From contig NC_049984.1 in NCBI RefSeq assembly GCF_000003815.2, positions 13,800,001 to 13,864,000 on the forward strand: a DNA stretch of 64,000 nucleotides, read 5' to 3'. The notes under the pieces were generated by a model that saw nothing but the letters and a program-made list of their open reading frames with translations, was not told where the DNA came from and did no database searches. This document shows positions 1-64,000 of the stretch, one piece after another. Positions within the stretch are counted from its first letter, which is position 1; each line of letters begins with the position of its first letter. Both the position numbers and the translations under genes were made by a program. This stretch comes from Branchiostoma floridae (taxonomy: Eukaryota > Chordata > Leptocardii > Amphioxiformes > Branchiostomatidae).

Positions 1-2
1 AA

Positions 3-2336
3 AATGGTGGTTTTGTCACAAGCATTAGTGCTAGAAATTTTTCAAATGTTGCATTAGACGAGAGCCATGAGATGCTGATAAACCGTGATACAAAAGGAGT
101 CATTACTGGACCTAACAAATTTGAAATTGAGGATCTTGTCTTATTCTTACCCTATAGAGCTAAACTAATCAAGCAAGTGAAAGACCAGGTCCTTACCAAA
201 TCCAATGATAGAACACAAGCTGGTCTGAGTCCTTCTATCATTGAACAGGAGAGACAGAATGTTATCTATTACGCCAGCAGAATTGTTGAGGCTAACATTT
301 TCTCTGTTCCTGTACAAAACAGATGTCTCAATCAACCCTTTACAGGAGTTTCTATTTCGAACATTCAAAAGGAAGATTTACTGAAGTTCAGGGAAGTTGG
401 TAGGGTGTCATTTGACACTTTTATCAAGTTTCGTATTTTGAGTATCCCAAGCACAAAAGCACCTCAAAGGCGAAAGTCTTTAAGAACTTTTTCAGAACCC
501 AAAATGACAAAGTCTAGTATTTCTAAATCTGAAAAGGACAAAAAGTTAGTCTTAGAATGTTATCGTAGAGTTGTTTCTTGGTCCCAGAATCAAAATAAGC
601 CCCTATCTGAAATTGCCCACCTGTTAGATTTGCCCCAGCTAGGTCAGTTTCTGGAGCTGCCTCGTGCTTTATGTGATGCTGATGGTGTCCCTCATAAGGG
701 GACTAAGTCAGCCACAACTTCTTTTTTCCAGTCTAGGTACCCTAGTGCTTTCACTAAAATGTACCCAGTTGGCTTTTCCCCCCAGTGCTCTGTTTTGGAG
801 GGCATGTTTTTGATCAACACAGCTCCCTTGGGTCAGCATAGAACTTTTCTTGATTATTCAAATTTTCTGTTTCAAAAATGGGTTATGCCTTTACTCCTGT
901 CGGGTTGTTATGAAGTCCATATAGTATTTGATGACCCAAACAGAAATGGCCTTAGTCCAAAAGATATTGAAAGAAACAGAAGAGACACTGTTTTGGAAAG
1001 CGACAATTTGGCATCAATTGATTCTATCTCTGATATTATACGCACCCCAAAAGACTGGAGAAAATTCATTTCCTCGCGTCCAAATAAACGTCTATTATGT
1101 TCTTATTTGTGTTCCTCTTTACTCACAGTATGTAAACCTTTTTTGAGGCAGCAACAGAAAGTTTTTACAGCTGGCGCATTTACTGAGGATGAAAGAGACA
1201 TGTGTTATGTTTCTACTGTAGATAGCATTTCCCCATATCCAGACTGTAGGTCCAATCAGGAGGAGAGTGACACTCGTGTTTGGCTGCATGCTGCTTCAAG
1301 CAGTTACAAAAACATATTGATTTATTCACCTGATACGGACACGTATCATGTGGGCCTTCCATTTGTGAGGCATACAGATAAAAGAATTGTCATTTTACAA
1401 AAAGCTGAACCAGGAAATTGGCAATGTCTGGATGTGAATGAGTTGCTATCCTGTTTTGACAAGGACCCTGATCTTTCCTCCATTTCTAGAAATCTACTAC
1501 CCCATATAATACAGTCACTGTTTATCAGCACAGGGTGTGATTATGTTTCCTTTTTTGTTGGCCTTGGGAAAGTATCATTTATGAAAACTTTCTTTCAGTA
1601 TGCAGAATTCATTTCTAGTGGAAACTCTGCGCAAACTTGTGGCTCTCTTTCCTGTGCAGAAAAAGACACAGGTTTCTTGGCTTTTGTTCGTTTAGTTGGT
1701 AGTACTTACTTTCAAAAACACCGTTCCGCTTTTCTTAAGTTCTCGTCTCCTGCCCAACTTTTCAGAGAAACACAGGGTGATAACAGTTTGAAGCATCATG
1801 AAAATTGGTTGCAAACAATTAGGGGTGCCATCTTTGAAAGAATAGAGTTTGAAGACAATAGTTTACCTTCCTTTCAGTCCCTTTGGTTCCATTGGTTACG
1901 TTCTTGTTGGGTTTATCTCACCTGGGCTCAGGCTTTAGAACAAGACTTTTCCTCTGTATTATTAGATAGTTATGGTTGGGTGATAGATAATGGTGATTTA
2001 AAGATTGTTTGGGATTCAAAGGGAAACATTGAAAAAAGTCAGAAAACTGTTGGAATCTTGACTAAAGGATGTAGATGTAAAAGTGGTTGTTCAAGTAAAA
2101 GGTGCAAGTGCCTGAAGAAAGGGCAAGTATGTGGTCCAGGTTGCAGATGTTTGGATTGTTTAAACTTACTGAACACAGATCAACATCAGGAAATTCAGGA
2201 TGACCCAGAAACAGAGTTTTCAGATAGTGATGATCAGGACATTGACCCTACAGATGACATTTATGCATACATTGGTAACCTGTCCGAATTGCAGGATATT
2301 TCAGATTCAGAATTCTCTGATGTTGATTGGACATAA
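3..2336 (+). CDS. PIN/FEN-like, CXC-domain protein of mobile-element type (5' partial)
   Basis: The frame is open from base 3 to the TAA at 2336, so the first ATG at 72 is probably internal and the gene starts left of the window. No intron is needed. A central motif, ESDTRVWLHA followed about 10 residues later by IYSPDTDTYHVGL, resembles the acidic DTR and DTD signatures of a PIN/FEN-like nuclease-type family that I recall as highly multicopy in lancelets, cnidarians and molluscs. Near the C-terminus is a cysteine-rich block (GCRCKSGC, KRCKCLKKGQVCGPGCRC) matching the Tesmin/TSO1 CXC zinc-binding pattern, followed by an acidic tail. The intronless form and family history suggest a gene carried by, or domesticated from, a DNA transposon. 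I see no terminal repeats in the window that would prove this. The nuclease role is inference from motif spacing. Confidence 0.6.
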   Translation, partial: NGGFVTSISARNFSNVALDESHEMLINRDTKGVITGPNKFEIEDLVLFLPYRAKLIKQVKDQVLTKSNDRTQAGLSPSIIEQERQNVIYYASRIVEANIFSVPVQNRCLNQPFTGVSISNIQKEDLLKFREVGRVSFDTFIKFRILSIPSTKAPQRRKSLRTFSEPKMTKSSISKSEKDKKLVLECYRRVVSWSQNQNKPLSEIAHLLDLPQLGQFLELPRALCDADGVPHKGTKSATTSFFQSRYPSAFTKMYPVGFSPQCSVLEGMFLINTAPLGQHRTFLDYSNFLFQKWVMPLLLSGCYEVHIVFDDPNRNGLSPKDIERNRRDTVLESDNLASIDSISDIIRTPKDWRKFISSRPNKRLLCSYLCSSLLTVCKPFLRQQQKVFTAGAFTEDERDMCYVSTVDSISPYPDCRSNQEESDTRVWLHAASSSYKNILIYSPDTDTYHVGLPFVRHTDKRIVILQKAEPGNWQCLDVNELLSCFDKDPDLSSISRNLLPHIIQSLFISTGCDYVSFFVGLGKVSFMKTFFQYAEFISSGNSAQTCGSLSCAEKDTGFLAFVRLVGSTYFQKHRSAFLKFSSPAQLFRETQGDNSLKHHENWLQTIRGAIFERIEFEDNSLPSFQSLWFHWLRSCWVYLTWAQALEQDFSSVLLDSYGWVIDNGDLKIVWDSKGNIEKSQKTVGILTKGCRCKSGCSSKRCKCLKKGQVCGPGCRCLDCLNLLNTDQHQEIQDDPETEFSDSDDQDIDPTDDIYAYIGNLSELQDISDSEFSDVDWT

Positions 2337-2339
2337 ACA

Positions 2340-4579
2340 GATAGGGACATTCATTATCAAAATTAAATGTAATAGAAGTAATTGAATAACATATATCTAT
2401 AAACTTAAACCACCAATATATTCAGTTAATACCTAATAGTGATATAATCAGCCAAAATTATATTATAATAAAAAAAGGTGAATTCGATTAAAATGTATCA
2501 TTCATATGATTGTTATGATTATAAGACTTGGGTGTGTCATGATTTTGTCACTTTGTAGGATTGCCCGCTACATGTAATGAAGGAGTAAAAAATGTACCAG
2601 TAATAACTATTTTTCTTATTCTACCTTTTTGCAGGTAAAAAAAATCAACAACTGCAGGACCACCACCTTCCAGCTGGAAAATGTGAAAGATGATAAAAGA
2701 TACAACTTGTTTGTAGATCTTAGTGCAAAACAAAATACATATTACCATCCGTATATAGTGAGTAATTGTACCTTTCCGTATCAAGTATTTGTCAATCGGA
2801 ATATTTGATTTGTATATTACTGCACCTGTAGAATACGTTTAACTAAGTATATGTAATGTCACAGAGTATCCCAACAATAAGAAAGTATTATCATGATATT
2901 GAAACACCTGTGCTTGAAGATTTCATTGTATGTGCAAGGTTTTTTAAAAAAAGTTGTCTTGAAGCAAACATCATGGCTCTTGGCTTATTTTTGTTCAAGT
3001 AAAGAATAGGAGCATAGGGAGTGTAACCAACAAGTCTGTAAGAGAGAGTGATTGCCGGGGCATTTGTTTTGATTATTAAGACATAGGTGTGTCATGATAA
3101 GAGATAAACATTAAGACCTGGGTATACATGATTGACAGCCACTCGAGGAGCCAACTTGATCATAGCAGTTATCGTTGCTAAGGATGACCCTTTAAAAAGC
3201 GCGTGGCGAGATGAAATTTCATCGGACAGTTTGACAGCATATTGCTACATCCGGCAGCATATTGCTACATCATCGGAAGATCGTCCTCTGTGTCCAAGAT
3301 GGCGGTAGGTATCATACGGGAATTTCCTTCGCTCTCAGTATAATCCACTTTGCAATTATTTCGAGTCTGGTTAGGTTTGCAATTTCATGTCTACTGGGGT
3401 CACTTTTTTGGTACTTTTATGGCTAAAACAGTACCTTACTGTTTACAGTCCGATAGCATGCCATCAATCAAATTGCTTCCACGGCGTGTTTCAATTCTTG
3501 TAAACCGCGACAAATTGCTTCCATGGCGTGTTTCATTTCTTGAAAACCGCGACAGTGACTTAGTCCAAGTTAAAACCAAAACTCTTCAATCACACTAAGA
3601 CCATGTTTCCTTGTTATGGTTGTAAAAGTTTGAATTATAACATTCTCGGTATGATTGAGTTGGATCGGTGAGGAACTTTGTAAGTTGTATACAGTATTGC
3701 AAAAAATCCCTGTTACCGTTATTTCCCGCCAACTCATCACGTGTTGTCTGGTTGCAGTGCATGCGCATTAGTGTAAACAAAGCTCTATAATGACGGCTTC
3801 ACTAATTTGTAACAATATCTTGCTTAAGTGCATAAGGTTACAGTGAAAGACAAAAAGTCAGACAGGCATGTATGCATGTAGTACTTGATTCTACAACACT
3901 GCAGTGCACATTGTAATAGTTATTCATACTATAGTGGTAAAAAGGCTGATTGTTGTGTTGCAAGAAATTCCTGCGGCAATAATAAAAAATTATTATTAAA
4001 TACAATCATTTAGCTTACATTGATTTATCAAGCCCTTTGTGGATCAAGATGGCATTACATATTTTTAAAAGAAGATGACAATATAAAAGCTATTAATAGC
4101 TAATTTAGTAGTAGTAGTCGGTAGTAGTATTTTGTCTGAAGGATTTGATGAGATTATTGAGGTTTGGTTTGGTAATTTGGATAGGCATGTAGGTTTCCAA
4201 GTTTGTGTAACGTTATACTGAGGTGACATATTTCAATTTATGTTCAACTTATCTATTAAATTTGTTACAGGCTTTATCAACTACACAGGAGTTGTGAGTA
4301 TGCTTGGAAATAAAATTCACTCTGTTTTGGTTTTAGCTGTCATTGGTTCATCTGTGTTATCTTTTTCTTCCAAGTTGTCCTCTATTGTAGCAATTAAGCA
4401 GTTAGTCAGTTATTGTTTCACGTAACGGTCCCCATATACCTGCCGAGTTTCTTGATGGCTATGGTAGTATACTAAAAAAACGTATTAACTGGATTGATTG
4501 TGGGCTGGGAAATTGTTTTTGGAAAACGAGCCTTAATGAGTACAAGTTTGCATGATGATGTGTGCAATTGACTGTCCAG
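2340..4579. other. Non-coding stretch with two short tandem duplications and a possible promoter
   Basis: No convincing coding exon was found. There are two small direct duplications: CAGCATATTGCTACATC twice around 3234-3268, and a 42-nt unit twice at 3470-3553. At 3295-3305 CAAGATGGCGG resembles a YY1-type start-site motif. Its ATG (3299) is followed after GCG by a GTAGGT donor, so it could be a tiny first exon of the Schlafen-like gene downstream. The phase does not fit the first recognised exon directly, so a further exon would be needed. Confidence 0.4.
3470..3553. repeat. Two-copy 42-nt tandem duplication
   Basis: The unit beginning AAATTGCTTCCACGGCG and ending AAACCGCGAC occurs at 3470-3511 and again, with four substitutions, at 3512-3553. 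The two copies are directly adjacent. Nothing indicates function. Confidence 0.75.
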
Positions 4580-6089
4580 GCCAGCACATTACATCTATGA
4601 AGAAGTGATTAAAGTGGACAGAGACGTTGTGTTCATGACTGGCTACGATGCGTTCTGCCAAGACCTAAAGAAGAATGCATGTGCGTTCCTAAACGGAAAT
4701 GGGGGAACGATGTTTGTAGGCGTCCTTGACAATGGTAAGGAGATTACTATTGTTCACATCAACACCATGCATTGTAAGGATACAGTTACATGTATGCTCA
4801 TGAACAATTTTACAAATCAGAATAATCAATTATCTAGAAAGATTAAAATGCTTTTTCTTCTGCCTGCCTATGACCCCTTCCGTTTTAACCGCGAAATATC
4901 AATATTTTTAAAAAAACACTAAAAAGACTCCATTAAATCCCTTATTGATAATGTACCAGAATTAAGCCTGTTTGTTAGACAACCACATTACACGCAATAG
5001 GGTTGATCTTAAGGTAGCTGTCCGTGATATCTGTACTCAGTAATTAATGTACTTTCCCTCTATGTAGGTACTGTAAAGGGCGTTGGCCTGACTTCCTCAC
5101 AAGAGGACGATTTGTCAAGGTCAGCACACGACACCATTGCAGACTTCCTACCGGACGTCCCCCCAAGCTGGATCAAGTAAGTAAGCTTACGTGTTTAGTT
5201 TTCACTGGTTTAGATATTTTGTACATGTAGTTGTTAGTAATTCGTGTTATTGTCATACATGATGCAATCGTCGTGCAATAAACTTTGATTTGACTTGACT
5301 ATAATTCTTGCTTCCCTGACTACAGTGTCCGGTTTGTCCCCATCATGAATCTTGAACTGAAGGTGGTCGAGGTACACGTAAAGGCTGGTCCCATCCAAGA
5401 GCTATACGAAACTGGTGACCACAAGGTAGATTATTAAGTTGTAGCTTCCCATTTTTTGTATAATAATTTTTGACATCTTATAAAAATTTAAAAAAACTTA
5501 AAACTTATAAAAATGATGAAACTTATAAAAAATGTTTGTTGAATTGAAAATGTCAGATTTTGAAATAAGAAAATAACATGGGCTCCCAAGCAGTAACAAA
5601 TTTGAAAGCTGGAGACAGTCATGAGTGGTATAGCTGTTGACAATTTACCACAGTGACTAATAAGTGAAACAACAAGTGACCTCATGTATTTACAGAAAGT
5701 ACAGCCCCACAGTATAAAAAAAATAACTATTCTACATGTACCCTACCTGTCCTGTAGGTGTTCATGAGAAAACACGGCAAGGCAGAGGAGCTCAACCCTC
5801 TGCAGATTGCCGAGGAGGTAGTAGAGAGGTACAAGATGGTAGGTATAGAAACAACTAAGGAACATCGTAGACACTCTTTCCTATGCAGGAAAGATGCTTG
5901 TTTCTTTGATTTGTTCCTTTGTTTTGTAATGCTTACTTCCTAAAACAGAATTATTGACAATTATACAATTATACAAAACAGTTGTATTAATGTTAATACT
6001 TGTCATGATTTTCTCAATTTGCATGTGTAATACATGTAATGACTATACTTTTTATCTTGCAGACGATCCGGCAATCTGCAGAGTGTTGA
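4580..6089 (+). CDS. Schlafen-like protein with AlbA_2 domain (5' end unresolved)
   Basis: Exons at about 4580-4734, 5068-5176, 5326-5425, 5758-5838 and 6063-6089 join in consistent phase with GT-AG borders and stop at TGA 6087-6089. The protein contains CAFLNGNGGTMFVGVLDNGTV, the typical core of the Schlafen AlbA_2 domain. It is followed by a region reading FVPIMNLELKVVEVHV and VFMRKHGKAEELNPLQIAEEV, also typical of this domain. The AlbA_2 fold binds or cleaves nucleic acid in several Schlafen proteins; no helicase or other C-terminal domain follows here, so this is a short Schlafen-like form. The acceptor at 4579 needs two bases from an upstream exon that I could not place. AATAAA signals lie about 25 and 70 nt past the stop. 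The family is confident; the exact biochemical role is unknown. Confidence 0.75.
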
Positions 6090-7688
6090 CCTCACCGGTT
6101 CCTCTACAAAATGATGGAATAAATGGAAATCACAGCGTTGTCAATTTATTTACTTCCTACCAAATAAATCTTGCTGTTGTAACTGAATCAAAAACCGCGC
6201 TGTAAAATGATATCCAAAATGTATCCAAAATAGCTTTTCAGTATAATAAAAGGATGTGTACTTCTAGATTCGCTTGTGTAATCTGCATGATTGGCTAACC
6301 ATTTGTGGGGACATGCATGGGGGCATGAGTAAGAGACATTCTTTGGGGATTTGTCAACGCCTAGAGCTAGAGAGAAGAATACCTGTAGGTATAGATGGCT
6401 AATTTGAACCTACATGTATTAGTAACAATCCAGTAAACAAGGGATACATCTACATATTGAAGTTGGTTTCAATGCCTAAACTAAAGTCAAATTCTTCTCA
6501 TTTTGAAGATCTACGAGACACCTTGAACATGCACACACATCCATAAATTTATATTTGATAGAAATTAGGATGGCCTTACCCGTATTTACGTACAAGCATC
6601 CATACTATTCATGCAGGCCGCAACTTCGTACCAGTAGTGCATACAGCGGTAAAATCCATAGTGGAAAAAAGTGACTTGTTCTTGTAGCCATGTAATTCTA
6701 CGGTCGGGAAAACGGTTGGACTTATTATTTTCCCCACCAATCACGACTCAATATTTGATGTGTTCTTTACCAATAGTTTCCTGATCACATGATCTACTGG
6801 TTCTATTAGTGGTTATAATGCGTTTTTTAAATTTCAGGTCGCTACAACTTACAAGCCCCGACAGTATAAAGTTTCTGAGCGAACACCTCTTATTCAGTTC
6901 TGATAGAGCAGCATGCAATATCAGTGGTCGGGAAGATGAGAAAAAATTGAACGTGTGAATAACATAAGAAACAAAAGCGATAAATAAACACAAAAGGAGT
7001 TTTACAGGCTCCACATGTCACTGGAAAAACAGGAGAAATTGGCTACTGAATAGACAGGTAACACACAGAGTATAGAGCCAGCCAAAGCACTAACGGCGCC
7101 AATTCATTTCTTAACTACTATGGTGTGTTATCTGTTCATTTGGCCAAATTCTACGTTTTTTTGCAGCGACAAGTGGAACTTTGTAGGATCTAGAGTTTGC
7201 AACGTACTCTAGATTTTTGTAGTTTGGCCGTAGACCGACCATTAATTAGATATCCGCGGTAACCGGATCGGAAAGGCGCGCGCTCCCTAGAACAGTCATA
7301 GCTCGCCCGAAGGACGTGTTCTATTGAGATGAAAATTCCGCCTTGTCTAGTGACATGGCCTCAGATAATTTCGGGGGAAACCCTTTACGCCCTCAAAATC
7401 GATTAAAAGACAAATACCACCAGAAAGTATGAGATTCGCGCTTTCTGTCGCAATATATTTCGTGTTGGTTTGAAATCTGCGTCAAGGTGAAAACGGGCGG
7501 TGTATTTGCACCAAAAATGCCTGATTTCAGGCCATATTTTTGATCGGGTAAAGAAAACATCTTGGCTCAAAAATCAATGGGAGCAAACTAGCAAGCTTAA
7601 ATAATGCACGCAAGTTGAAATAAGGGAGATTCATGGTTGCGTAACTCAGCGACAAGCTTTTTTGTGAGGGGTGTTGACGCCCTGAGCC
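6090..7688. other. Intergenic stretch, no gene recognised
   Basis: After two AATAAA signals belonging to the Schlafen-like gene (about 6119 and 6162), I see no exon with convincing coding content on either strand. The open frames here are short and lack splice context. The part from about 7200 to 7500 is slightly richer in CpG. Confidence 0.4.
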
Positions 7689-8492
7689 ATGGAACGGACT
7701 ACTTTCTCTCGCGGAAGGAAAAGAGAAACGCATAGAACTCTCGACGTGGCTTTGCGGCTGGATGGCAACATAGTCAAGACCCCAAACCTTCAGGACATGT
7801 TCTTACAGGGCAAGTTTCAGAAGAAGCCCTTTATCCTTGGCACTACCACTGATGAGGGCTTTCTTCTTGTCTACCAATCATGGTACCCAAGAAACATAAC
7901 TAAAAGCCAGTATGAACAGATCATTCAGGCAGTCTATCGAGGGAAAGCACAATTAGTCCTCAAAGAGTACCCCCCTGCAATGTCAGGTTCTGAAAACCCA
8001 ACTCTGTCACGTACCGCCACAGATTTCATTTATGCTTGTCCTGCACGGAGGGTGATCCGATCTGCCACTCACTTTGACCTGTCAGATGTGTGGCTGTACC
8101 ATTTTGACCAAATCACGGAGTCCAAGGGTGTGAACCTGTGGGGGTCTGACTTTGAGTGTTACAATCGCGCCTGTCACGGCTCCGACGTCCCGTATCTCTT
8201 CCAAACCCTGAAGCTAGCCGGACTGAACGTGACTGATGGAGAACAGAGCACAGCCGACTCCATGGCTTACTACTTTGGAAACTTCCTCCACACCGGAGAT
8301 CCCAACAACTCAGGATGGCGAGTTTCCTCCCAGCACCAGGCCCATCCACAACAGTCTGGTGATGTCATCAACTGGCCAAAGTACAACAAGCTCAACAACT
8401 ACGTCAACATGAAGTTCACAGCACCAACTAACCAACTGGAACAAGGATACCTAGCTGAGAAGTGTGATTTCTGGGACAAGAACTTTCCATGA
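7689..8492 (+). pseudogene. 5'-truncated carboxylesterase-like paralogue (C-terminal half)
   Basis: A 267-codon open frame whose residues from about 25 onward match the C-terminal half of the complete esterase at 9466-11563: FLQGKFQKKPF, then TTTDEGF (probable catalytic Glu at residue 56), then CHGSDVPYLF (probable catalytic His). The final motif LEQGYLAEKCDFWD is shared with the neighbour. The signal peptide, the first half of the fold and the nucleophile GxSxG are absent, and I could not find them in the 1.5 kb upstream. The neighbour encodes the matching region in one exon, so the break is not at a known exon border. However, a TAG acceptor near 7735 leaves open a split gene with lost or distant 5' exons. 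There are no internal stops or frameshifts over about 240 conserved codons, so decay is recent or the fragment is used. Without the serine it cannot be an esterase. Confidence 0.6.
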
Positions 8493-9465
8493 ACAATGAC
8501 ACAACTTAAAAAAATATGTCTTTGAATACAGATGACTTGAGTACAGTTGTATATTAAAAAAAATATTTCTTATCAATCACAGCAGAGTACTGTATTTAAT
8601 TTCTACTTTGTACTCTTCCCAATGAAACCACTAAAAGTTTGATATCAGTCTTAGAGAATGGTTTCCTCGGCAAGTGCAAATAAACCTGAATAACATTAAT
8701 TTTTGGCCTTGAATAACATACTGAGAGACATGTCTTTATTTATCTTACGCTTTACCATCGCAAGTGAAGAAGTGCCACTCATGTATATCCAAGCTACAAA
8801 TGAATATTGTCATCTAAGCACACGTACAACTTTGGACACTAAGGAAAAACAACCCTCGTTCATAACAGCAAACAAGGCTGTTATCTTATTTGCAGTGATT
8901 AATCAGTGAAACTGGGTCAGTAAACTTTTGGGCAATGATTGACACTTCAACCAACACTTGTGGAGCTTTGAAGCAAGACCTGCAGAGACTCACCAGGTGC
9001 TGTTTTAATGTTCACAGTGAGCTAGGAGTTACAATGATGAGGATCCAGATCTAGTCCATATATACTGTCATCTCTATATCTTCCCTTTCCTCACTCGGAC
9101 CAAGTATTACATGTACTTGTAGAAAATTTCCAAGTATATTATACATGATACTCTCCAGTCACCCTGTGTGATGTCTCTCCTACTTACAATTTGAATGCAT
9201 TAAAAGCACAGAACTTTACTTTTGACAATCTATGGTAATTCTTAGGGAGTTTTATTATCATTGTGATTATTCAGTCAAATTCCATGGGCGGCCGTGTACC
9301 CAGCAGGATATAATAAACATGGTGAGCTGATAAAACTTTACCCAATGAACAAAGGCTGGATAACAGTCAACAGGAGATAAGCTAGTGGAACACGTGCTGA
9401 AGAGTGACCTTTGGTTGATCAGGCAACAGAATTTATTCTATATAGTCTGCTGTGATCAGTCCACC
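8493..9465. other. Spacer between the two esterase-like copies
   Basis: It contains an AATAAA at about 8681 that could end the upstream copy's transcript. No exon is recognised. An ATG at 9385, in frame with the next gene, would extend its N-terminus, but the ATG at 9466 is followed directly by a signal peptide and has a better Kozak context (CCACCATGG). Confidence 0.4.
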
Positions 9466-11563
9466 ATGGCATCTGTAGTGTCCACACACCTCTCTCTTCT
9501 CCTGCTCTTTATGATGAAGAATGCTGCCAGCATTAATGCTACAGATGGACCCATAGCAAAAACTCAGTTTGGTCCAGTCAAAGGGATCTATGCTGATGAA
9601 GCAGCTATCTTCTTTGGGCTGCCCTTTGGCATGCCACCAGTAGGAGAAATGCGCTGGAAACCACCACAGCCGTTCCACACTAGCTGGGCACCCAGCACTT
9701 ATGATGCAACCTTTCCTAGGCCAGGCTGCTACCAGGTGAGCCTAAACTATTATGGACAAAGCTTGGACAATCGGATACTCATTACTGCCCGTTAACACAT
9801 GGATCTATTAAGCTGTGACCTATTTTATAGGACCCAAGTCTCAAATCTTAATTCACTTCAGCCAGAATAACGTTAGGCAGACTATTATCATCTGTTCCAC
9901 ACCTAGCTACCTACAATATGGCACTAAAGAAAAACAATCATGGACGAAGATCTACATGCATGTCTATATTCATGGCATTGTTACAAAATAGTGGTTCAAA
10001 CAATGTTAGCACTCAATCTAAAACATCTGCCAGATAAAAATCAAGAGGTCATCAGCTAAGGCAGCTCTATCTGTGAGCTAGATTATCTTCAATATTATCT
10101 CATGAAAAGATCCATCGGCTTTATGTTTGTTTGGTTTCATTGTACAGGATGACTGTGGAGCAGCACCAGATCCAGACATCAAACAGGCCTGTCCACAAGA
10201 TGGAAAGTTCAGCGAAGACTGTCTGCACCTCAACATCTTCACCCCCCTCCCCTTTAACCCAATGGAAAAGTTACCTGTTGTTATCTGGTTTCCTGGAGAA
10301 CAATACGTCTATGGCTCAGCAAATAGCTTCCTCTTTGATGGGAGATTCCTAGCTAGTAAGACACATGCTATTGTAGTCACCACTAACTACAGACTTGGGG
10401 CTCTGGGATGTCTGGTAGCTGGGGAGGGTGATGGAGCGGCTAAAGGGAACTATGGAACACTGGATCAGATAACTGCCATGCAATGGGTCCAGAGTAACAT
10501 TAGAAGCTTTGGTGGAGACAAAGACCAGGTGACCATCATGGGGCAAAGTTCAGGTGCAGATTCTGTGGCTCTCCACCTTATGGGAGATGACACAGAAAAC
10601 TTGTTCCAAAGGGCTGTCATGATGAGTGTACCTTTCCACTTCCCGCATAAAACACAGAACCAAGCTGCAAAGCTGGGACAGTCCTTTGCAAGATATCTAA
10701 ACTGTACATCTGGTGACATGGCATGTATGCGTAATGCCTCACCACAACATATCATTGATGTACAATGGAAAGCCATGGCTGTAGACCCATTCCAGCTTGC
10801 AGAAAAGTATGTTAAGTGGGCTCCTATTGTAGATGGTAAGATCCTAACTTCTCAAGATGATCTTGACATATTCCTCCAGGGAAAGTTTCAAAAGAAGCCT
10901 TTTATTATAGGCAGCACCACTGATGATGCATTTCCATTGATTTATGAAGCATGGCAGAAAAACATGACAAAAGAGCAGTACCAGCAAGTTTTGGACACGA
11001 TTCTCATGGGAAAAGCATCCGAGGTGCTGAAAGAGTACCCACCCGCTCTTACTGGAGATGAGCGCCCGACTTTGGCCAATCTTGCCACGGACATGTTTTA
11101 CACCTGTCCAACCCGCACAGCCATCCGTTCAGCCATCACACATGGCACAACAGACGTCTGGCTCTACCACTTCGATCACGTCGTGAAGGGAAAGGACTTG
11201 TGGCCTCACCAAGACCAGGTGTGCTATGAGAAGGTTTGCCATGGGTCTGATCTTCCCTTCCTTCTACAAACATTGCCGCTATTTGGACCTAAGATGACAG
11301 ACTTGGAACAGAGCATGGCTGATGACATGGCCCTCTACTTTGGGAACTTCATCCACACTGGTGATCCAAATGGTCAACCACACCAAGCTTCCATCCACCA
11401 ACCCGATCACTTTCATGGCTCTCCCAGGCCAAGTAGCATCTATTGGCCAAAGTACAGCAAGGAAGGGGGCTACATGAACATGAAATTCACAACATCTGGT
11501 ACACAACTGGAACAGGGCTACAGGAGCCAAAAGTGTGACTTCTGGGATACAATTAGCAGTTAA
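9466..11563 (+). CDS. Secreted carboxylesterase/cholinesterase-family protein (crystal-protein-like)
   Basis: Two exons, 9466-9735 and 10148-11563, join in phase 0 (donor CAG|GTGAGC, acceptor TACAG|GAT) to give 561 residues, the normal length for this alpha/beta hydrolase family. The N-terminus MASVVSTHLSLLLLFMM is a signal peptide. EDCLHLNIF is the family signature, GQSSG carries the probable nucleophile Ser224, and CHGSDLPFLL carries His455. Two catalytic features are unusual. The acid position, DEG in the upstream copy, is DDA here (Asp350 for Glu), and the oxyanion-hole HGGG segment reads WFPGEQY. It may be a weak or altered hydrolase or a binding protein; both changes are seen directly, the effect is inference. 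A polyadenylation signal at about 11620 lies only about 15 nt from EXOC2 exon 21 on the other strand. The two esterase copies are a tandem duplication. Confidence 0.85.
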
Positions 11564-11639
11564 ACTTTTCCTGTAACCTGCAGTTTCTAAAGACTGAGGT
11601 GACATAGTAATCAATCATGTAATAAAAAGTGTTGCTCAC

Positions 11640-14600
11640 CATTGGAGGGATGTGCTCTGATGGACTGGTCAGCTCGTTATGGCCTGATGATGACTGCTGT
11701 GACGTCGGGCTAAAGGAAAACACAACGATCAGAACTCTGACTCTCTCTTACATATTTGATAGGTACATTTGATTGATAGATGTCTTTTTGACAACAGAGT
11801 AATGATAGCCAGACACTAGACATGTTTTCTTTTATAGCATTCACCAGACAAAAGACAACAGTAAGCTGTATTGCTTGGGAAGTCATGAGCTTGTAATGAA
11901 AATACTGGTATTGACAATTAGATATAAGTATCTACATCTGGCAATGTACAAACTGACTTTCTTAAAACAGATTGAATACTAAAGAGCCAGAGTCATTACT
12001 ACAACAAACAATACGAAATGAAGTAGATTGTGTGTTTCAGAGGAATATAGTTACAAGAATTAAAATGGATGAGTTCTCACATTGCCTCTGCCTGACTTTC
12101 TGTTCTGAAAGCTAGCTGGTCCATGGTGTCAGCAAAAGCCTGCAAGTGGTGGAAACAATAGAGAGTCACATCCCCAAATCAGTACATACATGTAGATGTA
12201 TGGAAAGGTGTACAGAGCAATTGAACATAACCTAATACAACTTACCGACAACATGTCTTCACAAAGCTTGGACACTTTCATCCGTGTGTCTGCCCTTCTG
12301 AAAATCTGAAAGACATTGGAGATCAGAGAGGACAGTTAACTCGATATACACCAATGATTCCATGTCACCAATAAGGAGTGGTCCTGCTCTGCTTTTACTC
12401 ATTTTACTTAATTAGGCCACAGCAAGTAAATTTTATGGATGACATCCTCTGCAGACTGCAAAAATAATGAGATAGGGCCAAAAAAAAACAAGATGGGTAA
12501 AAAAAACAAGATGGCAAATTTTCAAAATAGACGTTGTAACAAGACATAAAGAGACAAAATATGGCATCAAAGCCAACAAGGCATTCATTCCTATATTTAA
12601 GAAGTGCACCAGTGTAGTTAAAGTGACACAAGTGTGGTAGACTGGTATCATTAACCATGTTGGCAACTACACTCATAGCTTCCATAGCTGTGCCACTTTT
12701 ACAACTATCTATCAAGTTGCACCTCTGCAACTACAGTCAATGCTACAGAGTCTCTAGTGTCAATTCTACATTCAATGGTTAGGTTACAACACAACCTTTA
12801 CCCATTTTCGTCTATCCGGCCTTCCCTGAAGAAGAAAAAAAATCTTGTTTTTTTTTTCTGAAAAAAGGGGAAAATTAATGAGCGCGCGGATGTCATCCAT
12901 AAAATTTACTTGCTGTGGCCTTATTTATTTATCTGTCCAGTTTTACCACATTGGTGAAAGGATTGACAGGTGACTATCACCTTTGCAAGACTAAGGGAGA
13001 GATATACTTGTTTAAGGGTGCTTAAAGTGACATATTGCAAAAATTGTAAAAGCATAAATGATGGCAGTTCTGACCTCTGACTCCTCAGCCCTGCTCTGCA
13101 CCACCTCCTTCAGGTGTTGGATCAGTTCTGTGATGATGTTCTCAAATAACAAGGGCTGCAGTAGTGGAGGAACATACAGATATAAAAACAAAGAAAGTTG
13201 ACATGCATGTATCAAAAACACTCAGTCTGAAGTTTTTTTTGGGGGGATTGGGAAGGGGTTACAATTTACAAAAGTGCAAAATTTGATGAAACCATAAAAA
13301 TCAACTGTACATCACTCAGGTACCATGACAGCCCTTCATATCATCACAAAGCAGTCAGACAGTACATTTGTACCTTGTAGTTACACATAGAGCACTGTAG
13401 AGTAGTTAAAAACTGTTACCATCATTCTTGACACCCCATGAAGACTTACCAGTGCGGTGATGCCACCCCTATCATCTCTCTCCACAGTCCAAGTCTCCCT
13501 GTCATTAAGGGCCTTCACATCTTTGGGAAGATCAGGCAGTGTTAGTCTTAATGTCCAGAAAGGTCCAACGTACAAATCGCATGTAAAATGTATGTGCCAG
13601 AGACATTAGAAAATTACAGCAAGTTTTCACCTTGGGTGGAGATTACTTTTTTTTTACCATTAAAACTTTCTCAAATGAACTTCACTAGAAGAATTTTCAT
13701 TCATGCTATGACAATCTTTAATTGTATGTATCCTATCTGGACTGACAAGGTGTAAATGTTTTAACAACAACAAAGCGCATGTTTCTGTACCTTCAGTGGC
13801 CTGTTGCAGTAGTGTTGTTACACAGTGGACTCTGGTATCCTGGGCCACATCTCTCACATCATGAGTAGTCTCATCAGGCAGGTTCATACCAGACAGGGTG
13901 CTGTTGCATGATCTAACAAGAAATCATAAATATCATACTCAGTAATATATTTTTACTGGTTCACTGTGGATTTCTTGTTTTATTCATTTAATATCATGTA
14001 TTTCTCTGATTTTTTTCTTGTGTAATTTTCCCCTGGTTCCAACAATGCATAAGACATGCATATAAGCAGGAAATGAGATAAACATTTTCTGGGACCTTTG
14101 ACCTAACTTCCTCCCACATGTCCCCCATATGCCTAGCAGGTGGAAACCAGCCTTTGGCATAACCATTTTGACCTTCAAGTCCCTTCCAATTTCTGTCCAT
14201 CTTCAGTGACACCATTTTTCTGTCATTGTGCTATACTCAAAGAACTATTGACACACCAACGAGAACACACACAGACACTGAAAACAATACCTCCATAGAG
14301 GTGTAGTCTAACAGTGAGTCTAACCTCTCCTTGGTGCTGATCAGCCGTCACATAGACCCAACTTACCAAACATTGATTCTGACTTCTCTAACTCTGGTCT
14401 TGTCAATGCTCATTAGAAACTTGATAACATTCATATCAAACATATGAAGAAGAGGAACAATCATTGATACTGTTTCAATAATATTACATGTAACAGCTCA
14501 AGAAAAACCTGTTATGAGAAACTTGGAAAAACATGTGCACAACTTCTGCTTTCTCAGTCTTACCTTATTGTTCTGACAAACTGTGGCAGCCAGTGGGCCA

Positions 14601-17600
14601 TGTTGTCATACTTCCCCTCTGGCCACACCCCATATTTCGCCCTCTGCTCTTTTGGTAGTGAAGACAAAGTTTCGGGGAGGAACGCCGCTCGCAACAGCTT
14701 ACTGTAGACTGACATCACTTCTTCCACCATTTTCTGAAATAGAATAGAACACATACAACATCCACTGATCCTCAATATGGGAAAATAAGATATTTGGGAA
14801 CCAGAAAAGATCTAAGATGCTTTTCTTAGACATCATTTTCAGCCCTCTCACCTTGAACTTTGACTCCTTCTCTTGGTTTGCTACATCAGTTTTCTCTGCA
14901 GCCTGAGGGATAGATGAAAACAGAACTGTAAATCCTGAAATTTTTGCATTGGTTTTTGCAGAGACCATGAATATACATGTATGCTCTGTCTTGCATAGTT
15001 ATTATGACCGTCTCCATTATGAATAGTTCCTCCCTCCATCTACAATAAAAGTAAGACAACATGCACTATAAAATCAATTTGCCTACCTCTCCTACCAGTA
15101 TAGCAAATCTCTACTGCACTATAGTATATCTCTACTGCAAACGTAAGACTTTAAATATGTTGATTCAATGGAAGATAATAAACATAGGTCGTATTATTCG
15201 AACTCAAAGACAGATGAAGCAATTACTTCATTCAGGAGACTTCCAGTAGAGTATCCCTCCCAAAGCTTCCAGAGGTCCGGGAAGTTCTCAAGAAGGACGT
15301 CTGTCAGATCGTCCACAAACTGCACCCTCTGGGGTGTCTTGAATTTCCAGCCTGCCTGGTCTGGAGACTGGGTAGAACCGAAGCTGGGCATCCTCTTCAC
15401 ACTGGAGTGTCCTGATGGGAGATGAAGAGATATTAGGAACCTTTGTAAGCAAAGAAGCATCGGGACTAAATTGATACAGACAATAACATCTTTGCCGGTC
15501 TGAATGGGTATTCTTTTTTAAACTACAAAAATGAAGCCCATTTGTTAACTTATACTGCAGGACAAGTGTGGAAGCACTGATACACCATTTGTATCGAATT
15601 CAAGTCATTACAGACTCACACAGTTACATGCAATATATCTATTGAGCCACCCTAAACATGTTTTTTTTTTGACAATCCAACTCAAGTGAGGGAAAGGTAC
15701 CTATTAAAGTGTATAAAAATCCTGGAACTGTACACTAACATTTACTGTAACTCTTGCCACTTAGTTATAATCTTATATTGCCTTGCATTTGCAGTTTTCC
15801 ATTGATATTATGTGTACTACATTGCTAAAAATAGAGCATTTACCTGGAGTGAAGACAGATCCTGGTGTCCCCACACTTGGCCTGTACTTCAGGGGTGTGT
15901 GTGATGAGGGGGTGTCACCTTCTGAACCTGCCACTGACGGGATGGTCTGGGCTGGGGACAACAAGCCAGGAAAGGAAAGTTAACAACAAAGCATCTTCAA
16001 CAATGAGTCAATCATTTCTCTTGTAAGATGTGTTAAAGGACCTTTCTTCCTGCCCACTAGAAATTATCTCTTGACGTTAACATTCCATTATCAAGACAAT
16101 GAGAGCCAACAGCACATTCTGAGATCTGAGGAGTGAACAGACAGAGGAGACTAAAAGCAATGCATGAACTGGTAATGACAAATACATGTAGCTTGTGAAT
16201 AACACAAACCTTGCTTTATGTGCTCCTCCTTGCAGCTGAACAGTAACTGCAGCAGCCACTTCTGCTGGTTGACCAGACAGTCCCAGGCAGGGTCACCAGG
16301 TTCTCCCAGGTCCATCAGGTATCTGTGCATGGCAAACATTAGCATTACATTACAATAGGAAACAAAAAGGATTTAAAAAGCACATGCACAGCGCCCCAGG
16401 CCCGACTCTAGTTGTGACATGTAAAAGATTAGCATTGTCTTTTTATTAGAGGGGGACATAAAGCCGTCAGCCATGTATATGAGGGAGGTTATGCCTAAAG
16501 CTCCCTCACATACAGGGCTGCCAAACTTCTTCATGAAAAAGAACCCACCACACTTATCAAGAAGAGTTGGGGTGATCGAGTGGGCTTGGCCAAAAATGTG
16601 AGTTGTAATGAATCTGCATTATTATTACACTTACCACCATTAGCTACTTCAAATTAGTATCAGTTGAGGATTACTGCTTTATCACACTACAAAAGAAATA
16701 AGCCCCCCTTTCAGTAACAAGTCATTTCAAACTCCCAAGCAACATAGACAGAGACTATCACTGTTGAGTATTACCTGATGAGTTTGCTCTGCTCATCCAG
16801 ACTAGAGGGAAGCTGCATCAGCTTTTCTGTCAGCTGACCTCGGAATGTCTCAATCTGCTTCTCCACCTCCAGATACACTGCAGGGGGAATTCAATTACAT
16901 ATACACTGTTAATGTAACTAGCAATTAGGCATGTTAAAGCACCGTTTTGACTACGATACAATATCTGTTGAAATTTTACAGGCAGTTCAATGTTCATGGT
17001 TTTATGCAGCCAGTAGGTACCAAATTTTGGCAGCCTGTAGTTTCAAATTCAAACACAAGGAAGCCCAAAATCTAACCGTAACATTAGACAACCACCACCA
17101 ACCTATGTACCAAATATCATTGCAATTGCACAATTTCTTGGTTTCACAACAAGCACATGCTTACCTCTCTTGAACACCTGGACTTCAGTGTCGGCAAACA
17201 GGGACTTGGCCTTGGCATAATCATTGATGACGATGTCATAATCACCCTGCATAGAAGACACCATACAGGATCATATGAATACCTGTCTGAACATGGGGCA
17301 ACCTTAATCTATCACGGAAATGACATTTGGAACAAATTCCTGTCTCTAATCCTTCCTGATTTAGTGCTTATCTCTACCATCTAAACATCTATCTATGACA
17401 CAGGAGCAAAGAGGGATTAAAATGATCGATGCACTCTGTACTGCGAGATCAAAATGATATTCTAGAGGTTTAGGGATATAACAACTGCGTATGGTGTAAT
17501 TTATCTACAGGATAAATTGGGATGATGCAAACATTTACTGAAAACTCACATTGCCTATTTAGCATATTTGACATTCAGCATTGTAACAGGTATAAAGTTC

Positions 17601-20600
17601 CATTTGACATTATTCCTCTCTATACTCAGTCTGATAGAAAGACTGAAATGTTCTTCAATATGGATCTGTTAGCTCCTGATAAGGTCATACTGCAGGCAGG
17701 TGTGTGTATGAAGAACACTTACGTTCTGAATGTTCCTCTCAATGCTGCCAGGCAGACTGAAGAGAAACCTGAAGCGCTGCAGTACGTTCAGGGCATTCCG
17801 AGTGGCGTCTGCCTTGTCCTTCCTGCCCAGCACATCCTGGTACATGGCATTAGCCTTGTCATTGGCATCTGCAATGTCGGTCATCAAGTTATCAAAACTA
17901 GTGATATGGTTTCTTGTATAACTTTACAGACATATTTTCAAACACTTCTTGCTACTTTAAAAGATAGTTATAACTTCTAGTTTTGGCCAGCTTAAAACTA
18001 ATTTTCTTCATAGTGCGTTTCTGCAATTACATTCCTTTTCCTGCAAAACAAATAGACAACTAGATAAAGATTGAAGGTACAGATGCTATTCTAATCTATA
18101 ACAAATGTTACCATGATAAATTCATTGATATTTTACAATAGAGTTAAACGAATGGAATCAACTGCACATACAAAAACATTTCAACATGCCTTTAAAGACA
18201 AGAAAAAAATATTGATGGTACAATGTAACAGAAACATCAATATTCCACCTACTGTTAAGAAGAGTCTCCAGTTTTTCAGTGATAGACCCGCCCTCACTGG
18301 TGCTCTCGTCTTTCAACAGGTCTTGATGCATAGCTGTGGGAAAAACATAACAGGTTGCATGTCAATAACACTTTATGATAGCTAGATAGAAACCATATAA
18401 GACAGACACCTGAAAAACATTCCACATATTCACCCCATGCTGTTTTGGCAAGCACCACAACCAACCCACGGAACATAGACAGCTCCTTAAGGGCTATTCC
18501 ATTCAAGATGGAACAGTAATTAAAACATAAGGGACGACCTGGAAAATTCTAATCATCTAATTCAAATTCTTCAGAAATATTTGAATGGAACAGCCCAAAG
18601 AGGAGACACCCTTCCAAATTCCCCAAACCCCCTGCCCAGCCTCCACCACCAGGTAGGTTCTGTCACTCACGGTCCTGTGCTGACGTGGCTTTCATCCACT
18701 GCCCCTGCTGAGCTGTTCATTCATGGAGAAATTGCAATTACATCACATGGAGTCTCCTAAAATATCTGACTTTTATCTTCATAGAATCTCCAATGTCTGT
18801 TCACAGTACTGGGTCATGATAAATTGATAACACTAACGAAATTCAGAATTGTGCAGATGGTTTTGGCTGAGGTACTTAAGTAAAAGTATTAGTTTTGAAA
18901 ATGAATGTAATGCTGGTTCACCTTTATCCGTTGGGTGACCTTTATCCGTTGTTTTTAAAAACAGGTTATTTTGGCATATCAAGTCAACATGTGGTAGTTT
19001 TAAACTGCAATATCTTGGAAATGTTGCAATTTGAAACCAGCATCCGTCAACTTAATATCACCAAACACCATGTTTTTAAAAGCAATATATATGGATATAG
19101 GTCACCAAATGGATAGAGGTGAACCACCGTTAGATTTTAGGTACAAAGATATTAATTACTTAAACATGCATGTCCTTATTTTTCTATGTACTTATCATGG
19201 TAACAAATGTAACTCCTTTACCAGCCAGAGCGTCCTGACAGTCCATGATGGAGGTGAGGTTCCCCTTCATGAAGGCCAGGGGTCCCTCCGACCGCTGACT
19301 GGACTTCCTCTTCAGGTAGGACAGGCCAGTTTTCAGGTCATCAAAACTAGCAGGATACATGGAGTCATTACTGGTTCCAACATGTTTTGTCTTTTGTACT
19401 CATAGCACTTGAAGCTCATAATGCTTCAGAACATAGTTCTTGCACACACTTACTCACTCACTCAGTTATATAGTTCTCAACAGTTTCAAACATCCCAATC
19501 TCTGTATGATCAACAATTGTACTCTGGTATGAAACAGTTGGTACATACAACAGATCCTTTAGCCATCACTTAATTTCCCTGATGGATGTAGCATTTTCAC
19601 AGGTGTCAATAAAAGAGAAGAATTCACAATATTTTCACAATTCCTTTTTAACTCAAGCTCCCTAAACTGAAATTTCAATGCAGTGATTCAGTGATTTACA
19701 AGCCTCACCTTGTGTGATGGTGGTTCTCTATCAGAAACCATTCAGACAGGAACTTTTCATTGGATGGATCGCCACTTCCTGGGATGGAACAAATATATAC
19801 ACTTACTTCATTGCAACTAAACAACAGCATCTTTCATCTACATATAAACTGTACTAAGAATACTTAAGATAACCAACCACTAAATTTGAAGGACTGCTAT
19901 TTAGAACATCACTTGCATTAAAAAAAGGCACTTATTTAAAGCTATGCATGCTATCTTGAGTAGCAAACATGTCATAAACGAAAATTTATGAGCAAAATTT
20001 ACAGCTGCTATATCTATTTCTATTTTGTAAGCGAACAGGGAAGACTAGGAAGGCCTTACCTTCTGGAAACATCTCTTCCAGCTGATCAATGGGAAACTTG
20101 CCTCTGTAGAGGTAGAGTATAATTCAGGTCAAAAACATTCTGATTAGGAAATGATTTAACCATGACTTGAAATGGCAAACTACAAACCAGGGCTGTTAAA
20201 TATGTCATTTTAAGCCTGTGAAAAACATTTTCAACAGTTTCATGTCATGAAGTTAAGATTTTTGGGATGGTTGGGGTACAAAATTTTTCTGCCTCCACAA
20301 GCAACATTCTTTCCCAGGACAGAGGGACAGGTCCTGGACAAAGCCCTGCTACAAGTCTTTACTCATTACTCAACACAAAATACTAAATGTGAAACATTTA
20401 AAAATCGAAACTTACTTCCCCTCCATAGACATTCCAAGGGGATCCTCATTTTTTCGGAAGAGGGCGGATGAAGACTTGGACCTCCCCCTCTTGTCTGTCG
20501 TAGTGGACTCATCTATCCAAACAGCTGACTCCTCCAGTGGTCCTGATGCAGACAGGAATCAAGAATTAATCTACATGTAGATTCAACCACCATTACCTTG

Positions 20601-21919
20601 ATAAAATATTGTATTCCTTTAAATGTTTATAGTAGCTTTACTTTGGCAGCGACACAACAAATATGTGTTTCAACCTGCAAACTAAAACACCGTTGTCTCC
20701 CCAAACTGCAAAATGAATAAACACAAAAATAAAGAAATTACTATAGGGGATGCTCTAGAGTCTACCTGCAGCATGCAGCTGCACTGCCTTCTTCAGACAT
20801 CTAAAATCGTTTTGATTCCCAAATGCAATATGATGAGTTCCTCTTCTCCTTGGTGAGGTACATGTAGAAAGAAAAATGTATTGTTTGTAATGATGATGAT
20901 TGTTTGCAGACGGGTTAGGCAACAAGGAGAAGGTTAACAGTAGCAAGGACATAAGTAGGAATATAATTATGATGCTGATGAGGAGGTAATGTTATACACA
21001 GAAGCTATAAATCATGATGATGGTAAAAGCTGGTGTGTCACATGTACATGTATGCCGAAGGGCGGTCATACTTACAATACAGACCAGATCCTAGAAGAAC
21101 CTGGTAAAGTTTGCATCATAGAAGCCAGAAATAAAAAGAGCCACTTGTATACAGTATAGGTAGCTGTGATGAGTACCCACCTGTTTGCATGACATATCCC
21201 CTGAAGGTGACGGTGCAGGTGCCCAGCCCACCTGAGCGGGTGGTGACGATGACCTCACCCTTCCCCTTACACAGCCCCGTCTTACAGGTGATCTTACTGG
21301 GCGACACCCACTCAGCAGTCAGCAGGCAGTTCACACCACATATCGTCAGACCTGTGGAGATAGAGAGAGTTAAGCAAAAACTAATATGGAAAAATCATCT
21401 GTATGTTTCTAATTACTCTTCCACTTTGACTAAGATGTTTACCTTATGTGTGGATACCCATTTGATGGCTGTTAAGGTAAACCTTTCCTATTGAGATATT
21501 GATCATGTCATACACTTTGTCTGTAACTTGTAAGGTTGATTTTGGATGACAAAGTTGATTGATCCAAACTCCTGTACTTGCATCAAACCACTTATCTAAT
21601 TTGTAAGGTGAATGTTTGGAATCTCTGGTGCTATAGAACATTATATTTACATTTGAATGACCATCATTGGGAGTACAGGTTTTAAACATTAAATGCAATA
21701 AAAACACTTAGAGTGTACCAGTGAGTTCTATGGTTTGTTGAATATGAAATAAACTGACAATGTAACATGGATGTCTTACAATACAATAAGAGTACAAGCC
21801 TTTGACTAACCAGTAAGATCTGTTGCACCCGTCCCGAGGTTCTCCCCTCGGATGGTGACCTTCGTCCCAGGAGGTCCCTCATTGGGGGACAGACCCGTCA
21901 CTTTGGGTTCTTTTGGCAT
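11640..21919 (-). CDS. EXOC2: Exocyst complex component 2 (Sec5), last exons missing
   Basis: The gene has 21 coding exons: 21811-21919, 21181-21351, 20416-20542, 20060-20103, 19709-19778, 19222-19346, 18253-18333, 17723-17868, 17165-17246, 16775-16877, 16210-16322, 15844-15951, 15227-15411, 14852-14902, 14564-14733, 13791-13912, 13450-13520, 13075-13155, 12246-12305, 12081-12139 and 11640-11709. All phases agree over 2148 nt (716 codons). The start ATG is at 21919. The N-terminal IPT/TIG domain ([20 protein letters not shown]) is the part that binds active RalA in known Sec5 proteins. [21 protein letters not shown] is a highly conserved Sec5 block. Sec5 is a subunit of the exocyst, the octameric tether for secretory vesicles at the plasma membrane. 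The last roughly 270 codons expected for the family are not found to the left. Exon 21 ends at a clean donor (CCAATG|GTGAGC) that abuts the 3' end of the esterase gene on the opposite strand. Confidence 0.95.
12414..12921. mobile_element. Non-autonomous DNA transposon (MITE) in an EXOC2 intron
   Basis: A perfect 34-nt inverted repeat, arms 12414-12447 and 12888-12921 (outer end AGGCCACAGCAAGTAAATTT), bounds about 508 bp with no coding capacity. It lies in the intron between EXOC2 coding exons 18 and 19. The arms are similar to those of the element at 26235-26617 in IMPACT, so both belong to one family. Target-site duplication is not obvious. Confidence 0.75.
16441..16600. repeat. SINE-type tail fragment in an EXOC2 intron
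   Basis: The segment AAAAAGAACCCACCACACTT, followed by a GAAGAGTTGGGG stretch, matches the one at about 31170-31205 inside the RGK intron. The part before it (ATAAAGCCGTCAGCCATG and so on) is in the style of lancelet SINE bodies as I recall them. It is a truncated copy without a visible tRNA-like head. Confidence 0.5.
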
Positions 21920-22822
21920 GATGATGATGTGGAGATGTCAACACATCAAACACTGGTGAATAACAAAATAAAATACAATTTTTAACATTTCATAAGGGAA
22001 TGGTTTAGGAATACAATTTTTTACTTCTTTTTGAATCCATAAAGGTCTATGTTTTTGGTCTGTTTGTAACATCTATGAACCATACCTGCATGATTAATAA
22101 ACTGGGAAATTCAAGAAATGGAATCATAAAATCTTATGACTCTTGTTCTGTGTGTTCTATGTTAATAGTGAGGTAAATGGTCAGGATAATTTAGAACCAA
22201 CATACAATCCCAGGAGCGATCAGAGCTGTCAAGTCTGAGTTGGTCACTTCGAGTCAAAGTTTCTTCAAGTGGGGACCTGAGCCAGACTGCTGGGGGTCTA
22301 CCGGACTTGGGACTTGTCCTTTTGTCAAACTTGCATTCCTAGTTACCACCTGGTTGTTCACACCTGTTCGAGATTAGTGATGGACGCCGTCTACATAATA
22401 TTATGATCATTCTGACGCGGGTGGGGGTGGGGGGCTTTTATTTTGGATCAACTAGAGTGGACGTATATATCATAAAATCATCATATAGAGGTGCCCACTA
22501 TTGCCCAGAATCGGTGTCGAGATCGTCTTGACTGTAAATGATCATAGACTATCCTTCAAATGGTCCCGATTTATGTAAATATTCATATTTTACAAAATTT
22601 GCTGATTTTCACACCTACCTTTCCGCCATGTTACCCGATAAGGATGATGGGAAATCAAAATGGCGGTCAGTGGATGATTTTGGCGTCTGCTAGCGCGAAC
22701 TTCTCCAAAAATCGTTGTTAAAAACGGATCTGGTTTTCACGATTTGACCGTTTACCCTTCCAACAGCTGAACTACAAACTCATGCACACTACAGATGCCT
22801 CAGGGTTGATCCTGGTTACAAG
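21920..22822. promoter_or_regulatory. Bidirectional promoter region between EXOC2 and IMPACT
   Basis: The two start codons, pointing apart, are 903 nt apart. The right part holds two YY1-like motifs in opposite orientations: TTCCGCCATGTT at 22621-22632 and AAAATGGCGG at 22657-22666. No TATA box is evident near either. Paired opposite motifs 30 nt apart in a head-to-head housekeeping pair fit a shared promoter. EXOC2 then probably has a 5' untranslated exon here, spliced to the coding exon ending at 21919. This is inference; start sites are not visible. Confidence 0.5.
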
Positions 22823-25800
22823 ATGGAAGCAGAGACGGACGACAATTTGGCAGCTCAGGTGAAATGGGGGTGGGGGGCGAAAAGGGGGCGGAACGTTGGG
22901 ACGACCTAACTTTATTCATGAACGATCCCGTCGCTCACCATTTACAAATTTTAATTTTTTTAGAAATAACCATATTGTTTCATTCTCCCGTCTATGAATA
23001 TGTAACGTTACACGTCCAACGTTTGAAAAGTTTTGCATTGTGTAACGTTTAATACGTTTCACTACAGGTGGAGGAGATAGAGGCCCTGTCAGCCATCTAT
23101 GGAGATGAGTGGTGTGTTGTGGATGAGGTGTCCCGTGTGTACTGTATACAGGTCACGGATGGGGAGGACAAACAGCAGTGGGCACTGTGTCTTCAGGTAC
23201 AACAAAGTTTCTTACTTTGTTGATGCTTTGTATTTAGCAGAAAGGAGGTGTAATTACTAACTCTTCATTTCAAAATCTTGTTGATCTTATCTTAAGTTCA
23301 AGAATTGTCTTTTGATACAAACATTGAGGTACTCTTTATATAGGATTTAAACGTGAGGAGTGTTCCCAAATGTTTCCAATATAATAGTAGTAGTACTGTA
23401 AATGTAGAAATGTTCACAGTGTTCATGGTGGCCCCTGTACACAAACTCAAAACCCCTGCAAACATTTTGCCATTACAGTATGTGATTACAGTATATGGCG
23501 CTATTGCAAACTTAGAACAACTTTGAACACTCCGTTTTCCTGCTGCCCAAAATTAAATCCCCATGAACCTAAATGCATTTACAGTATATGAAAGCTTACA
23601 ACAATCTTTCCCTTGCAGGTTATTTTACCCACTGACTACCCAAAATTGTCTCCTCCCATCTATGAGTTGAAGTAAGTAGTTACACAGTTTAATTTCTTAA
23701 CTTTTGTTAACTCCTTAAGATTGCACTTAAGATACTCTGTATTCCTTACAAGGCTCATACTACATGTATGTAGATTATGATTTATAGGTGATGATTTCTG
23801 TTTTGGAATTTATCACTTTATCACAATTTGTAGCTGATTTTTTATTTACTTCCTTTTTTCAGTGCACCATGGTTAAAAGGACAAGAACGAATTGAACTAT
23901 CTAGAAGTCTGGATGAAGTGTACTTGTAAGTTTTTTCAGCCTTCTGTTGCCCCAAGGAGCCGTCATCAATTCAACTGATGAAATCTCCTTGGTTGCCTTG
24001 CATCTAATTCATGACTTGTCTTCATTAGGCATAAATTGCTTCATTTCTTTTTTTTTTTCAAATGTTTGATTATATTTTTACTTTTCTTTCATGACAGACA
24101 GAACATTGGGGAGCCAGTTCTTTTTCTGTGGGTGGAGAAAGTCCGAGAATTTCTCCTGGAGAAAGAAGAAAGGGACCAGTCAGGTGTGGCCTGTCATAAA
24201 AGAGACATCTTTGTTTATTTTGTTGTTCTGAACGCATTATTATGTCTGAATTTTCTTCTCAGAGTCAATGTTTTTAAAACTGTTAAGATGCTCCATTGAC
24301 CCAGTGCACAATTTGTAATTGTATTGATGTTTCTAACAATTTGCAGATATCTTTTACCATCTTTCACTGCATGAGCTCCACTGTGGTACATGTTTTGTTG
24401 CTTTGTTTAATATGCAGATTACAAAACTGACCCACAGACACTGATTTCTCCTTTTTTGTGTTTCTCACAAAAGGTCAATCAAGCAGTGCCAAAAAAAGTT
24501 TTGAGCAAGACGATGTGGAGGAAACAGTCACAGTTGTAATCTCTTCTGCTTCCTCAGATAGTGATCTTTCTCCTTTACAAGGTTAGCCCCAAGATTTAAC
24601 CATTTTTATAGTCCTTGCAAAAGTTTTTAAAAACTTCTATTAGACTGTAACTAAGGTTAGACAAAACAATGCTCTGCATTTAGTTTGTCATCTTGTGTTT
24701 GTAACTTTCATGTTTAAAGATTGATCCAGAAATCACCTCTGCACCATTTCAAAAAGACAATTGCTATATCAGTTGTTGTTGATAATATGGCTTTTGCAGA
24801 TGCATTTTCTAGACATGCATTTTTTTCATGTCAAAAGTGGCAGAGAACTGTATCACTCCAGCAAATTTGAGTTAGCTATAGCAGAGTCTTATAGTTTATC
24901 TGAGAAGATTCTTGATTGATCCAAAAGATGAGGAACTCCCACCCATCCACCATGGGGAGCCAGTCACAGACAAGAGGAGCACCTTCCAGGCACACCTGGC
25001 ACCTGTGGTGTCTGTCAGGCAGGTGAGATGGGTGGGCCAATCTTTTCTACTGTTTGATGAGCATAGAGATTTTTCATGACTCTTAAAACAGTCTTTAAAG
25101 TTTGCAATATACATGTAAGAGCATCGCTGTCTGTACATTTTTCAAACTATGTACCTCAGGATCTCCTCAGGATCTATGGTTTCTATGGATGGCAAATTTG
25201 GCACTGTAGTTACATATTGGTACGTTAGAGAGCTCTGTATGATGTTGATACATGTTTTGTTTAACTTTTGTCAGGTAAAACTGGTGCAGGGGAAACTGAT
25301 GGAGAACAAGAAGATAGCTAACGCTACACACAACATCCTGGCCTACAGGTGAAGTCCAACATCTAATGCTTTAATTTGTAATGTTTGTTTCTTTGTTTTC
25401 ATTAAGATAAAGTTTTCTCCATTCAATATCCATTTTCTTTTCTTACCAATACTTGACCACATTTTGCCCCTTTTCCCATCTTTATTTCTCCTGTGACGTT
25501 GACTTTTGTTCTTTCAGAATCTTTTGTGAAGACAGGAATTCTTTCATCCAAGATTGTGATGATGATGGCGAGACTGCAGCGGGGGGCCGTATGCTGCACA
25601 TAATGGAGGTACTATGAGAAAGTGACTCCAGCTTAGGAATGATTGTATACTCCAGGAAAGCATGAATTGTTGATTAAGATGACAAGTAAAAGAGCGCTTT
25701 GACCTCAAACACCTGCAGAACTGAGAGGAATGGATTTTACCTCTAGATGTCTGTATTTTCCAAACCTTACATTTCCCTAGCTGGAATAGCACTTAAGAAT

Positions 25801-26753
25801 TAACCAAATGTGCTCTAACCTTGTCTATATTTTTACCTTTGCCAAGAAGGTTATGTTTTGGGTAGCGTATGTGTGTGTGTGCATGTGTAGAATAACTAGA
25901 GAATGCCTAGATGGATTGTCTTCATATTTAATATGTGGATACATGTAGATTTTCATAAGACCTTGAAGTGATTGTTTCTCCAGAATCATGAAATAATACA
26001 CCAATATACATATCTATTCTCATCACATCAAGACTTTGATGCCTGTTCTCTTTTTGGTATTTCCCAGATCCTTGATGTGAGGAATGTGCTGGTGATTGTG
26101 TCCAGGTGGTACGGAGGGATCCTCCTGGGACCTGACAGGTTCAAACACATCAACAACTGCACCCGGAACATCCTGGACACCTGCGGATACCTGCAAGCTA
26201 AGGTCAGGATCCAGCTGCATTGTTGTTTCTCTTGAAGTCACACTGACTTAATTTTATGGACGTCGTCCATGCCCACATTGATTTTTGCCTGTTGTTATAA
26301 AATGTGGCCATAAGTGACCCAATACCATCCCTGGTGAATCAGAATTTCATACTTGCCAGAGGATCTTCTCTCCAAGGTAAGGGGGCACATGGTCAGGGCA
26401 TGAGGCCACAGCGCCCTTGTTTCCATATAATATCATTGCTATGGCGACAATCAGTGTCTCTTACAGTCTAACTAGAGGTGAACAAAAGACAAAAATGGAC
26501 TGGATGTTTAGTATTGTGGTTAAGAGCATTTAGTTTGCTGGATTTTTTTTTGTCATCGTGCATTAGTCTTGCCGTCTCCTGAAGACGTCACCCATAAAAT
26601 TGAGTCAGTGTGGCCTTATGACTATGAGTGAACAAAAGTGTTTTAGATTTTTGCCATATCCATTCATGTATGTCCATTACTCCTGTTTGCTTTTCTTTCT
26701 AGGATGACAGTGCCTCAAAAGGAAAGAAGACAAAGTCAAAGAAGAGTAAATGA
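22823..26753 (+). CDS. IMPACT: IMPACT homologue (RWD domain, GCN1-binding regulator of GCN2)
   Basis: Eleven exons, 22823-22858, 23068-23196, 23619-23671, 23863-23925, 24098-24183, 24474-24581, 24895-25022, 25275-25348, 25518-25608, 26068-26202 and 26703-26753, close in phase to 317 codons plus stop. The vertebrate proteins are about 320. Residues 13 to about 120 form an RWD domain (EEIEALSAIYGDEW, LNAPWLKGQER). Residues from about 170 form the IMPACT/UPF0029 domain with KRSTFQAHLAPV, CDDDGETAAGGRMLHIMEIL and the hallmark VSRWYGGILLGPDRFKHINN. The end is lysine-rich. Known homologues bind GCN1 and restrain the eIF2alpha kinase GCN2 in amino-acid stress. The acceptor of exon 7 (24894) has a weak pyrimidine tract but is the only one that keeps frame. 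It shares a promoter region with EXOC2. Confidence 0.96.
26235..26617. mobile_element. Non-autonomous DNA transposon (MITE) in the last IMPACT intron
   Basis: Imperfect inverted repeats of about 34 nt, 26235-26267 and 26584-26617 (TIR near AAGGCCACACTGACTCAATT), flank about 380 bp without coding potential. The element starts only 33 nt past the donor of IMPACT exon 10. Its termini share GGCCACA and a TTTTATGG-GAC core with the EXOC2 intron element at 12414-12921. Confidence 0.65.
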
Positions 26754-27856
26754 CAGGGATTTATCAACTTAAGTGCCATTAAAGAATCAATTTTCTGAAA
26801 CATATGTCTTGTTGCAGGGATAGCAGAAGTAACTAGAAACTCTATTTAGGTACAGAATATATGAAATGAAGTCGTACAGATTTCATATGAAGAAACTCTA
26901 AGCTAAGGAATATTGTTAATGTGGAATAATTTTAATATATCATAGTTGTCTTTGATGTGTCATTAATTGAATAATACCAACTATGCCTGTTCAATTTTTA
27001 CTGCTTTTTATTAGATAGAATGAACCATAATCATATGGTAATGTCACTTTATTCCATGGCTTTTTCTTAAAGACTTAAAGTATGTTTTGAACATACAGTG
27101 CAATTTCTCATGAAGCATTGGCAATAATGTATATGATGCTAATAATTTTCTTATGTATGTAGTATTAGAAGTCTACACATAGATGTAATTCCTTATTGGA
27201 ATTAATAATGGAAAATAATGGAATTATTAATTTCTAAGATTATTTTACTTTGAATTGCATGGCAAGAACATGTTGTGTTGAATAGGTACAGGCAGTCAGG
27301 CTGATACACAGGGACCACTGGCAGCAATAAATGTTCAGGACAACAAACATCATCATTTAAAACATTGAACTAATCATTGATAACATTTACATGAGAACAA
27401 CTTCACAGCATCATATTATTTATATATCATACATCTATTACATTGATGGAGAATATCTGTTTTGATACTTTCCAAGAAGAGGTTTGGCTCCAGCTGTTTT
27501 TTAGGCTTTTTTATCCGGCTTTGTATTTTGTACCATTTTCTTTATGACTTGTGGCCAAACATAAAGGAAACGGTACAAAATAGAAAGCCAGATGAAACAT
27601 CTAAAACACGTAAAAAAACAGCCCAAATCTAACCTCTGCTTGGAGAGTATTTTAAGACTAAGAAGTATGAATATTTTGAATAAAACAATACATACACATA
27701 TAACACACAGATTTAAGTTCACCATAAAATAAGACTTAAGTCACCAAAGATATCATCCATCGAGATTAGACTGCACACATGTACCAGGTGAATGCAACAT
27801 TACCTCACTGGCACATGTCAATTAGCTATTATATGGTACTGTGATGGTAAGACTAT
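26754..27856. other. IMPACT 3' region and RGK 3' region
   Basis: AT-rich sequence between two convergent genes. No exon is seen. On the - strand, AATAAA signals (read as TTTATT on +) occur at about 27006 and 27047 and could end the RGK transcript. No clear signal directly follows the IMPACT stop apart from variants such as ATTAAA near 26777. Confidence 0.4.
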
Positions 27857-30800
27857 TTACAGAACAGATAAGTCACCACATGACTTGGCCTTCAGTTTGG
27901 CCATTCTGTCCTGAACTGGCAAGAACTGGTCAACAAAATTTTGTAGTTTCTTCTTGTACCGTCCGTGGCCGTCGCCTGCGCATGCTTCGACGGTTGTTGG
28001 CTTGTCTGTTGAGATTCCTCTCCCACGCAGCCGCAGCTGTCGGACCACACCCTCGAACAGGAGGTCCACGTTTAGGTCGTACATGGCTGACGTCTCGATG
28101 AACTTACAGTCCAGGACCAAGGCGCAGGAGACGGCCTCTGGAAACATGAAAACATATTAAATGGATGCCTGTGTGATCAAATCATTTGGACCTTTCATTT
28201 AGTTCCGGTGTATTGCATCATGTATATAGTGGCAGTCATATTGACATGTAAAAAAAAGATAGCAACTGTGGTTTTATTGCATTCAGCAGACATTAATTTT
28301 CAAGACACAGCATCTTGTAAATGTTGAGATAAAAAATTGAGTTCCTTGATTGTTGAAATGGCAACATATGCCCCGTTTGTAGACTGAATAATAGATTCTT
28401 CCATTTAACGAAAGTAATCCAATCAATGAATATTTTATATAGACTTGCCTTTCAAAAGTTACAAGGACACATGCACATTCATGGACTATACAATACGGGC
28501 TTATGTTGTAAATGCCCTAAAGAGAAAAGAAGGCTTGAAACGTAAGCTCACCTTTCGGACACACCTGCCTGCACCTGACCAGGTCGCTCTTGTTGGCCAC
28601 CAGGATGACAGGTGTTCCACATGCCCGCCGTCTCTGCCGCAAGGTGGCGCACGTGTTCAGCGCCTCGTTAAAGCTGGCCGTGTCCGTGCACGAGTAAACC
28701 ACCACGAAGGCGTTCCCAACCTCCAGGTAACTGTGGTCGATATCTTCCCGCAGATCCTTGGAGGGAAAAGACAACGAAGTAAGACCGCAAGGCTTGACTA
28801 GTACACCGAATCTTTTTGAACCTCGGTGAAAATTAAATGTAATCTCATAAATGTAAGTTTATACCTGTAAGACAACATGTCTTCATCCATCGCTGTGATT
28901 CATATGATATCACATCTACGAGTAACTCAATGCGTTAATTCACAGATATGGTATGAATTAAAGAGAAAGATTATGACATGAGTAGCACCTTGGCAGACAT
29001 GTCCAGAATCCATAGCTTGGTGTTCTCGCCGCCGACTTTCAGTTCTCTCTCGTACACCGTACCGAAGTGATGCTCTGTAACATTCAGGGGAAGTAACGTT
29101 AGTCTGATGTAAGTCCTGCTCATATCATTCAAGAAATCTGCCGCGTTGGCATGTGGGTTGGTACTGATCATCATTCCACTATTACTTTGGCTTAGGTCCC
29201 TTTGCCGAAACGGGCCCCGGCCAGGATGTTTGCGGAAACGAAAAAAATGAAGTGTTTACCAAGGAATATATACAAATTATGCTCCTTAAATTTTTGACGT
29301 TCTGTGTGTTTTGTTACTTTTCTTATCATATTGTTCGTTTCCGAAAGCTACCTGGGGGGCTTTACTAGGCAACCAAGTAACCATGGGATGCGCTCTTCAT
29401 TCTGTACTGCCCAGCAACAAACAACTACGAGGCCATTAAAAGATATGACTGGATACGCCATACAAAGCTTATCAATTAGTGTCATATCAGTGCCCATGTA
29501 CACACAATTGAATATCTCACGACATTCTGTATTGTCTAACGGTTCGCGCCGTGAATTATAGATGACTGATGAGGATATTTCACTGCCGATATGACCTAAT
29601 TTCATGGCAGTCTTTTACATGGAACTACATCGACCAATGATTCATTTGGATATTAACAGTAAATTGTTTATTGAGAACAAATACTTCCAAAAAACAATCC
29701 CTTTTTTAGAATCGTCTATCTCCTCATACAAGAATTGTCTGTCTTCAAGTTCTGTCAAAGTCTCAGACAGATGACAGATTCATGCCTCTACCCAACGCAA
29801 CGCCGTTTGAGCTGAGAAGCACCAACAACCCAAACCACGACACATTCTGTAAACTAGTCAATGCCAGTACTCCTTAAGATCATCCCCCTTCGCTGTTTGT
29901 CTACGTTATCCACGACTTAAATGGTCATTACTTCCCCTGTGTAATTGCCTTAATCTTTGACGTGAAGCTGTACGTAATAAGCTTAAGCTTCAGACGCACA
30001 TGTCAAAGCTTAACGATTGTCCCGGCTCAGACTTGCCGGGTCCATCAGTATTGTCTGTCCTTGACCGGCTATGACTGGCACTTACTGTAGACATTTGAAA
30101 CTATTTGTGACTCCATCGTTTTCACCCGGAAACACGCTTACCGGGACTTCTTACTACATTTTACAAATTATAAACAACCATATTAATATTGACACCACTA
30201 GTTCTCAAACCAGCCCAGTGGCGCACCCAAAGGAGAGCAACCGAACAACAGCCCATACAAGCCCGAACTGACACTGACAATTTTTTTTTTTCGCAAACTA
30301 TACCGGAGTGGAACTCCCAGCCTGGCAAGGTTGTAACAGCCCCCGCAGTTGGGTCGTTCCGTGCCAGGCTGGTAGCTTCCCCGCCTTAGCCCAGGACCCC
30401 CCCCCCCCCACACACACACACACACTTTGCCCCTGATAGAGCTATCTGGGGGTAGTGGAATGTAGATGTAGGACTTTTGTCCAATTGAGAAAGTGCGAAA
30501 GTGCGAGCTCTTACAGTTTCATCACTTCATTAGACACCATGAAGCACCATCACGAGGACACCCTCCATTAGCACCCACACCATCTACGCACATCAAGCCC
30601 CAGGACTCGCCAAGAACGTAGGAGCGGTGCTTCTCTTTAAATATCATGTATACAAGGGCCTACTTCTATATACGGGATGGAAAACAAGAGGATCTGTACT
30701 GTTTTGAATCCCCTTATCCCCTGCACTTTGCGACTACGCCAAGACTCTTTGTAGAAAGCCGCTTGGTAATGAGTTCTACGTCAAGGGGGCGTATTTGCGT

Positions 30801-33800
30801 CAGCATTGATCCATGGCAATCATGTAGTTACAGTCTAGATCCGGTCACGCAGACCGCTGCAAGTCACGGCACTGTTATGTTCGTTGGACAGCTTTGAGAT
30901 GCTACAACCGAGTAGATCTGAATGGCAACGGACAAATTTTAATGGCTTGAACACTTCCAGTGAAAGCTCGGAGTACGAATAAGGCCTGTGTAATTCAAAT
31001 AAGGTGTTTGGCTCAAAGGTCCTGGGTTCGGGTTCCCTGACATATTCCAACGTTGTACCCTTGCAAAAGCACTAAACATGAATTTTCTCACCTCACCCAG
31101 GTGAAAACGAGTACCTAACGTTAGGGACGTCCCTCGGATAGGACGGTAAAAGAAGCCGCACGTCAAGGATGTAAAAGAACCCACCACACTTATTGAAAAG
31201 AGTAGGAGTCATCCCCGGTGTGAGAGGATCAATTAAATCTGTCTTGAGTACGCAACTTGCAACTGTTTGTGCACAGTGTACAGACCTGGTGCGTTACGAC
31301 ACAAGGCGGTTTACCGGGTGTGCAATAGAAGCAAACTGTTCAGCACCACGGACAAGGACAAATTTTAGCAATGCAAAACAACGTGACAGAACATACATAG
31401 CGATAAAATCCTCGGCACAACTTTTTAGCTGCTTCATCCTAAGAAGTCTATAATGACGCACTAGTACTAGAACAGATCCCTAAAAAGTATGTTCATTGGA
31501 GTCCAGATTACAATATACAAATGAACTACTAAAGTATTATGCCAAATCTTGAATGTATGGTAGTTATACCACTCAAACTGATACTACCAGTATTCTTCTC
31601 GTACTTATTTTGGTGAGGTATCGGGCAGAAGCAGATAGACTTGTTACTACCCAATGTTTGTTTTTACCTGTCGTCCGTCATATGTTGTACACGTAACGAT
31701 AACAGACGATTATTGCTCAATCCGTAAACACCAGCCGTGTTATTCATGTCTGATTTTATGGCTCTACGCGAGCTTCTTGTGTGGGCCGAAGTTCCCGTCA
31801 TCAGTAATGGTATAACACACAGTAAGGCCTACTTTAGATTCCAGCAACTTTTCTGCAGACGATATTGGTATTACCCTATGAACCAAGGCCGCCTATATCG
31901 TGTATGTCTTATATTGCTTTCGTGACTAGGGTTGCAAACAGAGGGCGTGCTATACTTTGGTTTTATGAAGTACACTGAGCAGAAACATGTCTGACTCAAT
32001 GACGATGGTGGTATGAAGTTCATTACTCTCTGAGCCTGCCAAACGTGAACGGATGGTACATCTAATAGAGACAAATTTAATGACCAATAACATAATTACG
32101 GTCACAAATATTTGCCACCATGAAAAATTGCGTCTAAAGAGATCTATAACATAGCTCCGTCTAGTACAATATACTATTGCATATCTAAACTAAGTATACC
32201 GGAGATGGACGTCTTCAAGCTGGTTAAAGTAATCAAAAACTAATGGTGTTGTATGTTAAATGTAAACGCACATTGAGTACACAACCAGCGTTTCATCATC
32301 ATAAAACTGTTGAAGAATACATCAACAGAGCCTTTGTAAGTATGATATAAATTTGACCACAGTCTATATATAGATAGAACCCTCCACAACATGAATTGTC
32401 CATTACCTATACAAAGCTCACAATGGTAGCCGCACGGGGACACACCGACCAATGCCAAGTTGACACTCCAATGCATCGGTTGCAAACTGGGCAACTACGT
32501 ATGTAAACGTTGACGTTTGTAATTGTTTTTAGTCACAATTTATTCCAAGTCCCGTCGGCCTTTAACAAAAGCGAGTAGTCAGTAAATGATATATGTGTGA
32601 AACCCATGCCTGAAGGCAAATATGAAAGCCTGGTACCGGCAAACAGGCGGATTAAGTTGGGGAAGGGATCATTTCAAACGTCAAAATCATTTGGTAGGGT
32701 TGTGATATTCTGAATGGTAAGAAAACTTAGCTACTAGCATCACGACTCTGCCTTTTGTACCCATTTAAGCACAGAAAGCACAGATGTGACTTTTTTTCGT
32801 TGTAAACACAAAGGCAGCAGTATGATTCATAATACGTCTGTAATAGCTATTACAATTTGCAGATACAATTTTGTCTGTGTTATCGGTAACACGTGAAATG
32901 TGGTATGGATGTTGCCGCGGGTATTTATTACGTATTCGTTGTATCACATAGTTAAAATGCGTTTCAAATGTAGCAGGAAAGGTTACATAGTGGTATCTCA
33001 TGCCCATCACACCATATTGTCTTTACCTCCCATCTGGTCTGGATCGGCGTAAGGATCCTCAAATGACGAGTCGTCGTCTTCCTCTGCGGGCACGTCAGCG
33101 GCAGGGTTGAGGTAGGCCAGCCGCCCCATCCCCAGGAACTGGTGCACCAGCTCCGTCTTCCCCACGTTCTCTGCACCCATCACAACCACGCGGTACCCGG
33201 CACACTGTGATCATGGTAATCAACGGCTGATTAGGAGCCAAAAACAGATCAGTTGCCGTGGTATCCTACATAGAATCACCACTAATGCGTTCATTTGCTA
33301 TTAGCACTGCACTCGACATGCATATGACCGTATAAAAGCCAATGTTGTTTCCTAAAAAAATTACACCCCTAGCGAAAACGACGCCGTCTTTGTGTGCAGC
33401 AATGACTGTTAGCAAGTAGAGCGCATCCACCATTATTAAATAATACTGTGTAAGCTATCGGGTGGTTCTCCAACAACAGGGGATTTGCTCGGTGATCTGT
33501 TTCTTGCTGTATCACTGTGCGCTATCGACGTTACTCGTCTACATTTCAAACGTTTTTCAAAGGAAGGACAAAAATGAACTTAAAAACTTCGTATCAAAGA
33601 TCATCCTGCCTTGACAATCCATGTCTCAGATCATACTGATACCATGCCTCTTTACCAGCAGTAACATCAATTGTGTCTATATTTTCCATACAAGAATGAT
33701 GACTCAACAAACCTCGCCTGGATGACTTGAATGGCTTGCTTGTCCTTTTCCACTATCACATCTAGATGATGGAAGACCGTCATTCTCTTCATCGTCGTCT

Positions 33801-34468
33801 AGAGCACCGTAACAAACATTATCGAAACCGTTCGCTGTGTGTCTCTGAGTTTCTTCAAAGCCCGCGTAGCAAATATTGTCGAACCCAGCTAGTTTTTCAT
33901 GTCTGAGTTCACCCCCTAGTCCCACAAGGTTACTGAGTGAGCGGGAGAGCCACTGTAATCCTCCGCCGGGCCCGTTCTCCGTGGCTTGTGCTCCCGGTGG
34001 GTCCTCTTCGTTTCTTCTGTGACTTTCATGCAAGCTGGCATTACTGTCGGTTAGATTGCCGAGCGAGCGAGACAGAGAGGAGAGTCTGCCTCGCACGGCC
34101 TTCTGCACGTTCTTGCGGTATCTTGCGGTCCGTCCCGTTCCTGGTCCCACCTCTCTGCCAGTCTCAGTGTCCGATTCCTGTCCCGCCACAGGTGGACTCG
34201 TACTTGTAGCTCCAATGGAAGTCAGCGACGTCATGGACTTGGACAAGGCGGAGAGTCTGTAGCCGAGGCCTGTGGGCGTCTGCACGGGCGGTGCCGCGCC
34301 AGGGTCCGCCGTACTTCGCTCATTTTCCTCTCCTTCAGACCGGGCTTGAAACCGACCTTTGAAACGAGTCAACGATTCAGAAAAGGCCTTGAGTTTTCTG
34401 AACCGCAAGCGGCGCTTGCACCCACCAGAAGGTCCCCTGCCGCCCGGCCTCCCCGACTCTAACGTCAT
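27857..34468 (-). CDS. RGK-family (Rad/Gem/Rem) small GTPase with long repeated N-terminal extension
   Basis: Five exons, 33713-34468, 33027-33204, 28989-29074, 28552-28756 and 27857-28137, close in phase to 501 residues. P-loop GAENVGKT is at 262-269, NKSD at 395-398 and ETSA at 423-426. The G3 region reads DMSAK (336-340) instead of DxxG, the known RGK deviation. The end KSCGDLSVL is the RGK C-terminal signature; there is no CaaX box. DLVRCR and CKFIETSA resemble Rem/Rad closely. RGK proteins restrain voltage-gated calcium channels and the cytoskeleton and bind 14-3-3 and calmodulin. Vertebrate members are about 300-340 residues; here 250 residues precede the G domain. This N-terminus holds three LSxLSxSxxxL copies (72-82, 129-139, 171-181), a weaker fourth near 26-36, and two GFDNxCY copies (195-201, 214-220). 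The ATG was chosen because a CTGCAG acceptor lies just upstream (about 34481), implying a 5' untranslated exon. Confidence 0.92.
30397..30426. repeat. Homopolymer C followed by CA microsatellite
   Basis: About 13 C residues run directly into about nine CA repeats, within the large RGK intron (29075-33026). Length is likely polymorphic and may be imprecise in the assembly. Confidence 0.9.
30985..31215 (+). mobile_element. tRNA-derived SINE in the RGK intron
   Basis: GGGTTCGGGTTCCC at about 31025-31038 resembles a Pol III B box. It is followed by CCTTGCAAAAGCACTAAAC, TCACCCAGGTGAAAACGAGT and AAAGAACCCACCACACTTAT, a body I recall from SINEs common in lancelet and sea-urchin DNA. The tail matches the fragment at about 16535. 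Exact ends and target duplications are not resolved. Confidence 0.6.
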
Positions 34469-35265
34469 GACTGGACACCCTGCAGGAAACACACGGCAGA
34501 AAAGAACATTTACCGCCGTGGAAAGAATTTCAGGCAATTTCTGACCGAGGCCAATCCAATGCAAATGTTGGTTTCACGTCAGACACGTCATCAGCCTAGC
34601 CTACGCAGTAAACTACAACATTCCCCACTGGTACAGACATGTTAGCCACAGAATGATGTAAAGCAAGTGGAATGTTGAACCTGTACTCCTGTATGCTGTC
34701 CACAAAATTGCTTTGATGTCTCACCTACAGTGTAGAAGGTATGGACACTGCCCTAGCCGCTTATAGGCCATACAAATATGGCGTGCCGGGCCTTCCGCAC
34801 GCAATGTAATCTTCTATGCACGGAGGTATAATTCCACAGGTAGGGCTGTCCATGAATAATTGATTCCAAAGACTTTTGTTATCTGTCCATGGCCAAAACA
34901 TATCAGTGATGGATTTGTTTTGTATTTTTACAGTATCAGATAACGTTTCTTCATGTTGTGGTAATCTGAGTTGTGTAAAGCGTACCTAGGTCTCTTCAAT
35001 TGCTTATTCATCGATAGAATCGTCCAAGTGTCTTAAATGGAGTACATTTTTATAACTTAAAATTCAACAGGTTAGACTGAAATAGAAAAATTGAGATCGA
35101 CGCAGGGGTCGCCTGTATGTCACATCCCAGGGGATGACACAGCACTCTAATGACTGTACATCATCGCTACATCTCCGCTAAGAGACAAGAAAAACAATGG
35201 CCATGGTTTTTTTGTTCCGACTCGCAGGCGTCCATGGGATTCCGGCGTAAGAACAGCTTTATTAA

Positions 35266-35454
35266 TTATACCTGCCGACCATAAATAGGGAACTGCGTGT
35301 CTGTGTGGACGGTTCCGGCTGTCTTTTGTATGTTGATATTGGCATACACGAAACACCGGGATGCGTCACTGTTATACCACTGTGCCACTACATCAGCGAC
35401 AAATCCTATGTCTGAGGCGTCTCGGTAAATCCGGATCTCTGGAGCGGCCGACAC
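35266..35454 (-). CDS. Possible 3' coding fragment of unknown type
   Basis: A - strand frame reads through IRIYRDASDIGFVADVVAQW and ends FPIYGRQV-stop. The stop TAA is followed after two nucleotides by AATAAA. The frame extends upstream through about 75 further nt into the foldback element at 35521-35691, where it meets a stop. Composition looks protein-like, but I do not recognise a domain or a splice acceptor that is clearly right. It may be a terminal exon, an element remnant or chance. Confidence 0.25.
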   Translation of the reverse strand: MSAAPEIRIYRDASDIGFVADVVAQWYNSDASRCFVYANINIQKTAGTVHTDTQFPIYGRQV

Positions 35455-35520
35455 ACGACGAGATACTTGAGTTACCTCTGACGTAATGCTCTCAGCTCTT
35501 AGTAATGTTGTCAGCTCAGA

Positions 35521-35691
35521 GTCACATTTCCAAACCGGGCCCGGTCGGGCTTACTGCGGGAACGAAATAAGCTTATGACTTATCTTTTTTTTTGTGTGTG
35601 TGTGTGTTGCTTGTTGTGTTTTTGTTGTCTTTTATTTCATTCTTGAATATACCGTTCCCGGTGCCGCAAACTGCCCGGTGTGGAAATGTGA
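35521..35691. mobile_element. Short foldback element (MITE-like)
   Basis: The termini GTCACATTTCCAAACCGGGC (35521-35540) and its near reverse complement (GCCCGGTGTGGAAATGTGAC, ending 35691) match at about 19 of 21 positions, with further inverted similarity inward (GGGAACG). The body contains a poly-T and GT tract. A related, partial sequence (CCGAAACGGGCCCCGG, GCGGAAACGAAA) occurs near 29211-29250. Confidence 0.6.
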
Positions 35692-36446
35692 CACTAGTGT
35701 GTGAAACATTGTATCTGCTGGGACAGAAATACGAAAATTAAGGACGGCATAGTTTACGATTAAAACGATTTTATCCATACGGAACTCAGTTAGGCCAATA
35801 TCTTAAATCGTGAACAGCCAAAGGTAGAAATGTATAGCTTTAGATTGCATTAATGGATTACTATGATCGTTTGAAGACCTGCGAATAGCCAGAACTATTG
35901 ATCGGATAGGGGGAGGTAGAGGAAGAGAGTCATTGAGAATCAATGACAAGATGGTACGATAATGATAATGATAGCCGTTTCGCTTCCGTCGGAATAGAAG
36001 TACCTCTACAATTTCAACTATTTCGTTTTACCCTACTGCCCATCCGTAATAGTACTGTTATTGCATCGCCTTCTGACCTACATAACTGATTGAAAATGCC
36101 CCAGGAAAATGTCACAAGCCACAAGAAAAACGAGATTTAATCCCATTGCTTTTAGAGATGCAGAAAGTGTGCATTACCCAACGTGGAAAATATACAGTTA
36201 ACGTTATACCTCTGAACTAGCAGCTGCTGCTGTCATCCATAGTTTGAATTCGGTTTCCCGTTACTTTGCAGGATTTGCGTGAACAGTGGCGGGGGTGTAT
36301 GTGGGTGGTTATCTAATATCACAACCTCAAGAAACAGCTTTTGAATTTCTAAAACTGTCTCGGCCGGAGGATGAGAATGTCACTGGGAAAAGCGTGAGGC
36401 CTTATACACTGCCATATCGGTACATAGAAACGCTCCTTCACTGCCA

Positions 36447-36475
36447 AAGAGAGAGAAAGAGAGAGAGAGAGAGAG
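36447..36475. repeat. GA microsatellite
   Basis: A run of GA dinucleotides interrupted by two AA steps, in non-coding DNA upstream of the RGK gene. Confidence 0.9.
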
Positions 36476-36589
36476 TACATTTTCCATACGTTCACCAGAC
36501 GCGTGAGACGGATACAATACACTACAGTTTTCGGTAGCCCCCTTCGAAGACTTCGAGGAGGATGCACCGGTGGCTTTTATTTTATGGAG

Positions 36590-36753
36590 GGGGGGGGGCT
36601 GTTTCGGTAGTTTCAACGTTGGCTAGGTTCTCCTGTGCCGGAAATGGACTGTCGGAGAGGGGAGTTTGTCTAGAAAAGTAGTTTACCCTGCAAACTCCCT
36701 TTCCCGGCATAAGAGAACCTAGCCAACGTTGAAACTACCGAACCAGCGCCCCC
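36590..36753. mobile_element. Foldback element with 30-nt perfect core arms (MITE-like)
   Basis: 36603-36632 and 36713-36742 are exact reverse complements (starting TTCGGTAGTTTCAACGTTGG on +). Similarity extends outward into a G-run on the left and CCAGCGCCCCC on the right, and inward to GGGAGTTTG. The two arms differ by a short insertion. No ORF is present. Confidence 0.75.
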
Positions 36754-37010
36754 TACAATAGAATGAAAGCCAGCACCGCTCGAATGAAACAGTTGACCTG
36801 TAAGTGGGTACATTGTCCGGTGTTGATTAACGGGAGTGCCTGTCCAAGCAATATATTTGATGGCTTAATCAACCCTGACACACCGCGTGTCTGATTTGAT
36901 GGAGCCGGGCCATTACAGTCCACACGCCCTACGGTAGGCACGTGCCTGTGTCAATCTGAGGCGTCCGGGTACAGGTATAATTCTTTAAATACATCCGAGA
37001 TGCGTGGAAA

Positions 37011-38090
37011 TCACCCACCTTCTTTGGTGGGAGATTCTGGTTCTCAGAGGGGTCCGACGTCGTCAGGCGGGTAGTCAACATTCACAGGATGTTTCGACCT
37101 TGTCCCGCTACATCCTCGTGCTGACCGGTCAGCAGTGGTGGCCACTCACTGCTCGCCTCGCCCCTCTGGTCTCCAATTCTGCTCGTCTCTCTTGAGCCAC
37201 AGCCAACAGGAGGCCTTCTCTGCTGCTTCCCCCAACAGTCTTGTTGCTTCCTTCCTTTCTCTACCTGTTAGGCCCAGGTCTTTAAGTAATTTCCATGATG
37301 ATGCTGCCGGGAATCCTCTGCATCCAATTTCCACAGGGAACAGCCATGTGTTGCACCCTTTTCCCCTGCATTCTAGCAGCAGCTCTTGATATTTACTTCT
37401 TTTCCTTTCATGCGCCAGGTCACATCCCTCTTCCCAAGGCACAGTCAGTTCTATCATCACTATGTTGCCATCTGCGAACAGGACAATATCGGGTCTTAAG
37501 GTCGTGTGGACCACCGATGGAAACTGTAGCTTCTTTCCTAGGTCAACCCTCATCTCCCAAGCTTTGGCTTTCTGCAAGAGGTTGCTGGATGGACGTGAGG
37601 TTGCTGGTCTTTTTTCCCCCTCCCTCACAAAAGTGATTGATGCTGCTGTTTTCCTGTGGGGCTGTTTGTTCTTCTTTCTTTCCTTCTCCAATATGCTGGC
37701 CAGAACTGCAAGGACTTTATCGTGTCGCCATCTGTATCTTCCTTGTGTGAGGGCCACCTTACAGCCTGAAAGGATGTGTGCCATGGTGCCTCTACCCCCG
37801 CAGAGTTTACATGCTGGGTCCTCGACCAATCCCCACCTGTGCAGATTTGCCGGAGATGGGAGTGTGTCATAAACTGATCGCAGTAAGAAGGAAATACGGT
37901 ATGGTTCTAATCTCCACAGTTCGGACCATGTTACTTTCCTCTGTGGGAGCTCCCATTTACACCAGGCTCCCTGTACTCCTAGCCCTACGGCCTTTGCTAG
38001 CATAACAAGAGTTATGGCGTTTGTTGAGGTCGCTAAGGTGTTTGATAATCCCTTTACCAGGAATTGCAACTTCCTTAATATCTGTTTCCA
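37011..38090 (-). mobile_element. 3' end of a non-LTR retrotransposon with restriction-like endonuclease
   Basis: A 307-codon open frame (37146-38069) encodes the C-terminal part of a retrotransposon polyprotein. It contains the zinc-knuckle CKLCGGRGTMAHILSGC, followed by a PD-(D/E)XK-type endonuclease region (RPDIVLFADG, IVMIELTVPWEEG) and the conserved tail GEAAEKASCWLW. This domain order marks REL-type elements (R2/NeSL/Utopia-like group). The reverse transcriptase itself is missing, so the copy is strongly 5'-truncated, as usual for target-primed insertion. The remaining frame is intact, suggesting a fairly young insertion. The span to about 37011 is the probable 3' UTR. The + strand open frames across it are shadows. 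Confidence 0.8.
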
Positions 38091-38099
38091 CGTATGTCC

Positions 38100-39110
38100 A
38101 AGTAGTTATCATAACACTAGGCAGTAACCAAGGCAATGTACACGTAGCAAGGGGGCGTCTTAAACAACCCATAGCCTGGATAGTAAGTACTAGTCATCAG
38201 TGGTTGCCAGGCGAAAGAGATCTGATGAGTGAATGGTTGTACTACCCTACCTTCAAGATGGGGGTGTCGTTTTAAAAATTGTATTAGCTGAAGATACTAC
38301 CATGATTCCCACAGTCGGCATGCTTTATCGGGACGTGATTAACTGACATACAAAAATACAAACACAGACTCCGGCAAAAACAATACCCTCTAAAAGTAAT
38401 AATCTTTTATTTGCAAATACATGCCCAATGGCTATGATAAGCACAAGCACAAATAGCATGGAATGATGATGATGAGTAAAGTGACATTAACAGATAACAT
38501 CTATACCAAGAAAGAAAAGTACTAAGATCTAGAACTGCCTTTGTAGGGATTGACTTCTTCGTAGGAGGCGGGGGAAGACGAATTCAACTGCTTCTTCAAT
38601 AATATGTGCGATCCTTAAATTTCATTAGAAAGATGATTCTTTGTTCATCTGTAATGATGGGGAAGCAAAAATAGATTTTTGACGCTTCTGTAAGTAATTG
38701 GTTTCTTTTTTCCTCATTAGGTGAAATGACTTTCGTCTTCCGCTGCAATATCCGCAAATTCTCCCGACGGAGGTAATAATTGGTTGGATAGGAAACAGTG
38801 GCTCATGTAGGATACAAAACATTTGATGGTAGAAACAACAATGGATTACAAAATATGGACCTGAAGATGTACATCGAAAACAATCGCTTAAAAACACACC
38901 AATGTTTGAAACCTCAGGTCTTAACCTCACTTGCAAAGCCATATTTGTCAAGTCTGTTTGGGTAAAGCAAATCCAGAGTTTAACACAACTCCATTATTGG
39001 TCCCTATTCATTATACAGTACATTCTTAGGGTATCAATGTGTGTATCAATATCTTAGGGTATCAATGTGCGCCAAGCCGCAAGTCAAGTCAAATTTCCTT
39101 GGCGACCTTG
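38100..39110. other. Intergenic stretch, no gene recognised
   Basis: No coding content is evident. A - strand polyadenylation signal (TTTATT on +) near 38404 could serve the vWA gene whose stop is at 39487. A short duplicated phrase (GGGTATCAATGTG) occurs near 39025 and 39058. Confidence 0.35.
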
Positions 39111-39116
39111 CTGTTG

Positions 39117-39355
39117 TTTCAGTACACGGCAGGGTATTTCTTTTACAGGAATGCTTTGCTAGCCATTCCCCTTTAACGTGCTCTAGACATCTCCTCGGAT
39201 ACGGGATCCCCATTTAATATCCCACCCGAAAGACGGGTGCAGCCTTAACCGAAATGCCCTTCCCAGGCTTTGACCGGGGGTCTCCCAATTACAAACTCTT
39301 TGGGACCAGGCGCTCATCTGTTAGGTTGCTACCAGTTGAGCTACAGGGACATCCA
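39117..39355 (-). mobile_element. tRNA-derived SINE, copy 1
   Basis: On the - strand it begins GTCCCTGTAGCTCAACTGGT, which resembles a Pol III A box, then shows a poor B-box region. A body follows with CTTTCGGGTGGGATATTAAA and GAGCACGTTAAAGG. The same order of segments is found at 58244-58418. The tRNA-like head does not fold as a complete tRNA, so it is not called a tRNA gene. Confidence 0.65.
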
Positions 39356-39486
39356 TTCAGGACATGACGTACTGTGAGAAAGTTTCAAGCGGTGGCAGAG
39401 GCTGCAAAGCACACTCGATTGACAACATCGCGACGCATTCAAACGTTTCTGTACAACCCTTTGTCTGAGGTTCACGGTAGTGCCGT

Positions 39487-42400
39487 CTACATGATACTGC
39501 AGGCGCGAGACTTTGTAGACCGGGCTGAGGACGGCGGGCTGTCGTCATCACTGCTGTCATCCCCTCCTATGGCTCCCACCAGCTGAAGGGCAGCCAGGAC
39601 AGTGGCAGTCCCCACAACGACGTGTTCTAAAAAGTAGGGAACAAATCATTCAAACCTGTCAATACAATCATCACATGTACATTCCTCTATATCACGAGGG
39701 TATGTTTACTTACAGATAGCATGGTTTGGTTCCATGCAGATGGTATGGTTTTGTCCCATATATGCAAATCAACGGTTTGCATGTTGCCCACAGATGTGAT
39801 TCTCTTTTCTATAGTCTTTAGATAGAATCATTTCACCGTTAGAATTTTACCTACCCTCCAGCTCAATTTCCTTTGTGCCGGGTGGGCGATAGCGGTAGTT
39901 GGCCTTCGTTCCATTGGGCCAGCGGACCTAAGGAAGGGAACAGTGAACGTGATCTCGAAGAGAACATGTCCAGTAATCCCAACGGAAATTGTTAGATTTC
40001 CAGAAATTGTCTCTTAACACAGATAAATCAATAGATCAATGTATCTAGCCAGCAGTGAGAGAAAAGTCATAATTTTAACCATGTCAGATTGGGAGTCGTG
40101 TGGAAAAGATGAAAAGAAAGTGTCTGACGTGAACGTTGAAGGTCTCCCTGGGCTGGACCTTGAACACGGCTCCCACACTGCCCCTGCCGCCGTCCTGATC
40201 CCCGTAACGCGCCTGCCAGTCTCTGCCTGCAACGGCAATACATAACATTACAACTACTAAGTTTGCAATGAAAGAAACAGGTTTTCGGCTTGTACGTAGA
40301 GCGGTACGTAGAACTACCGGGGCTAAGGGTGCTCGCGATAAACAGGATAAAGTGGAGAGATTTGAAGAAAGACTGATTGTAGTTGCAATGTGTCCAGAAC
40401 ACTGTGGATAACGTATAACGTATAAAAGTGATGTCAAGGGGAAATAACTTACGGTAGTTAACGTTAGTGTGGATAACAAGGTCTACTCACCCCTAACCAC
40501 GCGACATCCGACCTTGACCCCACCACTTCCCACGGCGCGTACTTCGTCGACCACCTGTACGAAACCCAGCGTGTGACAGAAACTTTCAGTGTACCTTCTT
40601 TAGAAGACTCAATATACCACGAAGTACGGAAATATATCAGAACACATCCGTGTGTGAATCATACATTATACCATGTGTTGACATGGCCATCAGGAATTAA
40701 AAATTCTTCACTTAGTCATGTCTTGTTCATATACATGCGTTGGGTTTTTGCAGCACGGCTGCTCAGGCTTGTCACATAGTTTCTGTACTACGTGGCTTAA
40801 AGCCTTGTGATGCTCACAAGTTCGCTAGCGTTGACCTCTACTTACAAAGAGACCATAGATAGATAAAGTAGTCCATACCCTGACGTCTTTGGCCCCCTCG
40901 GCTCCAAATCGATAACGGTAATTGGTGGAGTCATCGTAGTCCCACTCCACAACAAGCTGGCCTGGAAGGAAGGAAGAACAAGAAACAAATCTTAACTATG
41001 TGTGCCCAAATCACGCTAACAATGCTGTGCCAGGTTTTAAACTGCAGAATTTAAGTTATTTTTTATCATTTATATAAGACAGAAGACTTTCGTACGGAAG
41101 CGTGAGAAGAATGAGTTTTTCGTTAATTGTGATGTTCGTGACGATAGTACTGAAATGTGTGACATTTTCCTCACCATCACCCCTGTGCTTGACGACAGTC
41201 CCGACACCAAAACGGTCCTGCGGGCCCCATTTCCAGTCCCTGCCGCGGCGAACACGTGACCCGAATGGTGGCATGTTTGGCTGCTCGCTCTACAAACGAC
41301 ACATGTGAAAGTACCGTTTTATGATATGATGTATTGCTTTGCGACAATCTATACAATCCTTGCATTTAATTTTGTGACTTAAGAAGATATCTTGATGCTC
41401 TACTGTCAAATGTATCACACAGCTGAGCAGGCCCAAACGTGGAACCAACAGGGCAAGCGAGAGAGGGGAAGGCCCAAGAGCAGCTGGAGCAGTGACACCG
41501 AGGAAGAGATGAGGAGCATCAGTAACAGCTGGTACGACCTCAGAAGGAAGGCCTAGAGACCTGTGCAGTGGAGGACGATCATCGGTGGCCTACGCTCCGA
41601 CCGGGGCAAAGGGCCCAAGTAAGTTAGCCTCTGGCCGGCTAACTCCCTTAGCGTACAAACTGTTATAGACTGTATTTGTATTTCTACAATTAGACCACCG
41701 ATCCGCGGAGCCTGGTAGAGGCCACAAGTAACGTTAAGTAATTGTCAAATGAAGCATGTCGGTCTGACTTACGTCATCGTCGTCGTCATCGTCGTCTGCC
41801 GCCATCAGCAGCATGGCGAGCAGCAGAGTCTTCAGACCGGCCTGTGGGAACGGTTGGGATGGGAGGAGTTAGAGCTGCTCCTGATGATATCAGTTGCCTT
41901 GGTAATATCGCATGTTCCAATGGACCGATAGGCTGGTCATGTCTGTCAGGCAGCAGGTTATAGAGTCCTACAGTATGCATGATTTTCTGTGACTAAATTT
42001 ATATTCAAGCTCTTCATCGCTTCCATGAGACCTTCGAATATGGGCGTGGTCCCCCTGCTTTTAGGTTGTCTGTGAATGTATAAAGTCACATGTGTCTGTA
42101 TCTGTATCTGTAGCTAAATTTATATAGCCGGTATAACCGCCCTTTTAAAAGTTTAAACATTACGTCATATGAAGAACCAGTCGTGAGGATTTGTGACCGA
42201 TTTATTCATCTACTTTACCATTGCTTTACCTTCACTTTGCAGCAGACTATCCCACACGACGTTTGAAACAGTCCTTACCAGTTCATCGCTGTCCACACTT
42301 TCCCCCATCTTGGCCATGAACTGCCGCAGGACCATGATGTCTCGCAGCTTCTGCATGTCTGAAGTTCAGATAGAGTTAAAAGGCCGAAACGGGGGTTGTG

Positions 42401-44404
42401 AGTATATGTTAAGGAATATACAAAGGTTTTATTGAAGAATAGTACAGTGAAACTGGGAACAATGATTTTTAAGGTTCTTACCGTGGCCAAACTGGGCCGC
42501 AAAGCGGATGAGAAGCACCTAGATATCGAGCATAAAAATGAGCATCAGTACATGTTCATGTATTATAACATCGTATAAGAGCGCAAACGATGTTGAAATG
42601 GCACTTACGAAATTGATTAAAATAGGAGGAAAGTTACTTATACCTACCTGTCTTCGGAAGAACTCGGACAGCTGACTGACGTCACCCAGGATGTACATAC
42701 CGTTGGTGAGTTTGGCGATGGCTTGGAGGAGATCCTTAGACAGTGGCAATCAACGGTGTACATAAGAAGAAGTACCAAAACAATATCAGTGCAAAAACCG
42801 TGAGACTCATCCGTTCAATAGTAGCGTCCTTGATCTAGACTTAGCCCGCGCCCGACCAAACACTTCGTTAGATATACATAAGGATATCAACACTAAGTCA
42901 CTGTTTTGTTGGAGAAGACAGACAGTGTCTGTACCTTGTCCACGTCATCACCACACCCCACGCAGGCTATGGGGATGGGATGCGGCAGGCCCACCGCCTG
43001 CCAGCCCGCCGGCCCGAACGACAGCGCTGCCTTCAGGACGTTCTCCTTGTCCTGTGTACAAGGATACTGTGTGAATTGTACGTACGATTTAAACGGTACT
43101 CCTAAAACACTGACCATAGAAACAATCAGGCGGTAAATTGGCAAGATCCTGATAATACAATTGAAGTAGCAAATTATGAATTACGTCAGGGTAGCCGTCT
43201 GTCATTAAGATGACACGAGGGGTCATCTTCCGACCACCTGGCAGGGTCAGCACGCCACCTAGCGGCAGAAGTGTAAAAGTGTCAGTTTGTGAACTTCACA
43301 AGAGGTGACTGCATTGCAACAACATCACATGCGGCAGATCAGTCATATTCCTTCACCACGCTTTAAAGACAAGGATGGCAAAAGCTAACAAGCCAAAGCA
43401 CGGAAGTGATGTTTGTCATCATCAGTAAATAGCAAGGGCTACTCTCACCAAGCGGAGGCACGTTGAAAGCACTGTTGATTTCGACAACACAAACGTGCCT
43501 CCAACGTGCCTCCAACGAAATCCAACGCGTCTCCGCTGTGTTTTTGAAATTTACTAAACATCTTACCGCGCTGCAGAATTTCCTTCATCGCCTCCATGAG
43601 ACCTTCGAACATGGGTGTGGTCCCTCCTGCTTTTAGGTTGTCTGTGAATATAAAAAGCCACATGTGTTTGTATCTGTAGCCGGTATAACCGCCCTTCGGC
43701 GTAACATAACAGCATATGCATTCTGATGGACCGACAATGAAAGATCTAACATTACATCCATTCTTAGATACGCAGCAACTTACTAGTATCTATGACACAG
43801 TGAGTCTATACAGTTATCTAGCATGCCCACTTGATAATGTTATGTTGTCATTCTGACGTACCAACAGACTGCATGACGGTCCCGTAGTTCCCGGACAGCG
43901 GTTGGATGATGCGGGCTCCTCCACCAAACTCTACCACGGCCACGTTCTCTCGGAGGCTCATCTTGTTCGCGGTTTCTGTTTTGCAATTAAGAATACCCCA
44001 TAGGAGAAGATGAAAATGAAAACTGTAACTACTTAGATACCAAGAACATGTCGGTGTTTAACAATCTAATATGGCCTTGTACACTTTTCGTCTCTCTTAC
44101 ACTTCCAAATGCGGACTTTTACAGCATATATAGGTCAATGATTTATTGAGGAATTTTTAAACGAAACAACATGTCTAGATTGAACTGACCATTACAATTT
44201 CTAGTATCCATTTTTTTAGCCACATCGTCCTATTATATCACAATTTAAATTTGTTGCGCAGGTAAAGAGTCCGAAGCTCCGATCACACATTACGTTACCT
44301 TGTACGCCGAGTAGGAAATGTCGGACTCCCTTCTTCAGTTCGGCCATCCCGCGGCCGTTCATGGAGCCTGAGGTGTCCAGGCACAGGACCGTGTCCAGCG
44401 GCAT
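39487..44404 (-). CDS. vWA / MIB-HERC2 protein with C-terminal CaaX box (paralogue A)
   Basis: Fifteen exons, 44299-44404, 43862-43975, 43567-43641, 43185-43258, 42935-43051, 42648-42734, 42482-42518, 42279-42358, 41773-41841, 41175-41289, 40879-40961, 40491-40554, 40129-40226, 39855-39927 and 39487-39626, close in phase to 443 residues. Residues 5 to about 190 are a von Willebrand A domain with MIDAS motif DTSGSM and ILMTDGYPD. Residues 233-253 are a hydrophobic stretch followed by eight Asp. Two MIB/HERC2 domains follow (GRDWKWGPQD near 267 and GRDWQARYGDQDGG near 341). The end is CSIM-stop, a CaaX box identical to that of prelamin A and favoured for farnesylation. No signal peptide is present, so a cytoplasmic, membrane-tethered protein is inferred. 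Family function is unknown to me; MIB/HERC2 domains in Mindbomb proteins bind substrates. Paralogue B lies 3.5 kb upstream in the same orientation. Confidence 0.9.
41430..41625 (+). mobile_element. Remnant of a LINE reverse transcriptase C-terminus
   Basis: A + strand reading, AEQAQTWNQQGKRERGRPKS..., then a TAG, then VQWRTIIGGLRSDRGKGPK-stop, matches the usual C-terminal end of RTE/CR1-like endonuclease-reverse transcriptases (GKRKRGRPK, tryptophan-rich, then GGL). It lies antisense in intron 9 of vWA paralogue A. The in-frame TAG and lack of the upstream domains show that it is dead. Confidence 0.7.
42008..42146 (-). pseudogene. Decayed duplicate of vWA paralogue A exon 3 within intron 8
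   Basis: The segment repeats most of exon 3 (43567-43641) and about 50 nt of its upstream intron, including TTTTAGGTTGTCTGTGAAT and GCCGGTATAACCGCCC on the + strand. Compared with the true exon it has lost one base in the GCAGGAGGGACC stretch (- strand), shifting the frame. It also lacks the donor end. It is a non-functional exon copy produced by a local duplication. Confidence 0.8.
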
Positions 44405-47400
44405 GGTCAGTGGACAGCAGATATATAGTCAGCACAGGAATGGGCTGGCAAAGGACGAGACAACGAAAGAATGAAAACGAGAGAAAGACTGACATGATTG
44501 CTAAACACAATTTACAATATACTAATGTAGATAAGAGATTGTGGGGAACATCTAACTATGCCAGAGTTAGACATTTAGGTAAATTTTCATCCGTAATTGC
44601 ATCTGTTTGTTTCCTGACGATTAGCCATCGGACATGACTATGTAGATAACTAATACATAGATAATACAATCAACTGATCAAAGTTATGATCCGTTAGACA
44701 ACGTTTATGATATCCACAGTAGCAGAATAGTTAGGATAGATGGTGCTTTTTAATCTTCCTGCTAGGTTCTAAACTAAGTAACTTCATACGTTGTTTGACT
44801 CATATTCGTACCCTTCGATTCACCAGTCGCCCAGAAAAAATAGGCAACGAAGCAAGCATGCCGCTGGCAGTTATGTTAAAAGTTTTGTTTGTGTGCCGTT
44901 AAGGCAAGCTGTGTTTGAACATATTATTTGCCATACACGACCTCAGTAAACTATAATCCATCTGTAAAGCATTACATTCTCCCGCTGAGTCGATCGGAAC
45001 ATTAGATAATGTTCGCACAAGTGCACAAATGACAACCCGCGTCTTGACTTTAACCTTATCGGTACGGATCGCTGATGTTCAAAGCTGAGAGTATTGTGGT
45101 GTCTACACCGTACATAATTATCATGTTTTGAACAACCCTCAAAGGCATGGACATGTTTTGTTTCGCCTGACAGGTGGTTGCACACGAAAGGGGAAGTTCT
45201 TGCCTTATCACAGGCAAATACTTTCCTTTATATAGCGTGGATTAGGTACTTAAATTTTGCGTTTCGTTTAACCTAAAGCTTTCCGTTATTACATGACGTG
45301 GGAGCATAGCGGACTAAAAGAAGGTTTTGTTGCTTTGTTAAGTGATCAGCGAGCCTATTTTTGATAGTCACCCGCCCCTTTTATACGGGAGGGAGCGTTA
45401 TTGGCAAATAAGTTCACCAGAGCGCTGCACTTATCTAAACATATTTTTTCCTATCTTATATTCACGTGAAACTAAACGTTGGCCAGTCAATTTCGACCTT
45501 AGCGGAGGTATATGTATTTCCAGGTGGTAAATCCCACGGTTGTAAATTGGTTTATGAATCGATGTTCCTTTGTAACACTTTTGCTCACATGCAGAACAGG
45601 TATACCTGGCTTTGAAATCGATCGTTTTATGAACTGATAAGTATCACTTGGGTTATTTGTAGCCTTCCCACTTTACATGGATTACATTCCGATTAAAACG
45701 GATCTTTTACCGCCTTTGCTCTTTGTCCTAAATACACATTGTCGCCATTTGTTGACTTTCACCCTAAACTTGACTTTTCTGGCATACCATCCTTATCCCG
45801 TCTCCCAGGTAAACTTCTTAATTTTCATTACACCTGGTGCTTCTTCAAACAGACAATGCGTCTTATTGACATGTCTAAGATTTAAACTTACCTGAGTGTA
45901 GGTTTTAAGACGTGCGGTCGCGCAGTTCTTCTGGACGAGTAGAAAAACAACTTGAGTAAACAACCGTGCCGATGGCGTAACTTTAAACCTTATTAAGACC
46001 CACGCCTGGGTTCCTCCATTTCTCAGTGGGGGGCGAAGAAATAGATATCTAAATAAATTCCGTATACGTGTAAAGAGAAGTGTGATAGTACTCCACACCT
46101 CGAGCAAAAAGGCACAACATATGAGGACACTTATCTACTACATCTGTGGCAATCCAGTTTAACGTTACCAGGAACGAAACTGCCCGCTTCTTAGAAAATG
46201 ATGTTGACGTTACCATCTCCTTACCATATAAGGTAAAAAAAGTTAGGTCTGTACCCTTCAATTACCAGAACTTAAAGTTAATCAGTAAACTTTAAACTTG
46301 GACTATAAAACAGAAGTAAATTTTGTATGATTTAGTGACCTCTTGATGCAACACACGATCTCTTGCAACAAGGTCATTGTAGGATATGCTCTTGGTAAGA
46401 AAGGGTCAGAGGAGTTAAATGTACGCAGTGAACTGGTGACAACTTGTTGGTGTAGTCATGGCTCATTTGTCGCCATTGTTTAGATTCAACTTCCTCCTGG
46501 GGAAGAACTACTTTCACTTTTGCGCAAAAGCCGTTTGTTTGTTTGATATATCTAGTTACAGTGGGTAGGTAATCCAACCTGCACTTGAGAATACCAGAAA
46601 AACCCGGTGTCCCTTTGGCGTAAACCTTAAACTTGTCTTTGAACTATATTTCTTCAAACTATAACAAAAAATCTATTCACATTGGACAACATTTAACAAT
46701 CGAAGTGTTAGCCACTGAACTGCTATGATGACTGAGCAATGGGTTCTTACACAAAAAGAGGGTAAACAAGTTACCTGCGCACCTGCAGTTGCCCTGACGT
46801 CCTGTGTCAACATTAAAGCAGTAGATAGTGTAAACAAAGTTAACTTGGCTCCGGTACATGGAAACTAGGTCGTTGGTATCACTGTACTTATGGTACGAAA
46901 AATGGTAAAACAACGGCGAGACATGAGAAAGATATAGATTGGTACTTTCAACGATTTTCTGGCGAACCATGGTTAATGTTACTTTCATTAGTTTGTTACA
47001 CTTTGGTGAACCATTTAACCTCCTTGGGTGAACAGCATGATAAAAGAATAAGCTGGTGTTTCAATATGCCATATGTTTATGATCTAAAGAAGAGATCTAA
47101 CTCAGGTTTTAACAGCACAGTTTAATGTCTAAGAAAGGTACTAACTGTAATTTATTAAAGTACGTAACGTTAGCAATGATTCTGTTACAAATAACGTTAG
47201 TTAACATAATAGCGGTTACTGTGTCAGTTATCCTTTTACTGTCACTAGTTTGATCTATGTATACATTAGTAAAATTTACTCCAGAAAAAGGCAAACTCGA
47301 GAGCACATGGTGCCTTCTAGTCCAGAAACATTTCTTTCGATACCGATGATGGAATTCTGGAAATGGTAATCCCATTAACTTCGTATAGCTTTGAAAGTTA

Positions 47401-47927
47401 CCGCATTACTAGTATATACTTCCTCTTATTCTTGTTGAGCTCAAGCATAAATGCGCTTGAGATGAAGCGAAATGCTCTCTGCTATCTAACGTTGATAGTA
47501 CAATGTTGCGTCGCTACAGCTCACATTCATATAGATTACAGCTAAGCACATTGGGTTAACCCTACTCTTCTCGATACGTGTATTGGGTTCTTTAGTTATT
47601 ATATAGACAACAATATACCAATATATTTTATATTATATAAGGTAACAATATAACATTACCAACATAAATGTTAATCAAAGGTTTTGCATGGAGGGTTGCC
47701 TTCATCTGAATAACCATATCACCAGCTAATAGTGTCCTCGGGTAAAGTTTGTTGAACTAGTAGAAGAATGTGGCTTAATGTAGTATTTTCGTTCCACCTG
47801 AAAGCATACAAATTAAGAAAGCTGGTGTGACCGTCTCAACCGTGTTCATCTCCATTTAAGGGTACATCACCCACTAATTTCGTATTTTTCTCCATCTGTG
47901 GACCTTTCGCGTTTACGCCTGGCGGGT
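44405..47927. other. Spacer between the tandem vWA paralogues
   Basis: It contains the presumed promoter of paralogue A and the 3' UTR of paralogue B (a - strand AATAAA near 47147). The part from 47580 to 47660 is very AT-rich. Several TAACGTTA-type palindromes occur (for example about 46160, 47165, 47193). No further exon is recognised. Confidence 0.4.
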
Positions 47928-50900
47928 TTACATGACACTGCAGCCGTCAGAGGAACCCCGGCGTGTTCCCGTGCCGGGCCGGCCGGAGGAGGGGCGGGAA
48001 GAGCCGGACGGCCCGCCGGACCCTGCCAGGCTCAGGGCCGCCAGGGCAGCAGCCGTGCCCAGTACCACGTGTTCTGTAGGCAGGGGCAAACGGTCAGTGA
48101 GAAGTTTCGTAGAAGTTGAAAGTTAAAGTGACGGAAATCACACGTGTCACAGAAGCAAATAGAACTGTAAAACGTTACGGTACCTTCCATCTGAATCTCC
48201 TTGATGTTTGGCGGCTGGTACTTGTACACGTTCTTGTGCTTGTTGGGCCAGCGGACCTGCAAATAGTGTTAACACTGTCCATCATGTAACGTTACTGTTT
48301 GTCTTTCTATAATAAGCGTTTTAAAAGAGACCAGATATCTTACAATTCATTGATTCAGTCTCACATCATCTGTGTTATACTTGTAGATCGTGACTTAATA
48401 CGTGACTGAAGCATGGTGACATCAGAGATGTTTCTTACGTGCACGTTGTAGTCCTCCCCTTGTTTGACCTTGTAGACGGAGCCGACACTCCCCCTCCCAC
48501 CGTCCTGGTCACCGTAGCGAGGGGCCCAGTCTCGCCCTGAGGCAAGGACCACACATCAACTCTCGAACTGTAACCTCCAATGCCATTATATCTAGGCGCA
48601 TACATCGGTACAAATGTAACCTAGCTCATACTTGTATGAGATGATGTAAAAGACTGCATGCAAAATACTAGCTCTACAACTGTCGCCCAGGGCTACTTAA
48701 GTTACACAATATATCGTGATATCTCCATAAGTTGGGAAAATTATAGAAGTGTACACTTCAGAGAGACATCCTCACCCCTGACTACCCGGCATCCTGGCAT
48801 GATGCGTCCGTCCGGACCGACAACTCGTGGTTCGTCCACAACCTGTAGGTAAAGACAAATATTGCACGACAACTGTCCTATCCCCACAATACGTAAAAAC
48901 GCTCACTGATTTGTGTTTCTGTCTTAAATGCAATGGTTTAAGGTTTTCCATTTTAACTAATAAGTATTTATCTGGTTCCTGTGACAGAACTTTAGACTAC
49001 GATTATGGGAGAACTTTAAGTTTTAGAACTGCTTCTTTCTTTCTTCTATCCGGTCCTTTTCATCATATTGAACGACGACTGCGTACCCGACACTTACCCT
49101 AACGTCTCTTGCTCCCTCTGCGCCGAACCGGTACTTATAGTTGGTGGAGGAGTCATGGTCCCACTCAACCACAAGGTTGCCTGAAATCATGTACGTCATA
49201 ATACCCCCTCACATGTAGCGAAAATCGATCGGACGACGAGTCTACGAGCTCTAAATTACGAGGAGGCATGACCCTGACGGGAAGGGGGGGGGGGGAACTC
49301 TACCATTTCTTCGTCGGCAACAGGGTCATTCCTCTTCGTAATGTAGAGCTCGCAGACTCGTCGTCCGATCGATTTTCGCTACATGTGAGGGGGTATAAAG
49401 AGGCTAGAGCTACGACTTCTCAGGGATTCTCATCATAAATGTAATAACCTTCTATCACAAACATACGTCCCATCAAACAGACACACCGCCGAAGGCAGAA
49501 AAGAAGCAATCAGTACCGAAAATGTGCATATCCATTCTTACCGTCTGACTTGTGCTTGACGACCGTGCCGGTACCCTGCCGGTCCTGGTTCCCCCACTTC
49601 CAGTCCCGTCCGCGCTGCACGCGAGATCCTAGCGGCGGCATGTTGTCCTGCTCCTGGTGCAACAGAAAATCAGTTTCCTATCCATACTTCTTGTTGCATG
49701 TTATATTTTCTCTTAGTTACGAATGCAGCGATATTGTGTGATTATCAGAATATTGTAATCTGAGTTCAGTTTAGTTCATCTGTAACAAGTAATAACGATA
49801 ATAATTTTCACTTCTGTCATGATCTTAGCCTGTACATCCAAATACAACAAAGGCAAATGATTCCTGAAAACAACAAATGTGACGGACGTTCATGGTAGCT
49901 CCGGTTTATACCTATCTTACTGACCCTTACCTCATCGTCGCTGTCGTCATCCTCTGCAGCACATAACAGCATGGCGAGCAGGAGGGTCTTCAGTCCGACC
50001 TGAGGAGAACCAAGGTGTGGAATGAGCAAATTTCAGGAGGACTTCTTGTGGTGAATTCGTGAAAAAATAACTTTATTTTGAGTTTGATCTGTGCCATCCT
50101 CAGAGTTAGATCTTAAACATCTTCGATATGAGTTTGTCCCAGAACTGCGCGTGCGCGCTCACCAGTTCTTCCTCGTCCACACTCTCTCCCATCTGGGCCA
50201 AGAACTGGCGCAGTACCATCAGATCCCGCAACTGGCGCATGTCTGAAATAGCAAAATTAATCAAATGACTGGAAATGGCAACTACTGAAAGTTGATAAAA
50301 TGGATGGACAATATTTTAATTATCGTTCCTTACCATGCGAGAACTGGGCTGCAAAACGAATCAGAAGCACCTGAAATCGAAAGAAAGATTTCAGATCCGT
50401 GTGAAATCGAAATAATCAAAAGGCTTAGGACACAAACACAAATAGCGTAGAAAATCTTTTAAAACTATGCGATATGCAACCGATGAATATCTTATTATTC
50501 CACGTGGAACAAACAACACAAAAGACAAATTGTTTCCATGTGATGCATGTGATGCACCTGTCTGCGGAAGAACTCGGACAGCTGGCCGATGTCACCCTGC
50601 ACGTACATGCCGTTAGTCAGCTTCGCCACTGCCTGGAGAAGGTCCTGGGACAAAAATGAGCGTGTGAAAATCCAATAGTAATACTACAGAACCACATAAA
50701 ACGTCGGAGGAAATTGAAGTGTATAAATTGTTGCTGACTTGCTTGGCTGACAGGTACTTACTCCGTCCACGTCTCCGCCGCAGCCCACGCAGGCTATGGG
50801 GATGGGATGCGGCAGGCCCACCGCCTGCCAGCCCGCCGGCCCGAACGACAGCGCTGCCTTCAGGACGTTCTGCTTGTCCTACACGTGCGGAGAACCAGGG

Positions 50901-52470
50901 AGGTATGTATTTAGGGTTTTCCTTGTCAAGGTCTCTACTTAGGGCAGAGACTACTAGTATCAAAGTTGACGTACATTTTAAATTTGCACGTTATATTTGC
51001 CATCTAACTGGCAATTGTGTTCCCGATTCTTGTTCTGCCTTTGGTATTAACACTTACGTCAGGGTGTCCGTCGGTCATCAGGATGACCCTTGGGGTCATC
51101 TTCTTCTGACCAGACAGAACCAGTACGCCGCCTTGGGGGAGAACGGGAAGGAGTTACAAGACTTTCGGTATGTGACCTTAAAAACCCTTTACAGATCTTT
51201 TGATCTCTCGCAAGTGATATGCTGAAAAAATAGTCTACCAATCTATTTCCTATGTTGCAATGTCATTATCTTGTAACAATAACATCCTCCCATTTCAGTC
51301 ACTATCCCTGCTACCCCTCTCTCTGTATCAGAATCGTTGAAATCATCTCTTCATTGAAAACTGCCAATTGCTAATGTTGATATAGATGTGCAGAAAGTTT
51401 ATCAAACTGTACATGTCTGAATGAAAAACAAAAGAGTATATTAGAGAAGATGTACCGTTCTGCAGGACCTCCTTCAACGCCTCCATGAGACCCTCGAACA
51501 TCGGTGTGGTACCTCCTGCGTGCAGGTTGTCTGTGCAAATTGTTAACGATGCATTTTACGATGGCTATACTTACGCCATGAGGATTAACCAGATGGCTTT
51601 GAACAATAACACAGGGAATAAACCTGACACTTAACACTCAGAATGTTGCAAAACGTAAGCTCGCTGGTGGGACAGAGGCGTTAGTCTAAATGTGGAAACA
51701 ATACTACTAAGCATTTATCTTTATCATCTAATAGTTTCCTCTGAGATAAAAACGCATTCTATTGAAGTGAAATGACTATATGAAGGAAAGGTAGTATGTC
51801 TCCCGTACCAACAGCCCTCAGAACTGCGGCGTAGTTATTGGTGAGTGGTTGGACGATGCGAGTTTTGGCGCCAAATTCCACCACCCCAACATTCTCCCGG
51901 AGATTGTGCTTGCTGGCCGTCTCCTGTCGACGAGAACAACGATATCGTTTTTGAAGACCAATGATTTGCATGGGATTAACCCTGGTAAATCAAATTGATT
52001 TTACTCTATGTAACCGCAGTGCACATGTAGCTAGGGAACAAAGATTACGATTAGAGCTCGACCTGCTCGAACTCTGACATCGACTTTTGAAAAGCTTCTC
52101 CGGAGGATGTGTCGATGTGAAGTTATTGTTAAAAAGCGCCCCCTGTCGGTAACATCAGATAGGACACAAACCCGTATATAGTACTCTTCATGTGGGGAAA
52201 GTCCATGATATCGTAGAAGGAAAGATCTTCAATTTTCTGAGCATACTGTGTGACATGGCAGTCTAGTCTCCCACCCTTTAGTTTCCATTCAACAGTATTA
52301 CATGTAATGTTTACATAACACATCGCGCGTCTGGGGGAAAAGAAACACAGTGGATTCTTCCTCACCTGAACGCCCAGAATGAACTCTCGGACGGCCTTTT
52401 TGAGTTCCCTCATGCCCCGTCCCGCCATGGAGCCCGACGTGTCCAGACATAGCACGGTGTCAAGCGGCAT
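47928..52470 (-). CDS. vWA / MIB-HERC2 protein with C-terminal CaaX box (paralogue B)
   Basis: Fifteen exons, 52366-52470, 51809-51923, 51456-51530, 51058-51131, 50762-50878, 50558-50644, 50334-50370, 50163-50242, 49931-49999, 49542-49653, 49098-49180, 48776-48842, 48439-48536, 48184-48256 and 47928-48073, close in phase to 445 residues. The architecture equals paralogue A: MIDAS DTSGSM near the N-terminus, ILMTDGHPD, hydrophobic plus acidic segment (LLLAMLLCAAEDDDSDDE), two MIB/HERC2 domains (GRDWKWGNQD, GRDWAPRYGDQDGG), and a proline/serine/glycine-rich tail ending CSVM-stop. The CaaX end is thus kept while the preceding tail has diverged completely, which argues for selection on prenylation. 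Intron 1 is in phase 0 here but phase 1 in paralogue A. A second in-frame ATG lies 9 codons upstream of the chosen start, but similarity to paralogue A begins at MPLDT. Confidence 0.9.
49201..49396. mobile_element. MITE with 76-nt inverted arms in an intron of vWA paralogue B
   Basis: Arms 49201-49276 and 49321-49396 are reverse complements with only a few mismatches and enclose a 44-nt loop with a run of 12 G. If the terminal repeat begins CCCCCTCACATGTAGCG, it is flanked on both sides by TA (49202-49203 and 49394-49395), the target duplication of Tc1/mariner-type elements. It sits in intron 10 of paralogue B and is absent from the matching intron of paralogue A. Confidence 0.85.
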
Positions 52471-55400
52471 GCTGACTACACCTACATTACATGGCACTAT
52501 CAGTCACAAGACCATCGCAAGTTGTCACGTACACCTGTTCACCTTTGTTCTTTACCTCACGAACATGTCGACCGAAAAGTTGTTCCGCTGCTTGCATTTT
52601 ATATTTATCACCATTTCCATTGTACTTACAACTACCCCCAACAGTGACTGCCACTCATTTCGACTTAAAGCACTTAGAGAAATAGCAACGATAGCTGCAA
52701 GCAGTTAGCTTGCAGAAAAATAAAAACATTAGTATCGCTTACGTTGATATTAGTATCGCTTGATAGTTATGCTGACTAAACTGTTTTAAGAAGTATACCC
52801 CCACCCACCCACCATTTGCCACCCACAAAGTCCAGAAAATACATTTGTAGTGATATTTTTTTTTTACTTCTGCTTCCTAAAATTTAAAGGGAACGACATC
52901 ACAACAGACGCCATAATGGTCCTGGACTTTGTTTACATTAGGTACAATGTACATGTATGTCACATACGCATATTGCTCCATAGGTCTAAACATGTATCAA
53001 CTTATCTACACATAAACCACAAACATTGCAATAATGACGGGCAGCTAGGAAGCTTTTTGTTGTTATGAATGTAAGCAGCTGCTGTTTTTGACCTGAGACC
53101 CACACCTACAGCCACAGGTAAAAGGTAATAGTGTAAAAGTGAAAGTGAAACCACTCACATCCACCCCTTTGTTGAGCCCTCAAACTTGCATATGCACATT
53201 TCAGCTTTGCTTACAGTGAGACATTCGTTTTATACCGTGTTGTGACATTTTTCGCATTTGAAAAATGCCATTTTACATCTATTTGGTGCCCTTCATACCT
53301 TACACCGTAGCCGCCACACCCAAAATCTCCAGTGTCTCTGGCGACACCAAAAACAAAGTTCTGCAGGCTTTTAGAGCTGCTCATGACTTCTCGCATGCAA
53401 AGCAACTCCGCTCACCTGTCGTGTATGAAGACGTTAAGAGATCTTGGTCAGTTGGTGCGTGTACGCAGCTCTGACTCTTTCTTGAGGTGACAATGTCCAG
53501 GTTTCGATGACGCAGATCAAAATTTCCCAAACAAGTGCGCTTGGACTTCCCCTCTTGGTCTCATGGCGGCGTTGATTTGGCCAAATAAACTCCGCCACGA
53601 GACGAAGAGCGGGAAATCCAAGCGCACTTGTTTGGGCGCAGGTGAAGCAAATCGTTGGAGATAGTTACCCCTGGTACAAGTTGTACTATAAAACAAAGAG
53701 AGCCAAATAGTTCATTGATAGCCTAAATCATTGATTGCACCTCGCGCAAGACTTGGTCGCTGATACTTTTCCACCCGTCATGGTTTTCCCCGTTTAGAAG
53801 TCGCTGATGATTGACAACGATACCATGGTATCATCGATTGATATGACGTGAGCTCATGCGACTGTCTAGTAAACTGTGCCCCACGCAAACTACACAAAGG
53901 CAAATGTCAATGACAATGGTTTCTCTCAAGTTTAGTGTAACCTGGACCATTTAAATTTATCTGACTTCTTCTCTTTATTCGCTATATTATTACAAGTAGC
54001 TTGATTAAATCACACTTATACAGCCCCGGACAGAGGAGTTTGCGTTAGACAGACTATACTTCACCCCAATGACACGGGAACATGCTTAGAAACTCATCTT
54101 GATGTGGCTCGGAGGACAGTGTTATGCTGGTGAAAACTGAAGAGAAGACACATACAGCATGCACTGGGCAGTAGTAAACTTGGCGTGTCTCATTGGTTAT
54201 ATAAATGGCTAGGAACGTGACCATACAGCCTACCGTATGATATGAGCATTACTAAACATACAGGTAGGCTCGTGAGGATTGAGCTCGTTAAAAGACGCAA
54301 TTTCTCCTTATTTCTCATCAAAAAGTCGTCAGAAATGACGAAGACGTGTCCGCCTGGGTATCTGCTTTACGATCCCACCACATTTGGTCAGCTGACTCCC
54401 ACCGTAAGGGTGTTATTCCGCAAATTTCCCCAAACTTCCGGAAATCGTCCCATCATCCTAATATGGCACGCCGGCGGCTAGCTATACAGAGAAACGGAGA
54501 GCCGACCATGTTATTTTCTGGGAAAGGGGCCGCGTCAGCCGGTCGCCTGTCGCTAAAACACCACCCACACTGGGCACACTGCACTCATTTAACCATGGTA
54601 GGTGAGGATGTACCATTAGGAGCATATTTGTAAAAAAATCAAGCTCTATCTTCAAGTGAGTTTTCTGTAGAAATAGACGAATTGGTTTACATGTTAGCCG
54701 ATGGCACAGGCCTGCTCAGTTCGGCGAAGCCTCAATTTTCGTGGAAGTGATTTGCATTCATGTTTCTCAATACAAGCAGCTCCTGACGCAAATGCTATTC
54801 CTGTAAACCACGCTGACGTATCAGGTCCTAACTGTAGGGCTGAGCTACAAATAACAGAACACGGGAAGACAGAAATGTGTATTTTGTACAAAACGGTAGA
54901 AACCCGGAAGTGCCCAGCGACTCAGGTGACTTGTTTTGAAACCTGAGCACGTACTTTGTACAGGGACTACAACAACAACAAAGAATGGTCAAAGAGGCTG
55001 TGAAAGGAGTTTATCGCACATTGCGAATCATCGAAAAGTTTAAAACATTTTGCATCGGCATGTTATAAAGTAGGTGCAGTTTCTATTTAAACCGTATTCT
55101 AGGAACAAAGGCGTTATGCCTGAGATATGATAAGATCGGAACGTCGAAGAGTGGCAAAGTTATCTCAACAAACGAAGACATTAAATTCCCCAACGTGATC
55201 TTGATGTTATTGGCAGGTGGAGTGGTGCGACACCTGTTGATATCTGCTGGAATCACATGGATCAGTCAGTAACAGAAGGACAGGGCACAGCACATAGTGA
55301 TACTTAAACGTACAGATACATATATATTCCCGTGTCCAAACGTCATAAGGTGTGAAACGATTAACAAAAGTCGAACAGAGTACGCGTTTTAACTCAGTTG

Positions 55401-56075
55401 AAACAAGGCGGTAAGCGGTCAGAAGATAGAAGATAAATGTCTGTATTGGTTATAAGTACGCGGTGAAAAGGTTACCGCGAAAACCGCGAACTTAAAACCA
55501 CCGAGAACATTTTCATCTTTACAGTACTAGTATATCTGAAAAGAACAACACATGGAAATTATCACACTTTTATTTATGAAAATAACTCATTTGCAATGAA
55601 ATAGAACACTCACATTATTTAGGCAAGCACTGACTATGTCATGAAGCAACGTTAACAGTCTATGTTTGTCGAAATGCATGGGTAATTCATCTTTCTTCTG
55701 TACGTTCTCCCCTACATGTATTTGAAGACGCCACAGGGGTCTCATGGAGAGTATCCGCAATTCAGACATGTTGGCGTCATAATTATACAAGTGTACAAAT
55801 AATAGTATAAAGTCTCACAGCAAAAACACTGGTTAATGCGTTTCACACAAGACAAATTTCGACAAAATCGCTCAGATGCTCCAATCAGCTACATGTATAC
55901 AGCTTTAAGTACACTTCTTGTACAACTTGAAGGAAGATAAATCTTAAAGTAACATTGATATTGACGTGCCGATAGCCTTGGATACAAGAAAATCGCAATG
56001 CTCAACAAGCATTTTTGCTGGGTTTAGCTATAGTGTCACACCATCGGTAATGGAAACGTTTGAAAGTCAGTAACT
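52471..56075. other. Intergenic stretch upstream of vWA paralogue B, no gene recognised
   Basis: The left end should hold the promoter of paralogue B. It includes the foldback at 53526-53636. The frames on either strand are short and without domain or splice support. Near 55567 a - strand AATAAA (TTTATT on +) would suit the CUB-LDLa gene that ends at 56076. Confidence 0.4.
53526..53636. repeat. Foldback (inverted repeat) element
   Basis: The outer 20 nt, 53526-53545 (CCCAAACAAGTGCGCTTGGA), are the exact reverse complement of 53617-53636. Imperfect pairing continues inward to about 53573/53588, around a small loop GATTTGGCCAAATAAA. It could form a long hairpin and may be a very short MITE. 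Confidence 0.75.
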
Positions 56076-59000
56076 TTAGCGGCTCTCCCTGGCATGCCCG
56101 CAGTCGGCGTTGAGGTACAGGAGATACCCCTCGTCCTCGGGCACCCCGGGCCCGCTCTCCCCTTCCATGTCCACATCCACCCCGGTGTCCAGGGACCCGC
56201 GGGCCCTCCCGGGCTCTCCTCCCGGGGCAGCCCCGCTTGGGCCCCGCCAAGCAGAGGGCTCGCCCGCCGAGCCGCCGTACAGCCCAGATATACCCGACTC
56301 CCTACAGTACACAATATAGCTGTCATCAGTATGATAACCTTGACGTTTGCCTACAGATTGGCAGTGCCGGTTGAATATGAAAACATATAATGCTCCTATG
56401 TAATCAAATATTAGCAATTTTGATCCATATATTTCTTGGATATCTCAGACTAAGTATGGAAACGCAAGCGGTGCATGCAGAATCCAGGCCACAGCCGTTG
56501 GCATCTGATCAAGAATCAGAATGCAGTGGAGTTTGTTGTACTGTGCCGTACCGTACTAACGTTGGCGAGAATATGCAACTTCTATCAACATGCATGAGGA
56601 GTTTATAATACCTGGTCGAGGAGTATGGTTTGCGACCTAGCTAACTCCTCTGGCTTTTTGTCTGTCTAGATTTGACAATGGCCAATTTCTACTATTTTCC
56701 CAGTGACCTGTGGAGCATAGTAGAGGCTAATACGGACCTCATACGGCCTTGAAAATATACGCACGTGTAGGCAGGCAGGTGTATCACAGTAAGACCAAAA
56801 TGTAGTTACCTGCTGAACGCAGTGCGCAGGGTGTCGAACGACGCGGCTCCACTACCGATAGGAGCACCGGTGGTGAGATGAGCTTCACGAGTGAGGCCTA
56901 CACAAGATAAACACGTATCCATTAGACAGGGACGAAATAAGTGATTGTAGTTTCATAGCTACACGTGTATAGAACATGAGATAAGTTATAAACATACAGG
57001 AAATGTAAGTATAAGTGCAAATCATTTTGGAGAACATACCGAAGGGCCTAGACTTATCCGTCGAGGTTGTCCCACCCTTCCCTTTCCGGTTGGCGTCCTT
57101 GGGAGAGACCTTGGAACTGTCGCTGGTCTGGTTCGAACCCTCTGGTTTCTTCCGCGTGCAGCTCTTGAGGTACCGACAGATTCCGAACCTCCACTGGGCC
57201 CAGCCCGGCTTCCAGAAGCACCAGTATGACAGGTACGCCAGCAGCAAGGCGCCGACCAGCCCACAGGCGGCGTACACGGCGGTCAGGTCACTGCCAGCGG
57301 TCGTCTCCTCGTCGTCTGGACTCAGAACAATATGCACACAGTTTAAGTTTTTAAGTTTAAGGTTCCTGCCTGTTGACATAGGCCAATAAAACTGCAACTG
57401 AGTTCAATATGCATATGGGCCTCTTATAAAAAGAGAAATAAAAAATCAGAAATATTGAGTCATTGTTGAGGTAAATCTACGTACAGTTTTGCATTATAAT
57501 TTCTTGTACATGTAGACGTTTCTTAAATACGGAGACCTGTGACTTGTGAGTAAATAGTGCCACTTAGCGGAGTGACCGGGAGATGCACCGGCGGTTCAAA
57601 CTTTAAGTTGCATCCTTTAGATACAAGTGACTAAAAGACGACATCCTATGTCTCCCTTTCCGACTTTTGTTCTGTGTTCACAATCTTGCGATTCATGCCA
57701 ACGGAATCAAGATTAGTCAGAGTATCAAGAATAATTTTGTCCTGCCATAGGGCGTCACTTGGAGGTTGATATCTACTGACCGCTACAGTTGGCCGGAGGT
57801 CCCTGTGACCCGTCCGACGAGTCCCCACAGTTGTCCACGTCGTCACAGCGCAGGGAGCGGGAGATGCACCGGCCGTTACTGCACTGGAACTGGGTCTCCT
57901 CGTCCGCACACGTCTCTGCAAGGGGCAGAACTTTTTTAATTAGCCATGGGCTATGAAGGCACACTGATACTGCATACAGATGCATGACTGTCCATAACTT
58001 AAGCCGTGTTTATCTATCTACACTTCTCTTAGTTCTTGAGACTGTATATGCAATTAGCTTAGTTCTTGAGACTGTATATGCAATTAGCTTAGTTTGCAAA
58101 TAAAACAATATTTGTATAATTATATATTGGCATTGCCCTGCTTGTGATGTTGTTGTTCACCTTGCAATGTAGTGTAGCACATTGGTCAGCAAGTATCGAA
58201 TTCCTTTCTGTTTCAGAAGCAAGGTATATTTTAAAAGGGATGGATTATCAGCTCTTACCCTTTAACGTGCTTGGGACAGTCCTAGAACACCTGCGAACAC
58301 GGAACCCCCATTTCACGTCCCATCCGAAAGCCAGGTGCGGGGTTTCCCTTTTACCAACTACTTGGAATCAGGAGCTCAACTGCAAGGTTTCTACCAGTTG
58401 AACTACCCGGACTTCCCTATTGCCTTGCTCACAGTCAGGCGTGCAAATTCCTCGAGTTCCATTCATCGTTGGTTATAACTTTTAGTAGACTAAAACAACG
58501 GATCAAAATTCTGAAACCAAACTGCATGGGAAGCTACTACACCCACCCACCTTCCTTGAATGCGGTGTAATCTGCTGTAAAGTTGACGAAGGTAGAGTTC
58601 CCCAGCAGTGACACCACCAGTAACATGTACTTCCCTGTGGACACGTACTCTGTCTCCATGGCTGACTCCTGACACACGTTAGCCAGTTCTGTTCCGGCGT
58701 TACTGTTTCCGTCGTACAGCTGATGGATAGATGGATGGATGAACAAGACATGTTTGCAATAGTTGCCACAGCCCTAACTTTCTTTAATTTAAATCTAACA
58801 GAAAGATAGATAAGAAAGTGAAACTCTAAGAATGCATATTTTTCAATACTTGCAATATCTTTGTCAGTTTAGCGTTGAAATGGATTTGAACAATGTACGT
58901 TACGCCAAATAGCAATTACGCAAGCAACTGGATACCTTCGTCGACGTAACAATGAATGATGTTTTCACTCTTGTTAAAAATTGGTAATATTTACACGTAA

Positions 59001-59815
59001 CCAAAACGTACAAAGATAGATACGGATACCTGAAGCAGGGAGGGATGCTGTTTTGAAAACCCATTTCTTTATTCAAGATTGAGTCACTGTATTTAAGTTT
59101 GTATGTGACTGTGTAAAATTCTCTCCCCACCCACCTTGACGAAGGTGAGCGAACAGTCCCCGGGACTTGCCGAGAAGGACCGGAAGACGAAGCGGAGCAG
59201 CTGGTCGTCTGTCTCCGCCTGCATGGTGAAGCTACAGGTGGCAACGGTTCCCCATAGCCGGGTGACGTTCAGCGGCTCGTACGAGTTCACAATCTTCCCG
59301 GGGCTGGGGAGGTCCGTCGTGCCGCACCCCACGTCACTCAGGATGCCCACTGCGTGAGAAAATGACGTTACGTGGTCATACTTTGTATATTAATCTTACG
59401 TACCATCAATCCTCCTCGCTCCTACTAACTACATAGACATATGTTGCAGCATAAGTAAATTGCGATATGAAAAATTGAGACAAAACTGCGATATGGAAAA
59501 TTGAGACGAGGCGGTCTTGCAGGCAAGACAGTTTTGCACCACTTTTATACCCAAAGTACCACAGCCCTGCCATACATTGTGTCTGTGATGGTCTGTGTCT
59601 GACAAAAAGTTAATGTAACGATGTATGTGATCATATCTAGAACACAGAAGATACTGTAATTTACAGTTGGACCTGAAGGTTTAGAATGAACGATTGAAAT
59701 AAGAATATCACTCAAGAAAGCTGTACTTACCGCTGTCAATCGCTTGACCGACGCCCGCCGACACCAGCAGAATGCTCCAGACAACAGTTATCTTGTAGGT
59801 TCCGTCAGACGACAT
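56076..59815 (-). CDS. CUB and LDL-receptor class A type I membrane protein
   Basis: Seven exons, 59731-59815, 59135-59349, 58551-58719, 57781-57915, 57040-57315, 56810-56897 and 56076-56301, close in phase to 397 residues. Residues 1-25 are a signal peptide (ILLVSAGVGQA). Residues about 35-155 form a CUB domain with four cysteines and the typical VKLYDGNSNAGTELANVCQE. One LDLa module follows at 158-199 (CADEETQFQCSNGRCISRSLRCDDVDNCGDSSD), with the Ca-binding acidic residues kept. A transmembrane helix is at about 213-235. A roughly 160-residue cytoplasmic tail is basic, then Gly/Pro-rich and acidic. The layout recalls NETO and LRP3/10/12-type receptors but with a single CUB and a single LDLa, so orthology is not claimed. 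The GC-rich last exon produces long antisense open frames that are shadows. Confidence 0.88.
58028..58087. repeat. Two-copy 30-nt tandem duplication
   Basis: The unit starting CTTAGTTCTTGAGACTGTAT is present twice, head to tail and identical, in intron 3 of the CUB-LDLa gene. Confidence 0.9.
58244..58418 (-). mobile_element. tRNA-derived SINE, copy 2
   Basis: The - strand reads GTCCGGGTAGTTCAACTGGT, then CTTTCGGGATGGGACGTGAA, then AGCACGTTAAAGGG, the same order as the SINE at 39117-39355. It is inserted in intron 3 of the CUB-LDLa gene. Divergence between the two copies is considerable, so both are old. Confidence 0.65.
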
Positions 59816-62511
59816 CTTCTTCTCCTAGTGATCAAGCATGCCAGAAAACCGACTTTTTAGGGGTCTTTTTTTTCGTAAATCGCCAAAACGAAGAGGTTTT
59901 CAGACGCTTGCCGAGTAAACCTAATGTTTCTTCAAACTCTGAAGGTTCAAAGTCGTCTGATGTGGGTATTTGTGTGCCAACATTCGGCTTGCCTCGCAGT
60001 AATCCTAAGAGTGGTATTCTACGGGACACTCCGAGTCCAGCTTTCCTCCACTGTGTGAATGGGGATCAGATGTTAATAGGATTTAGGGAAGACCCCTTAT
60101 TGAGGAAAGACGGGACGGGTCGTGTGTAATCCCGCAAAGCTAGCTTAAATGGCGTACTGGCGGACACTTGAGAAATGTAGCAAACGGGAACAACACGGAA
60201 AATTTCCCCATTGGACAAAGGCTGAGCTGACATTTCATTTATTGGTTACGACCAGACCAGGCATCTCTGCTATTTCTAATACGTGGTCTAACTAGTGAAG
60301 CAAACAATTATTGTTGACCAGATATTCCGTTAGTCGCTTAAACTACGGTGCATTTATGTACTTACGCTGTGAAATGTTTTTGCACACATATCAAAGTCGT
60401 ATCGGCCTGGTATCCAGTTTATTACATGCAGCACATTGAACAGAAATAGATCTAGTTGCAGGTAGTAGTTGTACGTGTCAACTCTGACAGTTGTTTGGAT
60501 TTACATCCGCTATTTATGCATTCAAGCATTCCGTTTTAGGGCCCGGTTGTGAGGTATAGAAAAAACGTCGACGAGGGTTATTCCCTCAGGCGTCTGGTTG
60601 GTTTTTGACATTTTTGGAAGGCGTTTTTATTGGACTTTCTATTTTGTCTGGTTTCTTTTTGTCCGAAATAATGGGGGGGGGGGGGCAATAAAACGCATAA
60701 CGTAAAAACCAGCCGAATCCTAACTTCAGCTTAGAGAGAAGATTAGGATGGGTTGGGCGATCGCCCCGTTCAGATTGGGCGGTGGAAAGGTTTCTTTTAC
60801 ATCATATCGTTTCGACACAGTCCGACAAACAAGTCTCCGTCACGCCCTCCTGCTGAACCAATCAACGGTGACCAACAAATTCGCTCTCGGAATGTTCCAC
60901 GAAGTTCGATGGGAGGATTCTGTATTTCTACTTTATCTTTAAGCCGAGTTCACTTTCTGTTCATGATGGGGACGTCGTGAATGGTAAACCACAGGCTATG
61001 AGAAACGTTTTCGTCTATGACGGCAGGCTTGATTCTTATATTTAGCAACACTAACCATCTCTTCTCATGTAGACCCTGCAAGGCCTTAAACTTGTCATGG
61101 CACAGTCTATTACAGTGTAGACGAGCTCAGCAAGTTTCCTGTACTAGCTGTCCGTCCCCATCCGGACCACATATCTTTTAATTTAGTCCCAACGCTAATG
61201 TGTTCTAATCGCTATACCTAAAAACAATCAAACAATCACCGGGGGCAGCAAATTCATTTGGATATTTATGAGCGGAATAGGACAAATTGCTATTTGCCAC
61301 GCATATATTTTTTTTAATTCTCGGTCGGATAATTGTGTACATCGATATATCGATATCGTTACTGTTGGCCTTCATATAACATGTTTTGCATACTCCTAGC
61401 CTAGATAGGCATTCAGGGGTACAGTGTCATCTAATATTTGACGACATCCATGCACCTGATGATGACGTCATCGGTGTCTGTGACACTAGTCGACTTTGCC
61501 CCAACGCTGCTTGGATACCGCGCCATCGTACTGTCAGTATTACAATACTGTATATGTGTTTCGCGAAGGAAACTGTATGCTGAACGTTGTCGTTGTGAAG
61601 TTTGAAATTTCAACCCAAGACAAGCAGATTCAATGTAAGCTTGGCGATGGAAGGTCACAACGGCACACTGTGAACCAGCCACCTTGCAGGCGAATGAATG
61701 TTGAAAACAAGTTTAAGCTGATGAGCCCTAACAAAGTCCTCGGCACAAACACTTACTCTGGAGTGGCAGGCTCGTCACAAACACATTAACCCTGCCGTGG
61801 GTAAAATCATGATCCCTTACAGCGCCCCTCAAGCATCAGGCCATAATCCAGCCTGGTTACATTGGCAGAAATCCCTCTTTTCTTCTGCTGTCACCAGGCG
61901 CAGGGATTATGTCCATGGAGACGACAGACGCCCTGGAAACTACCAAACAACTTCCTTGGAGTTGAGTTTTAAGTACTCGCTAAAAGGTTGGGACCATAAG
62001 GTTTAACCAAAACTGTTGAAAAGGGCAATGGGAGACTTAAACTAACAGGTACACTGTGAGGGAAGTGAAGTCACGACGTCGTTAGTTGAAGAAAGGAGCT
62101 GATTCTTGTATTCCTGTGTTTTTCTTAAGCTTTCCACACTTCAGTTAGGGAAGCATTGGGAGCCAAAACGCCGTCCCCTGAGAGAAAACACGTGCATGTC
62201 ACACGCTTCAGTGTCAATGAATGACCCGCAAACATCCCAGAAAATCCGCACACAAGTCCCTGTAGGCATCCCCCGTTTGTTTGGGCACCAGGGATCAGGT
62301 AGCCGGTCGTGTAAGTGATATCAATTAGTGCCATACTTCTGCTCAATGAGAGGAGAATACTGAACGACAAAGGAGAGGAGACAAAACCAACAAACCGACT
62401 GAACAGGCCAATATTTCTTCCTGTCACCGGCTTTTCTTCACCACAAGAGACTCGAGTACTCGCGGCGTAGGACAACATGTACCCGGGCTGCACGATGGGG
62501 TAGTATCGGTC
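59816..62511. other. Intergenic region upstream of the CUB-LDLa gene
   Basis: From 59830 to 60129 both strands are open over about 65-90 codons (+: FRRLPSKPNV...GDQMLIGFRED; -: MSRRIPLLGLLRGKPN...), which may be a repeat remnant or long 5' leader. A G-run is at about 60671-60683. Beyond this I see no gene. Small tandem phrases (GCGATATG.AAAATTGAGAC) lie just to the left at about 59462-59510, inside the first CUB-LDLa intron. Confidence 0.35.
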
Positions 62512-62665
62512 ATGTTCAACTCAATGGGACGGGAGCGGAGGGGACGTGTTTGCGCAAGGTTGGACGGACGGCGCCAAGCGCTGCCGACATGTGGCCGTAA
62601 CCTTCGCCTTCTCTTCTTTCTCGGCTTTGCGGTGTCACTTTGCCAAGGACAGGGACTTCCAACCA
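62512..62665 (+). CDS. Candidate first exon of a secreted or membrane protein (3' part unresolved)
   Basis: The frame from ATG 62512 (a second in-frame ATG is at 62524) gives an arginine-rich start and then NLRLLFFLGFAVSLCQGQG, a good signal-peptide core with a likely cleavage after it. It ends at a strong donor (CCAACCA|GTAAGT). A possible next exon, 63534-63754, begins after ATTGCAG and keeps the phase, reading TARFTHMYVQNTSSGTGEGE and on to a GTAATC donor, but I recognise no domain in it. The gene would continue right of the window. Confidence 0.35.
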
Positions 62666-64000
62666 GTAAGTGTCCGCATCCAATCACATGTAACAAACTA
62701 TAGAATCATTTGTATGATTTGATTCTATGTTCATTGGTTGTGTTTTCTTTTAGACATGGAAACATAATTTTGTTTTTTTTTTTTTCATTTCATTTCGCAC
62801 AGTTATTTGGGTGTTTAGCATTATTCAAGCTGACCGACGAAACTGGCCGCTGATACTATCTTCCAAAAGTTGGTGGGAACAAGAAGAGAACTGAAAATAT
62901 CAGAATAATTTTGCTTTCATCAAAATTGAAGACTACGACAAACTGCTAGCCAGCTGAACTCACAGAAAGCCCCCATTTGTTATCAGCTGTTCATTTTCTA
63001 ACCGTGGCGAAGTTTTCCTTCATGGTTGACGTGCTCTTTGTGACTTGCCTGTCGGGCCTAACGTGTTCTGTATCCGCTCACTTGTGTTTCTTGCTCTTCG
63101 TATCCTAGTTCATACATATCATCCACATGCTTTCAGACAAAATGTTCACCTGAAAATCTATATCTACTTCACACCTGAACAAACTGTAACACTTTGAAGG
63201 CCAAATGTCGTTCACGCTTTTTGCATTGCGTTTCAAGCGGAAAAGAGCGGATGTGTAATACTGATGGCCCAAGAAGGAGCTAACCTTGTACTCACAGCGA
63301 TGATGGTCAATCTAGCTACATATTTCGTCTGTCGTATTTCAAATGGTAATATTCGTGGAACACAACACCGGAGAATTAGGTCCACGTGTTCGGAGTCTTG
63401 AAGTGTGGTAGATATCAAAGGATGATGTTTTCAATTTCCTTGTACAACATGCCGTTTTTATGTCTACGTACATGTATTTCCAAGTCAAAAGATACCAGAA
63501 GCCCCTTGATCTGCCGCTAAATCACACAATTGCAGCAACCGCACGTTTTACTCACATGTATGTCCAGAACACGAGCTCTGGTACGGGGGAAGGGGAGACA
63601 ATACGGTGTTACCACGGATCAATTTTTGACTTGAAGATAAAAGAACAGACGTGCCATCGGTACAACTTTTTGTACATTATACTAGCAGAAAATTGGTTGA
63701 AATATGTGCGTGCGTGCCACATGGTGAAAATCAGAAGGCATGCCAGCAGGACAGGTAATCCGTAAGGACAACAAAATTTCTCAGCGTTTCTAAAGTGTGT
63801 CTTTGGTTCACGTGGGTCTAACTAATAGTGTCAATGTTACACAGTAGTTGGCATGGGTCTGGTAAGGACAAGCTCTCAACACAGTTTAACTCTAATCCTT
63901 CCGTTTGGCGCAAGGCAGACTGAGTAAGGTCGTCATTTCACAAAACGGGTTGACATGTATTGAAGACGTGGAATAGATACACAACTTGAATGAATAGAAA
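62666..64000 (+). other. Possible intron and second exon of the right-edge gene
   Basis: Apart from the open frame at about 63534-63754 described with the candidate first exon, nothing supports a gene. The frame is rich in Cys/His/Arg without a recognised domain and may be chance. Confidence 0.2.

Follow-up and report, generated by a model that had tools for sequence, protein, structure and literature searches.

The two genes and their organisation

The window analysed here is a stretch of 64,000 nucleotides of the Branchiostoma floridae genome (contig NC_049984.1, C6 below), and it contains two genes, A and B, each of which encodes a vWA domain, a linker, two MIB_HERC2 domains, a hydrophobic segment and a C-terminal CaaX box (table 1). 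An earlier note, made from the same letters, had placed two 15-exon paralogues at 39487-52470. The span is correct for the pair, and both genes can be modelled with 15 coding exons joined at GT-AG introns (14 of 14 in each gene), in manual models for which the splice sites were chosen with the other paralogue as guide. The note was silent on the strand; both genes lie on the minus strand. Introns measure 123-483 nt in gene A and 91-442 nt in gene B, and their phases are equal except at the first junction, which is shifted by one base.

Table 1. Features of genes A and B and their positions in the window.
Feature	Position	Strand	Description
Gene A 3' UTR	38394..39486	-	extent according to the C11 retrocopy; AATAAA near 38407-38412
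Gene A	39487..44404	-	15 coding exons, CDS 1332 nt, 443 aa, C-terminus CSIM
Gene A CaaX box CSIM	39490..39501	-	TGC AGT ATC ATG, then TAG
Gene A hydrophobic C-terminal segment	39565..39624	-	HVVVGTATVLAALQLVGAIG; Kyte-Doolittle mean 2.0 over 19 residues; conserved
Gene A exons 12-14, second MIB_HERC2	39855..40554	-	Pfam; PDB relative MIB1 4xi6
Gene A exons 10-11, first MIB_HERC2	40879..41289	-	Pfam; PDB relative HECTD1 2dk3/3dkm
Gene A exon 9, hydrophobic and poly-Asp linker	41773..41841	-	AGLKTLLLAMLLMAADDDDDDDD; gene model
Gene A exons 1-6, vWA domain	42648..44404	-	residues 4-189; MIDAS DTSGS; PF00092 52.3 bits
Gene B	47928..52470	-	15 coding exons, CDS 1338 nt, 445 aa, C-terminus CSVM
Gene B CaaX box CSVM	47931..47942	-	TGC AGT GTC ATG, then TAA
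Gene B hydrophobic C-terminal segment	48012..48071	-	HVVLGTAAALAALSLAGSGG; Kyte-Doolittle mean 1.61 over 19 residues; conserved
Gene B exons 12-14, second MIB_HERC2	48184..48842	-	Pfam
Gene B exons 10-11, first MIB_HERC2	49098..49653	-	residues 262-321; Pfam
Gene B exon 9, linker as in A	49931..49999	-	VGLKTLLLAMLLCAAEDDDSDDE; gene model
Gene B exons 1-6, vWA domain	50558..52470	-	residues 4-188; PF00092 55.5 bits
Gene B exon 5 tract	50765..50880	-	near-identical to gene A 42938-43053

The two proteins share 330 of 442 aligned residues, with a dS of 1.14 and a dN of 0.21, and therefore A and B can be regarded as conserved coding genes; judged by these substitutions, both are under purifying selection, and the same values rule out chance open frames as their origin. 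In exon 5 a tract of 116 nt is 95% identical between B and A, with 88 nt free of differences, which is probably due to gene conversion.

The ATG of gene A is preceded at 27 nt by an in-frame stop, with no AG in between, so that a spliced in-frame extension is impossible. AGs are present upstream of the ATG of gene B, and there the start call rests on the match to A. The reported lack of a signal peptide thus stands for gene A by the upstream stop and for gene B by the agreement of its start with that of A, and these starts support a cytosolic N-terminus in both proteins.

The vWA half and the MIB half

The vWA domains of both proteins exceed the curated Pfam cut-off of 23.8 bits. As the earlier description of a MIDAS-type domain would have it, DxSxS, T and D are all present, and D10, S12, S14, T82 and D119 are invariant in the sequences of A, B and the paralogues on contigs C3 and C13. 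This supports the presence of the MIDAS signature in A and B, from which metal binding is predicted. When the vWA part of B alone was compared with the PDB by phmmer, no vWA relative was found. The hydrophobic and acidic linker already described for the pair corresponds to exon 9 in both genes. Only 483 nt in A and 277 nt in B separate exon 9 from exon 10, with equal phase in the two genes, by which the vWA half is predicted to be joined to the MIB half.

That each protein carries two MIB/HERC2 domains is upheld by Pfam, where MIB_HERC2 scores 79.4 bits in A and 80.3 bits in B (cut-off 33.5 bits), with two stretches per protein. RING, ankyrin repeats, ZZ finger and HECT are absent from the Pfam families with E up to 1 (five for A, six for B). 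The matches of SH3-C_UBE2O to the second MIB domain (13.1 and 18.1 bits, cut-off 21) and of DUF6835 to B (12.3 bits, cut-off 27) were rejected.

The Pfam scan shows a pair of MIB domains with neither RING nor ankyrin repeats, and in the PDB the second one of A is nearest to MIB1. Both would be expected if A and B were RING-less competitors of Mind bomb that occupy the substrate tails of MIB1 and MIB2 at the membrane and dampen ubiquitylation, for instance in Notch-ligand signalling. According to PMC11887331, the N-box of JAG1 and of Delta is the site bound by the MZM of MIB1, and Drosophila Mib1 without MZM acted as a dominant negative, which shows that unbalanced Mib modules can interfere. 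However, that construct is the reverse of the arrangement in A and B, which also lack the ZZ finger, and the first MIB domain of A is nearer to HECTD1; a role in competition is regarded as improbable.

The C-terminal tail

The hydrophobic segment begins directly after the second MIB domain and stops some 22 residues short of the Cys of the CaaX box, with about 25 residues C-terminal of it in both proteins. This second hydrophobic segment, N-terminal of the spacer, is absent from the earlier note. It is rich in Gly and Ala, and the customary Kyte-Doolittle threshold of 1.6 for a membrane span is exceeded in A (2.0) and barely in B (1.61), where the segment is marginal.

Both C-termini have Cys at -4, an aliphatic a2 and an accepted X, and prenylation of this Cys is predicted from the box in A and B. 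The identity of CSIM with the box of prelamin A holds: LMNA CSIM and RHEB2 CSVM are both tabulated as C15 (farnesyl) boxes in the portion of PMC7674641 that includes its Table 1. The box is kept between the copies, as had been noted, with three of four residues identical and one of 12 nt different; among 483 four-codon comparisons between the tails preceding the box none reaches 11 of 12, the best being 10. The accompanying statement that the tail has diverged beyond recognition is true of the spacer (same amino acid in 7 of 23 codons) but not of codons 398-416 (13 of 19). Nonsynonymous change affects 1.0 of 10.5 sites for the box and 35.0 of 49.2 for the spacer; with these counts rounded, Fisher's test gives p=0.0005, at low power because there are only two boxes of four residues each. 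For the hydrophobic segment it affects 7.7 of 39.0 sites (p=2e-6 versus the spacer, likewise on rounded counts). By this measure the spacer evolves as though unconstrained, and the hydrophobic segment and the box are conserved.

Two other readings of the tail have to be weighed. First, the segment could be a true span, that is, a tail anchor. If it spans the membrane, the CaaX box would lie outside the cytosol, lumenal or external, unused and kept partly by luck. The hydropathy over 19 residues right after the second MIB domain, the lower rate of change relative to the spacer and the strongly hydrophobic exon that the paralogues on C3 and C13 have of their own are in line with this, but the box is retained where the spacer is not, both boxes are identical to farnesylation boxes in use, and the Gly/Ala-rich segment is marginal in B; a tail anchor is the less likely reading. 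Second, many cytosolic vWA and MIB proteins are soluble, and A and B could be soluble adaptors whose boxes are a functionless ancestral inheritance, a view to which the small sample of just two four-residue boxes lends some room. A dS of about 1.1 together with the near-free change of the spacer makes neutral retention of the CaaX box unlikely, and little weight is given to this second reading.

A retrocopy as a record of the transcript

On contig C11 there is a retrocopy of the mRNA of gene A only, which begins within exon 14. Exon 14 is fused to exon 15 as modelled, the stop follows CSIM, and the alignment continues for 1,093 nt past the stop as far as an A-rich tract; the insertion is flanked by a 13-nt target-site duplication. 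This structure shows that a mature transcript of gene A contained exon 15 with the CSIM stop. For gene A, a transcript covering exon 15, the check proposed earlier, can thus be inferred from the retrocopy as a spliced mRNA with an A-tract.

Relatives in the genome

Copy number, which had been raised as a question for lancelet genomes, can be given for this one as found: two genes with vWA, MIB and CaaX (A and B) and one retrocopy fragment. Within 100 kb on each side of the window no further tandem copy was found by tblastn above 28 bits, except for one match (L025, 29.6 bits) that resembles chance and was rejected. The window holds no tRNA and no Rfam match above the gathering score. A search with PF06701 gave eight matches in the genome, seven of them above the cut-off, and none on C6, because the search reads exons singly; it gave none in 14 control genomes. 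In prokaryote and viral contigs 54 and 162 stretches fitted the peptide patterns, of which tblastn confirmed none.

The paralogues on C3 and C13 are 66-68% identical across vWA and linker, including an exon like exon 9, and gave no MIB match. In place of MIB they have an exon with a Cys-rich or aromatic hydrophobic stretch, read in the frame with NHC..HC (the alternative frame was weaker and was discarded), and the Cys-rich hydrophobic exon is also present at other loci. An exon linking it to exon 9 was looked for and not found, no convincing pair of last exons was found, and Pfam returned no family in four of four queries with the C-terminal pieces and the hydrophobic exon. Weak and distant vWA matches occur on C12 (E 0.034) and C2 (E 7.8-9.9). 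As the C3 and C13 genes carry a hydrophobic exon after vWA and linker, attachment to a membrane may be a feature of the whole vWA-linker family.

Proposed function

A domain predicted to bind metal, two domains of ubiquitin-ligase type and a signal for lipid attachment make it probable that A and B are adaptors held at a membrane. More specifically, we give a probability of roughly 0.55 to the reading that they are RING-less, cytosolic, farnesylated adaptors at the cytosolic membrane face, with prenylation, location and partners all predicted. The lipid-anchored cytoplasmic vWA adaptor of the earlier note gains from the cytosolic start, the MIDAS signature, the two RING-less MIB domains, the C15 boxes and the transcribed exon 15 of gene A; its notion of a family is weakened, as the combination of vWA, MIB and CaaX was found in this genome only in this pair and the retrocopy fragment.

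Under the adaptor reading, farnesyltransferase would modify the Cys of the box, RCE1 and ICMT would then process it, and the hydrophobic segment would touch the membrane as an additional contact without spanning it. In Mind bomb 1 the MIB pair, accompanied by a ZZ finger, recognises short peptide stretches of receptor tails. That of A and B would bind cytoplasmic tails of membrane proteins; peptide binding is an extrapolation because the tandem MIBs of A and B come without the ZZ finger of the MZM. The vWA domain would use its metal site to recruit another partner, and lacking a RING the proteins would gather partners or shield a tail without ubiquitylating. A broader proposal is speculative and rather unlikely: a cytosolic vWA family in which a MIDAS module and linker are combined with membrane modules that can be swapped (a farnesylated MIB-MIB tail in A and B, a Cys-rich hydrophobic hairpin in the C3 and C13 paralogues), the farnesylated form being a RING-less, metal-gated receptor-tail reader that competes with Mind bomb ligases.

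If the adaptor reading is true, MIB_HERC2 modules were detached from ubiquitin ligases and placed on a lipid anchor, a natural split of substrate reading from ubiquitylation that would allow a direct test of which targets a MIB pair binds. Because the box is conserved and the spacer free to change, the pair also offers a natural experiment, on a small scale, in how selection acts on CaaX boxes.

Comparison with known systems

No paper pairing MIB_HERC2 (PF06701) with vWA (PF00092) in one protein was found in the literature searched, nor anything on an expansion of Mind bomb and von Willebrand in invertebrates. By title and start of abstract, no such protein was among the matches listed for CaaX or farnesylation with vWA or MIDAS, or for prenylation in amphioxus or Branchiostoma. 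The main texts (without supplements) of amphioxus papers searched for MIB, HERC2 and VWA held nothing beyond journal codes in references. In the part of PMC2394772 consulted, MIB_HERC2 is a hub of animal-specific and VWA a hub of deuterostome-specific domain combinations, and the lists there leave the pair unnamed; the available part of PMC8195603 deals with vWA domains in the immunity of bacteria and with a vWA fusion from a cnidarian, and no MIB domain is involved. High rates of domain shuffling in lancelets have been claimed and also disputed (PMC4284660, PMC4967905, both in part), so the architecture alone is no great surprise. Many novel lancelet combinations are attributed to gene-prediction errors (PMC4967905, in part), which counts against the predicted join of vWA to MIB. 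The parts are all familiar, and their combination seems undescribed.

Mind bomb ligases have a RING, a ZZ finger and ankyrin repeats. A and B share the MIB_HERC2 domains with MIB1 and MIB2, the second of A matching MIB1 (4xi6), but lack those three in Pfam and add vWA and CaaX. HECTD1 and HERC2 also have the MIB_HERC2 domain, the first of A matching HECTD1 (2dk3/3dkm), whereas no HECT domain is detected by Pfam in A and B. The C3 and C13 paralogues have vWA and linker in common with the pair and differ in their hydrophobic exon and the missing MIB match. With LMNA (CSIM) and RHEB2 (CSVM) the last four residues are the same, but the rest of A and B is unrelated in Pfam and PDB searches. Plant RGLG ligases combine an N-myristoyl group with vWA and RING, and copines are C2-C2-vWA proteins; in both, as proposed for A and B, an intracellular vWA domain is taken to the membrane, but A and B would be attached C-terminally by their CaaX box, with MIB in place of RING or C2.

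Gene models and protein architecture

The tandem paralogues A and B were modelled on the minus strand with splice sites set by hand, each paralogue guiding the other, and the start codon of gene B was placed by its match to A. Intron phases agree at every junction except the first, where the junction has slid by one base. Of 442 aligned positions, 330 carry the same residue in both proteins, dS is 1.14 and dN 0.21, and on these grounds A and B are considered conserved coding genes. Exons 1-9 encode the vWA half and exons 10-15 the MIB half; the two halves are taken as a single predicted gene rather than two, because the gap between exons 9 and 10 is short (483 nt in A, 277 nt in B) and both the phase and the order of the halves are equal in the two copies.

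Both proteins open on MPLDTVLCLDTSGSM; the match to Pfam vWA starts at residue 4. Upstream of the gene A ATG, the reading frame is closed by a stop at a distance of 27 nt with no intervening AG, which excludes a spliced signal peptide for this copy. Pfam places one VWA and two MIB_HERC2 stretches above cut-off in each protein; RING, ZZ, ankyrin and HECT were absent among Pfam families at E up to 1. Among PDB relatives of A, the first MIB points to HECTD1 and the second to MIB1. Exon 9 encodes a hydrophobic and acidic linker. In exon 15 a hydrophobic stretch (hydropathy 2.0 in A, 1.61 in B) directly follows the second MIB, and is followed by a variable spacer and the terminal box, CSIM in A and CSVM in B.

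Positions of the features described (window coordinates unless a locus or contig is named)
Feature	Position	Strand	Remarks
Gene A	44404-39487	minus	15 coding exons, GT-AG introns, 443 residues
Gene B	52470-47928	minus	15 coding exons, GT-AG introns, 445 residues
Exon 5 shared tract	42938-43053 (A) and 50765-50880 (B)	minus	116 nt, 95% identity, 88 nt identical
Partial exon 3 duplicate, gene A intron 8	42006-42106	minus	
Inverted repeat, gene B intron 10	49196-49276 / 49321-49401		arms 81 nt, 93% complementary, 44 nt apart
Retrocopy of gene A mRNA	L032 951-2001 + L033 1-300 (contig C11)	sense to apparent host gene	copy of the 3' end
Small exon family, hydrophobic stretches like NHCLHCIITLFFWPWVFVWIVLV	L031, L030, L034 5717-5797, L035 (C233:221275 and 225455)		attached to vWA genes on contigs C3, C13
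Carboxylesterase family genes	7686-8489 and 10106-11560	plus	Pfam COesterase
Ras-like GTPase exons	27860-29255	minus	

Among the Ras-like GTPase exons elsewhere in the window, that at 28520-28858 is closest in the PDB to GEM, RAD and REM 1; the tail of this GTPase, ...AKSCGDLSVL, resembles the RGK C-terminus.

A retrocopy of the gene A transcript

A genome search revealed a copy of the 3' end of gene A on another contig, C11. It opens with the last 18 nt of exon 14, crosses the modelled exon 14-15 junction without a break, and retains the CSIM codons and the stop, followed by 3' UTR (93% identity over 1084 columns; 86% over 282 columns in the overlapping last part). The alignment ends 1,093 nt past the stop codon, soon after AATAAA, an A-rich tract comes next, and the 13-nt repeat ACAATTATAGATA stands both before the copy and after this tract. 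These marks identify it as a retrocopy, truncated at the 5' end, of a gene A mRNA that had been spliced and polyadenylated. The earlier note, which proposed CaaX-ended vWA adaptors, had called for transcripts covering exon 15; the retrocopy attests one for gene A only, and covers neither gene B nor exons 1-13.

An ankyrin-repeat gene (L032 about 256-510, by eye), one exon of which is partly duplicated, apparently carries the retrocopy in one of its introns. Since an AG precedes the copy, exonisation of its hydrophobic-CaaX tail is conceivable, as a candidate only.

Relatives and rearrangements

In own-genome searches with A and B, with only the best candidates scored, vWA and MIB matches occurred together only at A and B. 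PF06701 gave eight matches in four other regions (contigs C14, C2, C7 and C1), a lower bound because split domains of the window's own genes are missed; in alignments the C2 region resembles MIB1 and the C1 region HECTD1. Over vWA and linker, paralogues on C3 and C13 are 66-68% identical to A and B; with each other they share 75%, and neither shows a match to residues 254-443. Both have, after exon 9, an exon coding EEVNHCLHCVISIFFPLWIFVWIYL or a Cys-rich version, and this exon recurs in an extra partial C3 copy and twice on C233. Pfam listed no family for either version, and an exon connecting it to exon 9 was looked for and not found, likewise the gene ends. The C3 and C13 products are predicted to be attached to the membrane.

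Exon 5 of A and B contains a run of 28 codons identical even at silent sites; with no silent change over 88 nt against an overall dS near 1, recent gene conversion is the simplest and probable explanation. The duplicate in intron 8 of gene A comprises part of exon 3 and intron sequence upstream of it (93% over 42 nt, 91% over 56 nt), departs from exon 3 close to its start, and looks dead. Intron 10 of gene B carries an inverted repeat.

Selection on the C-terminal tail and proposed function

When A is compared with B, pN is 0.20 and pS 0.52 for the hydrophobic stretch (codons 398-416); the spacer has pN 0.71 and pS 0.66, and the box has pN 0.10, with one of 12 nt changed. With rounded site counts, Fisher tests separate the spacer from the box (p=0.0005) and from the hydrophobic stretch (p=2e-6); silent and non-silent changes differ in the hydrophobic stretch (p=0.03) and not in the spacer (p=0.77). 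With only four codons compared, this supports, and does not prove, selection acting on the box. Table 1 of PMC7674641 lists CSIM for lamin A and CSVM for RHEB2, each with a C15 group.

An intracellular start, the domain order and the conserved box are read from the sequence, as is, for gene A, a mature transcript ending at the box. The Cys of the box would be farnesylated and the proteins would reside at the membrane, where the vWA domain may bind a metal-dependent partner and the MIB pair may read peptides. The hydrophobic stretch of exon 15 could instead be a membrane span, which would put the box on the far side of the membrane; however, the box is retained beside a freely changing spacer. 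For this reason we prefer farnesylation, although sequence alone cannot separate the two.

The missing RING makes A and B more likely to be adaptors or competitors than ligases. In Mind bomb 1, a MIB-ZZ-MIB module is described as binding the N-box of JAG1 and Delta (PMC11887331). Unlike that module, A and B have no ZZ finger, and therefore nothing more specific than peptide binding in general is transferred. The literature searched yielded no instance of vWA and MIB combined with a CaaX terminus, and the combination is new relative to it; its parts are familiar, the domains and the box each being of already known kinds.
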